52,934 bases of DNA, from contig JAOAPR010000100.1 of assembly GCA_025463005.1 (NCBI GenBank), positions 1 to 52,934 of the forward strand, written 5' to 3'. Numbering within the stretch: the stretch's first letter is position 1; the number at the start of each line of letters is the position of its first letter. The DNA is from Bryobacterales bacterium. Its GTDB lineage: Bacteria > Acidobacteriota > Terriglobia > Bryobacterales > Bryobacteraceae. This document shows positions 1-52,934 of this stretch, one piece after another. The notes beneath the pieces were generated by a model, which worked only from the letters and a program-made list of their open reading frames with translations, ran no database searches and was not told the origin of the DNA. Both the position numbers and the translations under genes were made by a program.

Positions 1-1705
1 AATCAAACGCCCGCAAACGGCTGTCGTTGGCCGCTCCGATAAACACCAGGCCGCCCGCGGTCACCATCGGCCCGGCGCTACCCGATCCACCCACGTTCCG
101 CTTGCCTTCCGGAAGCGACTGGTTGGTGCCCAGAGTGGTTTGCCATGCGATGTCGCCGGTATTAGCGTTCACCGCGATGATGCGGCTCCATGGCGGTTTA
201 TAGCACGGGATATTCGACACGCTGAATGCGCCCACGGTGCCGTTGACGCGGTCGTAGGGGAGATTCGCATTCTCATACCGCGTGCCCTCTTTCTTCTTCT
301 CGATCCAGCCGGTCAGCGGGCTGTCCTTGGTCTGCACAAAAACGTAGCCCGACTTCGGATCGGACGCCATACCGCCCCAGCTCGCGCCTCCGGTGGCTCC
401 CGGAAACGAAATGGTCACGCGCGCGCGAGCGCCCTCTTCGTGGAACAACCACGGGGTGAACGGACCGTCGTTATAGAAGAGATTCTTCTCCCACAGCTCC
501 AGGCACGCCTTGGCATGTTCGGGGGTGGTGTCTTCCGCGGTGACCAGATCTTCCCGCCGCAGACTGGTCCGTGCCAGCGCAGGCGGCTTTAAAGGAAATG
601 GCTGCGTCGGAGAATACCATTCGCCCGGCACGTCGCCTTTGGGCACCGGACGTTCCTCGACGCCAAAGACGGGCTTGCCGGTGAGGCGATCCAGAATAAA
701 CATCCAGCCCGATTTCCCGATCGCCGCGAGGGCAGGAATCTTCTTCCCGTCTTTAACGATGTCCACCAGCCCCGGCGCGGGCGGCAGATCGTAATCCCAA
801 AGATCGTGATGGACCACCTGGAAATGCCACTTGTACTTTCCCGTAATGGCATCGACAGCGACCACCGAATTGCCGAACAAGTTCGCGCCCGGCCGGTCGG
901 CGCCGTAGTAGTTCGCCGCCGCCGCGCCGAAGGGCATGTAGAGAATGCCTCGCTCTTCGTCGGCGGTCATGTACCAGCCCCAGATGTTGGCGCCCGAACG
1001 GTCTTTCCAGCCGTCACTTAACCAGCTTTCGTGGCCGACCTGCCCCGGTCCCGGAATCGACTGAAACTCCCACAGCTTTACGCCTGTGCGCGCGTCGAAA
1101 GCGCGCGAATTCCCCGGAGGACCGTTTTCTCGCTCGCCGGTGCTTGCGCCTACGAGGACGAGATTCTTGAAAATGGTCGGGACGCCGTTATACGGCACCA
1201 CCATATCGAGGATGCCCTCTTTCGCGAATCCGGGATCCAGCTTGCCGGAGTTCGCATTCAGCGCGACCAGGTTGCGGCCGGCGGTGAACAGAATCCGCGC
1301 GGGATTCTGGCGGTCGCCCGGCCAGTAAGCGACGCCTCGTGGAGACGCTTGGCCGCCTGTTACATCGTAGCTCCAGACTTCTTTGCCGTTTTCCGGATTC
1401 AGCGCGACGACGCGCGTCTGGGTCGAGATATACATCACGCCATTTACGACAATGGGCACAACTTCGGCCGCGCCACCCGCCGTGCCGAAGCGGAAGTTCG
1501 ACGGCTGCAGGCGATACGACCACACCTGCGCGAGATTGGCGACGTTCTTGGTATCGATCTGCGTGAGCGGCGAATAGCGGGTGCTCGCCAGGTCGCGATT
1601 GAACATCGGCCAGTCGGCCGCTGGGGTTTTGGTTTGGGCCCATACTTCAGGCACAAGCAGCGCAGGCACAAGAAGGACTACGCAACTTACAAGGCGCACT
1701 CGCAT
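1..1705 (-). CDS. PQQ-dependent (quinoprotein) dehydrogenase, 3' end cut by window edge
   Basis: The minus frame opens at ATG 1705 and stays open to base 1, giving about 568 visible residues without the C-terminus. It begins with a signal peptide (MRVRLVSCVVLLVPALLVP, cleavage near VWA-Q) and continues with DWPMFNRDLASTRYSPL, the usual start of quinoprotein glucose/alcohol dehydrogenases. Repeated propeller strands follow (VVALNPENGKEVWSYD, RAFDARTGVKLWEF, VVAVDAITGKYKWHFQ, RIIAVNANTGDIAWQ), each with the W-motif of the eight-bladed PQQ propeller, and WHFQVVHHDLWDYDLP is the typical active-side strand. No haem-binding CxxCH is seen in the visible part. The product is inferred to oxidise an alcohol or sugar in the periplasm and pass electrons to the respiratory chain. 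It starts 6 nt after the esterase stop, so the two are probably co-transcribed. Substrate cannot be read from the sequence. Confidence 0.85.
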   Translation of the reverse strand, partial: MRVRLVSCVVLLVPALLVPEVWAQTKTPAADWPMFNRDLASTRYSPLTQIDTKNVANLAQVWSYRLQPSNFRFGTAGGAAEVVPIVVNGVMYISTQTRVVALNPENGKEVWSYDVTGGQASPRGVAYWPGDRQNPARILFTAGRNLVALNANSGKLDPGFAKEGILDMVVPYNGVPTIFKNLVLVGASTGERENGPPGNSRAFDARTGVKLWEFQSIPGPGQVGHESWLSDGWKDRSGANIWGWYMTADEERGILYMPFGAAAANYYGADRPGANLFGNSVVAVDAITGKYKWHFQVVHHDLWDYDLPPAPGLVDIVKDGKKIPALAAIGKSGWMFILDRLTGKPVFGVEERPVPKGDVPGEWYSPTQPFPLKPPALARTSLRREDLVTAEDTTPEHAKACLELWEKNLFYNDGPFTPWLFHEEGARARVTISFPGATGGASWGGMASDPKSGYVFVQTKDSPLTGWIEKKKEGTRYENANLPYDRVNGTVGAFSVSNIPCYKPPWSRIIAVNANTGDIAWQTTLGTNQSLPEGKRNVGGSGSAGPMVTAGGLVFIGAANDSRLRAFD

Positions 1706-1711
1706 GGCTGC

Positions 1712-3241
1712 CTAATGAGCGTAGAGCTTATCGTAATAAGCCTGGAAAACGGCTAGCTGCGCATCGTTCGGCGCAGGACCCATCGCAGGTTTATCGCCGA
1801 ACTCCATCGCGCTTTTGTTCTTACTGTCGTCGTAGGCGAACCACTTCGGCAGGCCCTTGCCGTTGGGATCTCCAGTAGCAGCGAAGTTCACCCAATACGA
1901 CGACATGGTGTCCGCCACCTGGCGATCCACTTCGGTCCAGGCGCGATTGCCACGCAGGTTATTGAACACGTATGGAATCTCAGAAGTGTGAACGGCGGTG
2001 CCACGCGCGCCCGGTGCGAATTTACCGCCTTTTGCATTCGGCTGCGGCGGCGGCTGGTGCGTGAAGAAGAAGATGTACGACTTCGACTTTCCGGTCTTGG
2101 CCTCCATGCGAGCCCAGTTCCGCATAACCCACGCCATCTCGTCGCGTCCCGCAATGAACGCGGATTCCTTGGCCTGATCGTCCGATCCGCCCGGATATAT
2201 CTTCAGGAACGTGTCCGCATTATCGCCATAGCGCCGGTGGACCTGTTCGGCGAACTGCTCGGCGTTCGCAGGCTGCGCGCCGAACGACTCGTCACGGTTC
2301 GATCCGACCAGCACCGGCACATCGTTCTGCTTGCCCTGCGCAAAAACAGTACCCGGATCCTCAGGGATCGACCATCCGTCCACCACCGGACCCGCACCGC
2401 GACCGCCCTTGAGCACCTGATCCGCCGGTTTCGCGCGCAACTCTGCGAGCGATTTGGCGCCAAGCCCATCCGCGAATTTCGCACCCGCCTGTTCCGCATC
2501 CGCCAGCGTGCCCAGCCGGCCGATCGTGGCCGTGGTCCAGGAGCTGCTCTCGCCGATCGCACGGTGAAACAGTCCCTTGGCTTGGGGTGAAACCATCAGG
2601 TTGGCCACCAGGCCGGCGCCCGCCGATTCGCCGAATATCGTCACGCGCTTCGGATCGCCACCGAAGGCCGCAATGTTCTTCTGGACCCATTGCAGCGCCG
2701 CGATGGAATCGAGTAGCCCAAAGTTCGCTGCGCCCCGCCGGTCGGACTCGCGCGTCAGTTCCGGATAGGAGAAGAAACCAAATACTCCCAAGCGGTAGTT
2801 GATGGTGACGACCACTGCGCCCTTTTTGGCCAGCGCCTCTCCGTCGTATTCGGGCTGCGAACCCGAGCCGACGTTGTAGCCGCCGCCATAGATCCACACC
2901 ATCACGGGACGTTTCTCCGAAGCCGACTTGGCCGCGGTCCAGACGTTCAGGTACAGGCAATCCTCGCTGACTTTCTGATCGGAAGCCCCGCCGGCTGCAT
3001 TTTGCATACAAACCGGTCCGAATGCGTCGGCGTTCCGAACACCGTCCCAGTGGGCCACGGATTGCGGCACGCGCCAGCGCAGGTTCCCTACGGGAGGCGC
3101 CGCGAACGGGATCCCTTTAAAGATGCGCATTTCCGGGGTCGCGCCCGGGATGCCGGCAACTTGCCCGGAATCGAGTTTTACAGCGTCATTAGACGCGGCG
3201 AACGCGGCCGCACTCGCGATGATTAGAAGCCCGTATCTCAT
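1712..3241 (-). CDS. Secreted type-B carboxylesterase (para-nitrobenzyl esterase-like)
   Basis: The 509-residue protein has a short signal peptide (MRYGLLIIASAAAFAAS) and the full carboxylesterase type B layout. SEDCLYLNVW lies near residue 92, the oxyanion loop WIYGGGYNVGS near 116, and the nucleophile elbow FGESAGAG carries Ser206. Glu318 in GSNRDESF and His418 in AVHTSEIPYVF complete the likely Ser-Glu-His triad, with spacing normal for pNB esterases. It hydrolyses carboxylic esters, here outside the cytoplasm. The start is supported by a Shine-Dalgarno-like GAGGCGG just upstream of ATG 3241. It lies 7 nt after the previous gene and 6 nt before the PQQ dehydrogenase, which could oxidise an alcohol it releases; that link is inference. 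Confidence 0.9.
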   Translation of the reverse strand: MRYGLLIIASAAAFAASNDAVKLDSGQVAGIPGATPEMRIFKGIPFAAPPVGNLRWRVPQSVAHWDGVRNADAFGPVCMQNAAGGASDQKVSEDCLYLNVWTAAKSASEKRPVMVWIYGGGYNVGSGSQPEYDGEALAKKGAVVVTINYRLGVFGFFSYPELTRESDRRGAANFGLLDSIAALQWVQKNIAAFGGDPKRVTIFGESAGAGLVANLMVSPQAKGLFHRAIGESSSWTTATIGRLGTLADAEQAGAKFADGLGAKSLAELRAKPADQVLKGGRGAGPVVDGWSIPEDPGTVFAQGKQNDVPVLVGSNRDESFGAQPANAEQFAEQVHRRYGDNADTFLKIYPGGSDDQAKESAFIAGRDEMAWVMRNWARMEAKTGKSKSYIFFFTHQPPPQPNAKGGKFAPGARGTAVHTSEIPYVFNNLRGNRAWTEVDRQVADTMSSYWVNFAATGDPNGKGLPKWFAYDDSKNKSAMEFGDKPAMGPAPNDAQLAVFQAYYDKLYAH

Positions 3242-3248
3242 GACCGCC

Positions 3249-4292
3249 TCACTTTTTCGCCGCTTCGTCCAGGCGTGCGCCGCTGAGGATGTCGGTCATC
3301 GCGTAGTTTCCTTCGTGGCAGGCATATTCGAGAAATTGATAGTCGTCGCTCTTCTCGAGCTGGATGAGGATGGTCCACGGTTTCACCCAGGTCTTTTCAT
3401 CGATCACCGTGATCCGATAATCCATCGACTTGTCCCCGGTTCGCGTGAAGCGCTCGATCACCTTCAGCTGGTCGCTGTGATATCCGGGGTCACCGGGATA
3501 TCCCGCGCCGTTCGAGCCAATGGCGTCTTTGTCGGTGAAATTCGTGGTCTCCACCACGAGATCGTTGCCTTCCCAGTGCCCCCGCGAGTCTCCCATCACC
3601 ATCTTGATGGTCGGGCTGATGTGCGGACGCCCGTCCAGCGGAATCACCCGGCTCTCATGAATCATTTCGTTGCGGAACACCACGTATCCGGGACCCTGGA
3701 CGATCTGATTGCCGTTGTTATAAACCACCGGGATCACCGATCCCAGCAGGCCGCGGGAAATGCAGCGATAGTAGATGTTCAGATCGTCATAGCTATCGGC
3801 TTCGCCCTTCCATTCGCCCGGCATTCCTTTGCCGCCGCGAGCCTCTTTGCGATATTTCACCGCCGCGGCGGTGAGGTCGGGCAGTCTCCCGTTCGGAGGA
3901 TCGACAATCAGCGATGTCTGGCGGGTCGGCCTGCCGCGCTCCGTCCAATACGATGGCGGTCCGATGCCCACCCTGGTATCGCTGGTGGCGACCGATTCGC
4001 TGTCAGCCTGCGCCTGCTTTTTCGCCTGAGCCTCTTTGGCCGCGAATTCTTCGTCCGTCAGCGTCGCCCGTTCGCCGAGCGCGGCTGGCCGCTGCATGGG
4101 AACGCCCATGTTGCCCGGCCATACGCCCTCAAGGTCGGGATCGCCCCACGGGGTTTTCGGGGGGGTGTAGGCTTTGCCCGTTTTGGCTTGCTTGGCTTTG
4201 GCTGCCGATGGCGCCTGGCCCGCGATGGGCAGCGTTATGAGCGCGGCCGCCGCTGCGAGCGCACTAATAGAAACCAGATAGCGATAGTTCAT
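3249..4292 (-). CDS. Secreted protein of unknown function (acidobacterial DPDLxGVW type)
   Basis: The 347 residues start with a signal peptide (SALAAAAALITLPIAGQA) followed by a Lys/Ala-rich stretch and TPWGDPDLEGVWPG. This last motif recurs at the mature N-terminus of many secreted proteins of unknown function in Acidobacteria. Other features are PPNGRLPDLT near residue 133 and several Trp/Tyr-rich strands (YWTERGRPTRQ, GDSRGHWEGNDLVVETTNF) that suggest a beta-rich fold. No catalytic signature is recognised. The start has a strong Shine-Dalgarno (GGGAGGAAGG) ahead of ATG 4292. It sits between the MoaD-like gene (69 nt gap) and the esterase (7 nt gap), so it may belong to the same transcript or have its own promoter in the 69-nt gap. 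Confidence 0.75.
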   Translation of the reverse strand: MNYRYLVSISALAAAAALITLPIAGQAPSAAKAKQAKTGKAYTPPKTPWGDPDLEGVWPGNMGVPMQRPAALGERATLTDEEFAAKEAQAKKQAQADSESVATSDTRVGIGPPSYWTERGRPTRQTSLIVDPPNGRLPDLTAAAVKYRKEARGGKGMPGEWKGEADSYDDLNIYYRCISRGLLGSVIPVVYNNGNQIVQGPGYVVFRNEMIHESRVIPLDGRPHISPTIKMVMGDSRGHWEGNDLVVETTNFTDKDAIGSNGAGYPGDPGYHSDQLKVIERFTRTGDKSMDYRITVIDEKTWVKPWTILIQLEKSDDYQFLEYACHEGNYAMTDILSGARLDEAAKK

Positions 4293-4361
4293 TCTGCCTT
4301 CCTCCCGCCTACTACTTCTTGCTTATTTGCCCCGTTTTCGCCAGATACAGTTGTACAACGT

Positions 4362-4712
4362 TTAGACTTCGGTTTCCAGCGGGTCGGCTTGGGGGTCGGA
4401 CAGGTTTCCTCCGGCAATGGCGCCTACGACCAGGAACGGCTCGGCCCCCAATGCCACCGCGTCGGGCAAGGGGACGTCCGGTGATTCGTGAGACAGATCC
4501 TGCTCGCAGGCGAAGAACCGAACGAACGGACGACGCTGCTGGGTGACGTGATCGCGGATAGTACCCTGCAACGCCGGATAGCGGGCCTCGAGCGCGTCCA
4601 GGATCGAGCGCTGTGTAACTGGACCCTGGACCTCGAGCTGCACCTCGCCGCTGACTTGCGCGATCGTACGCAGATGCGCCGGAAGTACCACTCGAATGGC
4701 GCTTGGGGTCAC
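4362..4712 (-). CDS. MoaD/ThiS-like beta-grasp sulfur-carrier protein with C-terminal tail after Gly-Gly
   Basis: The 116-residue protein reads as a ubiquitin-like sulfur carrier: [23 protein letters not shown] forms the first hairpin, [16 protein letters not shown] the helix, and [16 protein letters not shown] the last strand with the diglycine at 101-102. In MoaD and ThiS the GlyGly is the C-terminus and is activated as an acyl-adenylate and thiocarboxylate. Here 14 more residues ([14 protein letters not shown]) follow. Family members with tails are known to need trimming by a JAMM-type protease before use; no such protease is in the window. The ATG overlaps the stop of the Asp-box propeller gene by 4 nt (ATGA), so translation is coupled. 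No moaE, thiG or E1-like gene is nearby, so its pathway is unknown. Confidence 0.8.
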
Positions 4713-5824
4713 GACAATGTCTGGACCTCGACCGAAAGCACGGCCGGAAGATCGCGGACGATGGGCTTCCAGCTATCTCCGGCATCGGCTGACGCGTAGA
4801 CTTGACCGCCGGTGGTGCCGAAATATACGCCGCACGAATCGAGCGAGTCGATCGCCATCGCGTCACGCAGCACATTGACGTAGCAGTCGCTTTGCGGCAG
4901 ACCCTTGGTGAGCGGCTCCCACTCATTTCCACCCGTCCGGCTGCGGTACACGCGTAGTTTCCCTTCAGGCGGGAAATGCTCGCCGTCGCTCTTGATCGGC
5001 ACGACGTAGATGGTTTCAGGCTCGTGCGCATGAACGTCGATCACGAAACCGAAGTCAGTCGGCAGATTCCCGCTGACCTCGTGCCAGGAATCGCCGGCGT
5101 TGTCGCTGCGCATGACGTCCCAGTGTTTCTGCATGAACAGCACACCCGGGCGCGAGCGGTGCATGGCGATGCGGTGAACGCAGTGTCCGACCTCGGCAGT
5201 TGGATCCGGGATGTGTTGGGAGCGCAAGCCCTGGTTGATCGGCCGCCATGTCTGGCCGGCGTCGTCGCTGCGGAATGCACCCGCGGCCGAGATGGCGATG
5301 AAGATCCGACTGGGGTCGTTCGGATCCAGAAGGATGGTATGCAGGCACATTCCGCCGGCGCCGGGCGCCCAGTGCGGCCCTGAGCCGTGACCGCGCAGTC
5401 CGGAAAGCTCCTGCCACGCCTTTCCGCCGTCGGTTGATCGGAACAAGGCCGCGTCTTCCACTCCGGCATAGACTGTATCCGGATCGGTAAGGGACGGTTC
5501 CAGATGCCAGACGCGCTTGAATTCCCAGGGGTGCGGCGTGCCGTCATACCACTGGTGCGTGCCGGGGACACCGTCGTAAACGAACTTGTTATCCACCGGC
5601 TCCCAGGTCTTGCCGCCGTCGCTGGAGCGCTGGATCATTTGCCCGAACCAGCCGCTGGACTGGGATGCATATATCCGATCGGGGTCAGCGGGTGATCCCT
5701 TAAGGTGATACAGCTCCCAGCCCGCAAAATGGGGGCCGCTGACGTCCCACTGTTCGCGCTTTCCATCCGACTCCAGAATAAACGCGCCTTTCCGCGTGCC
5801 AACCAATACCCTTACTCTACTCAT
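4709..5824 (-). CDS. Cytosolic Asp-box (BNR/sialidase-like) beta-propeller protein
   Basis: The 371 residues carry at least five Asp-box motifs of the S-x-D-x-G-x-x-W form: [32 protein letters not shown] and SADAGDSW. They mark blades of a sortilin/BNR-type propeller. It begins [17 protein letters not shown] with no signal peptide, unlike most Asp-box proteins, so it should be cytoplasmic. The catalytic Arg triad and Tyr/Glu of true sialidases are not evident, so I do not call an enzyme. The start has a clear AAGGAG Shine-Dalgarno located inside the end of the HxlR gene, which it overlaps by 8 nt, and it overlaps the MoaD-like gene by 4 nt. HxlR, propeller and MoaD-like protein are therefore one translationally coupled unit. 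Confidence 0.85.
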
Positions 5825-6305
5825 GTGTTCTCCTTTTCCTCCGTCCCGAATTTCGCAACTCTCTAAATTTCGGGAGCAGCGGGGTCAAGTCCCGCTGTTG
5901 CCATCGCCGGCGAACTTCAGCCAGGACTTCTTGGCGATTGTTCGCCATGTTCTCGATGAAAGCGCAGGGCGCTCCCGTCTCCTCGTGCCGCGAGCCCCAG
6001 ATAAGCAACTCCAGGAGCACAGGCGCCAGATCGATCCCTTTTTCCGTCAGCCGGTAATTCAACCTGCGCCCGTCCGTCTCCTCGACTTCCCCCGTGATGA
6101 TCCCCGCGCCTTCGAGCTTTTGCAGGCGGTCCGCCAGGATGTTCGTGGCGATCCCTTCCGACGATCCCTGGAACTCCTTGAATGTGCGTAATCCGCGAAC
6201 CATCAGATCACGGATGATCAGCAGAGACCAGCGATCTCCAAACGTTTCGAGAGAGATGCTGACCGGGCAGCCCGACCGGCGTTTCGACTGAAGTTCCCCG
6301 GGCAC
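5817..6305 (-). CDS. HxlR-family winged-helix transcriptional regulator
   Basis: The family signature is clear: [23 protein letters not shown], then [29 protein letters not shown] as the recognition region and [18 protein letters not shown] as the wing and dimer helix. HxlR proteins are dimeric regulators, usually of about 110-170 residues, that often respond to reactive small molecules. The reading frame extends up to a TTG at 6341, but that codon lies inside the palindrome and next to the -10 box described below, so it would be upstream of the transcription start. I therefore choose the GTG at 6305 (162 residues, [16 protein letters not shown]). Cys13 of this reading is in the conserved CPV motif. 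The protein probably represses its own operon. Confidence 0.88.
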
Positions 6306-6323
6306 ATTGGATACGCTATCACC

Positions 6324-6346
6324 ATCACTTGCATTATGCAAGTGAT
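6324..6346. promoter_or_regulatory. Probable HxlR operator: perfect 11-1-11 palindrome
   Basis: The arms ATCACTTGCAT (6324-6334) and ATGCAAGTGAT (6336-6346) are perfect inverted repeats around one central base. The site overlaps the -10 box of the HxlR promoter, as expected of an autorepressor, and begins 19 nt upstream of the chosen GTG start. Binding by HxlR is inferred from position and symmetry. Confidence 0.75.
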
Positions 6347-6360
6347 TACTAAAATATCAA
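6333..6360 (-). promoter_or_regulatory. Sigma-70-like promoter of the HxlR operon
   Basis: On the minus strand TTGATA (6355-6360) and CATAAT (6333-6338) each match the sigma-70 consensus at five of six positions and are 16 nt apart. The -35 box lies inside the last codons of the upstream TonB-dependent receptor gene. Transcription would begin near 6325-6332, leaving a leader of about 20-25 nt before the GTG of the regulator. Confidence 0.55.
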
Positions 6361-9300
6361 TCTCATCACGCCGACGATGACCCGAGTCTCGTTGCCGATA
6401 TCGGCTCTCAAGTGACCAAAGAGCGGGCTGGTGACGTTGTTGCCGCTGCTGTCGAGAACTCCGAACCACGGAAAGTTTGCAGCATTATGCGCGTCTACAC
6501 GAATCTGCCACTTCACCCTTTCAGCCAGGTGAAATTCTTTATAGAGCGACAGGTCTGTGATGTTCAGAGGCTTGCTCCGCACATCCGGGAAGCGTGTCGG
6601 GAACGTCCGGAGGGTGAAAGGAGACTGCGCAGTTCGGGGAAAGAGAGACGTATCGAACCACACATCGTAGGAAGGATCGTACTGCGCACGTCCCGCGGCT
6701 TGCGCCAGCGCATCACGCTGCGCGTCACTGAGCTTGGCGCTTTTGGCTTCCAGCGGCCCGGCGTTCGGGAACGCCAGCGGAAATCCGGAATGCGACATCC
6801 ACACACCGCTCAACGTCCAGCCAGCGGCGATGCCATTCATCCATCGATAGGAGTAATTGCCGGGAAGACTGTAAGTCCCGATGACCGAGAACTGCTGCGG
6901 CACATCGAACTGCGTCAGGCGTTTCTCGAGCCTGGTATTCAGCGGATTCTGCAGATCGGCGTCCTGCGAATTGAGCGTCGATACTTGTTCCAACGCCTTG
7001 CTGATGGTGTAAGCCAGCGTGACGCTGAATCCACGCGAGAATCGCCGCGACAGCTTCATCTGCGCCGAATCGTAGCGTTGTTGGCCGATCGGCACGTCCG
7101 TCATTTGCGATCCGCTTCCGTACTGAGGAAAAGCGTACAGCAGTTGTTGACGCGGGACCGTGGAACCGTTGAAGGCCGAGTTGGGAAGCAATCCCGCCAT
7201 CGGATTCGCGACCTGCTGATTGAAGTATGCCTGGCGCTGGTCGAGCGGAATGCTGTTGAGCACGTCCGACGGAATGAAATTGAGCTGCAACGTGACAGGC
7301 AAGCGTTTGGTGAGATTCCCGGCATACGAAACATCCGCGAGCCAGCCCGCGGGCAGCTCATATTGGAATCCGGCGGAGTACTGCTGCGAGTAGGGCAGAG
7401 GCCGATCCAGGTATTGGAATGCAATGTTCTGTCCAAGATTGGTCGCCAACCCCTGGCTGTTGCCGATCGGCTGCAGAAGACCGTTCGGAAAGATGCTTAC
7501 CGGAAATGGATCGCTGAGGGAAACCGCCGGCGTGAGTCCGTTGTCTTGCGACGCCGTCAACTGTGTCTGCCGGCTGAAGCCGGTGGGCGGGCCGTTCGCG
7601 CTCTGGCCAAGATAGCCCAGACTGTAGCCGCCCCGAAATATGAGCTTCGGGGCGATCCGATACGCGACACCGATTCTCGGCTGAAAGTTCGCTCGGTGCG
7701 GCTCGAACGCATACCTGTTGTCGGAATCGGCGTACAGAAGACCGCCCTTCAAACCGGCGGCGCAAGCCGGGCAGTTTGCAGACGCCGCCGATGCCTGCAC
7801 TACGCCCGCAATCGGACTTGATTGACCGAAGGCGAACCCTCGCACCATTCGGTCGTAGCGCTCATCCCGTGGAGTTTCATAATCCCAACGCAAACCCAGA
7901 TTGAGCGACAGCCGCGGATGAATTTTGAAGTCGTCCTGCACGTAAGCGGCATAGTAGTGTGAGCGATATGCCGGATCAATGTTGCGATCAACAAATCCGC
8001 TGGAAGGGCGACCGAGCAGGAAAGATGCGAAGGCGTTGCCCGAAAGGCTGTCGGCGCGTTGTGGATTCGCTTGGGTCCAACCAGGGTCGAACGTGTACGA
8101 TCCGCTCGCGAGTCCCGGATTCAGGTTGTTGTCGTTATACCGCCGAAGCTCGGATCCGAGCCGCACATTGTGTTTGCCGCGAATCCAACTAACGTTCGGC
8201 TGCAGACTCCATACATCCTGAGCGGTGTAACTGAGTACGCCCGATGAGCCGATCTCGGAATACCCGGCGATATTGAACCGTGGAAACTCCAGGGTGGCGA
8301 ACTGTGCGGCGAGAGAATTCGGGAAGCCGAGTTGCCGCGGATCGTAATTCACTCCGAAGGAATTTCCGTTTGAGGTTTCAAAGCGCGACACGCCTGCTCT
8401 CAAATTAAACAGCAATGTTGGCGTGAACTGATAGGCCCAGTCCGCACCCCAGGCGCGGAACACGCGCGTGGATGGATACTGGTTGCTCGGCTCAGCCGGG
8501 TTGTCGCCCCACACCAGCTTGGCGTAGTTCAACCACGGCGTCTGCCCATAGTGGAAGGAGACGCGGCTCTTCGCGTTGAGCATGTGGTCGAGCTTTCCCA
8601 GCCACGCATCGTACGTGTTGGTCTCGGGAAGAATCTTCAGGTAGTTATTCAGATGCGCCGGTCCGTCGCCAGGCAAATTCGCCGCAGGATAAAAGGACGC
8701 GACCTTCGCCGCCACGTTATTGATCTGAGCGAGGGGAATCGCGTTCCCAACGAATGGCGTTCGCACGAAAGTTTTCCCGTCGGGGCCCAGTGAGGTCGAA
8801 AGCGGGTCGTAGATCGTGATCAGGTTGCCGTTGGCATCAAAGAGATGCGAAAAATCGCCGCGCAACTGTTCGGGGAGAGGCAACGTCCGGCTTTGGCCGC
8901 CCTGATTATGTTGCCGCAATCCCTCCAGCGAGATCGTGAAGAAGGTGCGATTCCGGCGCACAGGGCCTTCTGCCCCAAATCCGAAAGTATTGTTCTTGAA
9001 GGCTGTCGTGGGCACGCCGTTCTTATTTGCGATCCAGTCGTTCGCACGGATTTTATCGTTCTTGAAGTATTCGAAAAGCTGACCGTGGAAAGCGTTGGTG
9101 CCGCTCTTGAGGTTGATCATCGTGACGCCGCCGCCGGTTCGCCCAAACTGCGCGTCGTAGGAATTTATCTGGACGGTGAACTCCTCCGTCGCCGCGATCG
9201 GCGGAACCCAGGCGACGCCGCGGTCACTCTTGGTGTCGGTAACGCCGTCGACGACGATCTCGTTTTCCCCGCTCCGGCCGCCTGCGATCGAAACGGCATT

Positions 9301-9822
9301 GACGTTGCCGAAGGCGTACAGCTCCATGGCGCCCCAGTAGGTGCTGGTTTTCACGACACCCGGCTGGTCGTACTGTAAGGCGAACAGATTCCGCCCTCCT
9401 GAAGGCACATTTTCCAGAACGGGATTCTCAAAAGTCGATTCGCGCGTGGCGGTTTCGGTTTGAAGCACGGGCGTGCCGAAGACGGTTATCGTATCGACTC
9501 CAGCCAGGGACAGACTGACGTCTATGGAGAGCCGGTCGGACGCTAAGAGCGCCACCTCATGCTCGTACTTCTTGAAGCCTTGCAGCTCGACTGTCAGGGT
9601 GTATGTGCCCGGAAGCAACGTCGCGAGGGAATACCGGCCGATAGAATTCGTTGCGACTTCGTAAGCCAGATGCCTCTCCAGGTCGGAGGCTACAACCTTT
9701 GCTCCAGCCACCAGCGCTCCGGACGGATCCGTCACCTGGCCGCTGATCCTGGCACGGAACTCCTGCGCCAGGCCGGACGCGGCGACCGCCAGTAAACAGA
9801 CGCTAGCTTCTACTAACCTCAT
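6349..9822 (-). CDS. Oar-type TonB-dependent receptor with carboxypeptidase-regulatory-like N-terminal domain
   Basis: From ATG 9822 the protein has 1157 residues. MRLVEASVCLLAVAASGLAQ is a signal peptide; an upstream in-frame extension to 9981 is rejected because this ATG has a Shine-Dalgarno AAAGGGG and the signal peptide begins here. Residues about 22-105 form a CarboxypepD_reg-like beta-sandwich (ISGQVTDPSGALVAGAKV ... LPGTYTLTVELQGFKKY). A plug follows (GRSGENEIVVDGV near 195, AQFGRTGGGVTMINLKSGTN near 235), then a long beta-barrel ending in VIVGVMRLIF, a typical terminal strand with C-terminal Phe. The protein sits in the outer membrane and imports large or scarce ligands; the ligand is unknown. 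The HxlR operon follows on the same strand. Confidence 0.9.
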   Translation of the reverse strand: MRLVEASVCLLAVAASGLAQEFRARISGQVTDPSGALVAGAKVVASDLERHLAYEVATNSIGRYSLATLLPGTYTLTVELQGFKKYEHEVALLASDRLSIDVSLSLAGVDTITVFGTPVLQTETATRESTFENPVLENVPSGGRNLFALQYDQPGVVKTSTYWGAMELYAFGNVNAVSIAGGRSGENEIVVDGVTDTKSDRGVAWVPPIAATEEFTVQINSYDAQFGRTGGGVTMINLKSGTNAFHGQLFEYFKNDKIRANDWIANKNGVPTTAFKNNTFGFGAEGPVRRNRTFFTISLEGLRQHNQGGQSRTLPLPEQLRGDFSHLFDANGNLITIYDPLSTSLGPDGKTFVRTPFVGNAIPLAQINNVAAKVASFYPAANLPGDGPAHLNNYLKILPETNTYDAWLGKLDHMLNAKSRVSFHYGQTPWLNYAKLVWGDNPAEPSNQYPSTRVFRAWGADWAYQFTPTLLFNLRAGVSRFETSNGNSFGVNYDPRQLGFPNSLAAQFATLEFPRFNIAGYSEIGSSGVLSYTAQDVWSLQPNVSWIRGKHNVRLGSELRRYNDNNLNPGLASGSYTFDPGWTQANPQRADSLSGNAFASFLLGRPSSGFVDRNIDPAYRSHYYAAYVQDDFKIHPRLSLNLGLRWDYETPRDERYDRMVRGFAFGQSSPIAGVVQASAASANCPACAAGLKGGLLYADSDNRYAFEPHRANFQPRIGVAYRIAPKLIFRGGYSLGYLGQSANGPPTGFSRQTQLTASQDNGLTPAVSLSDPFPVSIFPNGLLQPIGNSQGLATNLGQNIAFQYLDRPLPYSQQYSAGFQYELPAGWLADVSYAGNLTKRLPVTLQLNFIPSDVLNSIPLDQRQAYFNQQVANPMAGLLPNSAFNGSTVPRQQLLYAFPQYGSGSQMTDVPIGQQRYDSAQMKLSRRFSRGFSVTLAYTISKALEQVSTLNSQDADLQNPLNTRLEKRLTQFDVPQQFSVIGTYSLPGNYSYRWMNGIAAGWTLSGVWMSHSGFPLAFPNAGPLEAKSAKLSDAQRDALAQAAGRAQYDPSYDVWFDTSLFPRTAQSPFTLRTFPTRFPDVRSKPLNITDLSLYKEFHLAERVKWQIRVDAHNAANFPWFGVLDSSGNNVTSPLFGHLRADIGNETRVIVGVMRLIF

Positions 9823-10005
9823 GCCCCTTTGCGTTGAAAGGGCATTGTAGACGGGATCCGGCGCGGGATCAATAATTTTCGCAGATCCGGCCGATTTTTT
9901 CGCATTTCCTAACAGGATTGTCACCCATCCTGTCTCCGGAATCCGGGATTCAGCTCGCAAGTGCCTGAGTTTGCTGGCCATTTACGCGTTGCCGCGGGAG
10001 GTTTT

Positions 10006-10782
10006 ATGAATCGAAAGTTCGGATTTAGCCTGCTATTGGCGATTGCCTCCGGCGGCGTATTGACAGCACAATCCGCAGCGGCGCCCAAAGCTTCAGCTCC
10101 GGCACCAGCGGCTCCCAAGCAGGGCGCCCAACAAGCTGGGGCAGGCGGATTCAAAGTCGGCGATACGGTCCAGATCAACACACTGTTTGGTTGGGCCAAC
10201 GGTACGATCCTGGCCGTGCGTGGGAATTCCTACTACGTGCATGCGCAGACAGGCGCGGACGTCTGGAAGGATTATCCAACGGAAGTGCGCAGAATCGGCG
10301 GGCCCAATGCGGAAGATCATGCGAACGGGGTCTACGAGCTCCACGATCGAGTGCAGGTCAATTTCGAAGGGAAGTGGGTAGACAGCGAGGTCATGACCAT
10401 CCTCGGGAGCGACTACCAGGTCACGCTGCCAGGAAATCGCCTGGTATGGGCTAATCGTCAACAACTCCGATATGTCGGGCCACAGGTGAAGGCGGCTGCG
10501 CCCAAACCTGGAACACCGCCCAAGCCGGGACTCACCAGCTGCGCCGGAAAAGTCGAAGGGCGGTACAGCGCGGGGAGTTTCGGTAACTTCAGTGTCGTCT
10601 TCAAGGGGGGCAAGGCGACGCTCTCCATGTACGGGGAAGGGCAGGAGGCGGAGTGCTGGACGGGTGGCGGCAAGATCTATTTGCGGTCGCCCGATCCGAA
10701 CCTCGGCGACATGGTTTTCGAGATCAACAACGACGGAACACTCGATAGCCCCATGGGGGAGCTTAAGAAGAAGGGCAACTGA
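10006..10782 (+). CDS. Secreted protein with two Agenet/SH3-like repeats
   Basis: The start ATG 10006 is preceded by GGGAGG and opens a signal peptide (MNRKFGFSLLLAIASGGVLTAQ). After an Ala/Pro-rich linker come two similar small beta modules. The first is KVGDTVQINTLFGWANGTILAVRGNSYYV (50-99) and the second is HDRVQVNFEGKWVDSEVMTILGSDYQV (113-158), both resembling Agenet/Tudor-like folds. A Pro-rich linker leads to a C-terminal domain (179-258) with two Cys, GRYSAGSFGNFSVVF and NNDGTLDSPMGEL, which may be another beta-barrel. The function is unknown. The 258-residue gene is followed after 8 nt by the next secreted protein, and the two are probably co-transcribed. Confidence 0.75.
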   Translation: MNRKFGFSLLLAIASGGVLTAQSAAAPKASAPAPAAPKQGAQQAGAGGFKVGDTVQINTLFGWANGTILAVRGNSYYVHAQTGADVWKDYPTEVRRIGGPNAEDHANGVYELHDRVQVNFEGKWVDSEVMTILGSDYQVTLPGNRLVWANRQQLRYVGPQVKAAAPKPGTPPKPGLTSCAGKVEGRYSAGSFGNFSVVFKGGKATLSMYGEGQEAECWTGGGKIYLRSPDPNLGDMVFEINNDGTLDSPMGELKKKGN

Positions 10783-10790
10783 AAAGGACG

Positions 10791-12437
10791 ATGAAAATTT
10801 GTATCGTGGCATCCATCGCCTGGTTCGCACCGATGATCTGGGCGCAGCCGGTCATCACTCCTGGCGGCATCTTGAACGTTAGCGGAGCACAGCCCCGGCT
10901 GGCGCCTAATGCCGTCTTCGTCGTTTACGGCCAGAATCTGGGTCCGGCGACCGAGGTGGATGCCACCGCACCGAACTATCCCATTTCGCTGGGTGGCTCA
11001 TCGGTGAGTTTCACGCCGACGGCCGGGGGCAGTGCGGTCTCCGCTTATATGGTGTTCACCCTGGCTGCTGCCGTGGGAGGTGTGATCCCCTCGTCGCTCG
11101 TGCCCGGCACCTACGCCGTGCGTGTTACCTACAACGGTCAAACCAGCACTCCTCAAACCGTGACCGTCGTCTCTCGGCTATTTAACATTGCGACTGCCAA
11201 CGGCATCGGCAGCGGAACCGCCCAGGCGACGATCGTGGAGGTAAACGAGGGTTTCAGCCTTACTCGCTTCACGACTGCGCCCGCGCCTGCCGGCCCCCGG
11301 CAATTTGCGAAAGCGCCCGCGCATGGCACGAATACCATCTCGCTGTGGGGTACCGGAGGCGGAGCCGACGCGGCCAATGATACCGGCGGCTCGTCCGGCG
11401 ACCAGACGGCGGCGGGGAGTTTCAAAGTGATGGTCGGCAGCCGTGTGATCACGCCGACCTATACGGGTGCCGTGGCAGGGTACCCCGGGCTATGGGTGCT
11501 CATTTTCACTTTGCCCGCTGATATCGAACCGGATTGTTACGCGTCGCTTCAAGTCAGCTCCAATGGTGAACTCAGCAATACACCCATTCTTCCTATTGCG
11601 GCTGCGGGGGAGAGTGCCTGCGCGGATCCGAATCTGACTCCGGCCGTGCTTACCAAGTTGGATGGGGGCGGTACTATCGTCGGCGGTGCGTTGGCCGTTG
11701 TCAGATCCGTCAGCACTAACCCGGCGGTCACGCAGGAATTCGGCAGCGGATCCTTCGCGCGCTGGACAGCAGCCAAATGGGCCGCGAGCGCTCCGAGCCG
11801 GCCGAATCTCGGCCACTGCAGCGTTTTCGAGCGCACCTACCCTGTAGGTGGAACAGATCCCGCCGGCCCCGAGGCACTTCTGGATGCCGGCGCAAGTCTC
11901 CCTTTAAGCGGCCCTGGGTTGCCGCAAGGAGCCAGTCTGGCAAGAATCGTAGTGCCGACGTTTGGTTTCAGCTACCTCTTCTCACCGGCGCTCGGGACAT
12001 TTAGAACCGGGAGATACACCTTGACCGGAAACGGTGGCGCCGACGTCGGCCCATTCAACGCAGGAGCGAACTTCCCAGCCAGCTTCGCCGTGACAAATTG
12101 GGATTCCATCACCGTCATCGATCGCTCCCGGCCAGTCAACCTCACCTGGACTGGAAGCGGAGCGGACTATGTGACGGTCGTGATCACGAACTCGAGACGA
12201 GAAAGCTCTATCATTCACATCGTTACGATCTCCTGCTATGTTCGCGGCAGCGATGGGGCACTTTCGGTTCCTCTGAGCGCGGTCTCCCGATTGTTGCCGC
12301 CACCTGCCGATGCCACGATGTCGGTGCAAGGATATAGCTTTGAGATTTTCAACGCGAACCTGGTGGCAGGCGGTCAGATCGACTTTGGCTCTTTCGGGGC
12401 CGCGCTCAGCGTCTCGAAGACTCTTAGCGTCCAATGA
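10791..12437 (+). CDS. Secreted protein with Solibacter-type TIGR03437 domain
   Basis: The 548-residue protein starts with a short signal peptide (KICIVASIAWFAPMIWAQ) followed by PNAVFVVYGQNLGP and ISLGGSSVSFTPTAGG. This resembles the uncharacterised domain described as TIGR03437, abundant in Solibacter, which looks like a TIG/IPT Ig-like fold. Further on, ISLWGTGGGADAANDTGG and YTGAVAGYPGLWVLIFTLPADI match the second half of such domains. The C-terminal half (about 290-548) is beta-rich, with several Cys pairs and no enzyme motif. The protein is inferred to be extracellular or surface-attached. It lies 8 nt after the Agenet-like gene. Confidence 0.75.
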   Translation: MKICIVASIAWFAPMIWAQPVITPGGILNVSGAQPRLAPNAVFVVYGQNLGPATEVDATAPNYPISLGGSSVSFTPTAGGSAVSAYMVFTLAAAVGGVIPSSLVPGTYAVRVTYNGQTSTPQTVTVVSRLFNIATANGIGSGTAQATIVEVNEGFSLTRFTTAPAPAGPRQFAKAPAHGTNTISLWGTGGGADAANDTGGSSGDQTAAGSFKVMVGSRVITPTYTGAVAGYPGLWVLIFTLPADIEPDCYASLQVSSNGELSNTPILPIAAAGESACADPNLTPAVLTKLDGGGTIVGGALAVVRSVSTNPAVTQEFGSGSFARWTAAKWAASAPSRPNLGHCSVFERTYPVGGTDPAGPEALLDAGASLPLSGPGLPQGASLARIVVPTFGFSYLFSPALGTFRTGRYTLTGNGGADVGPFNAGANFPASFAVTNWDSITVIDRSRPVNLTWTGSGADYVTVVITNSRRESSIIHIVTISCYVRGSDGALSVPLSAVSRLLPPPADATMSVQGYSFEIFNANLVAGGQIDFGSFGAALSVSKTLSVQ

Positions 12438-12518
12438 CTCAGCGGGGCGACACGAAGCCCGGCCGTCCCCGTCCGGTGTAAGTCCGGCCATACTATAGAG
12501 AATTGAAGCGGATTGACG

Positions 12519-15500
12519 ATGCGCAGGTTCCTAGTCAGCGCGGTATTGGCCGTCTGCCTGGCAGCGGGCGCTGAAGCCGCGTCGCATCGTCTGAATCTCT
12601 ATCCCAACTCCTTCACGATCTTCTCGATGGCGGAAGGCCCCGACCACCTGCTGTGGCTGGCGACTTCCGACGGCTTGTACCGTTTTGACGGATTTCACTA
12701 CCACAAGATCACGGATTATCCGTTCAGCTTTGCCAGGTTCGTCGCGTTCACCGGCGATGGATCTTTATGGGTCGGCAGCTATGAAGGTCTGGCGCGCGCC
12801 CGCCCCGGTAAGAGCTTCGAAGTCATCCTGACGGAAGAAGTTATTAGTTTGGCGGCTTATCCCGATCAGGTGTTCGTTCGTTTGACGGACCTGGTTCAAA
12901 TTCGGCTGGACGGCTCCGTGCGTCACCTCGGCCACCATACACGGCGGGATTTGTTGATCGATTCTTCCGGAATGCTGTGGTCCACCTGCATAAGCCCCAA
13001 CGCTGCGTGCTGGATCGATCCCACCCGGCCGGAACAACTCCAGCAGGTGCAAGGTCTGGAGGTCTCACAGGCAGCGGTTCGCGATTCCCAAGGCCGGCTA
13101 TGGGTCTCCAACGATGAACACGCCATGATTTTCCAGGATGGGCGCGCCCTGTTGACCCTGCAACGTAAGCCGACTGTCGAAACCCGGCGTACCAATCCTC
13201 TGCTTCCGGGCGGTGGTGGCCAACTCTGGTTCCTCGGGGAGGCGGTGCGCGGCCTGGTGCAGGAAGTAGAATTTCGCGACCGCGCCGATCACGATCGTTA
13301 TCCTCCCATTTCGGGCCTTGAGGACAGCCGAGGTCATGTATGGGTGGCTTCGTTAGGGCAAGGATTGGTCGAATGGGTTCCCGACCAGCAATGGCAGCGG
13401 TGGTTTCCCGAGGATTTCGACAATGAACCGGTCGTGCTGCTGGTGCGGGATCATCAGGGATCGCTGGTGCTCGCCACGCACAAACATCTATATCGCTGGA
13501 ATCAGCAGACGGGTAAGTGGAGGCGCTTCGCTGAGGGGGACCATCGCTATGAAGGGCTGCTGCCGCTCGATGACGGCGGATTCCTGGCTACGATGCGCGA
13601 TCTGGGTGTGGTCCGGCTCTCCAGCGACGGAAGGATTGTGGAGCGCATCAAAGATCTTTTGCCGGAGGGGGACAAATACCGTAAAATCATCCGCGATGGA
13701 AAAGGGCGAATCTGGATCGGCGCGAAACGCATTCTCCTGCGTATAGAAGGCAAGCCCGGCTCGCTGCGGCTGCGCGAGGAGCATCTGCCTGGAGATCCCT
13801 TTAACGGCTACGAAAACAGTGTCGATTTAGAAGTGGATCGCTCCGGTCGTTTATGGGCTGGATATCAGAACGGAATTGCGTGGCTGGATGACGAGGATCA
13901 TTGGCATCAGGTTCCAACCAACCAGCCCATCACCGAAGTCCGTTCGTTTACGCTTGCGGGAGACGATTTCTGGATAGCGCATCGGCAATCGGGCGCATTC
14001 ACCCGGCTTAGTAAGGATCGCGATCGCTGGAATGTGTCGACATTGGCGGCAAATGCCGGATATGGCCCCACCGATTCGCTATTCATTAAACGCGATTCGC
14101 GCGGATGGATCTGGCGCGGCGCCACGGACGGCGTCCACATTTCAGATGGGCACAACTTCGGTCCCAATGACTGGCTTCACATTCATCTGGGAAACGGTCT
14201 GGCCGCGAATGAAATGGATATTTATGGGTTCTTCGAAGACGCGGACGGTACAGTCTGGATCGCCGGCGCAGAAGGCCTGACTCATTTTCGTCCGGACCCG
14301 TCGTGGTTCCAGGCGCCCCGCGAAGCTCCCGTCCCTCAAGTGACCCGGTTGATAACAAATGGCCACCCGTTCCTTTATCCGGCGGCGATTCCGCACCAAC
14401 TTCCGGCGAGCACTACTGCCATGGAAATTGACGTGGGATCGCTGGGGACGCCTCCGTTCCGCGACGTTCCTTTCCGCTATCGCTTGCTGCCGCTCTCCAA
14501 GGAGTGGCGCGTCTCGACGAATGGCACGCTGCAATTTGCGAATCTGTCCCCGCTGGCATACACGCTCGAAATTGGTTATGCAGGCGACGGTCCGCCCAAG
14601 GTATCCACATTTTCGTTGCGGATCGGAGCGCCGAGCCGGGAGGTGTCGTGGTTGTGGACGCTTTTGTTTCTGACTGGCACGGGCGCAGTGATCGCAATCA
14701 TCCGTTACGCGCCGGGGTTGGACGGATTCAGGTTCCGCATGGGAAAAGCGATCTTCGTGTTACGCCGTCGTTACAGCGACCGGACTGCCGTCAGATCGAC
14801 AGACGCTCTACGCGCATCCGGGAACTATTCGGGCCGAACTTTGTCCGGGCGATATCTTCTGAGCCGGATCGTATCTCGCGGGGGATTCTCGGTGGTGTAT
14901 GAAGGCTCTGATCTCAGCAACGGAAATGCTCGAATTGCCGTGAAGGTCCTCAACCGAGGCTCTGGCTCAAGTTCTTATCAAGACGGCTGGCTGCGCGACC
15001 GGTTCGCACACGAAGTAGCTTCATTGCGATCCGTGGATCATCCCGGAGTGGTCCGGATTCTGGATTCGTGGGTCAGTTCCTCCGGCGAGCCGTGCCTGGC
15101 GATGCCATTCCTGGAGGGACAAACGCTGCGTACAGCTCTATCGGAAAAACCGTTCACGCTCGAGCGAGTGGCGCGCATCGTTAATCAACTCGGAGCGGCC
15201 TTAGCCGAGGTGCATGACCGCGGGATCGTTCATCGCGATCTCAAACCCGAGAATCTGATCCTTCTCCGGCCGGCGACAGATCTCGAGCAGGTGGTCATTA
15301 TCGACTTCGGAACCGCCGGATTGCGCACCGGCGACGACGAACTGGCCGCCACCACACTCCTGGCAGGATCGTTTCACTACATGGCGCCGGAGCGGCTGAC
15401 GGGGCACTACTCAGCAGCGAGCGATCGATTTTCTTTCGCCGTAATTGTCTTGGAGATGCTGACCGGCAAGCGGCTGCCCGATCTCCGCGTCATGTTTTCA

Positions 15501-15677
15501 GACGCGTCGTTTTTGGGTGAGTTACAGAAGGCCCTGGGCGTCACCCTCAGCCAGGATGCGGCGCAGCGCGTCGCGAATCTACTGGGCCCGGCGTTTGACC
15601 CGGAGCCTCGCCGCAGGCCTGCGAACACCCGAGCATGGGCTGAAGAGTTAGCTGCTGCGATCTATCAGAAAATCTAG
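12519..15677 (+). CDS. Beta-propeller (Reg_prop/Y_Y_Y) sensor with C-terminal Ser/Thr protein kinase
   Basis: From ATG 12519 there are 1052 residues. The signal peptide (MRRFLVSAVLAVCLAAGAEAA) leads to about ten Reg_prop-type repeats of the form D-x-x-G-x-h-W-h (GDGSLWVGS, DSQGRLWVSN, EDSRGHVWVAS, DGKGRIWIGA, VDRSGRLWAGY, DADGTVWIAG). A Y_Y_Y-like domain lies at about 630-705 (DVPFRYRLLPLSKEWR), one membrane span at about 709-731 and a protein kinase at about 777-1052. Kinase motifs are complete: IAVKVL (Lys809), HRDLKPEN (His905), DFGTAG (Asp929) and YMAPERL. The glycine loop is altered (VSRGGFSVVY). The propeller should face the periplasm and the kinase the cytoplasm. In the usual form of this sensor the output is a histidine kinase. 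Its stop overlaps that of the convergent ECF sigma factor. Confidence 0.92.
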   Translation: MRRFLVSAVLAVCLAAGAEAASHRLNLYPNSFTIFSMAEGPDHLLWLATSDGLYRFDGFHYHKITDYPFSFARFVAFTGDGSLWVGSYEGLARARPGKSFEVILTEEVISLAAYPDQVFVRLTDLVQIRLDGSVRHLGHHTRRDLLIDSSGMLWSTCISPNAACWIDPTRPEQLQQVQGLEVSQAAVRDSQGRLWVSNDEHAMIFQDGRALLTLQRKPTVETRRTNPLLPGGGGQLWFLGEAVRGLVQEVEFRDRADHDRYPPISGLEDSRGHVWVASLGQGLVEWVPDQQWQRWFPEDFDNEPVVLLVRDHQGSLVLATHKHLYRWNQQTGKWRRFAEGDHRYEGLLPLDDGGFLATMRDLGVVRLSSDGRIVERIKDLLPEGDKYRKIIRDGKGRIWIGAKRILLRIEGKPGSLRLREEHLPGDPFNGYENSVDLEVDRSGRLWAGYQNGIAWLDDEDHWHQVPTNQPITEVRSFTLAGDDFWIAHRQSGAFTRLSKDRDRWNVSTLAANAGYGPTDSLFIKRDSRGWIWRGATDGVHISDGHNFGPNDWLHIHLGNGLAANEMDIYGFFEDADGTVWIAGAEGLTHFRPDPSWFQAPREAPVPQVTRLITNGHPFLYPAAIPHQLPASTTAMEIDVGSLGTPPFRDVPFRYRLLPLSKEWRVSTNGTLQFANLSPLAYTLEIGYAGDGPPKVSTFSLRIGAPSREVSWLWTLLFLTGTGAVIAIIRYAPGLDGFRFRMGKAIFVLRRRYSDRTAVRSTDALRASGNYSGRTLSGRYLLSRIVSRGGFSVVYEGSDLSNGNARIAVKVLNRGSGSSSYQDGWLRDRFAHEVASLRSVDHPGVVRILDSWVSSSGEPCLAMPFLEGQTLRTALSEKPFTLERVARIVNQLGAALAEVHDRGIVHRDLKPENLILLRPATDLEQVVIIDFGTAGLRTGDDELAATTLLAGSFHYMAPERLTGHYSAASDRFSFAVIVLEMLTGKRLPDLRVMFSDASFLGELQKALGVTLSQDAAQRVANLLGPAFDPEPRRRPANTRAWAEELAAAIYQKI

Positions 15678-16225
15678 ACGCAGCGTTTCAAGCGATTCGC
15701 CATCCACTGCAGACCGAAATCGTAATCGGCGCGCACCCGCCAGGCTTCGCGACCCTGGGATAGCGTCATCTCATGAATCGTCTGGCCTTCCACGCAACGC
15801 GCCCAAACCGTCTCGGCCACTTCTCGATCCATGGCGCGAAGTTTTTCAAACATCATCTTCACGGCCAAAGCGGATTCGCGGTCGGCATGACGGGCGGTCA
15901 GTAACAGTTCCGGAATCAACTCCGGCTGGATTTTTCTGGCTGCGTTTTTTGAGCGCGAATGATCGATCAAAACCTGCCGCATGGCGCGAGCCGAGATGCG
16001 GAAGAAATGATCCTCGTTGAGAATGCGAGCTTCCAAGCGGTGCAGCTTCAAAAACAGCTCGCTCACCAGAGCTGTGGGCTGTAGCGTGTGTCCGGGACGT
16101 TCCCTTTTGAGCAGCGCCGAGGCGATGACCCGAAGCCGGTAGAATGCCAGCTTGTAGACGGCATCCTGAGCAATGCTGTCGCCGAGTTGGGCTTTCTCGA
16201 ATAATGACGCGAATGCTTCCGCCAT
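15674..16225 (-). CDS. ECF sigma factor of the Ser/Thr-kinase-associated (ECF43/TIGR02999-like) type
   Basis: The 183-residue reading from ATG 16225 has a Shine-Dalgarno (GGTGGAG); a TTG at 16267 would add 14 residues and is less likely. Region 2 reads PTALVSELFLKLHRL, then NEDHFFRISARAMRQVLIDHSRSKNAARK, the hallmark of the Sigma70_ECF family. Region 4 is MDREVAETVWARCVEGQTIHEM. The acidic region-2.2 residues of ordinary ECF factors, which bind RNA polymerase, are replaced: PTALVSE has Thr51 near that site. In the ECF43 group a Thr at this place is known to be phosphorylated by a partner Ser/Thr kinase. The gene converges on the propeller kinase gene, overlapping by the 4 bases CTAG. The helix-turn-helix of region 4 is divergent, so promoter choice cannot be guessed. 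Confidence 0.85.
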   Translation of the reverse strand: MAEAFASLFEKAQLGDSIAQDAVYKLAFYRLRVIASALLKRERPGHTLQPTALVSELFLKLHRLEARILNEDHFFRISARAMRQVLIDHSRSKNAARKIQPELIPELLLTARHADRESALAVKMMFEKLRAMDREVAETVWARCVEGQTIHEMTLSQGREAWRVRADYDFGLQWMANRLKRCV

Positions 16226-16287
16226 CGATTGCTCCACCCCTGCTTGGTTAAAGGCAGAGTATAGCAAAAGAACGGTAAACTTTCTTC

Positions 16288-16581
16288 GTGAGCCACGCCA
16301 AGGGTCTTTTGAAAGGGGCGAAGTTCAACGGTCGGCATTCTACGGTGATTCCGAGTGCGGTTACGGCGATCGAAGCTGCCAGAGATTGTCCGTACGTTAG
16401 CAAGATCGCCCTGGGCGTCATCACACCGCTGCGGGCGGGTAAACCCCATCTGAAATTTAATCCCGTGAGCGGTGGCTTGAAAATGCAGGTGCGGGGCACG
16501 CACGCCGTTCAGATTCTCTGGCTGTACACGACCAGGCCCGACGACGTAATTGCGGAGATCACGAGAAAGTGGGCTCCATAA
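16288..16581 (+). CDS. Small conserved protein, DUF2103-like
   Basis: The 97-residue frame uses a GTG start (MSHAKGLLKG). It contains GRHSTVIPSA, SKIALGVITPLRAGKPHLKF and GGLKMQVRGTHAVQILWLYT, a pattern like the predicted metal-binding family DUF2103, whose members are about this size. No strong Shine-Dalgarno is seen. It is divergent from the sigma factor with only 62 nt between the two starts, so promoters for both must be packed there. The family match is from memory of the pattern, not a search. Confidence 0.5.
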   Translation: MSHAKGLLKGAKFNGRHSTVIPSAVTAIEAARDCPYVSKIALGVITPLRAGKPHLKFNPVSGGLKMQVRGTHAVQILWLYTTRPDDVIAEITRKWAP

Positions 16582-16593
16582 CGCCCAGTACCA

Positions 16594-17790
16594 TCAAACT
16601 CGAACCGGTGAAGCCGCCTCTCTGTGCGATTCCGTCATGTAATCGAGCGCTGCCGAGACGCCACCCTTACGGTGGGGAACGCCGGCGATATCGAGTCCCA
16701 TCTCAACGCCGCTGAGGGCTCCGGCGAGCATAAGATCGTTGAAGTCGCCCAGGTGGCCGATACGGAAAACTTTGTCCTGTAACTTGCCGAGGCCGGTACC
16801 CAGGGGCATGTTGAACCGCTCCAGAATCACTTTGCGAAGCTCGTCCGCGGAGTGACCAGCCGGCGTATAGATTGCTGTTACCGAGTTGCTGTATTCCTTC
16901 GGATCGAGAGCCACGTTTTCGAGGCCCCAGGCGCGAACGGCGCGGCGCGTCGCTTCGCCATGACGCTCGTGCCGCTTAAACACATTCTGCAACCCTTCCT
17001 CACGCAGCATATCCAGTGATTCGCGCAGACCGTAGAGAAGATTGGTAGCGGGAGTGTACGGGAAAAAACCGTTGGCGTTTTGTGTAAGCATCGGCTCCCA
17101 TTCCCAGTACGCTCTTGGAAGCCGTGCCGATTTCGACGCCGCCAGCGCCTTGTCGCTGATCGCGTTAAACCCGAGTCCGGGCGGCAGCATCAACCCTTTC
17201 TGTGAGCCACCGATGGATACGTCAACTTCCCATTCGTCGTGCCGGTAATCGATAGAACCGAGCGACGATATGACGTCTACCAGCAGCAGCGCGGGATGCT
17301 GCGCGCGTTTCATGGCTGCGCGAACTTCGCTAACCGAACTGGTGACACCCGACGATGTTTCGTTATGCACCACACCGACAGCCTTGATCTTGCGATCGCG
17401 ATCTTCACGGAGCTTGGCTTCGACCACTTGCGGATCGGCGCCATGCCGCCAGTCGGTTTGTACGACGTCGACATCCAGGCCCAGTTTGAGTGCCACTTGG
17501 ATCCACAAGGCGGCGAACTGGCCGACGTCGAACATCAGTATTTTGTCCCCGGGCGAGAGGGTATTCGTCAGTGCGCCCTCCCAGGCTCCGGATCCTGAGG
17601 AAGGAAAGATGACGACCTTTCCTGAGGTTTGGAAAACCTCTTTCATTCCCTCCAGGACCTCGAGTCCCAGGCGTCCAAACTCCGGACCGCGATGATCGAT
17701 GGTAGGCCGCGCCATCGCGCGCAGCACACGTTCTGGCACATTGGTGGGGCCGGGAAGCTGAACAAATTGACGACCGCTAGAATAAGGCAT
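16594..17790 (-). CDS. Serine-glyoxylate / alanine-glyoxylate aminotransferase (class V)
   Basis: The 398-residue protein opens with QLPGPTNVPERVLRAMARPTIDHRGPEF, the classic start of the serine-glyoxylate and serine-pyruvate aminotransferase group. FPSSGSGAWEGAL binds the cofactor phosphate, VVHNETSSGV and LLVDVISSLGSI line the active site, and IGGSQKGLMLPPGLG holds the PLP-binding Lys198. It moves the amino group of serine (or alanine) to glyoxylate, giving hydroxypyruvate and glycine, in the cytoplasm. Length and motif order are normal. It stands alone between a convergent DUF2103-like gene and the SDR gene upstream, with a 53-nt gap to the latter. Serine-type rather than alanine-type activity is probable but not provable here. 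Confidence 0.9.
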   Translation of the reverse strand: MPYSSGRQFVQLPGPTNVPERVLRAMARPTIDHRGPEFGRLGLEVLEGMKEVFQTSGKVVIFPSSGSGAWEGALTNTLSPGDKILMFDVGQFAALWIQVALKLGLDVDVVQTDWRHGADPQVVEAKLREDRDRKIKAVGVVHNETSSGVTSSVSEVRAAMKRAQHPALLLVDVISSLGSIDYRHDEWEVDVSIGGSQKGLMLPPGLGFNAISDKALAASKSARLPRAYWEWEPMLTQNANGFFPYTPATNLLYGLRESLDMLREEGLQNVFKRHERHGEATRRAVRAWGLENVALDPKEYSNSVTAIYTPAGHSADELRKVILERFNMPLGTGLGKLQDKVFRIGHLGDFNDLMLAGALSGVEMGLDIAGVPHRKGGVSAALDYMTESHREAASPVRV

Positions 17791-17843
17791 CAGTTAATCC
17801 AAACGCTCATTGTACATCTCATGGGACCCGAGGCGGCAGGAAT

Positions 17844-19367
17844 CTACCAGTCCGTCGGCCGATAATCCTTCAAAAACTGTCCCCATAAGTGTTCCCCAGT
17901 GTTGATGCCGCTGATGATGGGATCGAGAATGCGCGCTGCGCCGTCCACAATGTCGAGAGGTGGGTGAAATTTCTGCTCGACTGTCTTTCGCGCGGCGATC
18001 TCAACGGGATCTTCGTCCGTCACCCATCCGGTATCGACGCTGTTCATGTGAATGCCATCGCCGTGATAGTCCGTCGCCGCGGTGCGCGTCATCATGTTGA
18101 GTGCGGCTTTGGCCATGTTGGTGTGCGGGTGGCGAGTCGTCTTCCAATTCCGGTAGAACTGTCCCTCCACGGCCGATACGTTGACAATGTGTTTGTCGCG
18201 CTCCGGGGTGCGCATCATCAGGGATTTGAGACGTGCATTGATGATGAAGGGCGCCACGGCATTGATCAACTGGACTTCCAGCAACTCAACCGAGGAGACC
18301 TCCGCCATCAGCAGCCGCCATGAGTTTCGTCCGCGCAAATCGACCTGTTGCAGATCCTGGTCCAGACGGCCTTCAGGGAACAGTTGCTTCTGTCCCAGAA
18401 ACTCTTCGGGAAGCAAGGGGACTTGGGAAAGATCAGCCGCGCGAGTTAATCCCTCGTGGACCATGGCCGACTCGGTACGCGTGTCGCCGCATACGTCGTA
18501 CGCGCCCAGAAGCATTCGTGTGCTCTCGGACATTTCGTGCAGCGCCGATCTCTCGCCCTCAATCATGTGCGCGTAAAAATCGGGCGGGCGACGAACGGTC
18601 TGGCAGGCGTTGTTGATGATGAAGTCCAGCCGGGGAAGGGTCGCCAGCAAGTGCCGGCAGAACGCTTCGACGCTGGGGGTGTGGCGCAGGTCCAGTCCGA
18701 AGATTTCGAGGCGATGTCCCCATTCGCTGAAATCCGGCTCCCGTGCATAACGCTGGGCCGAATCGCGGGGAAAGCGAGTGGTCACGAACAGGCTTGCTCC
18801 CGCGCGCAGCAGCTTGAGACCAGCTTGATATCCGATCTTCACGCGTCCGCCGGTCAGCAGCGCCACCCGGCCGCGCAGATCAGCCAGTTCCGTTCGCTTC
18901 TTGAAATTGAACTCCGCGCAGGCCGGACACATCTGATCGTAGAAATGGTGGATCACCGAGTAATGCTGCTTGCAGACGTAGCAATGCGGATCGAGCGATT
19001 CGGCATTCTGCTGTTCACGGTCGCGTTGGTCGAAATCCGTAGGTGGGAAGAAATTGGGAGTGGTGAATACGGGTTTGCGCCGCAGCGTGCGAATCCCGGT
19101 CTGGTTAAGTACCGCGCCGGCGCGTTGAGCTTGTGTGGCTGTGCGCTCGCGCTCCGCGGCTTTCACCATTCGGCGCCGTGCGATTGGATCGGGGTTGTAG
19201 ATCTCTGCCACAGCCCGGTGCAGGCGCTCGCGGTCCTGCGCAGGCAACTGGCTTAGAAGCGAGTGGTCGGCCACGATCTGTTCGAGCAGCTCGGTTGCGG
19301 AGCGCAGACGTTCCAGCAAGCCCTGCTCGGCAGTCTTCACGGGCGCAAAAGCGCGATCGGTATGCAT
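17844..19367 (-). CDS. Zinc-ribbon-containing short-chain dehydrogenase/reductase with altered active site
   Basis: From ATG 19367 the protein has 507 residues; an upstream TTG at 19376 is possible and neither has a good Shine-Dalgarno. Residues 1-125 are mostly helical. A CYVC ... CPAC pair at about 129-150 looks like a zinc ribbon. A Rossmann fold follows: VALLTGGRVKIGY (TGGxxxxG) near 168, FIINNACQT near 249 (NNA) and VNVSAVEGQF near 395. The usual YxxxK before AALN is TNMAK, so the catalytic Tyr is replaced by Thr416 while Lys420 is kept; a second YRNWK lies 11 residues earlier. NSVDTGWVTDEDP is the post-active-site loop. The substrate is unknown, and it may work as a binding protein or with a shifted Tyr. 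Confidence 0.8.
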   Translation of the reverse strand: MHTDRAFAPVKTAEQGLLERLRSATELLEQIVADHSLLSQLPAQDRERLHRAVAEIYNPDPIARRRMVKAAERERTATQAQRAGAVLNQTGIRTLRRKPVFTTPNFFPPTDFDQRDREQQNAESLDPHCYVCKQHYSVIHHFYDQMCPACAEFNFKKRTELADLRGRVALLTGGRVKIGYQAGLKLLRAGASLFVTTRFPRDSAQRYAREPDFSEWGHRLEIFGLDLRHTPSVEAFCRHLLATLPRLDFIINNACQTVRRPPDFYAHMIEGERSALHEMSESTRMLLGAYDVCGDTRTESAMVHEGLTRAADLSQVPLLPEEFLGQKQLFPEGRLDQDLQQVDLRGRNSWRLLMAEVSSVELLEVQLINAVAPFIINARLKSLMMRTPERDKHIVNVSAVEGQFYRNWKTTRHPHTNMAKAALNMMTRTAATDYHGDGIHMNSVDTGWVTDEDPVEIAARKTVEQKFHPPLDIVDGAARILDPIISGINTGEHLWGQFLKDYRPTDW

Positions 19368-19435
19368 ATAGGGCAAGAAGGCTTAACCTCATTATGGCTT
19401 CTGAACGGTACCGCGCGTGCTCTAAGAGGCAGATC

Positions 19436-19894
19436 ATGAGGACAAATTCCACGACCACGATTACGGGAGCCGTCTTGACGACCCTCCTGTTCGCATTCTC
19501 GGCCTTCGCGCGCGATCACAGCGCCCTGAACGGCACCTGGACGCTGGTGCCCGCCAGGAGCGATTTTGCCGGCCAACCCGTCCTTCAAACCGGCAACGTA
19601 ACGATCAGCGATCACAAGGGCATCATCGTCGTCTCTCGCAGTTTCGTATATGAAGGCGCCACTGAGACCTTCTTCTACAAGGACAGCACCGGCAGCCAGC
19701 ACAACGCTACGGTTCACACCGGCAAAGACCTCAAAACCAAGACCAAGTGGGATGACGACGTCCTGAAAGTAACGACCACGCAATCCGGCGCAGTTACTCT
19801 TGAAAGCTACAGTCTTGCCGCGGACGGCACGATGCTGGTCAACGTCGTAAGGCCGGAGCACAAGTCGATCACCCTCATCTTCCAGCACAAATAG
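19436..19894 (+). CDS. Small secreted protein, lipocalin-like, unknown function
   Basis: ATG 19436 follows AAGAGGC and begins a signal peptide (MRTNSTTTITGAVLTTLLFAFSAFA). The mature part of 152 total residues reads LNGTWTLVPARSDFAGQPVLQTGNVTISD ... TGKDLKTKTKWDDDVLKVTTTQSG ... LVNVVRPEHKSITLIF. This repeated beta-strand pattern beginning with NGTW is common in small secreted proteins of Acidobacteria and suggests a lipocalin-like barrel. The frame is open further upstream, but that part overlaps the divergent SDR gene and lacks the signal. A 15-nt tandem duplication covers its stop codon. Confidence 0.75.
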   Translation: MRTNSTTTITGAVLTTLLFAFSAFARDHSALNGTWTLVPARSDFAGQPVLQTGNVTISDHKGIIVVSRSFVYEGATETFFYKDSTGSQHNATVHTGKDLKTKTKWDDDVLKVTTTQSGAVTLESYSLAADGTMLVNVVRPEHKSITLIFQHK

Positions 19895-19911
19895 AGCCAG
19901 CACAAATAGAG
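19882..19911. repeat. 15-nt tandem duplication across a stop codon
   Basis: CCAGCACAAATAGAG occurs twice head to tail (19882-19896 and 19897-19911). The first copy contains the last codons and the TAG of the secreted protein gene; the second lies just behind it. It looks like a recent slippage or duplication without effect on the protein. Confidence 0.9.
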
Positions 19912-20106
19912 CAACTCCGGCGGGTGACCACCCCTGGGCACCTGACCATATATCGTTATTGTACGGACGCTCCCTTGCGTCCTCCAAATCAACGCCCGCA
20001 ACCATCAGCCCGCGAATCGGCGCAACAGAGGACGGCGACACTCGTGCAGTGGGAAAGAGGTCGCCCAAAGCCGCTGTGGGTTTTGTAGCTGGACGGAGGT
20101 TAGGAC

Positions 20107-22644
20107 ATGTCTGTGCAATCCCGCGATCCTGCCGTTTCCGAGGACTCCGCCGGTACCGTGGATGTCGTCACCGAGGTCCGGCGCGAAGCGGCCCTGCTCA
20201 AGACCGGGGCGCTGCAGAACGCGATTTTTAACAGCGCCAATTTCTCGAGCATCGCCACCGACGAGAAAGGCGTCATTCAACTATTCAATGTCGGCGCGGA
20301 GCGCATGCTCGGCTACACCGCCATGGAGGTGGTCGATAAGATCACGCCCGCCGACATTTCCGATCCGCAGGAAGTGATCGCACGCGCCAAAGCGTTGAGC
20401 CTCGAGCTCGCAACTCCGATTACACCAGGTTTCGAGGCGCTGGTCTTCAAGGCCTCGCGCGGCATCGAAGACATTTATGAGCTGACGTATATCCGTAAAG
20501 ATGGCAGCCGCTTTCCCGCTGTCGTGTCGGTTACGGCGCTGCGCGACGATCTGGGCGGAATCATCGGGTATCTGTTGATCGGCACCGACAATACCGCGCG
20601 CAAGCAGGCAGAAGAGGCGCTGCTTAAAGCGGGCGCCTTGCAAAGCGCGATTTTTAACAGCGAAAACTTCTCGAGTATCGCCACCGACGCGAAAGGCGTC
20701 ATCCAGATCTTCAACGTCGGCGCTGAGCGCATGCTGGGCTACACTGCCGCCGAAGTGATGAACAAGATCACCCCCGCCGACATTTCCGATCCGCAGGAGG
20801 TGATCGTACGTGCCAACGCGTTGAGCCACGAGCTCGCAACCACGATCACGCCGGGTTTCGACGCATTGGCGTTCAAAGCCTCGCGCGGCATCGAAGACAT
20901 CTATGAGCTGACATACATCCGTAAAGATGGCAGCCGCTTTCCCGCTGTCGTATCGGTTACGGCGCTGCGCGACGATCTTGGCGGAATCATCGGCTATCTG
21001 TTGATCGGCACCGATAACACGGCCCGCAAACAGGTGGAAGCGGAGCAAAAGCTGCTCGATCAGCGCCTGCGAGATCAGCAGTTCTATACCCGCTCTCTGA
21101 TCGAATCTAATATCGACGCGCTGATGACCACCGATCCGGCCGGAATCATCACCGACGTCAACAAGCAAATGGAGGCGCTGACCGGTTGCACGCGTGATGA
21201 GCTGATCGGCGCGCCGTTCAAGAACTACTTCACGGATCCGGAGCGGGCCGAGGCGGGCATCAAGCGGGTGCTGAGCGGCAGCAAAGTCACCGATTACGAA
21301 CTGACGGCCCGGGCCCGTGATGGCAAGGAAACAGTCGTGTCCTACAACGCGACCACGTTCCACGATCGCGACCGGAAGCTTCAGGGAGTATTCGCCGCGG
21401 CGCGCGACGTCACCGAACGCAAACGCTTTGAGCGCACGCTGCAGGAAAACAACCTCGAATTGGAGAGAGCCAGAGCCGCGGCGGAAAAGGCCAACCTCGC
21501 GAAATCGGATTTCCTGTCCAGCATGAGCCATGAGCTTCGCTCGCCGCTCAATGCGATCCTTGGTTTCGCCCAGCTCATTAATTCCGAATCTCCGCCGCCC
21601 ACGCCCTCCCAGACTGCCAGCATCGACCAGATTCTCCACGCCGGATGGTATCTGTTGCAGCTTATCAATGAAATTCTGGATCTCGCGCAGATCGAGTCCG
21701 GCAAGCTGGCGCTATCCAGGGAACCGACTTCCTTGGCCGAAGTCATGCTCGAATGCCAGGCTATGATCGAGCCGCAGGGGCAAAAACGCGGCATCAGAAT
21801 GACTTTTCCGCAGTCCGGCTGCTCTTACTTCGTGGATGCCGATCGGACCCGGTTGAAGCAGGTTCTCATCAATCTTCTCTCTAACGCAATCAAATACAAC
21901 CAGTCGAATGGAACGGTAGTTGTGGACTGCGCCATGACCAGTCCCCAGCGCATTCGCGTTAGCGTTAGGGACACTGGTGCCGGATTGCCTCCGGATATGC
22001 TGCTGCAGCTATTCCAGCCGTTCAACCGTCTGGGCCAAGAGCGTAGCACGGAGGAAGGCACAGGCATCGGCCTGGTGATGAGCAAGCGCCTGGTTGAGCT
22101 GATGGGCGGTGTAATCGGCGTGGAAAGCACGGTCGGTTTGGGGAGCGTGTTCTGGTTCGAGCTGAACTCGACTGATGAGCCACACCTTGGAGCAGATACG
22201 GCTAAACCCGCGGCGATTACACTGGCACAGGTTCAGCACGGCGCGCCGCTGCGCACACTGCTCTATGTAGAGGACAACCCGGCGAATCTGAAGCTAATCG
22301 AACAGCTGATCGCGCGCCGTCCGGATATGCGCCTGCTGAGTGCGAGAGAGGGAAATCTGGGCATCCAGCTGGCGCGCGCCAACCAGCCGGAGGTGATCCT
22401 CATGGATATCAATCTTCCCGGCATCAGCGGCATTGAAGCCCTGAAAATCCTTCGCGAAGACCCGGCAACCGCGCACATCCCGGTGGTTGCCCTCAGCGCA
22501 AACGCGATGCCTCGCGACATCGAGAAGGGCCTGCAAGCTGGATTCTTCCGGTATCTGACCAAACCGATCAAGGTCAGCGAGTTCATGGAGACTCTGGAGG
22601 TGGCACTGGAATTCGCGGCGCAAGAGGTCGTTCAGAGCAAATAA
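20107..22644 (+). CDS. Soluble hybrid sensor histidine kinase with three PAS domains and a receiver
   Basis: The 845-residue protein has no membrane span. PAS 1 (about 35-165) and PAS 2 (about 177-307) are near-identical copies; PAS 3 is at about 328-438 (ESNIDALMTTDPAGIITDVN). A coiled stretch leads to HisKA with SSMSHELRSPLNAILGF (phospho-acceptor His475). The HATPase has INLLSNAIKYN, VRDTGAGL and GTGIGLVMSKRLVELMGG. The receiver (about 730-845) has LLYVEDNPANL, Asp767 in LMDINLPGI, and YLTKPI. GGAGGT lies 6 nt before ATG 20107. It senses a cytoplasmic signal, perhaps via haem or flavin in PAS, and passes phosphate to its own receiver. The receiver-PP2C gene begins 12 nt downstream, so the two very likely act together. 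Confidence 0.93.
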   Translation: MSVQSRDPAVSEDSAGTVDVVTEVRREAALLKTGALQNAIFNSANFSSIATDEKGVIQLFNVGAERMLGYTAMEVVDKITPADISDPQEVIARAKALSLELATPITPGFEALVFKASRGIEDIYELTYIRKDGSRFPAVVSVTALRDDLGGIIGYLLIGTDNTARKQAEEALLKAGALQSAIFNSENFSSIATDAKGVIQIFNVGAERMLGYTAAEVMNKITPADISDPQEVIVRANALSHELATTITPGFDALAFKASRGIEDIYELTYIRKDGSRFPAVVSVTALRDDLGGIIGYLLIGTDNTARKQVEAEQKLLDQRLRDQQFYTRSLIESNIDALMTTDPAGIITDVNKQMEALTGCTRDELIGAPFKNYFTDPERAEAGIKRVLSGSKVTDYELTARARDGKETVVSYNATTFHDRDRKLQGVFAAARDVTERKRFERTLQENNLELERARAAAEKANLAKSDFLSSMSHELRSPLNAILGFAQLINSESPPPTPSQTASIDQILHAGWYLLQLINEILDLAQIESGKLALSREPTSLAEVMLECQAMIEPQGQKRGIRMTFPQSGCSYFVDADRTRLKQVLINLLSNAIKYNQSNGTVVVDCAMTSPQRIRVSVRDTGAGLPPDMLLQLFQPFNRLGQERSTEEGTGIGLVMSKRLVELMGGVIGVESTVGLGSVFWFELNSTDEPHLGADTAKPAAITLAQVQHGAPLRTLLYVEDNPANLKLIEQLIARRPDMRLLSAREGNLGIQLARANQPEVILMDINLPGISGIEALKILREDPATAHIPVVALSANAMPRDIEKGLQAGFFRYLTKPIKVSEFMETLEVALEFAAQEVVQSK
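20185..21036 (+). repeat. In-gene tandem duplication encoding two PAS domains, period 426 nt
   Basis: Two consecutive copies of 426 nt (142 codons) encode PAS 1 and PAS 2, for example GGG at 20206 aligns with GGC at 20632. The last part of each copy, from ASRGIEDIYEL through GTDNTARKQ, is identical in protein, while several third codon positions differ. The first part has diverged a little more. Confidence 0.9.
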
Positions 22645-22656
22645 ATCTGGACGAGC

Positions 22657-23880
22657 ATGGTCACCTCAGACGATATTCTGAACGCCAGAATCCTGGTCGT
22701 TGACGACAAGGAAGCCAATGTCCGGCTGATCGAGGGCATGCTGCGCGTCGCCGGCTATACGGCCGTCGAATCTACCACCGATCCGAACGAGGTCTGCGAA
22801 CTCTACCGCCAAAACCGCTACGGCCTGATCCTGCTCGATCTCCAGATGCCCGGAATGGACGGCTTCCAGGTAATGGAAGGCCTGAAAGAAATCGAAGGGG
22901 AGGGCTATCTTCCGGTCCTCGTGATCACCGCGCAACCCAGTCACAAGCTGCGTGCGCTTGAGGCCGGCGCTAAGGATTTCGTCAGCAAACCGTTTGATCT
23001 GGCCGAGCTCCGGGCGCGCGTCCATAACATTCTGGAAGTGCGCCTGTTACACCTCGAAACGAAGAACTACAGCAAGGCGCTGGAGCAGACGGTGCGGGAA
23101 CTGGAAGCAAGCCGCGAGGTCATTCGCCTAAAAACCCTGGAGGAGCGAAAGAAGAGCGAGCAGGAATTAGCCTTGGCGCAGCAAACGCAGGAAAGCCTGC
23201 TTCCCCGCTGTCTGCCCCAGTTTGAGAAGTTTCGGATCCACGCTTTCAACAATCCTACTCGTTACGTGGGAGGCGATTTCTACGATTTCCTGCAACTGAG
23301 CTCCGGGGAATGGGTAGGCGTTCTGGCAGATGTCTCCGGCAAGGGGATGCCGGCAGCCCTGTTAAGTTCCATGGTCCTGGGTGCTCTCAGCATGGAATTT
23401 CACTCAGGAACACAGCCGCAGGAGATCTTGAACCGCGTCAACCGGCTCCTTTGCGAGAAATCTCTTCCCTGCCAGTTCGTTACGTTATTCCTCTTCCTCC
23501 TGAGCCCGAATGGCAGTGGACAATTCATAAGTGCGGGACATAATCCGGCGTATTTGTTCCGATCCGCTACGGGGAAAATCGAACATCTGGTCTCTGATGC
23601 TTACGTCCTGGGGATGTTCGACTTCGCCTCTTATGAATCTCTCACGCTCCATCTCTGCAAGGGCGACATTCTGGTGGTGTATTCCGACGGCCTTACGGAT
23701 GCGCAGAACCTGCAGGAAGAAATGTTCGGAGAGGAAAGACTGCTAAACCTCATTCGGCAAGAGGCCCCTTCGGGAAGTCACGCGCTTGAGCAGAGGCTCT
23801 TGAAAGCCATTGAGGAATTCACTCAGGGCACGCCGCAGACTGACGATATCACCTTCGTTGTCGTCGAAAAATGTCAGTAA
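22657..23880 (+). CDS. Response regulator with PP2C-type (SpoIIE/RsbU-like) phosphatase output
   Basis: The 407 residues begin with a receiver domain (RILVVDDKEANVRLIEGML; phospho-acceptor Asp61 in LLDLQMPGMDGF; Lys in FVSKPFD near 112). A coiled linker at about 130-180 (LEQTVRELEASREVIRLKTLEERKKSEQE) is followed by the PP2C-like phosphatase. Its metal-binding motifs are present in order: YVGGDFYDF, LADVSGKGMPAALL, YSDGLTDAQN and TDDITFVVVE. Such proteins dephosphorylate STAS anti-anti-sigma proteins in partner switching, when their receiver is phosphorylated. No STAS or anti-sigma kinase is in the window. The start is 12 nt after the hybrid kinase stop, giving a cognate pair. Confidence 0.92.
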   Translation: MVTSDDILNARILVVDDKEANVRLIEGMLRVAGYTAVESTTDPNEVCELYRQNRYGLILLDLQMPGMDGFQVMEGLKEIEGEGYLPVLVITAQPSHKLRALEAGAKDFVSKPFDLAELRARVHNILEVRLLHLETKNYSKALEQTVRELEASREVIRLKTLEERKKSEQELALAQQTQESLLPRCLPQFEKFRIHAFNNPTRYVGGDFYDFLQLSSGEWVGVLADVSGKGMPAALLSSMVLGALSMEFHSGTQPQEILNRVNRLLCEKSLPCQFVTLFLFLLSPNGSGQFISAGHNPAYLFRSATGKIEHLVSDAYVLGMFDFASYESLTLHLCKGDILVVYSDGLTDAQNLQEEMFGEERLLNLIRQEAPSGSHALEQRLLKAIEEFTQGTPQTDDITFVVVEKCQ

Positions 23881-23884
23881 GTGT

Positions 23885-24370
23885 TCAATCGAATTCACGC
23901 ACGGGTGCAGCCTGGTCTCTGCCCACGCGGCCCGCAGCGATTTCTGCCCGGAAATAGCTCTCGCCGCGCACGGGCGAACCCGCCATGCGGCGCAGCATCG
24001 CGATCTGGCCTGTGTGGGTCAGGGCGTCGGCGATCGGGCCGGCGAAGATTTTTTCGACCGGACATCCCAGAGGTGCAGCCGAAGCTAACCGCTGGTCGAA
24101 AGTCGCCAGCGCCACGAAAAAACGATCCACCTCCTGGTCCCAAGGCAGAGGATCGGACTCGTGAAACGCATTGCGGCCATCGGCCAGACCGGCCGCCCAG
24201 TCGAGCAGATCGCCCAAGTGGGCGAGAATCTGCGCCGGCGTGCGCGTTCCCGGCATGGCGGTGAAGTTTTCGAAACCAGTTGGCGCGCCGCGAAGAGTCT
24301 TTGCTGCCCGGTAGGCTAGCGTCGCAAGAGTGTGACGAAGTGAAACGCTGATTGAGGTATCGGAGGTCAT
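23885..24370 (-). CDS. DinB-like four-helix protein
   Basis: I start at ATG 24370 (161 residues), because a Shine-Dalgarno GAGGCGC precedes it and the longer frame to 24478 has no sensible N-terminus. The protein is helical, with TPAQILAHLGDLLDWAAGL and ADALTHTGQIAMLRRMAG. His residues at these two places match the metal-binding pattern of DinB/DfrA-like proteins (H-x3-D, H-x3-Q). Members are often thiol-dependent transferases of the bacillithiol/mycothiol type or of unknown role. It starts 5 nt after the SMP-30-like gene and is convergent with the phosphatase gene. Confidence 0.7.
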   Translation of the reverse strand: MTSDTSISVSLRHTLATLAYRAAKTLRGAPTGFENFTAMPGTRTPAQILAHLGDLLDWAAGLADGRNAFHESDPLPWDQEVDRFFVALATFDQRLASAAPLGCPVEKIFAGPIADALTHTGQIAMLRRMAGSPVRGESYFRAEIAAGRVGRDQAAPVREFD

Positions 24371-24375
24371 GCGCC

Positions 24376-25320
24376 TCAGCGTTTCGAAAGCGGCACCGCA
24401 TACATCTTGAATGCCCCAGGATCCTTGTCCTTGAGACTCGCATCGTTGCGGTAGTTCAACTTTCCTTCGACGATCCAAGCCATCCCGCGTGTGGCCGTCA
24501 CGCCGGGCGTGCTTTCCAGCCCTTCTTTGAGCGTCGTGATAACCGCGTTTTGCATTTCGGGGCCCCCGAAGGTCACGACGTCCATCTTGCCGGAGTTTTC
24601 AGCAATCAATAGACGATGCGTCCCGATGGCCCGCATGCCGTCGGGCCGCTCCAGAGGCCGGGACAGCTTGAGATCGACGACCTTCTTCGACTTTCCGTCC
24701 GCGCCAAGTTCCAGGCGAAGCAGTTTGCCAGTGGTCACGCTGTTCACATAAAGAGTGGTCTTGTCACCGAAAGCGAGTCCGTCGGCGCCAGCCAGAAGTG
24801 GATCCTTAGCGGCGATCTCCAGGGCCTTCGCCCCGGGCTTGAGCATCAGGACGCTGGCCAATCGCGTGTCGGCCACGTACGCAGTTCCATCTGATCCCAC
24901 CGCGATATCGTTGCACAGCGGTCCTTCGCCCGGCAGCCGATACGTACCCTTGGGCGCGCCGCTCTTCAGATCGAAGCTCATTACCGAAGTCGCCTCGCCC
25001 TTGCCTTCCAGATTGTTGGAGCAGACCCACAGCGTTTTGCCCTTCTCGTCCGCGTAGACGCCGAGCACGCCATTGAGTCCCCCGGTCCCGGGCTTGATCC
25101 ACTCGTCCGCAGTGGTCTTCCCCGGCGCCACTCGCAGCACGTTGCCGTGCCCCAGGCTCCCGATAATTAGGGTCCCATCAGCAGTGGAAGTAATGCTTTC
25201 CGGAAAGACGCGCGTGCCTGGAAGTGTGATCTCCGTGATGCTTTGCCCCCAGCATGCTCCCGACGCCAGGGCGAGCAGCGCAAATGTGCGAATCTGCTCA
25301 AAGCAAGTGAATTGTTTCAT
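24376..25320 (-). CDS. Secreted SMP-30/NHL-like beta-propeller protein
   Basis: The 314-residue protein has a signal peptide (RTFALLALASGACWGQ) and GGAG ahead of ATG 25320. Its blades follow the SMP-30/gluconolactonase pattern: FPESITSTADGTLIIGSLGHGNVLRV, CNDIAVGSDGTAYVADTRLASVLML and GADGLAFGDKTTLYVNSV. The Asn/Asp residues in NDIAV and DGLAF are where lactonases bind calcium. EC-level activity cannot be assigned; it could be a lactonase or a binding protein. It forms a pair with the DinB-like gene downstream, 5 nt apart. Confidence 0.78.
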   Translation of the reverse strand: MKQFTCFEQIRTFALLALASGACWGQSITEITLPGTRVFPESITSTADGTLIIGSLGHGNVLRVAPGKTTADEWIKPGTGGLNGVLGVYADEKGKTLWVCSNNLEGKGEATSVMSFDLKSGAPKGTYRLPGEGPLCNDIAVGSDGTAYVADTRLASVLMLKPGAKALEIAAKDPLLAGADGLAFGDKTTLYVNSVTTGKLLRLELGADGKSKKVVDLKLSRPLERPDGMRAIGTHRLLIAENSGKMDVVTFGGPEMQNAVITTLKEGLESTPGVTATRGMAWIVEGKLNYRNDASLKDKDPGAFKMYAVPLSKR

Positions 25321-25420
25321 CGTTTCTCCATTTTTCGTGCTACGCCAAGATACTCAGACATTATGGCAGGAGCAGCTTGACGCCATGCGATATACTCGAT
25401 TGCTATTGGTGGAGGTTCAC

Positions 25421-26467
25421 ATGAGATCTGCAACCAAGGCGTTGCTGTTCGTCGCGATTATTATTGCCGCAGCCGGACTAGCGGAGGCGAAGGTGCCGCC
25501 GGAGATCGCAAAGCAGCTCGTAGCGATCGGGCGCGGAGTTTGCGTTCCGGAGACCGCACAGGTCTATCGCCCGCTGCATCCGAACCCTCCTTATTCGGGT
25601 GTCGCCATCACCCGTGACATCTCGTTTGGACCCGATCCCAAAGATGTCCTCGATGTTTTCTCCCCGGAGAAGGGCGGCGGTTCGCGTCCCGTGCTGATCT
25701 ACGTGTCAGGCGGAGCAGGCAATAAGCAGCAGGGCGGACCCAACGGCGACGTTTTCTACGACAACGTCATGCTGTGGGCGGTGAAAAACGGGATGGTCGG
25801 GGTTAACATGCAGCGCCATCCCGGGCAAGCTTGGGACGACCCCGCCAAAGACATCGGCAAGGCGGTTCAGTGGGTGAATCAAAATATCGCCACCCACAAG
25901 GGAAACCCCGATCGAGTGTTCATCTGGGCTCAGTCCGCCGGGAACGTCCCGACAAGTACCTACATCGCGCACTCTGAGTTGCATGGCCCCAAAGGAGTCG
26001 GCGTCAAAGGAGTAGTTTTCATGTCGGCTCCGGCCTTCAACATTCTGCCGGCGACACCGCCTCCAGTTACGGGCGGATTCGGGGCGTGCGGGCAGCCCAA
26101 CGGGACTCCTGCGGCACCGCCGGCGGGACGCGGGCCCGACGCGAAGGGTGGTGCACCCGGCCGTGGCGATGGAAAGGGCGGCCAGGGCAAAGCGGCTCAG
26201 CCCGATGCAGCCACCCAATTGGCTCGGTCGAACTTGCCGGGGCTGGTGAACTCAAAGCTGCCTTTCTTCGTCTCGGTTGCCGAGCTCGACCCGCCGAACA
26301 TCGTCGCGTTTGCCGAAACCTTAAGAGATCAACTGTGCAAGGCGGGTCGCTGCGCTACCTATGCTGTGTTTAAGGATCACAGCCACATTTCCGAGGTAAT
26401 GTCCCCCGATACCGCGGACACCAGCGTTACCGGCCCCATTCTCAAATGGATGAAGAGCGTGAAGTGA
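25421..26467 (+). CDS. Secreted alpha/beta hydrolase (esterase-like) with Gly/Pro-rich insert
   Basis: ATG 25421 follows GGAGGT and begins a signal peptide (ALLFVAIIIAAAGLAEA); 348 residues. DVFSPEKGGGSRPVLIYVSGG resembles the N-terminal core of lipase/esterase proteins of the BD-FAE type. VFIWAQSAGN holds nucleophile Ser172, with Ala replacing the first Gly of GxSxG. Asp290 (VAELDPPN) and His322 (KDHSHISEV) complete the triad. Residues about 211-265 are a low-complexity insert rich in Gly, Pro and Ala with basic residues, between core strands. Substrate unknown; the insert may form the lid. It is convergent with the DUF4326 gene, 3 nt apart. Confidence 0.8.
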   Translation: MRSATKALLFVAIIIAAAGLAEAKVPPEIAKQLVAIGRGVCVPETAQVYRPLHPNPPYSGVAITRDISFGPDPKDVLDVFSPEKGGGSRPVLIYVSGGAGNKQQGGPNGDVFYDNVMLWAVKNGMVGVNMQRHPGQAWDDPAKDIGKAVQWVNQNIATHKGNPDRVFIWAQSAGNVPTSTYIAHSELHGPKGVGVKGVVFMSAPAFNILPATPPPVTGGFGACGQPNGTPAAPPAGRGPDAKGGAPGRGDGKGGQGKAAQPDAATQLARSNLPGLVNSKLPFFVSVAELDPPNIVAFAETLRDQLCKAGRCATYAVFKDHSHISEVMSPDTADTSVTGPILKWMKSVK

Positions 26468-26470
26468 CAG

Positions 26471-26755
26471 CTACAGTGGTGCGTTGGCCAGTTCACTCAA
26501 CACATCGCCGTGACATGCTTCGGGGGCGCACCAGCATCCCAGCACTTTGCCTTTCAACTCCGGCAGACGCTTGAGCAATTCAGGATTTGACATCAGCCAT
26601 GCCCGGTACTTCGCGATCACCTCTTCGCGGGTTCCATCCTTTCCGATCACAAAAGGGTTGGCCCAAGCTGAAGCCTTCAATCCACTTCTGGGAACAGCTC
26701 TCCCGATGTAGACGTCGTACTTCTCTTTTTTGCAGTGAACAACCGAGCGGGACAT
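26471..26755 (-). CDS. DUF4326 family protein
   Basis: The 94-residue protein reads YDVYIGRAVPRSGLKASAWANPF near its start and GKVLGCWCAPEACHGDVLSEL near its end. These are the signature segments of DUF4326: a conserved WANPF and a Cys-rich CWCxPxxCHGD. The family is frequent in phages and mobile islands and has no known activity; the Cys and His suggest metal binding. The ATG directly follows the stop of the DUF5131 gene with no gap, so the pair is translationally coupled. Confidence 0.85.
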   Translation of the reverse strand: MSRSVVHCKKEKYDVYIGRAVPRSGLKASAWANPFVIGKDGTREEVIAKYRAWLMSNPELLKRLPELKGKVLGCWCAPEACHGDVLSELANAPL

Positions 26756-27478
26756 TTAAGGAACGACCACCAGCTCGGGCATCTGGTCCCATGTCCGGCC
26801 TTCCAACATCCGGCCCGTCTTCTTTTTCTGGACGCCGCCCCACTGCTTAAAGAAGAACGCGAGACCAGCGCTGGTGCATTGATCCCGGATATCGGTGACC
26901 CACGCCGGGTCCATGGGTCTTGCGCCAGGTCCCGATTCTCCGCCGACGATTGCCCAGTCGATCCCGCGCAGGTTCATATCCGGCAGCGGCCCGAGCAAGG
27001 GTTCCAGCGACAAAAACTTCACATGCGCGTTTGTTCGGCGAAGGCAATCAATCCGATCCAGGTACTTTGAGCTTTCAACGCTAACGCCCATCCAGATGTG
27101 CGGAGCCCACTCGAGTTTCGAGCTCAGCTCTTCCAGCCGTTCCGCGCGTTTCGTCAAGATCTGATATTGGTGCCAGTGGGCCTCGTTCATGACGGAGAAA
27201 ACCCGCTGGATGTACTCGAGCGGCACATCGTCGTGGAACAGATCGCTCATCGAGTTGACAAAAATCCGCTTCGGAGACTTCCACTCCGACGGCCGGATGA
27301 GCATTTGAGGCTGAAGGGTCAATTCGAACCCGTTCTTGTAATTGGGATTGTGTGCGGCTTTCAGGCGCTTCGCCATCCTCTCCGCATAGCAGTGTTTGCA
27401 ACCGGGACTGATCTTGTCGCAACCCGTCACCGGGTTCCAGGTCGCATCCGTCCATTCGATAGGTGAATTGTTCGCCAT
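26756..27478 (-). CDS. Phage Gp37/Gp68-like protein (DUF5131)
   Basis: The 240-residue protein begins with SPIEWTDATWNPVTGCDKISPGCKHCYAERMAKR, the signature of the family named after phage proteins Gp37/Gp68. Cys20, Cys27 and Cys30 form a three-cysteine set near the N-terminus that may hold an iron-sulfur cluster. Other conserved parts are KRIFVNSMSDLFHDDVP, WMGVSVE, FLSLEPLLGP, DWAIVGGESGPGARPM and FFFKQWGG. The architecture looks like a radical-SAM-like barrel, but the reaction is not known. It lies between tRNA-Leu and its partner DUF4326, a location where phage-derived genes often settle. Confidence 0.88.
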   Translation of the reverse strand: MANNSPIEWTDATWNPVTGCDKISPGCKHCYAERMAKRLKAAHNPNYKNGFELTLQPQMLIRPSEWKSPKRIFVNSMSDLFHDDVPLEYIQRVFSVMNEAHWHQYQILTKRAERLEELSSKLEWAPHIWMGVSVESSKYLDRIDCLRRTNAHVKFLSLEPLLGPLPDMNLRGIDWAIVGGESGPGARPMDPAWVTDIRDQCTSAGLAFFFKQWGGVQKKKTGRMLEGRTWDQMPELVVVP

Positions 27479-27526
27479 CTCAGAACCCTAAACGAGAATC
27501 ACAAGGGGAAGGAAGTATTTGAAAAG

Positions 27527-27613
27527 TGGTGCGGAGAGGGGGACTTGAACCCCCACGAGCTTGCGCCCGCTAGCACCTCAAGCTAGTGCGTCTGCCAATT
27601 CCGCCACCTCCGC
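27527..27613 (-). tRNA. tRNA-Leu(GAG)
   Basis: The 87-nt minus-strand sequence starts GCGGAGGTGGCGGAATTGG and ends with encoded CCA. The anticodon stem CTAGC/GCTAG encloses the seven-base loop TTGAGGT, giving anticodon GAG. A long variable arm (GGGCGCAAGCTC) and the T-arm GTTCAAGTCC are present, as expected for type II tRNA-Leu. The acceptor stem GCGGAG pairs with CTCCGC, with one G-T wobble below it. It lies just downstream of secG, the same order as secG-leuU in Escherichia coli. Confidence 0.97.
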
Positions 27614-27640
27614 AGGTGGATCAAACTCGCGATTCCAGCA

Positions 27641-28069
27641 CTACTTCTGCTGCGGCTGGGGCGCCGGCGTCGGCGACACCGGTGCGGGCACAGTTTGCGG
27701 TGCGCTCTGCGCTCCGCCATCCACTCCGGTTTGCACCGTGATCGGCACCGTGCCTCCCGGTTGCGGCTGCGCAGGAACCGGGCCCTTTTGCCCCGCTGCC
27801 GGGAGCGTTTTCTTGAGCAGATCCGGTGTCGCGCTTCCTCCGCGGGTCGCCAGGATCGAAAGTGTCAGCGACGTCAGCATGAACAGCACCGCCGAGATCG
27901 TGGTCGCCTTCGAAAGAACGGTCGCCGACCCGCGCGGTCCGAAAACGGTCTGCGATCCCATGCCGCCGAACGCTCCAGCCAAGTCGGCGGCCTTGCCGCT
28001 TTGCAGCAACACCACGACTACCAGGATCAGGCACACAATTACATGAACGACAGTGATAAGAATGACCAT
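27641..28069 (-). CDS. secG: SecG, protein translocase subunit
   Basis: SecG is the small third subunit of the SecYEG channel. The 142-residue protein has the two typical hydrophobic spans, about 1-21 (ILITVVHVIVCLILVVVVLLQ) and about 55-75 (TTISAVLFMLTSLTLSILA), with the conserved cytosolic loop LLQSGKAADLAGAFGGMGSQTVFGPRGS between them. A Pro/Gln-rich tail (95-142) is longer than in the 75-110 residue family norm. It precedes tRNA-Leu on the same strand by 27 nt. Confidence 0.93.
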   Translation of the reverse strand: MVILITVVHVIVCLILVVVVLLQSGKAADLAGAFGGMGSQTVFGPRGSATVLSKATTISAVLFMLTSLTLSILATRGGSATPDLLKKTLPAAGQKGPVPAQPQPGGTVPITVQTGVDGGAQSAPQTVPAPVSPTPAPQPQQK

Positions 28070-28108
28070 ACGGCTACCCGAGGGGCTATAAATATGCTAA
28101 CACGCCCC

Positions 28109-29278
28109 CTACTTATACGCCGCGATCCCCGTCACCCTCTCCCCGATCACCAGCGCGTGAATATGGTCTGTTCCTTCGTAAGTCTTCACTGTCTCCAGAT
28201 TGCACATGTGCCGCATGATCGGGTATTCGTCCATGATTCCATTGGCTCCCAGGAGATCGCGTGACGTGCGGGCGCATTCGAGCGCCATCTCCGCGTTGTT
28301 CCGCTTGAGCATCGAGATGTGCGCCGCCTCGGCCTGGCCCTGATCTTTTAACTTACCTACTTGCAAAGCCAGCAATTGCGCCTTGGTGATCTCGGTGATC
28401 ATATCCGCCAGCTTGGCCTGAACCAACTGGTGTGAAGCGATCGGCCTCTGGTCGAATTGTTTGCGCGAGATCGAATACGACCGCGCTGTTTCGTAACAAT
28501 CCATCGCCGCGCCGATCACCCCCCATCCGATCCCGTAGCGGGCTTGAGTCAGACAGCTCAACGCAGCTTTGAGCCCTTTCGCGCCCGGCAATACGGCGCT
28601 TTCGGGGACCTGGCAGTCGTCCAGCTTCAGACTGGAGGTAACCGACGCCCGCATCGACAGCTTCCCGTGAATATCTGACGTGGTGAATCCGGGCATGCCC
28701 CGCTCCACCAGGAACGCGCGGATCCCATCCTCGGCGCGGGCCCATACCACTGCGACGTCCGCCACCGAACCATTTGTAATCCACGTCTTTTCACCCGAGA
28801 GGACCCAGCCGCCGCCTTCGCGCCGGGCTCGCGTCAGCATCCCAGCGGGATTCGACCCGAACCCCGGCTCGGTCAGCCCGAAGCAGCCGATCGCCTCACC
28901 CGACTGCAATCGCGGAAGCCAGCGCTGCTTCTGCTCCGCGCTGCCGAACGTGAGGATGGGGTACATCACCAGCGCGCCCTGCACGCTCACGAAGCTGCGC
29001 AGTCCGGAATCGCCGCGCTCCAGCTCCTGCATGATCAATCCGTATTCCACGTTGTTCATGCCGGCGCAGCCGTAACCCTCAAGATTGGCGCCCAAGAATC
29101 CGAGGCCCGCCATTTCGGGGATCAGCTCTTTAGGAAACCGCGCGTCGCGATAACAGTCGCGGATCAGTGGAATTACTCGGTCATCCACGAAGCGCCGCGC
29201 GGTATCGCGGACTAACAGTTCCTGCTGGCTGAAGAGGGAATCGATCCGCAGGTAATCCACGCCGGGGAAACGGGCCAT
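28109..29278 (-). CDS. Acyl-CoA dehydrogenase, glutaryl-CoA dehydrogenase type
   Basis: The 389-residue protein follows the family fold: N-terminal helices, GCFGLTEPGFGSNPAGM and WVLSGEKTWITNGSVADVAVVWARA as the flavin-binding middle strands, and the C-terminal helical domain with RKQFDQRPIASHQLVQ. The likely catalytic base is Glu368 in YEGTDHIHALVIG, matching the TYEGTHDIHALILGR region of glutaryl-CoA dehydrogenases. These oxidise and decarboxylate glutaryl-CoA to crotonyl-CoA with FAD. Neighbours do not include an electron-transfer flavoprotein gene. A REP-like element lies just upstream. Confidence 0.85.
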   Translation of the reverse strand: MARFPGVDYLRIDSLFSQQELLVRDTARRFVDDRVIPLIRDCYRDARFPKELIPEMAGLGFLGANLEGYGCAGMNNVEYGLIMQELERGDSGLRSFVSVQGALVMYPILTFGSAEQKQRWLPRLQSGEAIGCFGLTEPGFGSNPAGMLTRARREGGGWVLSGEKTWITNGSVADVAVVWARAEDGIRAFLVERGMPGFTTSDIHGKLSMRASVTSSLKLDDCQVPESAVLPGAKGLKAALSCLTQARYGIGWGVIGAAMDCYETARSYSISRKQFDQRPIASHQLVQAKLADMITEITKAQLLALQVGKLKDQGQAEAAHISMLKRNNAEMALECARTSRDLLGANGIMDEYPIMRHMCNLETVKTYEGTDHIHALVIGERVTGIAAYK

Positions 29279-29304
29279 AGCAGGTCATTTTACCCCGGCG
29301 TGCA

Positions 29305-29378
29305 GGGACTGCCTCCGATTTCGAAGAACGATTCCTGCGCCATCCGCAAAAGCTCGCCGAAATCGGCTGGCTGTCCCC
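29305..29378. repeat. REP-like inverted repeat A
   Basis: The left arm GGGACTGCCTCCGATTTCG (29305-29323) and right arm CGAAATCGGCTGGCTGTCC... (29358-29378, ending CCCC) are imperfect inverted copies around a 34-nt middle. The same ends occur in copies B and C. It fills most of the 110-nt gap between the DUF4097 stop and the acyl-CoA dehydrogenase start. Confidence 0.8.
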
Positions 29379-29388
29379 GGTTTCCAGC

Positions 29389-30240
29389 CTACTTTTTGTG
29401 AATCAGGATTCGTCCGTTGAACGTGGTGAACTGCATCTCCGGGCCGCCGCCGTTGATGGTGCCGGTCTGCGCTCCGTCCACGCGAACACGGCGCCTGGAC
29501 TTTCCGTTCTTGGCTTTCTCTTCTTGCACAACCGGCGGGGCGTTGGCCTCCATCTTCACGTCGAAATCCGTAAAGATGTCGCCGAAGTCGGTCCGCATTT
29601 TGAAACGTGCCTTGGTATCGGCAGGCAGCGTCACGTCGACGTCGCCATTGAAGGTAGAAAAGCTCATGCTCTTGTCCGGTGGAACCCGATTCAGCGACAC
29701 GGTGATTTTTCCGTTCATGGAGTGCGCCACAACCGATCCGGAAGCATTGTTAATGGTCACCTGCCCGTTGAAGTTTTCGGCCTCAATGTCGCCCGCTATA
29801 TTCTCGACAACCATATTGCCGCCAAACATCGTCTTCACATTCACCGAGGTTTGCGCCGGCACCTGGATCACCATGTCGCGAGCCGTGCCGCCGAAGATGC
29901 CCCCGCTGTTCACACGAACCACGTTGTTCTCCTCCGTGACATCCATTCCGCGCGACCCGCCGATACGATGCATGCCTTCGGGCGGCTCATTACGCGCGGC
30001 CCGATTCGTCAGTTTGTTGGCGCCCGGAATTTCCCGTCCCGTGTATTCGATAATGGCGTCCTGGCCCTCGTAACCGCGGACGGTCACGCTCCCTGTGCCG
30101 CCTTCCACCACCAGTTTCCGCGGCATGGACGGGTCGCGGAACGGCATCGTGATCTGTTGCCGTCCTTCTTGCGCCCCGAGCTGCGCTATCGCTAGCGTAG
30201 CCAGTCCCATCCCCATTACGAATCTGCGAATCATGTTCAT
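29389..30240 (-). CDS. DUF4097-type secreted beta-repeat protein
   Basis: The start is ATG 30240, which overlaps the stop of the anti-sigma gene by 4 nt (ATGA); 283 residues. A signal peptide (MNMIRRFVMGMGLATLAIAQLGAQ) is followed by short repeating beta strands with small residues and Asn/Gly turns, such as VVENIAGDIEAENFNGQVTI, VVAHSMNGKITVSL and SFSTFNGDVDVTLPADT, the right-handed helix pattern of DUF4097. RTDFGDIFTDFDV near 218 is the typical late strand. Such proteins are often encoded with ECF sigma/anti-sigma pairs. The function is unknown. Confidence 0.85.
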   Translation of the reverse strand: MNMIRRFVMGMGLATLAIAQLGAQEGRQQITMPFRDPSMPRKLVVEGGTGSVTVRGYEGQDAIIEYTGREIPGANKLTNRAARNEPPEGMHRIGGSRGMDVTEENNVVRVNSGGIFGGTARDMVIQVPAQTSVNVKTMFGGNMVVENIAGDIEAENFNGQVTINNASGSVVAHSMNGKITVSLNRVPPDKSMSFSTFNGDVDVTLPADTKARFKMRTDFGDIFTDFDVKMEANAPPVVQEEKAKNGKSRRRVRVDGAQTGTINGGGPEMQFTTFNGRILIHKK

Positions 30241-31034
30241 TGCATCCTTTCGAGCGCCCACTCAGCCCGCTTCCGGACTCCCGAATCGATGTCGGGATCG
30301 GAAACCAGCCGCCGCAATTCCGGCGCTGCGTTCCTTTCTTTCAATTCCGCCAAAAAATCGATGAGCGCGACTTGTACGATCGGCACCGTTTGCTTCGGCA
30401 ACGCCTGGACGACTGCATTTCTCGCCGCCAGATGCGTGGCCGGGCTGCCCGTAAAAGGACGCAGCGCGTCCACGGCTGCCAGCCGCACGTTCACGTTCGG
30501 ATCGTGATTCACCGCAGTCACCAGCGCGTTCAAGACCTCTTTGTCCGAAGGCTCCACTTGATACGACCAGCTCACGCCTCTCAACCGTTCGCTCGCCGAC
30601 TGCTGCTGCAACAACGACAACGCCACCAACTGCCGCATGTTGGCCACCTCCTCCCTAAGCTGCGATACTTCTCCGGGCGGCTGTCCGCCCCCGCGCACCC
30701 CGTATCCAATACCCATTCCGATCGCCAACACTGCGGCTGCGGCCGCAATTTGCCACACCGGTTTCCTCCACCAGGGCTCGCCCTTGCGTGTTTCGACCGA
30801 TGCCAGCCCTTGCCGGTAGGCGCCCAGCATCTCGTAAAACCGCTCGCGGACCTTGCCGCTCGGCTCCTCAACTGGCAACAGATCGAGGCTTTGCCACAGC
30901 GCGCCGATGCGGGACACCTCGCTCCTGCACGCCTCGCACGAAGCCAAGTGCTCCGAGAACTCTTTTTGCTCGGCCTCACCCAGCGCAAGGCTCCAATACT
31001 CCGTCATCCGGGTTTTGGCTTGGTCGCATGTCAT
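30237..31034 (-). CDS. Membrane anti-sigma factor with zinc-finger and periplasmic HEAT repeats
   Basis: The 265-residue protein starts MTCDQAKTRM and has His29, Cys33 and Cys36 in EHLASCEAC, the HxxxCxxC zinc finger of anti-sigma factors (zf-HC2). A membrane span lies at about 93-113 (VWQIAAAAAVLAIGMGIGYGV). The outside part (about 115-265) has an REEVANMRQLVALSL helix, then HEAT-like pairs (PNVNVRLAAVDALRPFT, IVQVALIDFLAELKERNAAPELRRLV, SGVRKRAEWALERM). It holds the ECF sigma factor at the membrane. The start overlaps the sigma stop by 4 nt and its stop overlaps DUF4097 by 4 nt, so the three genes are one coupled operon. Confidence 0.9.
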   Translation of the reverse strand: MTCDQAKTRMTEYWSLALGEAEQKEFSEHLASCEACRSEVSRIGALWQSLDLLPVEEPSGKVRERFYEMLGAYRQGLASVETRKGEPWWRKPVWQIAAAAAVLAIGMGIGYGVRGGGQPPGEVSQLREEVANMRQLVALSLLQQQSASERLRGVSWSYQVEPSDKEVLNALVTAVNHDPNVNVRLAAVDALRPFTGSPATHLAARNAVVQALPKQTVPIVQVALIDFLAELKERNAAPELRRLVSDPDIDSGVRKRAEWALERMQ

Positions 31035-31591
31035 GAAACTTTTTCCCTCTCCAGCGCGAAATAGATCTGCTCTAGCGCGCGGATCGCCCGATACACGCGC
31101 ACCTTCACGGTCGCCACTTCGCAGCCCAGCACGGCCGCGATGTCGTCATACTTCATTCCCTGGAACCGGCTCAGCACCAGGATTTCGCGCTTGTCCTCGG
31201 GAAGCCGATCGAGCGCCCGGCGCAACAACGCCAGATCCTGGCCGCGCGATGCGCTTTCTTCCGGCCCGGGCGAGGCCGAAACCAGCTCAGCGCGTCGATC
31301 TGCGAACGTCTCGATATCCACTACTTCCGTCCTCCGCTTGCGCAGCCGATCTACGCCGGCATTCCTGGCGATCTGGTACATCCACGACGTGAACGATTGC
31401 GCCGGGTTGTAGCTGGTCCGATACCGCAACATCCGAAAGAACACGTCCTGCACCAGGTCCTCCGCCGTTTCCCGATCACGGTTCATCGATACGAAGTAAC
31501 GGAACAAGGGGCGGTGGTAGCGTTCGAATAGCACGGCAAGCTGAGCCACCTGGCCAGCGCTCACCTGCTCCATCACCGCGTTATCTGTCAT
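31031..31591 (-). CDS. ECF sigma factor (RpoE-like)
   Basis: From ATG 31591 there are 186 residues; a TTG at 31612 would add 7. Region 2 has LFERYHRPLFRYF and DRETAEDLVQDVFFRMLRYRTSYNP, with the acidic residues that bind RNA polymerase, and SFTSWMYQIARNAGVDRLRKR. Region 4 has LDRLPEDKREILVLSRFQGMKYDDIAAVLG and VATVKVRVYRAIRAL, the DNA-reading helix. It is released when the downstream anti-sigma factor loses its grip. Operons of this kind usually control their own expression, so a promoter of its own type should lie in the 96 nt before the gene. Confidence 0.92.
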   Translation of the reverse strand: MTDNAVMEQVSAGQVAQLAVLFERYHRPLFRYFVSMNRDRETAEDLVQDVFFRMLRYRTSYNPAQSFTSWMYQIARNAGVDRLRKRRTEVVDIETFADRRAELVSASPGPEESASRGQDLALLRRALDRLPEDKREILVLSRFQGMKYDDIAAVLGCEVATVKVRVYRAIRALEQIYFALEREKVS

Positions 31592-31687
31592 GTTCACGGT
31601 TACATACGACAATACTCGCGAAGCCGGGAAAGGTTACGGCGTCACATCCGTCTCACAAAGGGTACTTGCTACCATGGACCGACGAGC

Positions 31688-32650
31688 ATGATCTGGGCCT
31701 TGCCGCTATTCTGGCTGGCCTGCGCAACGGCGGGATATGTCTATGCCCTGCAACGAGGCATCCCCTCTTCCGTGGTGCTGGCCGCACTTCCCGCGTTTCT
31801 ATTGGAAGCGACGCTGTTCCTCACCCTGGGGGTCGAAAGCTGGCGGAAGCGCCTTGAGAGGGTGCGGCCTGCGGGTGTGGCCGCGCTTCTGGTTTTAGCT
31901 GCAATAGCCCCCTACTGTGTGGCGTCCGTGGCGTTGGGATCGTTCCGCTGGCAAGCGCTGGCCGGGATCGGGCTCCTGGCGGGGCTGGTGGCTTTCTGGT
32001 ATGTCGTACTGCCGCAAAAACCGGCGGCGGATGTGCTCCTGCTCGCGCTGATGGCTGCGGTGGTTCTGACCAAGGTTTTCGCGTCGCTGTACGTTCGTCC
32101 TGACCCGCGGCTGCCGCTCGAGGTGCTGGGGCAGGCCATGTGGATACGGACCGGCGCCTTCGCGCTATTAAGCGTCCGCCGGGTACAAGGGGTCGGGTTC
32201 GGATTCTGGCCCTCGCCGCGCGAATGGAAAATCGGCGCGGTGTTCTTCCTCTTGATGCTGCCAGTCGTGGCAGCACTGGCCTGGTGGATCGGATTCGGCA
32301 AGTTCCATCCGCCCGCCGCCTCCTGGATCAGGACCCCGATTATTGTCGTGCTGTACTTTTTTGGCGGGCTGTGGGTTCTGGCGCTGGGCGAGGAGTTTTT
32401 CTTCCGCGGGCTGCTCCAGCAATGGATGAGCGGATGGCTGCGCAACGAATGGGCCGGACTGATCGCGACCGCGGTGCTGTTCGGAGCGGTGCACCTGCCC
32501 TATGGATCGTTCCCCAACTGGCGTTTCGCGCTGCTTGCAGCGGTGGCCGGCGTCTTCTACGGCTTGGCTTTCCGCCAGGCCAGCAGCATCCGGGCTTCAA
32601 TGGTGACGCACGCCTTAACGTTCACCACCCTGCGGGTCTTCTTTTCTTAG
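31688..32650 (+). CDS. CPBP-family intramembrane glutamic endopeptidase
   Basis: The 320-residue polytopic protein has about eight hydrophobic segments. The C-terminal CAAX/CPBP core has the three motifs in order: Glu235-Glu236 and Arg240 in GEEFFFRGLLQQW, His269 in FGAVHLPYG, and His308 in MVTHALTFT. Members cleave peptides in the membrane, as in Rce1 or Abi proteins. It starts at ATG 31688, divergent from the ECF sigma gene, 96 nt away. Its substrate is not indicated by neighbours. Confidence 0.9.
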   Translation: MIWALPLFWLACATAGYVYALQRGIPSSVVLAALPAFLLEATLFLTLGVESWRKRLERVRPAGVAALLVLAAIAPYCVASVALGSFRWQALAGIGLLAGLVAFWYVVLPQKPAADVLLLALMAAVVLTKVFASLYVRPDPRLPLEVLGQAMWIRTGAFALLSVRRVQGVGFGFWPSPREWKIGAVFFLLMLPVVAALAWWIGFGKFHPPAASWIRTPIIVVLYFFGGLWVLALGEEFFFRGLLQQWMSGWLRNEWAGLIATAVLFGAVHLPYGSFPNWRFALLAAVAGVFYGLAFRQASSIRASMVTHALTFTTLRVFFS

Positions 32651-32675
32651 CGTTTATTCGCGTTTATTTGCGGCT

Positions 32676-33698
32676 CTATTTGTGATCCGCGGCGTAGTGC
32701 TGGGCGAGAAGGTCCAGCCCGAAATCGCCATTGAAATCGCGCCATACGGAATGGATATGGTTGTTCCCGTTCTGCGTGCTGTCGTATTCGATCAGGAACG
32801 CCGCAGTCTGAACCCTGTAATAGTGCGGATCACCTTTGTTCACCCCGCCCAACCATGCGAAGTATAGGCTGCTCTGATTCTTGCGGAACTGGTCCATACG
32901 GAAATCCGCGATCACGGGCGGAAAGTTGGTCGCGTATTCGGCCACCAGGGCCTCCAGGATTTCCTTTTGCTTGGCGTTGAGTTGCGAATATGAAATGCCG
33001 TTCGGCTGGCCCGCAAGCGCTGCCTTCCGTGAGTCGTCGGTAATGATCTCGCGCGGCGCGGTTGTGCTCACAATGCCGATCTTTCGCTGCTCCGTACTCA
33101 GCGACTGCACCAATTCCCGCGCGATATCTTCCTCGCGTTTCAGCGCGCGCAGGCCCGCTCGCGGCCCATCTTTCACTTCAGCCGGATTGGCGCCGAAGAA
33201 GTTCGGGCTGGACGCGATCCTTCCGTTCACGATGGTGAAGTTCATCGCTACGTGGTGGCCTTCGAAACGAAACCCCCAGGTGCCCTTCTCAGAAGGTTCG
33301 CCGAAGATCGACACGAAGTATTTCTCTGGATCGCGCTCCTGAGCTTTGCCCTGCTCGATGTCCTTCAAGACCTGTTCCAGGCTCATGATCGTATGCGCCT
33401 TGATTACGCCCTGGTTGGACAGCGCCGATGAAAGCAACGCCTCGGCCAGATGCTTCTGGGGCGGCGTCATTTCGCGCAGTGCGACGCCTTTGCGGTTTTC
33501 GAGAGGAATGAAATGCCAGTTTAACCTCTCGTCATCGGTGAACGGAATCATGGTCTTCGCCCGTAGCTGCGGCGTCAGCGAATTCAGATATGCATGCGCC
33601 GCGTCCGACATGAGGGCGGGGGTGTTAATACGCTCGTAGGCCGCCGTCAGCAGTCCGAGCGCGAAAACGATCAGCAGAAGACGCTTCCAGTGCTTCAT
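32676..33698 (-). CDS. DUF3500 family protein, secreted
   Basis: From ATG 33698 (340 residues) the protein has a signal anchor (HWKRLLLIVFALGLLTAAYE). Conserved parts are DERLNWHFIPLENRKGVALREMT, EPSEKGTWGFRFEGHHVAMNFTIVNGRI and PNFFGANPA, and at the end SSLYFAWLGGVNKGDPHYYRVQTAAFLIEYDSTQNGNNHIHSVWRDFNGDFG. This is the DUF3500 pattern: a His-rich beta fold of unknown use, possibly metal-binding through GHH and HIHSV. A longer frame to 34043 is not credible. It is convergent with the CPBP gene. Confidence 0.85.
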   Translation of the reverse strand: MKHWKRLLLIVFALGLLTAAYERINTPALMSDAAHAYLNSLTPQLRAKTMIPFTDDERLNWHFIPLENRKGVALREMTPPQKHLAEALLSSALSNQGVIKAHTIMSLEQVLKDIEQGKAQERDPEKYFVSIFGEPSEKGTWGFRFEGHHVAMNFTIVNGRIASSPNFFGANPAEVKDGPRAGLRALKREEDIARELVQSLSTEQRKIGIVSTTAPREIITDDSRKAALAGQPNGISYSQLNAKQKEILEALVAEYATNFPPVIADFRMDQFRKNQSSLYFAWLGGVNKGDPHYYRVQTAAFLIEYDSTQNGNNHIHSVWRDFNGDFGLDLLAQHYAADHK

Positions 33699-33785
33699 AG
33701 CTATGCGCAGTCTATCAAAACTGGTGGAAACCGGCGTGCTAAACAGAAACTGTGGGGTGACTCCCGCAGGAGGTCGAGAGAGAAT

Positions 33786-34133
33786 ATGGCCGGAAACGAA
33801 ATGTTGGAGAAACTCAGTGAATCCCTGGGTTCCAAGGCAACCGTAAAATCGGTTTTTGGCGATCCAATTCGGGTCGGCGACAAGACGGTAATCCCGGTGG
33901 CAAAGGTCGCTTATGGGTTCGGCGGGGGATTTGGCGCAGGTCCCACCAAGAACGGCAACCCCAAGGGTGAAGGTGGCGCTGGTGGAGGAGGTGTTCGAGC
34001 GTATCCCGCCGGAGCTCTCGAAATTACGCCCAAGAGCACGCAATTCATCCCGTTCACAAATCTACGGTGGCTCCTGACCGCTTTCAGCTTGGGGGCTTTC
34101 GCAGCTACGCTGATGTTTCGGCGCCGGCGCTGA
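33786..34133 (+). CDS. GerW/YtfJ-family protein with C-terminal membrane anchor
   Basis: The 115-residue protein has the GerW core: MLEKLSESLGSKATVKSVFGDPIRVGDKTVIPVAKVAYGFGGGFGAG, then a Gly-rich loop and GGGGVRAYPAGALEITP. The family was named from sporulation and germination in Bacillus but is widespread in bacteria that do not sporulate. After TKSTQFIPF there is a hydrophobic span (WLLTAFSLGAFAATLMF) and a terminal RRRR, so this member is probably membrane-anchored with its tail inside. Its function is unknown. Its stop is adjacent to that of the convergent isomerase gene. Confidence 0.85.
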   Translation: MAGNEMLEKLSESLGSKATVKSVFGDPIRVGDKTVIPVAKVAYGFGGGFGAGPTKNGNPKGEGGAGGGGVRAYPAGALEITPKSTQFIPFTNLRWLLTAFSLGAFAATLMFRRRR

Positions 34134-34880
34134 CTAGGGCGTATAGGTACGCAAGAGGGTCGCCCGACCCCGCAGGTCCAGCGATTCCGGCAACGACGTG
34201 TGCCAGGCTTCTCCGGCCCGAAGCACAGCCGGGCCGACCTCCGCCTCGCCTTCAAGCAGAATCACCGTCTGACCGCTTTTGACCGCCTCACACCGGTGGC
34301 CGCCATCCAGCCGAATCCTCTCCGTGATGAAGTACGGGCACGAGACAAGGACCCCTTCGCGAGCGCTCTGACGCGCAGCATGCGGACCGAGCCGGCTCAC
34401 GCGCACTCCTTGGTCAAGGTGCAGTTCCCGTGGACGTCCGTAGTCGAACAGTCGATAAGTGATGTCGGAATGTTGCTGGATTTCGCACAATGCCAGTCCG
34501 GCCCCGATAGCGTGCACCGTCCCCGCGGGAATGAAAAACGTGTCGCCCGGGCGCGCTTCGAACCATTCCAACAACTGTTCGATTTCACCCGAGAGCGCGG
34601 ACGCCCGCAGCCGCTGTTCAGTGATGGGCTCACGGAACCCTGCGGCGATCTTGGCGCCTGGATCGGCGGCCAGAATGTGCCACATCTCGGTCTTGCCTTC
34701 GGGATGCACCTGTACCGACAAGGGCTCTGTCGTGAACAGGAACTTGATGAGGAGCGGGAGATTCGAGACGTCCTCGAACCACACCTCGCCGATTTTCTCC
34801 CGTGCGTCCCGATACCAGGGCTCCAGGTGTGTCGAGCCCCATACTTTCGGTAGAAAGCGCGGAGTAAGACGCGTCAGCAT
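34134..34880 (-). CDS. manA: Mannose-6-phosphate isomerase, type I (short form)
   Basis: The 248-residue protein interconverts fructose-6-phosphate and mannose-6-phosphate. It begins PRFLPKVWGSTHLEPWY with the motif KVWG. Zinc ligands fit LSVQVHPEGKTEMWHI (Gln and His), and FFIPAGTVHAIGAGLALCEIQQHSDITYRLFDYGR holds the second cupin strand and the EIQQ-SD motif. Members are often about 310-400 residues, and this is the short cupin form known in several phyla. Its leader before ATG 34880 is the end of REP copy B, only 3 nt away, and no clear Shine-Dalgarno is present other than GAGG in that element. Confidence 0.88.
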   Translation of the reverse strand: MLTRLTPRFLPKVWGSTHLEPWYRDAREKIGEVWFEDVSNLPLLIKFLFTTEPLSVQVHPEGKTEMWHILAADPGAKIAAGFREPITEQRLRASALSGEIEQLLEWFEARPGDTFFIPAGTVHAIGAGLALCEIQQHSDITYRLFDYGRPRELHLDQGVRVSRLGPHAARQSAREGVLVSCPYFITERIRLDGGHRCEAVKSGQTVILLEGEAEVGPAVLRAGEAWHTSLPESLDLRGRATLLRTYTP

Positions 34881-34883
34881 CTA

Positions 34884-34961
34884 GGGGACTGCCTCGAATT
34901 TCGCGTTCGGACCCCGCCAATCTAGCAAAATCCAGCGGGGCGAAATTGGCTGGCTGTCCCC
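34884..34961. repeat. REP-like inverted repeat B
   Basis: The left arm GGGGACTGCCTCGAATTTCG (34884-34903) and right arm CGAAATTGGCTGGCTGTCCC (34941-34960, one more C) are imperfect inverted repeats. An inner hairpin CCCCGC / GCGGGG lies in the middle. The element nearly fills the 89-nt gap between manA and the aminotransferase, and it ends 3 nt from the manA start codon. Confidence 0.85.
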
Positions 34962-34969
34962 ATTCGCGT

Positions 34970-36154
34970 TCAAACCCTCGCCTTGATGAACCGCTCCAGG
35001 CGGTCGAGTCCGCGCTCGAGCTCCTTCATTGACGTCGCGTAGGACAAGCGAATATGCTCGCCCGTCCCGAACGCTTCCCCTGGGACCACGGCCACGTGCT
35101 CTTCGGCCAGCAGAGTTTCAGAGAATTCCAGCGAGCTCGAAATACCGTTGCGGAACGCCGCGCTCACGTTGGGATACGCGTAGAACGCGCCGCGAGGCTC
35201 CTGCGCTTTCACGCCGGGTATCTTGCGCAGCCGGTCGATCACATAATCCCGGCGCCGGCGATATTCGGCCAGCATGATGCCGACCGATTCCTGCGGGCCG
35301 CGCAGCGCTTCGATCGCCGCTTTCTGCGTGATGGAGGTCGGATTCGACGTCGTATGGCTCTGCAGTTTGTTGATCCCCGCCACCACCGCCGCGGGACCCA
35401 GGACGAACCCCATGCGCCAGCCGGTCATTGCATAGGTCTTCGAGAGCGATCCGGCCACCACCACGGTCTCCTTAGCATCCGGCAGCGAAGCCAGCGAGAA
35501 TAACTCGCTGTCGTAGAGGAACCGCTCGTAGCACTCGTCGGTCATGATCCAGATGCCGCGATCCTTGGCGATCCGGAAAATCTTCTCCATCTCCGACCGT
35601 TCATAAACCGCGCCGCTGGGATTGCAGGGCGAATTGAGCATGATCATCCGCGTCTTGGGCGTCAGATGACGCTCTATCTGCGCGGCGGAGAGAACGAAGC
35701 CTTCCTGCTCGTCCGTATCCACGAAAACGCACTTGCCCGCGGCGAAGTTGACCACGTCCTTGTACGTCACCCAGTAGGGCACCGGGATGATCACTTCATC
35801 GCCCGGATCGACCAGCGCCTGCACCAGGTTGAAGATCGCGTGCTTGCCGCCGATGGTGGCGATGCATTCTTTGACGGCATAGGAGGTGCCGTAGGTGCGC
35901 TTGTGATAGTCGCAGATGGTCTGCTTGAGCTCCACCGTGCCGCTCACCGGCGTGTACTTGGTGAAATTCTGCCGCAGTGCTTCCACAGCCGCGTTCTTGA
36001 TGTTGTCCGGCGTCGGGAAATCCGGCTCGCCCGCGCTGAAGTCCACCACGTCGACACCTTCGCGACGCTGGCGATCCGCCTCGGCCGCGACCTTCATCGT
36101 CGACGATTCACTGATCCAAGAAATACGTTCCGCTAATTCCTGTACTGTCGGCAT
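34970..36154 (-). CDS. Aspartate aminotransferase, class I PLP enzyme
   Basis: The 394-residue protein has the standard fold-type I layout. DFSAGEPDFPTPDNI is near the N-terminus and YTPVSGTVELKQTI near residue 67; IIPVPYWVTYKDV, MLNSPCNPSGAVY, MTDECYERFLY, and GSLSKTYAMTGWRMGF with PLP-binding Lys239 follow. The C-terminal Arg in HIRLSYATS binds the substrate carboxylate. It transfers amino groups between aspartate and 2-oxoglutarate; related enzymes take prephenate or aromatic substrates. AGGAG precedes ATG 36154. It starts 9 nt after coaD, with which it is likely co-transcribed. Confidence 0.92.
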   Translation of the reverse strand: MPTVQELAERISWISESSTMKVAAEADRQRREGVDVVDFSAGEPDFPTPDNIKNAAVEALRQNFTKYTPVSGTVELKQTICDYHKRTYGTSYAVKECIATIGGKHAIFNLVQALVDPGDEVIIPVPYWVTYKDVVNFAAGKCVFVDTDEQEGFVLSAAQIERHLTPKTRMIMLNSPCNPSGAVYERSEMEKIFRIAKDRGIWIMTDECYERFLYDSELFSLASLPDAKETVVVAGSLSKTYAMTGWRMGFVLGPAAVVAGINKLQSHTTSNPTSITQKAAIEALRGPQESVGIMLAEYRRRRDYVIDRLRKIPGVKAQEPRGAFYAYPNVSAAFRNGISSSLEFSETLLAEEHVAVVPGEAFGTGEHIRLSYATSMKELERGLDRLERFIKARV

Positions 36155-36163
36155 CCTTTACTC

Positions 36164-36691
36164 CTACGCGTTTCTCGCTGCAATTCTTTTTTTCAGCCGC
36201 TGCTCCACCAGCGGCGGCACTAACCCGCTCACGTTCCCGCCCAGCTCGGCCACTTCCTTCACCAGATGCGAGCTGATGAATGAGTACTCCTCGCCCGCCA
36301 TCAGGAACACCGTCTCGATCTCCGGCATCAGCCGCCGGTTCATCAGCGCCATCTGCCACTCCAGCTCGTAGTCGGAGACAGCGCGAATGCCGCGAACAAT
36401 CATAACCGCCCCGCGCGAAGCCGCGTAATCCACCAGCAGCCCGTCGAATGCGGCTACCTCCACGTTCCCGTACGGCTTGACCGCCTCCACCAGCATTTCC
36501 AGGCGCTCTTCCACGCTGAATAACGGCTGCTTGGCCTGGTTGCGAAGCACGGAGACGATCAGGCGCCCGACCATGCGGCTACCCCGAGCGATGAGATCCA
36601 GGTGCCCATTGGTAATCGGGTCAAAGGACCCCGGGTAGATAGCGACAAGGCTGGACGGCAAAACTGATTTTATCAGGTTGCCGCCCGCCAT
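36164..36691 (-). CDS. coaD: Pantetheine-phosphate adenylyltransferase
   Basis: The 175-residue protein makes dephospho-CoA from phosphopantetheine and ATP. The nucleotidyl-transferase core begins AIYPGSFDPITNGHLDLI with TxGH, and continues with VVRGIRAVSDYELEWQMALMNRRLMPEIETVFL and YSFISSHLVKEVAELGG (ISSxxxR/K). The frame has about 14 residues before the usual start. A TTG at residue 11 (LPSSLVAIYPG) would give the typical length, so the start is uncertain. Upstream is the end of a TonB-dependent receptor gene. Confidence 0.93.
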   Translation of the reverse strand: MAGGNLIKSVLPSSLVAIYPGSFDPITNGHLDLIARGSRMVGRLIVSVLRNQAKQPLFSVEERLEMLVEAVKPYGNVEVAAFDGLLVDYAASRGAVMIVRGIRAVSDYELEWQMALMNRRLMPEIETVFLMAGEEYSFISSHLVKEVAELGGNVSGLVPPLVEQRLKKRIAARNA

Positions 36692-36737
36692 TGCCGTGCC
36701 TTATAAGCAGGCTTTTCCGGCCTGCTGCGGACCGGGT

Positions 36738-39700
36738 TTAGAAGGTAAACCGGGCGATCAGCGTGCCGGTGCGCGGCGGCGCAGCCAGAGTGGGAATGGA
36801 GCCATTCGAGACGGCCTCGTTGATGGTTCCGAATCCACTGGTAATCAGGCCAGATCCGTTCTTGGAAGGCGGATTGAGCGGATTTCCCGCCGTCGTTGGA
36901 TTTTGGTAATACGTGCGATTGAACATGTTGACGAATTCCGCGCGGATCTGGAAATTCATCCGTTCCCTGATGCGGAAATTCCGGCCGAAGTTGATGTTCT
37001 CCTGTGGACGGCGTGGACCGCGGAAATCGGTGTAATAAAGGTTGGTCGTGAGCCCGGTTGGGCCGGGTCCGAACACGCCCTGCGGAGGATCCTGCCACGC
37101 CGCCGGATTGAGCACCTGGTCGGTCCCAGGATTGATGCAATGGCAGTTCAGGTCTTTAAGATACAGCGGCACGCCCGGAACACGGATCTGAGAACCGCCG
37201 GTTATCAGATTGTTCGTGCTTACTCTGGTGGGAGGCGCGAGCGGCAAGCCACTGCCGTACTGAACGTAGGTTCCAAGCTGCCAGTCTTTCACGAGCAAGT
37301 TTGCGACTTTCCATTTGTTCAGGAAGGTCGCCCCTGGAGTCGTGTAGGTGGCGTTAAGATTCAGCAGAAACGGCTGATCGGTGGACTGAATCGATTTCGT
37401 CAAATCGGGATTGAAGATATCTTGTCGTAGTAGAACAAAGGCTTTGGACCAGGTAAAGTTCGAATTCACTTGCAGACCGTGCGAGAAGCGCTTGGTAGCC
37501 TTCACTTGGAGCGAATCATACCAGGTGTCCCCGGTGGGCGAAACACTGACGTTCAGCGCACTATATTGGGGGAACGGACGCAGCGTCTGGGTCACATTGC
37601 TGCTCGTCGGATAGCCTGAATACGGAAGCAGGTTGCCCAGCCTCTGAATCACTCCCGTAGTGTTGATCTGTTGGGCAATTAGCGTGTTGTCGGCCACGTT
37701 GGTGTAGGGGTGCAAGCCATATTGCGCGTAAATGTCCGGCGACACCTGGTTCAGATAGCCCAGCGGGCCCGTTCCACTCTGCGCGCCCTGTCCGGCCCAC
37801 CATACTCCCCGATTGGCCACATAGGAAACGTCCAGTACCAGATCCCGGCTGATCTCTCTCTGGATGCCAAAGCTGTATTGATTCTGCCTGGCCGGTCTCC
37901 CGGCGTTGCGGTCGATGGCATTCGGCGACTGCGCGGTTGTGCCCACAGCCGGAAACAGGCCGGCGTCAAAGATCGGCCAGACTGCTTGTGGAATGACTCC
38001 GGGAGTCTGGATATTCACGAACGGGCTCGGACCCGTCTGAGGATAGTTCAGAGTGGCAGCCGCATTGCCAGCCACATCCGGCGTAAACGAGTAGACCACG
38101 CCCCAACCGCCGCGAAGCACGGTCTTCGAATTAATCTGGTAGGCTGCGCCGAGCCTCGGGCCGATCCCGAACGGATAGTTCGATGCAAACTGGCAGTTGC
38201 AGGTCGCTTCATATATAACCGCACCCGGGTGATTTCCGGCGGAGGGGTTCGGGACATTGGGCGAGAAATTCGCGGACCGGCCGTACTGCTCCCGGGCATA
38301 CCCGCCGTAGTCGTACCGGATGCCGTAATCGAGCGTCAATTTTCGGGTAATCTTCCAGGTGTCTTGCGCAAAAAATGCCCATTGCGATTTGCCGACCCGG
38401 TAGTCTGTGGGAGCAATCTGCGTCGCCGCGGCGGTAGTCGCTGAGCCGCCCAGATCACCCAGGAGGAAACTCGCAAAGGGGAACCCAATGTTCTGGCCGG
38501 ACAAACCGGCCGACGGTGTGAACGGTAATCCCGTAGCATTCGCGTTGAAACTCAGACCCACCGCCGACGGAGGATTGGTAATCGTTCCCTGGAAATAGAC
38601 CTCGCCGCCGAATTTCAGGGTGTGATTCTGATGGATGACCGTGGTATTCGCATTGAAGGAGGGCTTCTGCTGGAGATAATACGTATGAACCAGCGCGTTC
38701 CCCATCTGCTGCATGCCACCGAGACTGGTGCCGGTCACGGTCAGCGCGGCGATGGTGGGGAAGAATTTCGTGTTTTCGAAGCCTTGCAATCCTAGCGTCA
38801 CGCAACCCGAACCGGCCTGGTTCGGCAGACACGTCTTCAAGGGATCGAATGTTGTATAGGGCGAATCGTCGATGAACTTGATCTGCTGGAAGCCTGCGCC
38901 CAAATGCAACAGCACGGTCGGCGCGATGGAGTAGTCGTAGTTCAAGCGGAGGATTCTGGAGTGAATGAACGTTCCGCGAGCCGCTGAGATCAGATCCGGC
39001 AAAGCGTCCGCGCCGCCCAGCGGCAGGGAGAACTGGCTGTCGGTTCCGGTGTTGTTCCAGAAAGCCGACGCCCTATGTTTCGATCCAATGGATTGATCGA
39101 TTTTCAGCGAAGGAATGGCGGTGGTTCTCTGCCCTGGCTGGCTCCCGGCCGTGTTCGCGGTCAGAAGGGCCTGATTGCCCGCCGTGGGAATCAGGTTCAA
39201 GATCTTCTTTGCTGTCGGATCGAATTGTGCCAGCGGGACCTTGTTCCCAGGGAACGGGTTTGCATAACCCTGGCCGTTGGTTGAATTGATGGCACGTGTG
39301 CTCGGGTCATAGACCGTATTCGCAAAGATGTTGCGGCCCAGCGCATCCTTGGACGCAAGCGGCGTCGTGGGGATGCCGAGCTGCGCACAGAGGCTGCAGG
39401 TCCCGTTGGGTGAAATGGCACCGAAGTCGCCGTTACGATAGACATCCACCGGTAGCGTTTGACTTATAGTCAGTTGCTGGCCTTCGCGGTACTCTTCCCA
39501 GTTGTAAAAGAAGAAGCTCTTGTTCCGCCCGTCATACAGCTTCGGAATATAGATCGGACCGCCCATGCTGCCGCCGTAGTCCTGTCGGCGCTGGCGAGGG
39601 CGCACTTTGTTGCCGCTGCCGTCGTTGCTGTACGGATATCCGGCGAACAGAAACTCGTTGACTAAATAATCGTAAGCGGTGCCGTGATATTGGTTGGTGC

Positions 39701-40436
39701 CCGACTTCATCGTAATGTTGAACACTCCGCCGCCCGCCGTTCCGAATTCCGCGGCGTAATTGCTGGTCTGCACCGCGACTTCCTGGATCGAATCCGCGCT
39801 GGGCTGCTCCTGTTGGAGCGAGAAGGCGTTGAGGGTATGATTCGTGGCATCCTGGCCTTCGATACGGACAGATTCCGAGTTGCTGTTCGCTCCGTTCACA
39901 ACCATCGCGCTGTTCACGACGTAACGCACACCCGGAATCATCACCGTGGAATTGTACGGATTGCGGATGCCGGAACTTCCGGTGTTGTTACCGCCGATCC
40001 CGAGGATAGGGAGGTTGGTCAGGTTATCGATGGTGATGTTGTGCGTCACGTCGCTGCTCTCGGTCTTCAGCAGGGATGCCTCGGCATTTACCGTGAGCAC
40101 TTCGCCGGTAGAGCCAATCTCCAGCGGAATATCGATGCGCATGATCTGTGCGGCCGTTAGTTCCAGACCCTGCCGGGCATATTTTTTGAATCCTTGAACC
40201 GTGACCGATATCTCATATCGGCCGAGAGGCAACTGAGGCGCCGTGTAGTTGCCGGTATCTGTGGATACGGACCTGTAAACGACTCCCGTCTCCGTGTTCT
40301 TCACTTCCACCGCGGCATTTGGAACCACGGCGCCGGTCTGGTCGGTAACGTTTCCGGTAATTGTCCCGTTAGCGGTTTGCGCTGAGGCCGTCCACGCCAG
40401 CACGAACGCACACACTACGAGCAGAGTAAAACGCAT
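36738..40436 (-). CDS. Oar-type TonB-dependent receptor with carboxypeptidase-like domain
   Basis: The 1232-residue protein has a signal peptide (MRFTLLVVCAFVLAWTASAQ), then a CarboxypepD_reg-like domain (ITGNVTDQTGAVVPNAAVEV ... PLGRYEISVTVQGFKKY) at about 22-110. A plug follows (ASLLKTESSDVTHNITIDNL near 125, SNYAAEFGTAGGGVFNITMKSG near 235), then the beta-barrel ends with RTGTLIARFTF. GGGGGG lies shortly before ATG 40436. The cargo is unknown. It is a close paralogue of the receptor at 42017-45802: the first 150 residues match strand by strand, and both genes sit behind the same promoter motif. Confidence 0.9.
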   Translation of the reverse strand: MRFTLLVVCAFVLAWTASAQTANGTITGNVTDQTGAVVPNAAVEVKNTETGVVYRSVSTDTGNYTAPQLPLGRYEISVTVQGFKKYARQGLELTAAQIMRIDIPLEIGSTGEVLTVNAEASLLKTESSDVTHNITIDNLTNLPILGIGGNNTGSSGIRNPYNSTVMIPGVRYVVNSAMVVNGANSNSESVRIEGQDATNHTLNAFSLQQEQPSADSIQEVAVQTSNYAAEFGTAGGGVFNITMKSGTNQYHGTAYDYLVNEFLFAGYPYSNDGSGNKVRPRQRRQDYGGSMGGPIYIPKLYDGRNKSFFFYNWEEYREGQQLTISQTLPVDVYRNGDFGAISPNGTCSLCAQLGIPTTPLASKDALGRNIFANTVYDPSTRAINSTNGQGYANPFPGNKVPLAQFDPTAKKILNLIPTAGNQALLTANTAGSQPGQRTTAIPSLKIDQSIGSKHRASAFWNNTGTDSQFSLPLGGADALPDLISAARGTFIHSRILRLNYDYSIAPTVLLHLGAGFQQIKFIDDSPYTTFDPLKTCLPNQAGSGCVTLGLQGFENTKFFPTIAALTVTGTSLGGMQQMGNALVHTYYLQQKPSFNANTTVIHQNHTLKFGGEVYFQGTITNPPSAVGLSFNANATGLPFTPSAGLSGQNIGFPFASFLLGDLGGSATTAAATQIAPTDYRVGKSQWAFFAQDTWKITRKLTLDYGIRYDYGGYAREQYGRSANFSPNVPNPSAGNHPGAVIYEATCNCQFASNYPFGIGPRLGAAYQINSKTVLRGGWGVVYSFTPDVAGNAAATLNYPQTGPSPFVNIQTPGVIPQAVWPIFDAGLFPAVGTTAQSPNAIDRNAGRPARQNQYSFGIQREISRDLVLDVSYVANRGVWWAGQGAQSGTGPLGYLNQVSPDIYAQYGLHPYTNVADNTLIAQQINTTGVIQRLGNLLPYSGYPTSSNVTQTLRPFPQYSALNVSVSPTGDTWYDSLQVKATKRFSHGLQVNSNFTWSKAFVLLRQDIFNPDLTKSIQSTDQPFLLNLNATYTTPGATFLNKWKVANLLVKDWQLGTYVQYGSGLPLAPPTRVSTNNLITGGSQIRVPGVPLYLKDLNCHCINPGTDQVLNPAAWQDPPQGVFGPGPTGLTTNLYYTDFRGPRRPQENINFGRNFRIRERMNFQIRAEFVNMFNRTYYQNPTTAGNPLNPPSKNGSGLITSGFGTINEAVSNGSIPTLAAPPRTGTLIARFTF

Positions 40437-40450
40437 TTGCGAGCCCCCCT

Positions 40451-40464
40451 AACATCGCGATGTT
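40451..40464. promoter_or_regulatory. Perfect palindrome over the -10 box of the receptor promoter
   Basis: AACATCGCGATGTT is a perfect 14-nt palindrome. It overlaps the TAACAT -10 box (40460-40465) on one side. A dimeric regulator could bind here; none is encoded nearby. Confidence 0.5.
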
Positions 40465-40488
40465 ACTGTACAGGAAAAAATGTGTCAA
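40460..40488 (-). promoter_or_regulatory. Promoter of TonB-dependent receptor at 36738-40436 (TTGACA-N17-TAACAT)
   Basis: On the minus strand TTGACA (40483-40488) is a perfect -35 box, followed by 17 nt and TAACAT (40460-40465), four of six matches to the -10. The surrounding CAGTAACATC is the same as in front of the paralogous receptor gene. Confidence 0.65.
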
Positions 40489-40619
40489 TAGAATCGCAGT
40501 TAAAATCGGCATGATGCGCCATCTTTTTCCGCATATTCAACTTTACGGAGATGCAAGTGGACGTTCTATTGGTTTTGGTATCCCAAGATCTGCATGCAAG
40601 GCTGAATCGGCTTCAATGC

Positions 40620-41945
40620 CTAGTGCTTCCGATACCAGAAGAAGGTATCTCCGGCGTTCGCCGTATCGGTGTACCACACGCTGGTGGCTCCTTCCCGCTG
40701 CATCGAGGCATCAGGCAATTCAGGCAATCGATCATTCGAAAGCAGCCATCCTCCCGGCTTCAGCATGGTGTGAATGTTTTCGAGCGCCAGAGCCTGCTCG
40801 AACGCATCGTAATAGACAAACATATTCGTCGCGGCGATTAAATCGAATTTCTCGGCGGCAGCCAGATTCAAGCGCTCCAGGACGATATTTAAGTCGGCCG
40901 GCGTGCACGACAAGATGGCTTCCGGGCGGATCCGCACCGCGCGGGCTTCTACACTTTCCAGAGTGGATGGCGGCTGGATCGGATCTACAGGCAAACCACT
41001 TTGGTCGCCAAAATTCTGCCAGTAGCGCAACGTAGGCGCCGTCCATGGCCGCGACTGGAGCGAAGACCCACGAGGCAATTGCAACGTATATCCCTCACCC
41101 CGGCGAGCCCGCTCTCGGGCGGCGCGCAGATGATCGAGAACCCGCGGGCTGATGTCGAATACGGTAACTTCGAGCGCGCCGGTTTTTGCCAGACCCAGTC
41201 GCATCAACGAGTCGTACAGTCCGAACGGCTGCAGCGTCTGCTGCGGATAGTAATCGTATCCTGCGTCCCAATCCGCAAAATCGAGTCCCGGCCCGATTAC
41301 AGCCGCCCGCGTGACGCCGCCATTGCGCAGTAACCCGCGACTCTTCAGATCGCGCAAAGTCTCTTCAAGGCCGAAGCTGGGCAGGATCGTTGTGTCGAGC
41401 GACACACCACGGTCCCGGAACACCTGCGCGCGGCTGCTCCCTTGTTGGATCCGTTGCGAGAATACAACGTTCTCCTTGAGCACGCGCTCGAGATTCTGCA
41501 AGATGAACACGCCGGTTTTTTCGCCTGGGGCGTCAGGATCGATGCCCTTCCTCCGCAGCAGATTTCGTACGAAAATGAGCCGCTCATTCGCTCCCGGAGC
41601 CTGCATCCCTCGAACCAGGTCGTCGACGCGCGCGCGCAAAAGACCGCTTTTCGAGGCTTCCGCTAATTCTTGAATCTGAATTCGAGATCTGCTGGTGAAA
41701 GACGTGCCGAATAAGAGGAGATTCACCATGGAATCCAGATCGCCCTGTTCCAGCCTTGCGCGAATGGCGCGATCTTCCTGGCGGCTCCAGGCATTCCATT
41801 TCGATTGATCGGCGTTCTTCAGCGCGGCTGGCAACTGGCCGGCCAGCGCATCCAGTACGGGCTTGACGCTTGCGTACGGTGCGAAGGGCTCGGCGGCGAA
41901 GGCGGACAGCGTCAGAAGTACGCTCGCAATAAAACCAATTCGCAT
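40620..41945 (-). CDS. Exported protein with class I methyltransferase-like (CheR-like) C-terminal domain
   Basis: From ATG 41945 the protein has 441 residues and begins with a signal peptide (MRIGFIASVLLTLSAFAAEP). Residues 20-205 are helical. From 206 on it looks like a SAM-dependent methyltransferase: AAVIGPGLDFADWDAG for motif I, ALEVTVFDISPRVLDHL for the acidic loop, ILSCTPADLNIVLERLNL, and FDLIAATNMFVYYD ... LKPGGWLLSNDRLPELP. The last part resembles CheR. SAM is not normally present outside the cytoplasm, so either the signal acts as an anchor with the domain inside, or the fold is used for something else. Longer frames upstream run into the receptor gene and are rejected. It lies between two receptor genes. 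Confidence 0.75.
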   Translation of the reverse strand: MRIGFIASVLLTLSAFAAEPFAPYASVKPVLDALAGQLPAALKNADQSKWNAWSRQEDRAIRARLEQGDLDSMVNLLLFGTSFTSRSRIQIQELAEASKSGLLRARVDDLVRGMQAPGANERLIFVRNLLRRKGIDPDAPGEKTGVFILQNLERVLKENVVFSQRIQQGSSRAQVFRDRGVSLDTTILPSFGLEETLRDLKSRGLLRNGGVTRAAVIGPGLDFADWDAGYDYYPQQTLQPFGLYDSLMRLGLAKTGALEVTVFDISPRVLDHLRAARERARRGEGYTLQLPRGSSLQSRPWTAPTLRYWQNFGDQSGLPVDPIQPPSTLESVEARAVRIRPEAILSCTPADLNIVLERLNLAAAEKFDLIAATNMFVYYDAFEQALALENIHTMLKPGGWLLSNDRLPELPDASMQREGATSVWYTDTANAGDTFFWYRKH

Positions 41946-42016
41946 CGGCGCTAGCCCATTAATGAGACCCTCGCCGCCCGGAGGACGGCGGGGCGTAGCA
42001 GCAACACGGGCCCTGC

Positions 42017-45000
42017 TTAGAACGTGAGCCGCGCGATCAGGAGACCAGTGCGGAATCCGCTCGTCCCGCCGGTCGGCACGATGGTTCCAAAGCCGCCGGA
42101 ATACAGTCCGGTTTGCGGATTCGTGGTAGGCAGAGATTGGAAGTTGCCGACGTTTACTGCTGCCGAACCCGTCGTTCCGTAGCGTGTGCGATTGAACGCA
42201 TTCGTGAACTCGGCGCGGATCTGGAAGCTCATTCGCTCCTTGATCCGGAAGTTCCGGCTGAAATTTACGTTCTCCAAAGGCTGGCGAACACCGCGGAGCG
42301 CGCGAATCGCCGACTGCTGGGCGCCAAACACGCCGTCCGGTATGTTCGCCCAAGCGTTCTTGTTGAGCACGATGGTCTTAGTGGGATCGTAGCAATGGCA
42401 GTTAATGTCCAGTTCATCTGTGTGGTGGACCCCGTTCAGGTCGGTCCAGTCAGTTGAATATAACGGCTGGCCGGGGATCAACTGAGCGTTTCCCGGGCCG
42501 CGGCCTAGGAACTGGCTGATCGGCGTATTGGTGTTGGTGGTAGGCCGCGCGATGATCACAGCGCTCTGATAGGAGAGATACCAGCCCATTCCCCAATCGC
42601 TAAAGACATATGAAAGGATTTTGTTCCCGAAAATCCCGCTCCGCAGTTTGGGAGTAGTGTATTCGGCGGAAAGCCGGAACTGGTGGGGCAGGTCATTGCT
42701 GGCAAGATCCTTTCCCAGACTCCGGTTGAAGATGTCCGGGCTGCTGTTCAGATCCAGAGTCTTGGAAAAGGTGTAGTTGGCATTCAAAGAGAGGCCATGA
42801 GAGAGCCGTTTGGTAATGGTTGTCTGCAGGGAGTCGTACCAGATCTTACCTACCGGCGCGCCGGCCGGCTGAATCCCAGCACCATTTGTCACGCTGAACT
42901 GGGGATATGGGAACAGTGCCTGGCGTACGATCTGAGTTGACGGAAACCCTGCGTATGGCGCGAGATTGACTCCCCTGGCGGCCAAGTTCGATCGCTGGCC
43001 CGCCGTGAGGGAGCTAATGGTCGTCGTGAGCAGGCTTGCGTCGGAGGCGTTCGTGAAGTCGGTGAACCCGTACCGAGCTAGATCGGCAACTGAGATGGCA
43101 TTAAGCGGGTTCAGAGTGTTTCCGGTGCCAAGCGGCGCCCAAACGACCCTGTTGGCCACGTACGTAGCCTCAACGACAAAATTCCTGCTGAGTTCACGTT
43201 GGAGACCGGCACTCCACTGATACTGGCGTGCGGGCCGTCCAGCGTTTGGATCCAGGAACGTGGGGACGCTGGCGGTTGGCGCGACGGTACCCGGAATCTG
43301 CGCATTGGCGGGATCAAAAGCCGGCCAAACCGGGCGCACCGTGGATGGCATTCCGTCTTTGAGTTGGAAAAGCCACTGGTTGGTGGCGGGGGTCCCGGCA
43401 CTGGCGCTATTTGTAGCCGAGCCGCTGGAGTTGCTGGTGGGGCTGTAAACAATACCAAATCCGGCGCGGAACACCGTTTTCCTGTCGATTTGATAGGCCA
43501 CTCCAATCCGCGGACCGATCGCATACGGATAGTTCGTCGCGAAGGCGCACTTGCATGTTGCCTCGTAGATCGTCGCGCCGAGCCGCCCGCCTGCCGAGGG
43601 ATTCGGCGTGGTGGGAGAAAAGTTTCCGAATCGGCCGTACGTCTCTTTTCGATACGTCCCATAATCCCACCGCAGACCGATATCCATTGTCAGCTTGCGG
43701 GTCACCTTCCAGGTGTCTTGCACGAAGAGTGCGTACTGCTGCTGTCCAGTATGCGAGACGACCGGCGCGCTCACGCTGGCTGCCGTCACATCTCCCAGCA
43801 AGAAGGTCGCAAACCGGAAGCCGGTGTTGTTGTTGGTGAGGCCGCTCACGCCCTGAAGAGCACTTTGGGTGGTTGGACCCTCTGCAAACGTATAGCTCCC
43901 CGCCGTGCTGCTCAATCCGTAATTGGGATAACCGGTAGCACGCCACTCGCCTCCGATCTTCATCGTGTGATTCTTATGGACCCAACTCAGATTGAGATTG
44001 GCCGAGGGCTTCTGTTCAAAATTAACGCTTTGGGTGCCGTTGGACGTCCCCAGGTTTGACAAACCGCCTTGTGCGATGGTCGGCGTAACTGGTGCGACTG
44101 TACTGGCAGTGACGAAGTTCGGGAAGTTCCGCTTTAGAGTCGCGCCGCGCAGCCCGAGTTCCTTCTCAGCGTCGTAATTCGTGGTCGGAGCGTGGTCGTC
44201 AAAGTCTTCGTTCCAGTACCCCACCCCGACGTGCAAGAGCATGGTGGGCGTCACCGTGTGATCGTAGTTCAGCCGGATCGTACGCGCATGGATGAACGTG
44301 CCGCGCGCAGCGGTAATCGGCTCTGGGAAACCTTCCATGTTACCGTTCGGAGACGAGTACTGCGATTCGGTACCGGTCAGACCGTAGTAGCCCGAAAAGT
44401 GTCCCTTGGCTCCAAATTGCTGGTCAACTTTCAGTGACGGGATCTCGGTTGTCCGGTGCGTGAGCCAGGGATTTTGGTAATTCTGACCAAGCTGGCTGGG
44501 GGACACGCCTTTCGGGCCCGGGATCAGCGCCAGGACCTTTTGCGCGACAGGATCCAGGTAGGCCGCGGTTAGCGGGATTTTGTTCTGCAGGAACTGATCG
44601 CGCACCTGAACGCTCGTACCCGCCGTGCAATTGGGTGTTACCGCTGCACTGCAAATCACCGCTCTCTCACTCTTGGGATCGAATATCGCCCCGGAAAAGA
44701 TAGTGCGGCCCAGCGGATCGAGATAATCTTTGACATTGGCGCCGGTGCCTGTCTGAATGGTGCGCTGGCCGTACGAAAGAATCAGTGGACCGAAGTCGCC
44801 GTTCCGGTACTCAGGAATCGGGACCGTAGGAAACCCGGTAGAGGGCGCGGCAGTGATCAGCGCATTCTCGCGGAACTGCTCGAAGTTCCAGAAGAAGAAA
44901 GTCCGATTCTCGCCATTGTATAGCTTGGGAATCCGGACGGGACCTCCGAGTGTGCCGCCGTAATCGTGCCGCTTCTGCGCGGTTCGAGCTCCCGTATACG

Positions 45001-45802
45001 GCTGGTGCGCGTTGAGAACTTCGTTTACGGCGTAGTCGTACAGGTTGCCGTGATATTGATTTGTGCCCGACTTCATCGTCACATTGAAAATGCCGCCGCC
45101 CACCGTGCCGAACTCAGCGGAATAGTTGCTGGTTTGCACCGAGACTTCCTGAATCGCATCTACGCTCGGCTGGACGCGCTGCGTATAAATGACATTCGCG
45201 TCGTTCATGTTCGCGTCCTGACCCTCGACGCGGATCGAATAGCTGGTGGTTGAGCCGTTGATGCTCATGCTGCTATTCGAAGAGAACTGCGTTCCCGGAA
45301 TCAACTGCACCATGGCCCACGGGTTCCGAACGCCCGAGGTCGCGGTCGAGCCGTTGCCGCCTACCGAGAGAATAGGCAGATTCTGCATCTGGCTGACGGT
45401 CACGTTGTGAGCCAGTTCGCTGTTCTCTGTTTTGAGCAACGAGGCTTCTGCCGTGACAGTCACGGTCTCCGCGTTGGACCCGACTTCAAGAGGAATATCC
45501 AGGCGCATCACCTGGGTAACGGCCAGTGACAGGTTCTGGCGTTCGTACCGTTTGAAACCCATCACATTCAACGCCAATTCGTAGCGGCCGGCCGGCAGCT
45601 GTGGAAGTGTGTAGTTCCCGGTTTCCGTGGATAACGCCCGGTAAACAGCCCCGGTTTCGATGTTTTTCGCCTCAATTGAGGCGTTCGCGATGACGGCACC
45701 CGTTGGATCGGAAACGATTCCCGTGATTGTGCCCGCCCCAGCCTGCGCGAACGCAGAAACTGAGCAGATGACCAGCAACATGGCTAGACAGACTAAACGC
45801 AT
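42017..45802 (-). CDS. Oar-type TonB-dependent receptor, paralogue of 36738-40436
   Basis: The 1261-residue protein has a signal peptide (MRLVCLAMLLVICSVSAFAQ) and a CarboxypepD_reg-like domain (ITGIVSDPTGAVIANASIEA ... PAGRYELALNVMGFKRY) at about 24-110. The plug has AEASLLKTENSELAHNVTVS near 125 and SNYSAEFGTVGGGIFNVTMKSG near 225; the barrel ends FRTGLLIARLTF. AAGGGGGG precedes ATG 45802. It is an outer-membrane receptor of unknown cargo. The close pairing with the other receptor suggests duplication followed by divergence in the barrel. Confidence 0.9.
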   Translation of the reverse strand: MRLVCLAMLLVICSVSAFAQAGAGTITGIVSDPTGAVIANASIEAKNIETGAVYRALSTETGNYTLPQLPAGRYELALNVMGFKRYERQNLSLAVTQVMRLDIPLEVGSNAETVTVTAEASLLKTENSELAHNVTVSQMQNLPILSVGGNGSTATSGVRNPWAMVQLIPGTQFSSNSSMSINGSTTSYSIRVEGQDANMNDANVIYTQRVQPSVDAIQEVSVQTSNYSAEFGTVGGGIFNVTMKSGTNQYHGNLYDYAVNEVLNAHQPYTGARTAQKRHDYGGTLGGPVRIPKLYNGENRTFFFWNFEQFRENALITAAPSTGFPTVPIPEYRNGDFGPLILSYGQRTIQTGTGANVKDYLDPLGRTIFSGAIFDPKSERAVICSAAVTPNCTAGTSVQVRDQFLQNKIPLTAAYLDPVAQKVLALIPGPKGVSPSQLGQNYQNPWLTHRTTEIPSLKVDQQFGAKGHFSGYYGLTGTESQYSSPNGNMEGFPEPITAARGTFIHARTIRLNYDHTVTPTMLLHVGVGYWNEDFDDHAPTTNYDAEKELGLRGATLKRNFPNFVTASTVAPVTPTIAQGGLSNLGTSNGTQSVNFEQKPSANLNLSWVHKNHTMKIGGEWRATGYPNYGLSSTAGSYTFAEGPTTQSALQGVSGLTNNNTGFRFATFLLGDVTAASVSAPVVSHTGQQQYALFVQDTWKVTRKLTMDIGLRWDYGTYRKETYGRFGNFSPTTPNPSAGGRLGATIYEATCKCAFATNYPYAIGPRIGVAYQIDRKTVFRAGFGIVYSPTSNSSGSATNSASAGTPATNQWLFQLKDGMPSTVRPVWPAFDPANAQIPGTVAPTASVPTFLDPNAGRPARQYQWSAGLQRELSRNFVVEATYVANRVVWAPLGTGNTLNPLNAISVADLARYGFTDFTNASDASLLTTTISSLTAGQRSNLAARGVNLAPYAGFPSTQIVRQALFPYPQFSVTNGAGIQPAGAPVGKIWYDSLQTTITKRLSHGLSLNANYTFSKTLDLNSSPDIFNRSLGKDLASNDLPHQFRLSAEYTTPKLRSGIFGNKILSYVFSDWGMGWYLSYQSAVIIARPTTNTNTPISQFLGRGPGNAQLIPGQPLYSTDWTDLNGVHHTDELDINCHCYDPTKTIVLNKNAWANIPDGVFGAQQSAIRALRGVRQPLENVNFSRNFRIKERMSFQIRAEFTNAFNRTRYGTTGSAAVNVGNFQSLPTTNPQTGLYSGGFGTIVPTGGTSGFRTGLLIARLTF

Positions 45803-45820
45803 TGACCCCCCTTGAATTCA

Positions 45821-45838
45821 CTATGCCCAATGGCATAG
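45821..45838. promoter_or_regulatory. Inverted repeat in the leader of the receptor gene
   Basis: CTATGCC (45821-45827) and GGCATAG (45832-45838) form a 7-4-7 inverted repeat between promoter and start codon. It could be an operator or a small RNA hairpin. The sister receptor has a different palindrome. Confidence 0.4.
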
Positions 45839-45853
45839 CAATACCTTCATGGG

Positions 45854-45882
45854 ATGTTACTGGAATGGTTAATCTTTGTCAA
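45854..45882 (-). promoter_or_regulatory. Promoter of TonB-dependent receptor at 42017-45802 (TTGACA-N17-TAACAT)
   Basis: The minus strand has TTGACA (45877-45882), 17 nt, then TAACAT (45854-45859). Both boxes and the spacing are the same as before the paralogous receptor, while the spacer differs. Confidence 0.65.
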
Positions 45883-45931
45883 TCTAATAATTCGTCGGGT
45901 TTTTTCGTTTAACCTGCATGCAACTCAGGAG

Positions 45932-47239
45932 TTACGCGACTCTGTCCATCGCCAGAAACTCCTGAATGTGCGGATGCGGCGACTTTTCGAGATCGGCGAC
46001 AGGCCCGAAAAAAATGGCCTTGCCTTCATACAGCACGACCACCGTGTCCGCCACGCGACGCATCAGATCCAGATCGTGCGTTACTACCACCGCCGTCAGC
46101 CGGAGCTGATTTTTCAGCCGCAGCATTAGGCCGATCAGGTGGTCGCTCATGATCGGATCGACCATGGTGGTCGGCTCGTCATATAGGATGCATTCCGGCT
46201 GTGCGGCCAGCGCACGCGCGATGGCGACTGCACGTTTGTGCCCGGTCGAAAGCTCCGTGGGATAGACGTTTTCGTAGTCGGCCATGTCCACCAGATTCAA
46301 CAGGCCCCTCACCACGTCTTCCTTATTCTGCTCGTTGTAATCCTCTCGGGTTTCTAGCGAAAACAGAATATTTTCCCCCACTGTAAGCGAATCGAACAGC
46401 GCGCCCGATTGAAACACCATGGTGACTTTTTTGCGGATGCGGCGCAGCTCCGTTTCGGTCATATCCGTAATGTCGGAATAGGCCACGTAGATGCGGCCCT
46501 GATCCGGCTTCAGGAATCCCATGATATGCCCCAGGGTCACCGACTTGCCGACCCCGCTGCGCCCGATGATGGCCACAGTCTCCCCGGCGTCGACGTGAAA
46601 GCTCACATCGACTAATACCGGCTTATCGAACGTCTTATATACGTCGACGAACTCGATGTAATGGGAGGACGTGTCTTTCGGGCGTCCTTCCAATAGCTGT
46701 TCAGGGGTGTTCATGTTGCGGAACACGGAGGCGTCCGGTGCAGGCCATAAGCGGGCCCGGATCGTGGAGACGAAGTCATGCATTGTGAGGAGTTTGGATT
46801 GAATCGCCGACTCGACAGCGGGCAGCAGGCGGGCGTGATATACGGCGCAGAGCGGCTCCAGACCGTCAGGCGTCTCGGGTACCAGGGCGTCGGCGCCGGA
46901 TTGTTCGGCCGCAGCCAGCAATTCTTCCAGGAGCTCGTGGGTGACGCTGGGCATGTCGCAAGCCACCACCAGATTCCATTCGGCGGAGGTAGCACTCAAA
47001 GCGGCATGGAGGCCTCCCAGCGGCCCGCACCCTGCGATGAGGTCGGGAATTACAGGAAAACCAAGGTTTCCATAGACTTCCGGCGTCCCGATCAGCGTGA
47101 CACTTCCAGCCGCCTGGAGAACCTCTTGGGCGACCGATTGAACAAGGGTGGCCCCTTTCCACGGCAACAACGCTTTGTCCTGGCCCATGCGGGAACTTTG
47201 GCCTCCGGCCAGCACAAACCCCGCCCTGCTGCTTGGCAT
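45932..47239 (-). CDS. Fusion of MobA-like nucleotidyltransferase and MlaF-like ABC ATPase
   Basis: One unbroken 435-residue frame holds two unrelated domains. Residues 6-182 look like MobA: FVLAGGQSSRMGQDKALLPW (nucleotide-binding loop), CGPLGGLHAAL and LVVACDMPSV, ending at FRNMNTPEQL. MobA joins GMP to molybdopterin. Residues 194-430 look like MlaF, the ATPase of the lipid-transporting Mla complex: GRSGVGKS Walker A (226-233), MVFQSGALFDSLTVGENI, Walker B ILYDEP (Glu355) and VVVTHDLDLM. The signature is LSTGHKR instead of LSGGQ-type. The ABC half has no own start codon with a Shine-Dalgarno, although ATG 46714 (residue 176) is possible. No MlaE permease or MlaD gene is in the window. Confidence 0.88.
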   Translation of the reverse strand: MPSSRAGFVLAGGQSSRMGQDKALLPWKGATLVQSVAQEVLQAAGSVTLIGTPEVYGNLGFPVIPDLIAGCGPLGGLHAALSATSAEWNLVVACDMPSVTHELLEELLAAAEQSGADALVPETPDGLEPLCAVYHARLLPAVESAIQSKLLTMHDFVSTIRARLWPAPDASVFRNMNTPEQLLEGRPKDTSSHYIEFVDVYKTFDKPVLVDVSFHVDAGETVAIIGRSGVGKSVTLGHIMGFLKPDQGRIYVAYSDITDMTETELRRIRKKVTMVFQSGALFDSLTVGENILFSLETREDYNEQNKEDVVRGLLNLVDMADYENVYPTELSTGHKRAVAIARALAAQPECILYDEPTTMVDPIMSDHLIGLMLRLKNQLRLTAVVVTHDLDLMRRVADTVVVLYEGKAIFFGPVADLEKSPHPHIQEFLAMDRVA

Positions 47240-47266
47240 GAGAAGATGGTAGCAATCGCCGGTAGC

Positions 47267-47989
47267 ATGTCGACAAACAAAAAGGTGTATATTTGTTTCA
47301 TTACGGCACTTGCCATGATACTGGCCGCCTCCCCCGCGCGCGCCGCAAATTCGCCAGGGACAGAATCGTCTTCCCAGAAGGTGTCACAAAAAACATTAGT
47401 CGTGCGCGCCGACCCGCGAACCGGGAAACTCGTACGCAGTGTGGCTCCAGGTAAGACTTCTCCGGCAGCCAAGGCGCTTCCGTCGATCGACATTTCGGAA
47501 ATGGTGGAGAAAGCCGCGCACGATAATAACGTCGATCCGCTGCTGGTGCATTCCATCATTCAGGTGGAGAGCAACTATAACCCGTACGCCGTGTCGCCCA
47601 AGGGCGCCCAAGGGCTGATGCAGCTCATGCCGCCCACCGCGCGCGACCTGGGAGTGCGCAACAGTTTCGATCCGCGCCAGAATATTGAGGCCGGAGTACG
47701 CTATCTTAAGTATTTACAAGACATGTACCAAGACGATCGCCTGGCACTGGCGGCTTATAACGCCGGGCCGGGGGCCGTTGAAAAGTACAAATGGATTCCG
47801 CCGTATCCCGAGACTCAGGATTACGTAAACCGGGTCGGCCAGCAGTACGGAGCAGCGAAAAAGGCAGCCGCGCAGCACTTGGCGGAACCTGCGGCTCCGC
47901 CAGTTGGGGTGATGGAGGGAACACACCCAAAACTGGAGCCGTTTGTCGATGCCGAAGGCAGGTTGCATCTTAGGACGACGCAGCAGTAA
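47267..47989 (+). CDS. Secreted lytic transglycosylase (SLT domain)
   Basis: The 240-residue reading starts at ATG 47267; an in-frame ATG at 47246 would add 7 residues. The signal peptide (VYICFITALAMILAASPARA) precedes a linker. The SLT domain at about 90-190 has HSIIQVESNYNPYAVSPKGAQGLMQLMPPTA, with catalytic Glu in QVESNYN, and ALAAYNAGPGAV. It cleaves peptidoglycan at the MurNAc-GlcNAc bond, leaving anhydro-MurNAc. It starts 27 nt from the divergent MobA-fusion gene, and its 3' end overlaps the AmiC-like amidase gene. Confidence 0.9.
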   Translation: MSTNKKVYICFITALAMILAASPARAANSPGTESSSQKVSQKTLVVRADPRTGKLVRSVAPGKTSPAAKALPSIDISEMVEKAAHDNNVDPLLVHSIIQVESNYNPYAVSPKGAQGLMQLMPPTARDLGVRNSFDPRQNIEAGVRYLKYLQDMYQDDRLALAAYNAGPGAVEKYKWIPPYPETQDYVNRVGQQYGAAKKAAAQHLAEPAAPPVGVMEGTHPKLEPFVDAEGRLHLRTTQQ

Positions 47990-49334
47990 CCGGTTGCGCG
48001 CGATCCTTTCGAGCTTTCTAGCGGTCGCGCCCGCATTGTGTCTCGGCCAGGCCGCGAACCGGGTCACCGCCGTCCGCTACTGGTCCACTGGCGACACCAC
48101 CCGTGTCGCGGTGGAAGTTTCGGCCGAATTCAACTACAAGTCTGATCGCCTCGAGAACCCCCCGCGCCTGTTCTTCGACGTGCAAGGTGCACGGCCCGTA
48201 ATGGCGCAGAAAACCATCGTCGTAGGCGACCGTCTCCTCAAGCAGATCCGCATCGCAGAAACCCAGCCGGGAACGACGAGGATCGTGCTCGATCTGGAAC
48301 AGGACGCGGATTTCACCGCCTCGCAACTGTCCAATCCCGAGCGATTGATGCTCGAAATCCGATCTAAAGGTGCGAAGGTTTCGGCCACAACCGAAACGGA
48401 AGCGCCGGCACGACCCGAACCGCGCAAGTTCGATCCCCCGCCCGTCCGGGAGGCTCGAACCGAAACGCCCTATGCCGCGAAAACTCTGCCCGCGCCACCC
48501 GTGCTCGCTTCGGTCAACCGCCCGGCGGCAGCAGCACCCGGCACCGAAGTTCGCAAGCTTCCGGGTCCTCCGCCTCTGCCTGAGCCGAAAGCGGCGGCGC
48601 GCAACGCCAACGGGGATCGCTCCCTTACGCGCGTGTTGGGTCTGAAGTTGGGACGCGTGGTGCTCGATCCGGGCCACGGCGGTCACGACGTCGGCACTCA
48701 CGGCCCCTCGGGCTTGTATGAAAAGGATCTCGTTCTGGACATATCGCAACGCTTGGCGGCACTGCTCCAGGACCGGCTGGGAAGCGAGGTGCTGCTCACC
48801 CGCAACGACGACACCTATATTTCGCTAGAGGGGCGCACCAAGATCGCCAACGACTACAAGGCGGATCTGTTCCTGTCGATCCACGCCAATTCGTCGCCCG
48901 TGAAGTCGGTAACGGGCGTCGAAACTTATTATCTGAACTTCACTACCTCGCGAACGGCTATGGATGTGGCTGCGCGCGAGAACGCGACGGCGGAGAGTTC
49001 GATTTTCGACCTGAAGGATGTGCTCGAGAAGATCGCACTCAAGGACAAGATCGATGAATCGCGAGAGTTTGCCTCACGCCTGCAAACCTCGCTGTTTACT
49101 TTGACCAAGGCGAGCGCTACCAGGAACCGCGGCGTCAAGAAAGCTCCGTTCGTGGTGCTGATCGGCGCTCAGATGCCGAGCGTCCTGGCCGAAATCGGGT
49201 TCCTTACGAACGCCAGCGACGAAGCGCTGATGCGCAAGAATGAGCACCGCCAGAAGATCGCCGAGGCGCTCTATAAGGGCATCGCCGCGTACGGAGAAAC
49301 GCTGAGCCAGGTTAAGGTCGCCGTGCGCGAGTAG
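47949..49334 (+). CDS. N-acetylmuramoyl-L-alanine amidase with AMIN domain (AmiC-like)
   Basis: From ATG 47949 there are 461 residues. This overlaps the end of the transglycosylase gene by 41 nt; an alternative TTG at 47994, just after its stop, would also keep the signal peptide (RAILSSFLAVAPALCLGQA). The AMIN domain (about 35-130: RVAVEVSAEFNYKSDRLENPPRLFFDV) binds the cell wall. After a Pro-rich linker the Amidase_3 domain (about 235-455) has RVVLDPGHGGHDVG, the Glu in GLYEKDLVLDIS, the His in LFLSIHANSS and catalytic Glu in LAEIGFLTN, the zinc-binding set. It cuts the bond between MurNAc and L-Ala. It forms a two-gene wall-hydrolase unit with the SLT gene. Confidence 0.92.
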   Translation: MPKAGCILGRRSSNRLRAILSSFLAVAPALCLGQAANRVTAVRYWSTGDTTRVAVEVSAEFNYKSDRLENPPRLFFDVQGARPVMAQKTIVVGDRLLKQIRIAETQPGTTRIVLDLEQDADFTASQLSNPERLMLEIRSKGAKVSATTETEAPARPEPRKFDPPPVREARTETPYAAKTLPAPPVLASVNRPAAAAPGTEVRKLPGPPPLPEPKAAARNANGDRSLTRVLGLKLGRVVLDPGHGGHDVGTHGPSGLYEKDLVLDISQRLAALLQDRLGSEVLLTRNDDTYISLEGRTKIANDYKADLFLSIHANSSPVKSVTGVETYYLNFTTSRTAMDVAARENATAESSIFDLKDVLEKIALKDKIDESREFASRLQTSLFTLTKASATRNRGVKKAPFVVLIGAQMPSVLAEIGFLTNASDEALMRKNEHRQKIAEALYKGIAAYGETLSQVKVAVRE

Positions 49335-49348
49335 GCTCTATTGGTTCA

Positions 49349-49738
49349 CTAGGCCGCCTCCGCAAGGCGTACGATCTCCTCGGCGCGATACCAATCGTCC
49401 TCGGAAGTGCCTTCGGGTCTACCTGCTAGCTCCCAGCGTAATTCGGCGATCTCTCTCACTCGGTTCGCGGGAGATTGGACCAAATGTGGCTCCGGCCGAT
49501 GTGAGAAACCCAAAAGCAGTTGCGCCAAAATGTCGCGGCTATGGTTGTAGGTTATGTGCGCCTTCTCAAGCTGCAGAAGGGCCGCGTCGATGGCTTGCCG
49601 ATCGGGATTCGCAGATGCCATCAAGGCTCTGGCTTCGCGCGCCTTCCGGGCAAAGTCGGCAAATGCACTGCGATAGTCCCGCGCGGCGTCGGCACGAGGA
49701 TCCGTTTCTTCAAGAAGCTCTGTTGGCGCAAGACCCAT
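49349..49738 (-). CDS. Small protein with DUF2934-like C-terminus
   Basis: The 129-residue protein is helical and charged. Its last part, VREIAELRWELAGRPEGTSEDDWYRAEEIV, fits the short DUF2934 pattern (I-A-x-x-A-x-x-x-W-x-x-x-G-x-P-x-G-x-x-x-x-D-W). Such proteins often occur in bacteria of this type, with unknown use. The start at ATG 49738 has no clear Shine-Dalgarno. It is convergent with the amidase gene, 14 nt apart. Confidence 0.6.
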   Translation of the reverse strand: MGLAPTELLEETDPRADAARDYRSAFADFARKAREARALMASANPDRQAIDAALLQLEKAHITYNHSRDILAQLLLGFSHRPEPHLVQSPANRVREIAELRWELAGRPEGTSEDDWYRAEEIVRLAEAA

Positions 49739-50047
49739 ACTTATGAGACGAAAAGAGGGGCCAAAGGGTTCGACTTCTTAGGCCGGTCGTTCCGATATTT
49801 CCTGCGTCCATGCTGTTCAATGAGTTGCGTGGGGTATCAACACGGGAAGTGCGCCAAGCCTCTCGTCCGATTACTGTGGTGATCTGCGCGTTGGGGGCCT
49901 CGTCCTGCTTCGCGGGACCGTTAACCAGATCCGGCCAGCCTGGGAACAGCAATGCGAGAATCACGCCGCGGAAGCGGGACAGTTCATTAAACTTTTTTTG
50001 AGATGATCCTCCCTGCCGCGGATCTAACACGGAGGAGTGTCCTGCAC
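49739..50047. other. Intergenic region with no supported gene
   Basis: This 309-nt gap separates the DUF2934-like gene from the secreted protein at 50048. Frames are open on both strands (a minus one from 50030 and a plus one from 49810), but they have no Shine-Dalgarno, no conserved motif and no family resemblance. The last 60 nt include an AT-rich run (AAACTTTTTTTGAGATGAT) that may be the promoter of the 50048 gene. I see no RNA gene or repeat. Confidence 0.6.
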
Positions 50048-50380
50048 ATGAACAAAATTGTTATCGCGGCGCTGATCATGGCCTTGTCCTCTTACGCCGC
50101 CACTTTGACCGGCAAGATTTCCGACAGCGCATGTGGCGCCAGTCACGCCAAAATGATGGCCGAGCACAAAGACCTGAAAACGGACCGGGATTGCACCGTG
50201 GCCTGTGTGAAGTCAGGCAGCAAATACGTCCTGGTGAGCGATGGCAAGGTATACATGATTGATAACCAGAATCTCCCGGATCTGGAACAGCGAGCGGGCC
50301 AGACCGTGGAGGTTACGGGCGATCTGAAGGGCGACACCATCGTCGTATCCAAGATCAGTGCGGCAAGTAAGAAAAAGTAG
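50048..50380 (+). CDS. Small secreted cysteine-containing protein
   Basis: The 110-residue protein has a short signal peptide (MNKIVIAALIMALSSYAA) followed by LTGKISDSACGASHAKM, which is a common start of small secreted acidobacterial proteins. Three Cys (CGAS, DCTVAC) and SGSKYVLVSDGKVYMIDNQNLP follow. VEVTGDLKGDTIVVSKI forms the end. The beta-rich pattern suggests an OB-like fold. Function unknown. GGAGG lies about 12 nt before ATG 50048. Confidence 0.78.
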   Translation: MNKIVIAALIMALSSYAATLTGKISDSACGASHAKMMAEHKDLKTDRDCTVACVKSGSKYVLVSDGKVYMIDNQNLPDLEQRAGQTVEVTGDLKGDTIVVSKISAASKKK

Positions 50381-51391
50381 TTATCGACCGCGCAGAACAC
50401 CTAAGCCAATCTGGCCATGAAGTCCCTGATCGGGACTCGGCACGTCACCTCCGCCGAACCAGACGCGTATCTGGCCATTAGCTAGGTATTCTACGCTCGG
50501 ATCGCACATCACCTGGCTATTCCAGGTATTCATTCCGGATATAACGAAATTAGGAACACGTTCCCAGCGGACACCGTCGGAAGAGTGCGCCAGTCCCAGA
50601 CGGCGGCGTTCGGCCTTGTCGCGACCCGTGTAGAGCATCCACCACTGCCTGCCTGAGGTCCACACGGCGGGCTCGCCCAGACCGTTTTCGTCGAACGCTC
50701 CGGCAGAGCCAGGTTCGAGAATTGGATTAGCACGAAGCTTCTCCCACTTCACGCCATCGGATGAACGCGCGATGCCCAGGCTCTGTCGACGGGCACGGTC
50801 CTGGCCAAGATAGAACAAGTAAAAATAGTGACCTGCGTGAATCACGTACGGGTCGGCGACCGCCCGCTCATCGAAGCTGCCGCGTGGTCCAACGGGCACG
50901 ACGGGTTCGCCGTGCCGGGTCCAATTCCGACCATCGCGCGACCGGGCAAGGGCTATACGGAACGGGTCGCCCGCTTCGTACCAATAGAGGATCTCGTCGC
51001 CGACGGTGAGCGCGGAACCGTTGGCGGCGATATAGGATCCCTCCCAGCCTTGCGGAGATAGCAGGCGACCCAATTTCGTCCAGACGAGTCCTTCGGGAGA
51101 TGTCGCGACGGCGGTGTGCCACATACGGCCGTCGAATTCGGAATAGAAGTTCCAGTAAGCGTCCTGAAAGCGGACGACCGAGGGGTTCAGAACATCTGAG
51201 AAATCGCCACGAGAGATCACCGGGTCCGGTCGGGCTTCCCAGGCGAACGGCGCACCAGGGCCGTTGGCTTCCGGAGCCGGCAAAGTGAAGTCTGCGTAGC
51301 GGCCGCAGCCCGAAAGCAGTACGAACAAAGCAAGAATATGGGGACAGCCTGCATGTTTCCTGGTTTTTCTCGCTGGGAAATCGGGAAACAT
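50381..51391 (-). CDS. Five-bladed beta-propeller lipoprotein (GH43/GH32-like)
   Basis: The frame is open from a GTG at 51406; I choose the ATG at 51391 (336 residues). Both lie inside REP copy C. The lipoprotein signal is FPARKTRKHAGCPHILALFVLLSGC, with Cys29 of this reading as lipid site. The rest repeats LGIARSSDGVKWEKL, LGLAHSSDGVRWERV and IALARSRDGRNWTRH, with DPYVIHAGHYFYLFYLG, EPAVWTSGRQWWMLYTG and CDPSVEYLANGQIRVWFGG, the typical blades of five-bladed glycosidases and inactive relatives. A DP-V motif at each blade entry is common. No catalytic triad can be fixed. The HK gene ends at 51406, just upstream. Confidence 0.8.
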   Translation of the reverse strand: MFPDFPARKTRKHAGCPHILALFVLLSGCGRYADFTLPAPEANGPGAPFAWEARPDPVISRGDFSDVLNPSVVRFQDAYWNFYSEFDGRMWHTAVATSPEGLVWTKLGRLLSPQGWEGSYIAANGSALTVGDEILYWYEAGDPFRIALARSRDGRNWTRHGEPVVPVGPRGSFDERAVADPYVIHAGHYFYLFYLGQDRARRQSLGIARSSDGVKWEKLRANPILEPGSAGAFDENGLGEPAVWTSGRQWWMLYTGRDKAERRRLGLAHSSDGVRWERVPNFVISGMNTWNSQVMCDPSVEYLANGQIRVWFGGGDVPSPDQGLHGQIGLGVLRGR

Positions 51392-51405
51392 GCAGGCTGT
51401 CCCCA
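51339..51405. repeat. REP-like inverted repeat C, perfect 22-bp arms
   Basis: The arms at 51339-51360 and 51384-51405 are perfect inverted copies of 22 nt around a 23-nt loop. The outer end reads TGGGGACAGCC, like copies A and B. The element starts right after the HK stop codon and contains the start of the lipoprotein gene. As RNA it would form a strong hairpin in a minus-strand transcript. Confidence 0.92.
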
Positions 51406-52545
51406 CTAGAGGGGCACGCGAATGGCGAGCTTAGACCCGCGGCCCGGCCCAGACTCGAGCGCGAGGTCGCCTTCGAGTACTTTCACCCGCCGTTTAATGC
51501 TATTGGGCCCCAGGCGCAGCAACTCCAGCTCCTCCAGCGAAAACGCGCCGGTAAAAGGGAAACCTTCGCCATTGTCTTCTACGGAAATCTGCAGATGTTG
51601 ATCGGCCCGCGATACGGCGATTGCCACGCGCGAGGCGCCTGAGTGCTTCAGGATGTTGTTTAGCGCCTCGCGCACAATCTGCAACACTTCAAGCGAGACT
51701 TCGGTATCGGCCGGATCGTGCACGTCGCCTCCGGAGAAAGTGGTCGCGATTCCGGTGTCGCGCTGGAACAACTCGGCCATGCGGCTGAGCGAGGCTGCTA
51801 ATCCCATTCCCTCATCAGCGGGCCGCATACTGCGCACGAAACTGCGGAGGTCGGCCACCTGTGCCTGGCACAATTCCTGCAACTGGTGGAGTTCGCGTGC
51901 CGCGGCCTCGATGTCGCGCCCTAGCAATTTGCGGATCACCTCCAGACGCATCTGAAAGCTGATGAAGCTTTGCAGCGGGCCGTCATGAAAATCGGCGGCG
52001 ATGCGCTGGCGCTCGGCTTCCCTCGCAAGCTGCGCCTGCGACCGGATCATGACGTTGTGGCGCAACGTCGTAGACATACGTTCTTCGAGGTAACGTTTGT
52101 AGAGACCCACCGCCGCGGCAGCGCCGCCCGAAGCCACCACGGTCCATACCAGATTGCCGTTACGTCCGGCGGGAACGATCAGCGCAATAAATAGCGCCGC
52201 AGCAAACGTGATCGCCGCGCGAGAGAGATCGTGCAACAGGACCGTTGACCCCAGCAGATAGCCGCAAGCGAGAGCTGGCTGCCAATCCCCGGGAGCTTGC
52301 CAGGTCCAGATGGCGAAATTGGTGGCATCGGCGACGATCGCGGTGGCCGCGCGTAGAGGACTTTCGTAGCGCACCGCGAAAACGGTGCCCATCGCATACA
52401 CGGTGTAGGCCGCAATCAGCGCGGTTACCCAGTTCTGCTCGAACCCAACCGTTCGAACATACGCCGTAGCGCATGCCGCGGCGAGCACCAGGCGTGCAAT
52501 CCGGAGAGCCAGCCGCCCACGGTAGGGAACCATCAGGGGAACCAT
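51406..52545 (-). CDS. Membrane sensor histidine kinase of the NarL/DegS type (HisKA_3)
   Basis: The 379-residue protein has about four to five hydrophobic spans in residues 12-148 and a short cytosolic coiled stretch (LRHNVMIRSQAQLAREAE). HisKA_3 has ERQRIAADFHDGPLQSF with phospho-acceptor His187. The HATPase has VREALNNILKHSGASRVAIAV, SVEDNGEGFPF and GPGRGSKLAIRVPL. Such kinases normally pair with a LuxR/NarL-type response regulator, but none is in the window. The start at ATG 52545 lies 16 nt after the methyltransferase stop; an internal ATG at 52533 is possible. Its stop abuts REP copy C. Confidence 0.9.
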   Translation of the reverse strand: MVPLMVPYRGRLALRIARLVLAAACATAYVRTVGFEQNWVTALIAAYTVYAMGTVFAVRYESPLRAATAIVADATNFAIWTWQAPGDWQPALACGYLLGSTVLLHDLSRAAITFAAALFIALIVPAGRNGNLVWTVVASGGAAAAVGLYKRYLEERMSTTLRHNVMIRSQAQLAREAERQRIAADFHDGPLQSFISFQMRLEVIRKLLGRDIEAAARELHQLQELCQAQVADLRSFVRSMRPADEGMGLAASLSRMAELFQRDTGIATTFSGGDVHDPADTEVSLEVLQIVREALNNILKHSGASRVAIAVSRADQHLQISVEDNGEGFPFTGAFSLEELELLRLGPNSIKRRVKVLEGDLALESGPGRGSKLAIRVPL

Positions 52546-52561
52546 CTCGGCTAAACAAGTC

Positions 52562-52934
52562 TTAACGGCGGTATAAGTACAGGTGATGGCTGCGCCCTTC
52601 GCCGTCGTCGTCGATACTTAAACTCTGGACGGGTTTCCAGGCGCTGAACTCGAAATCGTGCGCCACGATGCGGGCGCCTTTCTTGAGCTGCTTTTCCAGG
52701 ATCGGCGTGACCAGTTCATTTCCGACCGGAAGCAAATACACGGTAAGAAGATCGGCGGAAGAATAATCCTGCTTGAGAAGGTCGCCGTGAATGACGCGCG
52801 CGGCCGAAACTAAGCCCAGAGTCTTGATCCGGTCCATGCTCTGGCGGTACAACGAGTCGTTCAGTTCGACTCCGGTGGCATCGGCCTTGTATTTCTGAGC
52901 CGCCATGATCACGATGCGGCCGTCGCCCGAGCCC
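52562..52934 (-). CDS. Class I SAM-dependent methyltransferase, 5' end cut by window edge
   Basis: The frame is open to the window edge. It reads GSGDGRIVIMAAQKYKADATGVELN, with SAM-binding motif I (GSGDGR) and acidic motif II (GVELN). VIHGDLLKQDYSSADLLTVYLLP matches motif IV, and LKKGARIVAHDFEFSAWKP matches motif V-VI. About 124 residues are visible, and the N-terminus is missing. It transfers a methyl group to an unknown acceptor. It lies 16 nt before the histidine kinase gene, possibly in one operon. Confidence 0.85.
   Translation of the reverse strand, partial: GSGDGRIVIMAAQKYKADATGVELNDSLYRQSMDRIKTLGLVSAARVIHGDLLKQDYSSADLLTVYLLPVGNELVTPILEKQLKKGARIVAHDFEFSAWKPVQSLSIDDDGEGRSHHLYLYRR

Follow-up and report, generated by a model that had tools for sequence, protein, structure and literature searches.

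A propeller-sensor Ser/Thr kinase and its neighboring ECF-type sigma factor as a probable one-step signaling pair in Bryobacterales

Can a signal from outside the cell reach a sigma factor through a single kinase? This question is raised by a locus within a 52,934-nucleotide stretch of Bryobacterales DNA, here called the window, for which an earlier note had suggested such a route. We found both open reading frames where the note had placed them: a gene for a Reg_prop/Y_Y_Y-transmembrane-Ser/Thr receptor kinase at 12519-15677 on the plus strand (1,052 residues; ATG start, with a TTG two codons upstream of the ATG) and a gene for an ECF-type sigma factor at 15674-16225 on the minus strand (183 residues). 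The genes overlap tail to tail by 4 nt, as had also been described, and the CTAG at 15674-15677 is common to both stop codons. The same spacing is found in two relatives, L052 and L061.

We asked whether the unusual architecture claimed for the kinase was real. Its plus-strand coding sequence begins with a signal-peptide-like N terminus (residues 1 to 20; 12519-12578) recognized by hydropathy, with the cleavage site placed by eye. About 14 blade motifs follow (approximately residues 25 to 605; 12591-14333), 13 of them in regular register in a motif search that also gave off-register matches and one read by eye; presumably they form two 7-bladed propellers. In a Pfam scan, Reg_prop scored 62.8 bits against a cut-off of 20.4, while Y_Y_Y scored 13 bits, below its cut-off of 26.6, at approximately residues 606 to 707 (14334-14639). 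At the same place a relative (L062) has Y_Y_Y at 40.9 bits. A sensor profile built from 10 relatives matched the solved sensor chains 4a2l, 3v9f, 3va6, and 3ott, and its best stretch on 4a2l (E = 1.2e-39) reached residue 764 of the 795 in that chain. We take 4a2l to be BT4663 of Bacteroides and the C-terminal end of its chain to be the Y_Y_Y domain. The domain in the window protein is thus a putative Y_Y_Y, assigned purely by homology to L062 and 4a2l. Hydropathy places a single transmembrane span at approximately residues 710 to 730 (14646-14708).

The protein ends in a Hanks-type kinase domain (14832-15662, plus strand), with Pkinase at 120.5 bits against a cut-off of 31.7 and the motifs VAIK-K, alpha-C E, HRDxKxxN, DFG, and APE all present. 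All 16 rows of our kinase alignment (A2), the window included, share K809, E832, D907, N912, D929, and the P-E of APE. The first P-loop Gly is Ser in the window kinase, and in one relative (L055) the Gly-loop is degraded and DFG reads DLG. Sensor, membrane span, and Ser/Thr kinase therefore do lie in one protein. The Pfam scan found no HisKA/HATPase output in the window kinase protein; such an output is present in the Reg_prop proteins L227 to L229 and L281 to L283. That the usual form of this sensor ends in a histidine kinase was borne out by all three other proteins of the same genome with Reg_prop and Y_Y_Y both above cut-off.

The sigma factor matched PF07638 (Sigma70_ECF) at 73.1 bits, against a gathering score of 21.1. 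The nearest curated model, TIGR02999 (Sig-70_X6), gave 95.3 bits, below its cut-off of 126.15. When region 2.2 was aligned with E. coli sigma-E by eye on the shared V-x-E, a place where HMMER put a two-residue gap, the window sigma had Q49-P50-T51-A52, lacking the DxxD acids and with Thr at the third place, as the earlier note had read it. The assignment to the ECF43 type held in part: the Thr without acids and the Hanks-type kinase next door agree with it, but membership in ECF43 was not established, because TIGR02999 fell below cut-off and the propeller-linked sigmas group apart. The sigma-4 region (15686-15853, minus strand) carries the helix motif WRVR, which is found in 11 of 33 relatives; the controls mostly have xTVx. 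A suspicion that sigma-4 is degenerate in the window sigma was dropped, as its relatives have the same pattern.

In nearly all relatives, the two genes were found together. In 34 kinase genes a single frame covers both propeller and kinase; read in the window's order, 33 of them adjoin a sigma gene (32 of 33 when limited to those listed by the kinase search); the one kinase of the lineage without a sigma beside it is L097. The neighborhood on which the proposed route depends is thus confirmed elsewhere. The 33 pairs comprise 26 convergent, 4 sigma-first, 1 kinase-first, and 2 divergent arrangements, and adjacency kept while orientation varies speaks for a partnership between the proteins, not for shared transcription. 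Distances among the kinases correlated with those among their sigma partners (r = 0.87, n = 33, a value that includes a share from genome descent), and the highest of 5,000 shuffles was 0.23. The same subgroups also reappear in the kinase and sigma trees. These comparisons support co-evolution of kinase and sigma, and direct kinase-to-sigma signaling is, at the level of sequence, a well-supported prediction.

The architecture, the catalytic residues, the missing acids, and the conserved partnership are established from sequence; beyond them we infer a ligand, phosphorylation, its site, polymerase binding, and a regulon. In the best explanation, which we hold to be fairly probable, the HTCS-type periplasmic double-propeller/Y_Y_Y sensor would detect an outside ligand, and the single membrane span would pass the signal to the cytoplasmic Ser/Thr kinase, activated probably by altered dimer geometry as in known receptor kinases. 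The kinase would then phosphorylate the product of the tail-to-tail sigma gene, in the window sigma most likely at Thr51 of region 2.2. The unphosphorylated sigma would be without the acids needed for docking on the beta' clamp of RNA polymerase; phospho-Thr51 would provide the charge, so that sigma binds polymerase and its regulon is transcribed.

Is Thr51 the site? Its codon, within QPTALVSE, lies at 16073-16075 on the minus strand, and we treat it as a candidate phospho-acceptor. Position 51 is Thr in 12 of the 15 sigmas of the closest clade and Ser or Thr in 27 of all 33. T51 is the only invariant Ser/Thr among 11 clade sigmas in an alignment (A1) that leaves out the genus with Lys51. That genus supplies the remaining 3 of the 15 (L053, L054, and L057), and 3 others of the 33 have Gln, Gly, or Ile. 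Every sigma has at least one Ser/Thr at positions 49 to 52 (33/33), compared with 35% on average over all four-column stretches. An acid lies within 49 to 52 in 18 of the 33, namely, in 6 of 6 sigmas without Ser/Thr51 versus 12 of 27 with it; these 12 may not be silent when unphosphorylated. The T51 frequency of 69 control loci was left unused, since one seed pattern contains the Thr, and that scan is biased against Lys51 forms. A T51 switch is therefore not universal across the lineage; in the window sigma, the sequences make it likely.

An unlikely reading keeps direct activation of the sigma by the kinase but places it mainly at another residue (in the linker, T47, T149, or a region 2.2 neighbor), with T51 accessory. 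The three clade members without T51 have kinases that keep their catalytic residues and sigmas that retain T50 and S52 (ETKS). T47 and T149 are likewise conserved: T47 is Ser/Thr in 93% of the 15 clade sigmas, and T149, in sigma-4, in 94% of the 33 and 87% of the 15, compared with 82% and 80% for T51. However, T149 stands at the usual start of a sigma-4 helix and may be structural. There is also a precedent in the linker, where T106 is a second, sufficient site in EcfK of Xanthomonas citri, according to passages of PMC13147305, and T110 and S118 of the window linker adjoin acids. Yet none of the 12 columns richest in Ser/Thr across the 33 sigmas falls in the linker, and 11 of 33 sigmas have an acid in the linker column at E106, which may therefore be constitutively charged.

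Could the kinase instead act in the manner of an anti-sigma factor, keeping the sigma at the membrane until ligand arrives, without phosphorylating it? The tight co-evolution fits a binding pair, and membrane anti-sigmas are the commonest control of ECF factors according to PMC8103513. Nevertheless, a kinase that only tethers the sigma could do without the key catalytic residues kept in every A2 row, and the window sigma is without acids for constitutive polymerase binding; we consider this very improbable. Equally small is the chance that the kinase acts on other proteins while the sigma merely drives or shares its expression. Ser/Thr kinases often have several substrates, and the convergent genes do not form one operon, but adjacency persisting across differing orientations argues for a protein partnership. 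Chance neighborhood, for which we found no point in favor, is practically negligible and is ruled out by the 33/34 synteny, in a genome of 6.36 Mb with 4 strong PF07638 matches and 16 above cut-off.

We compared the preferred reading, activation by phosphorylation most likely at Thr51, with known systems. In PknD the kinase precedes the membrane span, and PknD is not known to be paired with a sigma of this type. PknD-type receptor Ser/Thr kinases also join an extracytoplasmic propeller to a Hanks kinase, but PknD has a single 6-bladed propeller, according to PMC2877116, versus a propeller pair in the window kinase. Precedents for kinase-activated sigmas are EcfK/PknS of X. citri (in passages of PMC13147305) and EcfP/PknT of Vibrio parahaemolyticus (in passages of PMC8999054 and PMC8103513). 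As in these ECF43 pairs, the window sigma adjoins a transmembrane Ser/Thr kinase, and its region 2.2 acids are replaced. The Thr occupies the same motif place in QPTA of the window as in QATE of EcfK and STTA of EcfP, an equivalence drawn from motifs quoted in PMC13147305 and PMC8999054 rather than from an alignment of our own. The first of these papers also describes EcfK T51A as still functional because linker T106 can substitute, and PknS as having an N-terminal kinase with periplasmic TPRs at its C terminus. The window kinase, in contrast, has its propeller pair at the N terminus and the kinase at the C terminus. Window-type sigmas also differ from ECF43 in grouping apart, in their sigma-4 helix, and in gene order: they are mostly convergent (26/33), whereas sigma-first order prevails among the 73 control loci (46), the others being 7 kinase-first, 7 convergent, 2 divergent, and 11 without a kinase within 1,500 nt. 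With HTCS and Reg_prop/Y_Y_Y histidine kinases the window protein shares a homologous periplasmic sensor followed by one membrane span; a histidine kinase with a receiver, the HTCS output, is replaced in the window by a Ser/Thr kinase together with a separate sigma. Thus, the pair looks like a new version of the recently found ECF43 kind of pathway, new in its HTCS-type sensor and inverted receptor-kinase topology.

In trees with some weak supports, kinase and sigma alike stand apart from most ordinary pairs of the ECF43-like kind. When 30 further sigmas from sequence searches (15 + 15) were added, two label changes still sufficed for the propeller-linked sigma group; L142, with a kinase truncated at a contig end, accounts for one of them. 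Of the added sigmas, 24 of the 30 have a kinase within 1.5 kb and none has a propeller there. Several branches have weak support, and midpoint rooting divides the propeller-linked group, so its single origin is likely rather than shown. With 33 other kinases added, the propeller kinases came together in a single set (SH-aLRT 95), whose further members are L142 and one more row, suspected to be the contig-cut L094. Of the ECF43-type kinases, 53/62 lie on another branch (support 91) and 9/62 off that branch. We searched a phylum sample twice (396 genomes each time, the window's own included), scoring three and two candidates per genome, a depth that does not prove absence elsewhere. No second full-length architecture came up; all occurrences of the Reg_prop-kinase architecture seen in the genomes sampled belong to one family.

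A polymer or sugar signal, as the earlier note had proposed, was not supported; of the other 11 window proteins that were scanned, none was clearly devoted to glycan use. When genes near the pairs were clustered, two families recurred: one of secreted proteins, connected by NHL-type/TIGR03437 stretches, in the vicinity of 10 of 36 loci, and one of barrel proteins, represented in the window by CarboxypepD_reg/OMP_b-brl_4, close to 5 of 36. Because TIGR03437 has 43 matches in the window's own genome alone, we did not count these recurring families as evidence of a regulon. As a weak lead, a TATACT at 16258-16263 on the minus strand may serve the sigma gene as a housekeeping -10 box; similarly weak, boxes like TATAnT, TACACT, or TAnACT lie within 110 nt before the sigma domain at 8 of 33 loci.

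The one-step route from an outside signal to a sigma factor gains from the pairing, the co-evolution, and the Thr of region 2.2, but not from a universal T51. Taken as sequence evidence, these data suggest that an outside signal probably switches on transcription by one phosphorylation step. With somewhat less than even confidence, we further propose an ECF-type sigma lineage outside ECF43 proper, so far of one Bryobacterales family only, that would have arisen with a new receptor kinase, its HTCS double-propeller sensor placed before a Ser/Thr kinase not descended from the main ECF43 kinases. This lineage would connect an HTCS-type sensor to RNA polymerase with no response regulator between them, and its region 2.2 site, shifting between phosphorylatable Thr/Ser and fixed acids, would form a natural series of phospho-dependent and precharged sigmas. 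If the one-step route holds, these poorly understood soil bacteria would show how a common periplasmic sensor can leave a two-component phosphorelay for a one-step kinase-to-sigma switch, and more than 30 natural variants would be at hand for testing the charge rule of sigma activation, by phosphate or by a fixed acid in region 2.2.

The kinase ORF occupies 12519-15677 on the plus strand and the sigma ORF 15674-16225 on the minus strand. The two genes converge and overlap, as the earlier note had described, with CTAG common to both stop codons. In Pfam scans, the sigma matched PF07638 at 73.1 bits, and the kinase protein matched Reg_prop at 62.8 bits and Pkinase at 120.5 bits. Y_Y_Y reached 13 bits in the kinase protein, under the cut-off; in the relative at L062 it scored 40.9 bits and was placed between the propellers and the membrane span. 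We compared a sensor profile built from 10 relatives with chains of solved structures. It matched the sensor chain 4a2l (E = 1.2e-39), the best stretch reaching residue 764 of 795, and also 3v9f, 3va6, and 3ott, all titled as two-component sensor histidine kinases; three designed propellers were matched weakly. With L062 and 4a2l supplying Y_Y_Y, the proposed order of propeller/Y_Y_Y sensor, membrane span, and Ser/Thr kinase was borne out. The sensor has 13 blade-like motifs in register and 1 read by eye, a count that suggests two 7-bladed propellers. The single membrane span (residues about 710-730) and an N-terminus that looks like a signal peptide place the sensor N-terminally outside and the kinase C-terminally inside. 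This order is the reverse of that in PknS, the partner kinase of EcfK, which has an N-terminal kinase and a C-terminal TPR sensor (PMC13147305).

The known form of this sensor was said to end in a histidine kinase. All three other proteins of the same genome with Reg_prop and Y_Y_Y above the cut-off bear HisKA_3 and HATPase_c, and three propeller-only matches of our kinase search in other genomes (L281-L283) are likewise HisKA/HATPase/receiver proteins. As read from its sequence, the window kinase protein is a histidine-kinase-type sensor with a different output.

We searched 257 genomes of the order Bryobacterales for the sigma, and its orthologues stood out above background. Searching these genomes for the kinase yielded more propeller kinases; since three candidates were scored per genome and kinase-only matches were left out of the neighbour count, the genomes may hold further pairs or kinases that stand alone. 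Contexts were read at 36 loci (the window, L047-L062, and L097-L115). At 34 of these, propeller and kinase share a single reading frame; five (L054, L102, L107, L110, and L115) appear cut by a contig end, and L051, counted among the 34, has its first part in a second frame. The two genes are neighbours elsewhere too, a check that the earlier note had proposed: an ECF sigma gene adjoins 33 of the 34 propeller kinases (gap, -148 to +572 nt), with 17 of the 36 loci, the window included, having entered through the sigma search, a route favouring adjacency. Adjacency was 32 of 33 when only kinases listed by the kinase search were counted. The 33 pairs comprise 26 convergent, 4 sigma-first, 1 kinase-first, and 2 divergent arrangements. 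L280, where a contig end leaves just the tail of the kinase and the visible flank shows no sigma, did not enter the count.

The sole propeller kinase with no adjoining sigma, L097 (5442-8612), belongs to the same lineage; in its genome the lineage profile scores a single sigma at more than 200 bits, and that sigma adjoins the genome's second propeller kinase. An intact kinase is missing at two loci. L108 is spread over several frames. At L058 (4501-6351) both convergent genes of an orthologous pair lack their 3' ends, and the stumps flank a toxin-antitoxin-like pair, named by eye as a RelE/HigB-like ORF and a helix-turn-helix antitoxin-like ORF.

For controls, named genomes were scanned with 11 sigmas of the clade closest to the window's, and 80 of 288 relatives were kept. 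Nine were clade members (L117-L125; six titled Bryobacterales or Bryobacter, three with other Acidobacteria-group labels), mostly on contigs already read; two more (L146 and L173) had propeller kinases, and 69 were other ECF43-like sigmas from several phyla. The propeller profile found no match among the kinases of these 69 loci. Their kinase domain lies near the N-terminus in most and further in (residues 164-515) in 8 frames, which we take to be over-extended upstream. With L063-L065 (same genome as the window) and L066 (another genome), the 73 controls were 46 sigma-first, 7 kinase-first, 7 convergent, and 2 divergent, with 11 having no kinase within 1,500 nt. In one genome, G098, the ECF43-like sigma profile matched 25 times; the propeller-linked one set aside, a kinase-domain ORF lay within 1.5 kb of 15 of the 15 sigmas looked at.

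Pairwise distances of the 33 sigma/kinase pairs correlated at 0.87, against at most 0.23 in 5,000 shuffles; shared ancestry of the genomes contributes to the value of 0.87. Five genomes (G058, G101, G129, G138, and G139) carry two pairs each, and every kinase adjoins its own sigma. Propeller kinases group in the kinase tree (SH-aLRT 96; 95 with 33 other kinases added). In the sigma tree, propeller-linked rows require two label changes (group support 90), one being control L142; adding 30 sequence-search sigmas left two changes, with some supports weak. The kinase at L142 is cut by a contig end, and because the locus falls among propeller-linked rows in both trees, it is probably a propeller-type pair.

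Thr51 was the candidate phospho-site. Position 51 is S/T in 27 of 33 sigmas, and in the clade of 15 it is Thr in 12 and Lys in 3, the Lys sigmas coming from one genus and two of them being near-identical. In these three (L053, L054, and L057), region 2.2 reads ETKS rather than QPTA, yet the catalytic residues of the adjacent kinase are retained. Positions 49-52 are QPTA in 9 of 33; the other variants are QATA, PPTA, EATA, SxTE, TxTE, SPTV, SGTA, xxSD, ETKS, SAQD, YSGD, and GSID. Every one of the 33 sigmas carries S or T somewhere in this stretch, compared with a mean of 35% over all four-column stretches. D or E occurs within 49-52 in all six sigmas without S/T51, versus 12 of the 27 with it. 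This pattern fits a rule of charge by phosphate or fixed acid, the six representing few independent events. However, conservation at T149 and, within the clade, at T47 equals or exceeds that at T51, which counts against a special role for T51. Together with the weak tree supports, this slightly lowers the odds of our best explanation and of a separate lineage. In the linker, the position of E106 carries an acid in 11 of 33 sigmas; in EcfK, T106 is described as a second site (PMC13147305).

Upstream of the kinase lie a TIGR03437 secreted-type protein (10791-12437, plus strand) and a CarboxypepD_reg/OMP_b-brl_4 barrel protein (6352-9981, minus strand); proteins of similar kinds also turn up near other pairs, but they are common. 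Some 4 kb past the sigma gene, at 20107-23880, a hybrid histidine kinase is followed by a receiver-SpoIIE (PP2C-type) phosphatase; we found no evidence linking them to the pair. A second ECF-type sigma lies at 31076-31576 on the minus strand (PF07638, 22 bits). Scans covered 11 window proteins besides the pair, including the TIGR03437 protein, the barrel protein, the hybrid histidine kinase, and the phosphatase as well as an aminotransferase, an SDR, and a BNR/Sortilin-type protein, and gave no clear pointer to a glycan. Because HTCS sensors respond to complex oligosaccharides (PMC3243724), a glycan is a possible ligand by analogy.

Binding of an outside ligand would change the receptor, the kinase would phosphorylate the sigma at T51, and phospho-T51 would stand in for the missing acid so that the sigma docks on polymerase. 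The kinase-sigma partnership and the missing region 2.2 charge are read directly from the genes; ligand, phosphorylation, and docking would follow by analogy with EcfK and EcfP (PMC13147305, PMC8999054, PMC8103513). Literature searches found no paper that mentions both the two-component regulator propeller and a serine/threonine kinase, or Reg_prop, kinase, and Acidobacteria together; wider searches gave no title on this pairing among the matches listed, and the available part of a review on ECF43 and Acidobacteria has no such sensor. Thus, on the literature searched, the pairing of kinase and sigma is of a known kind, and this form of it is new.
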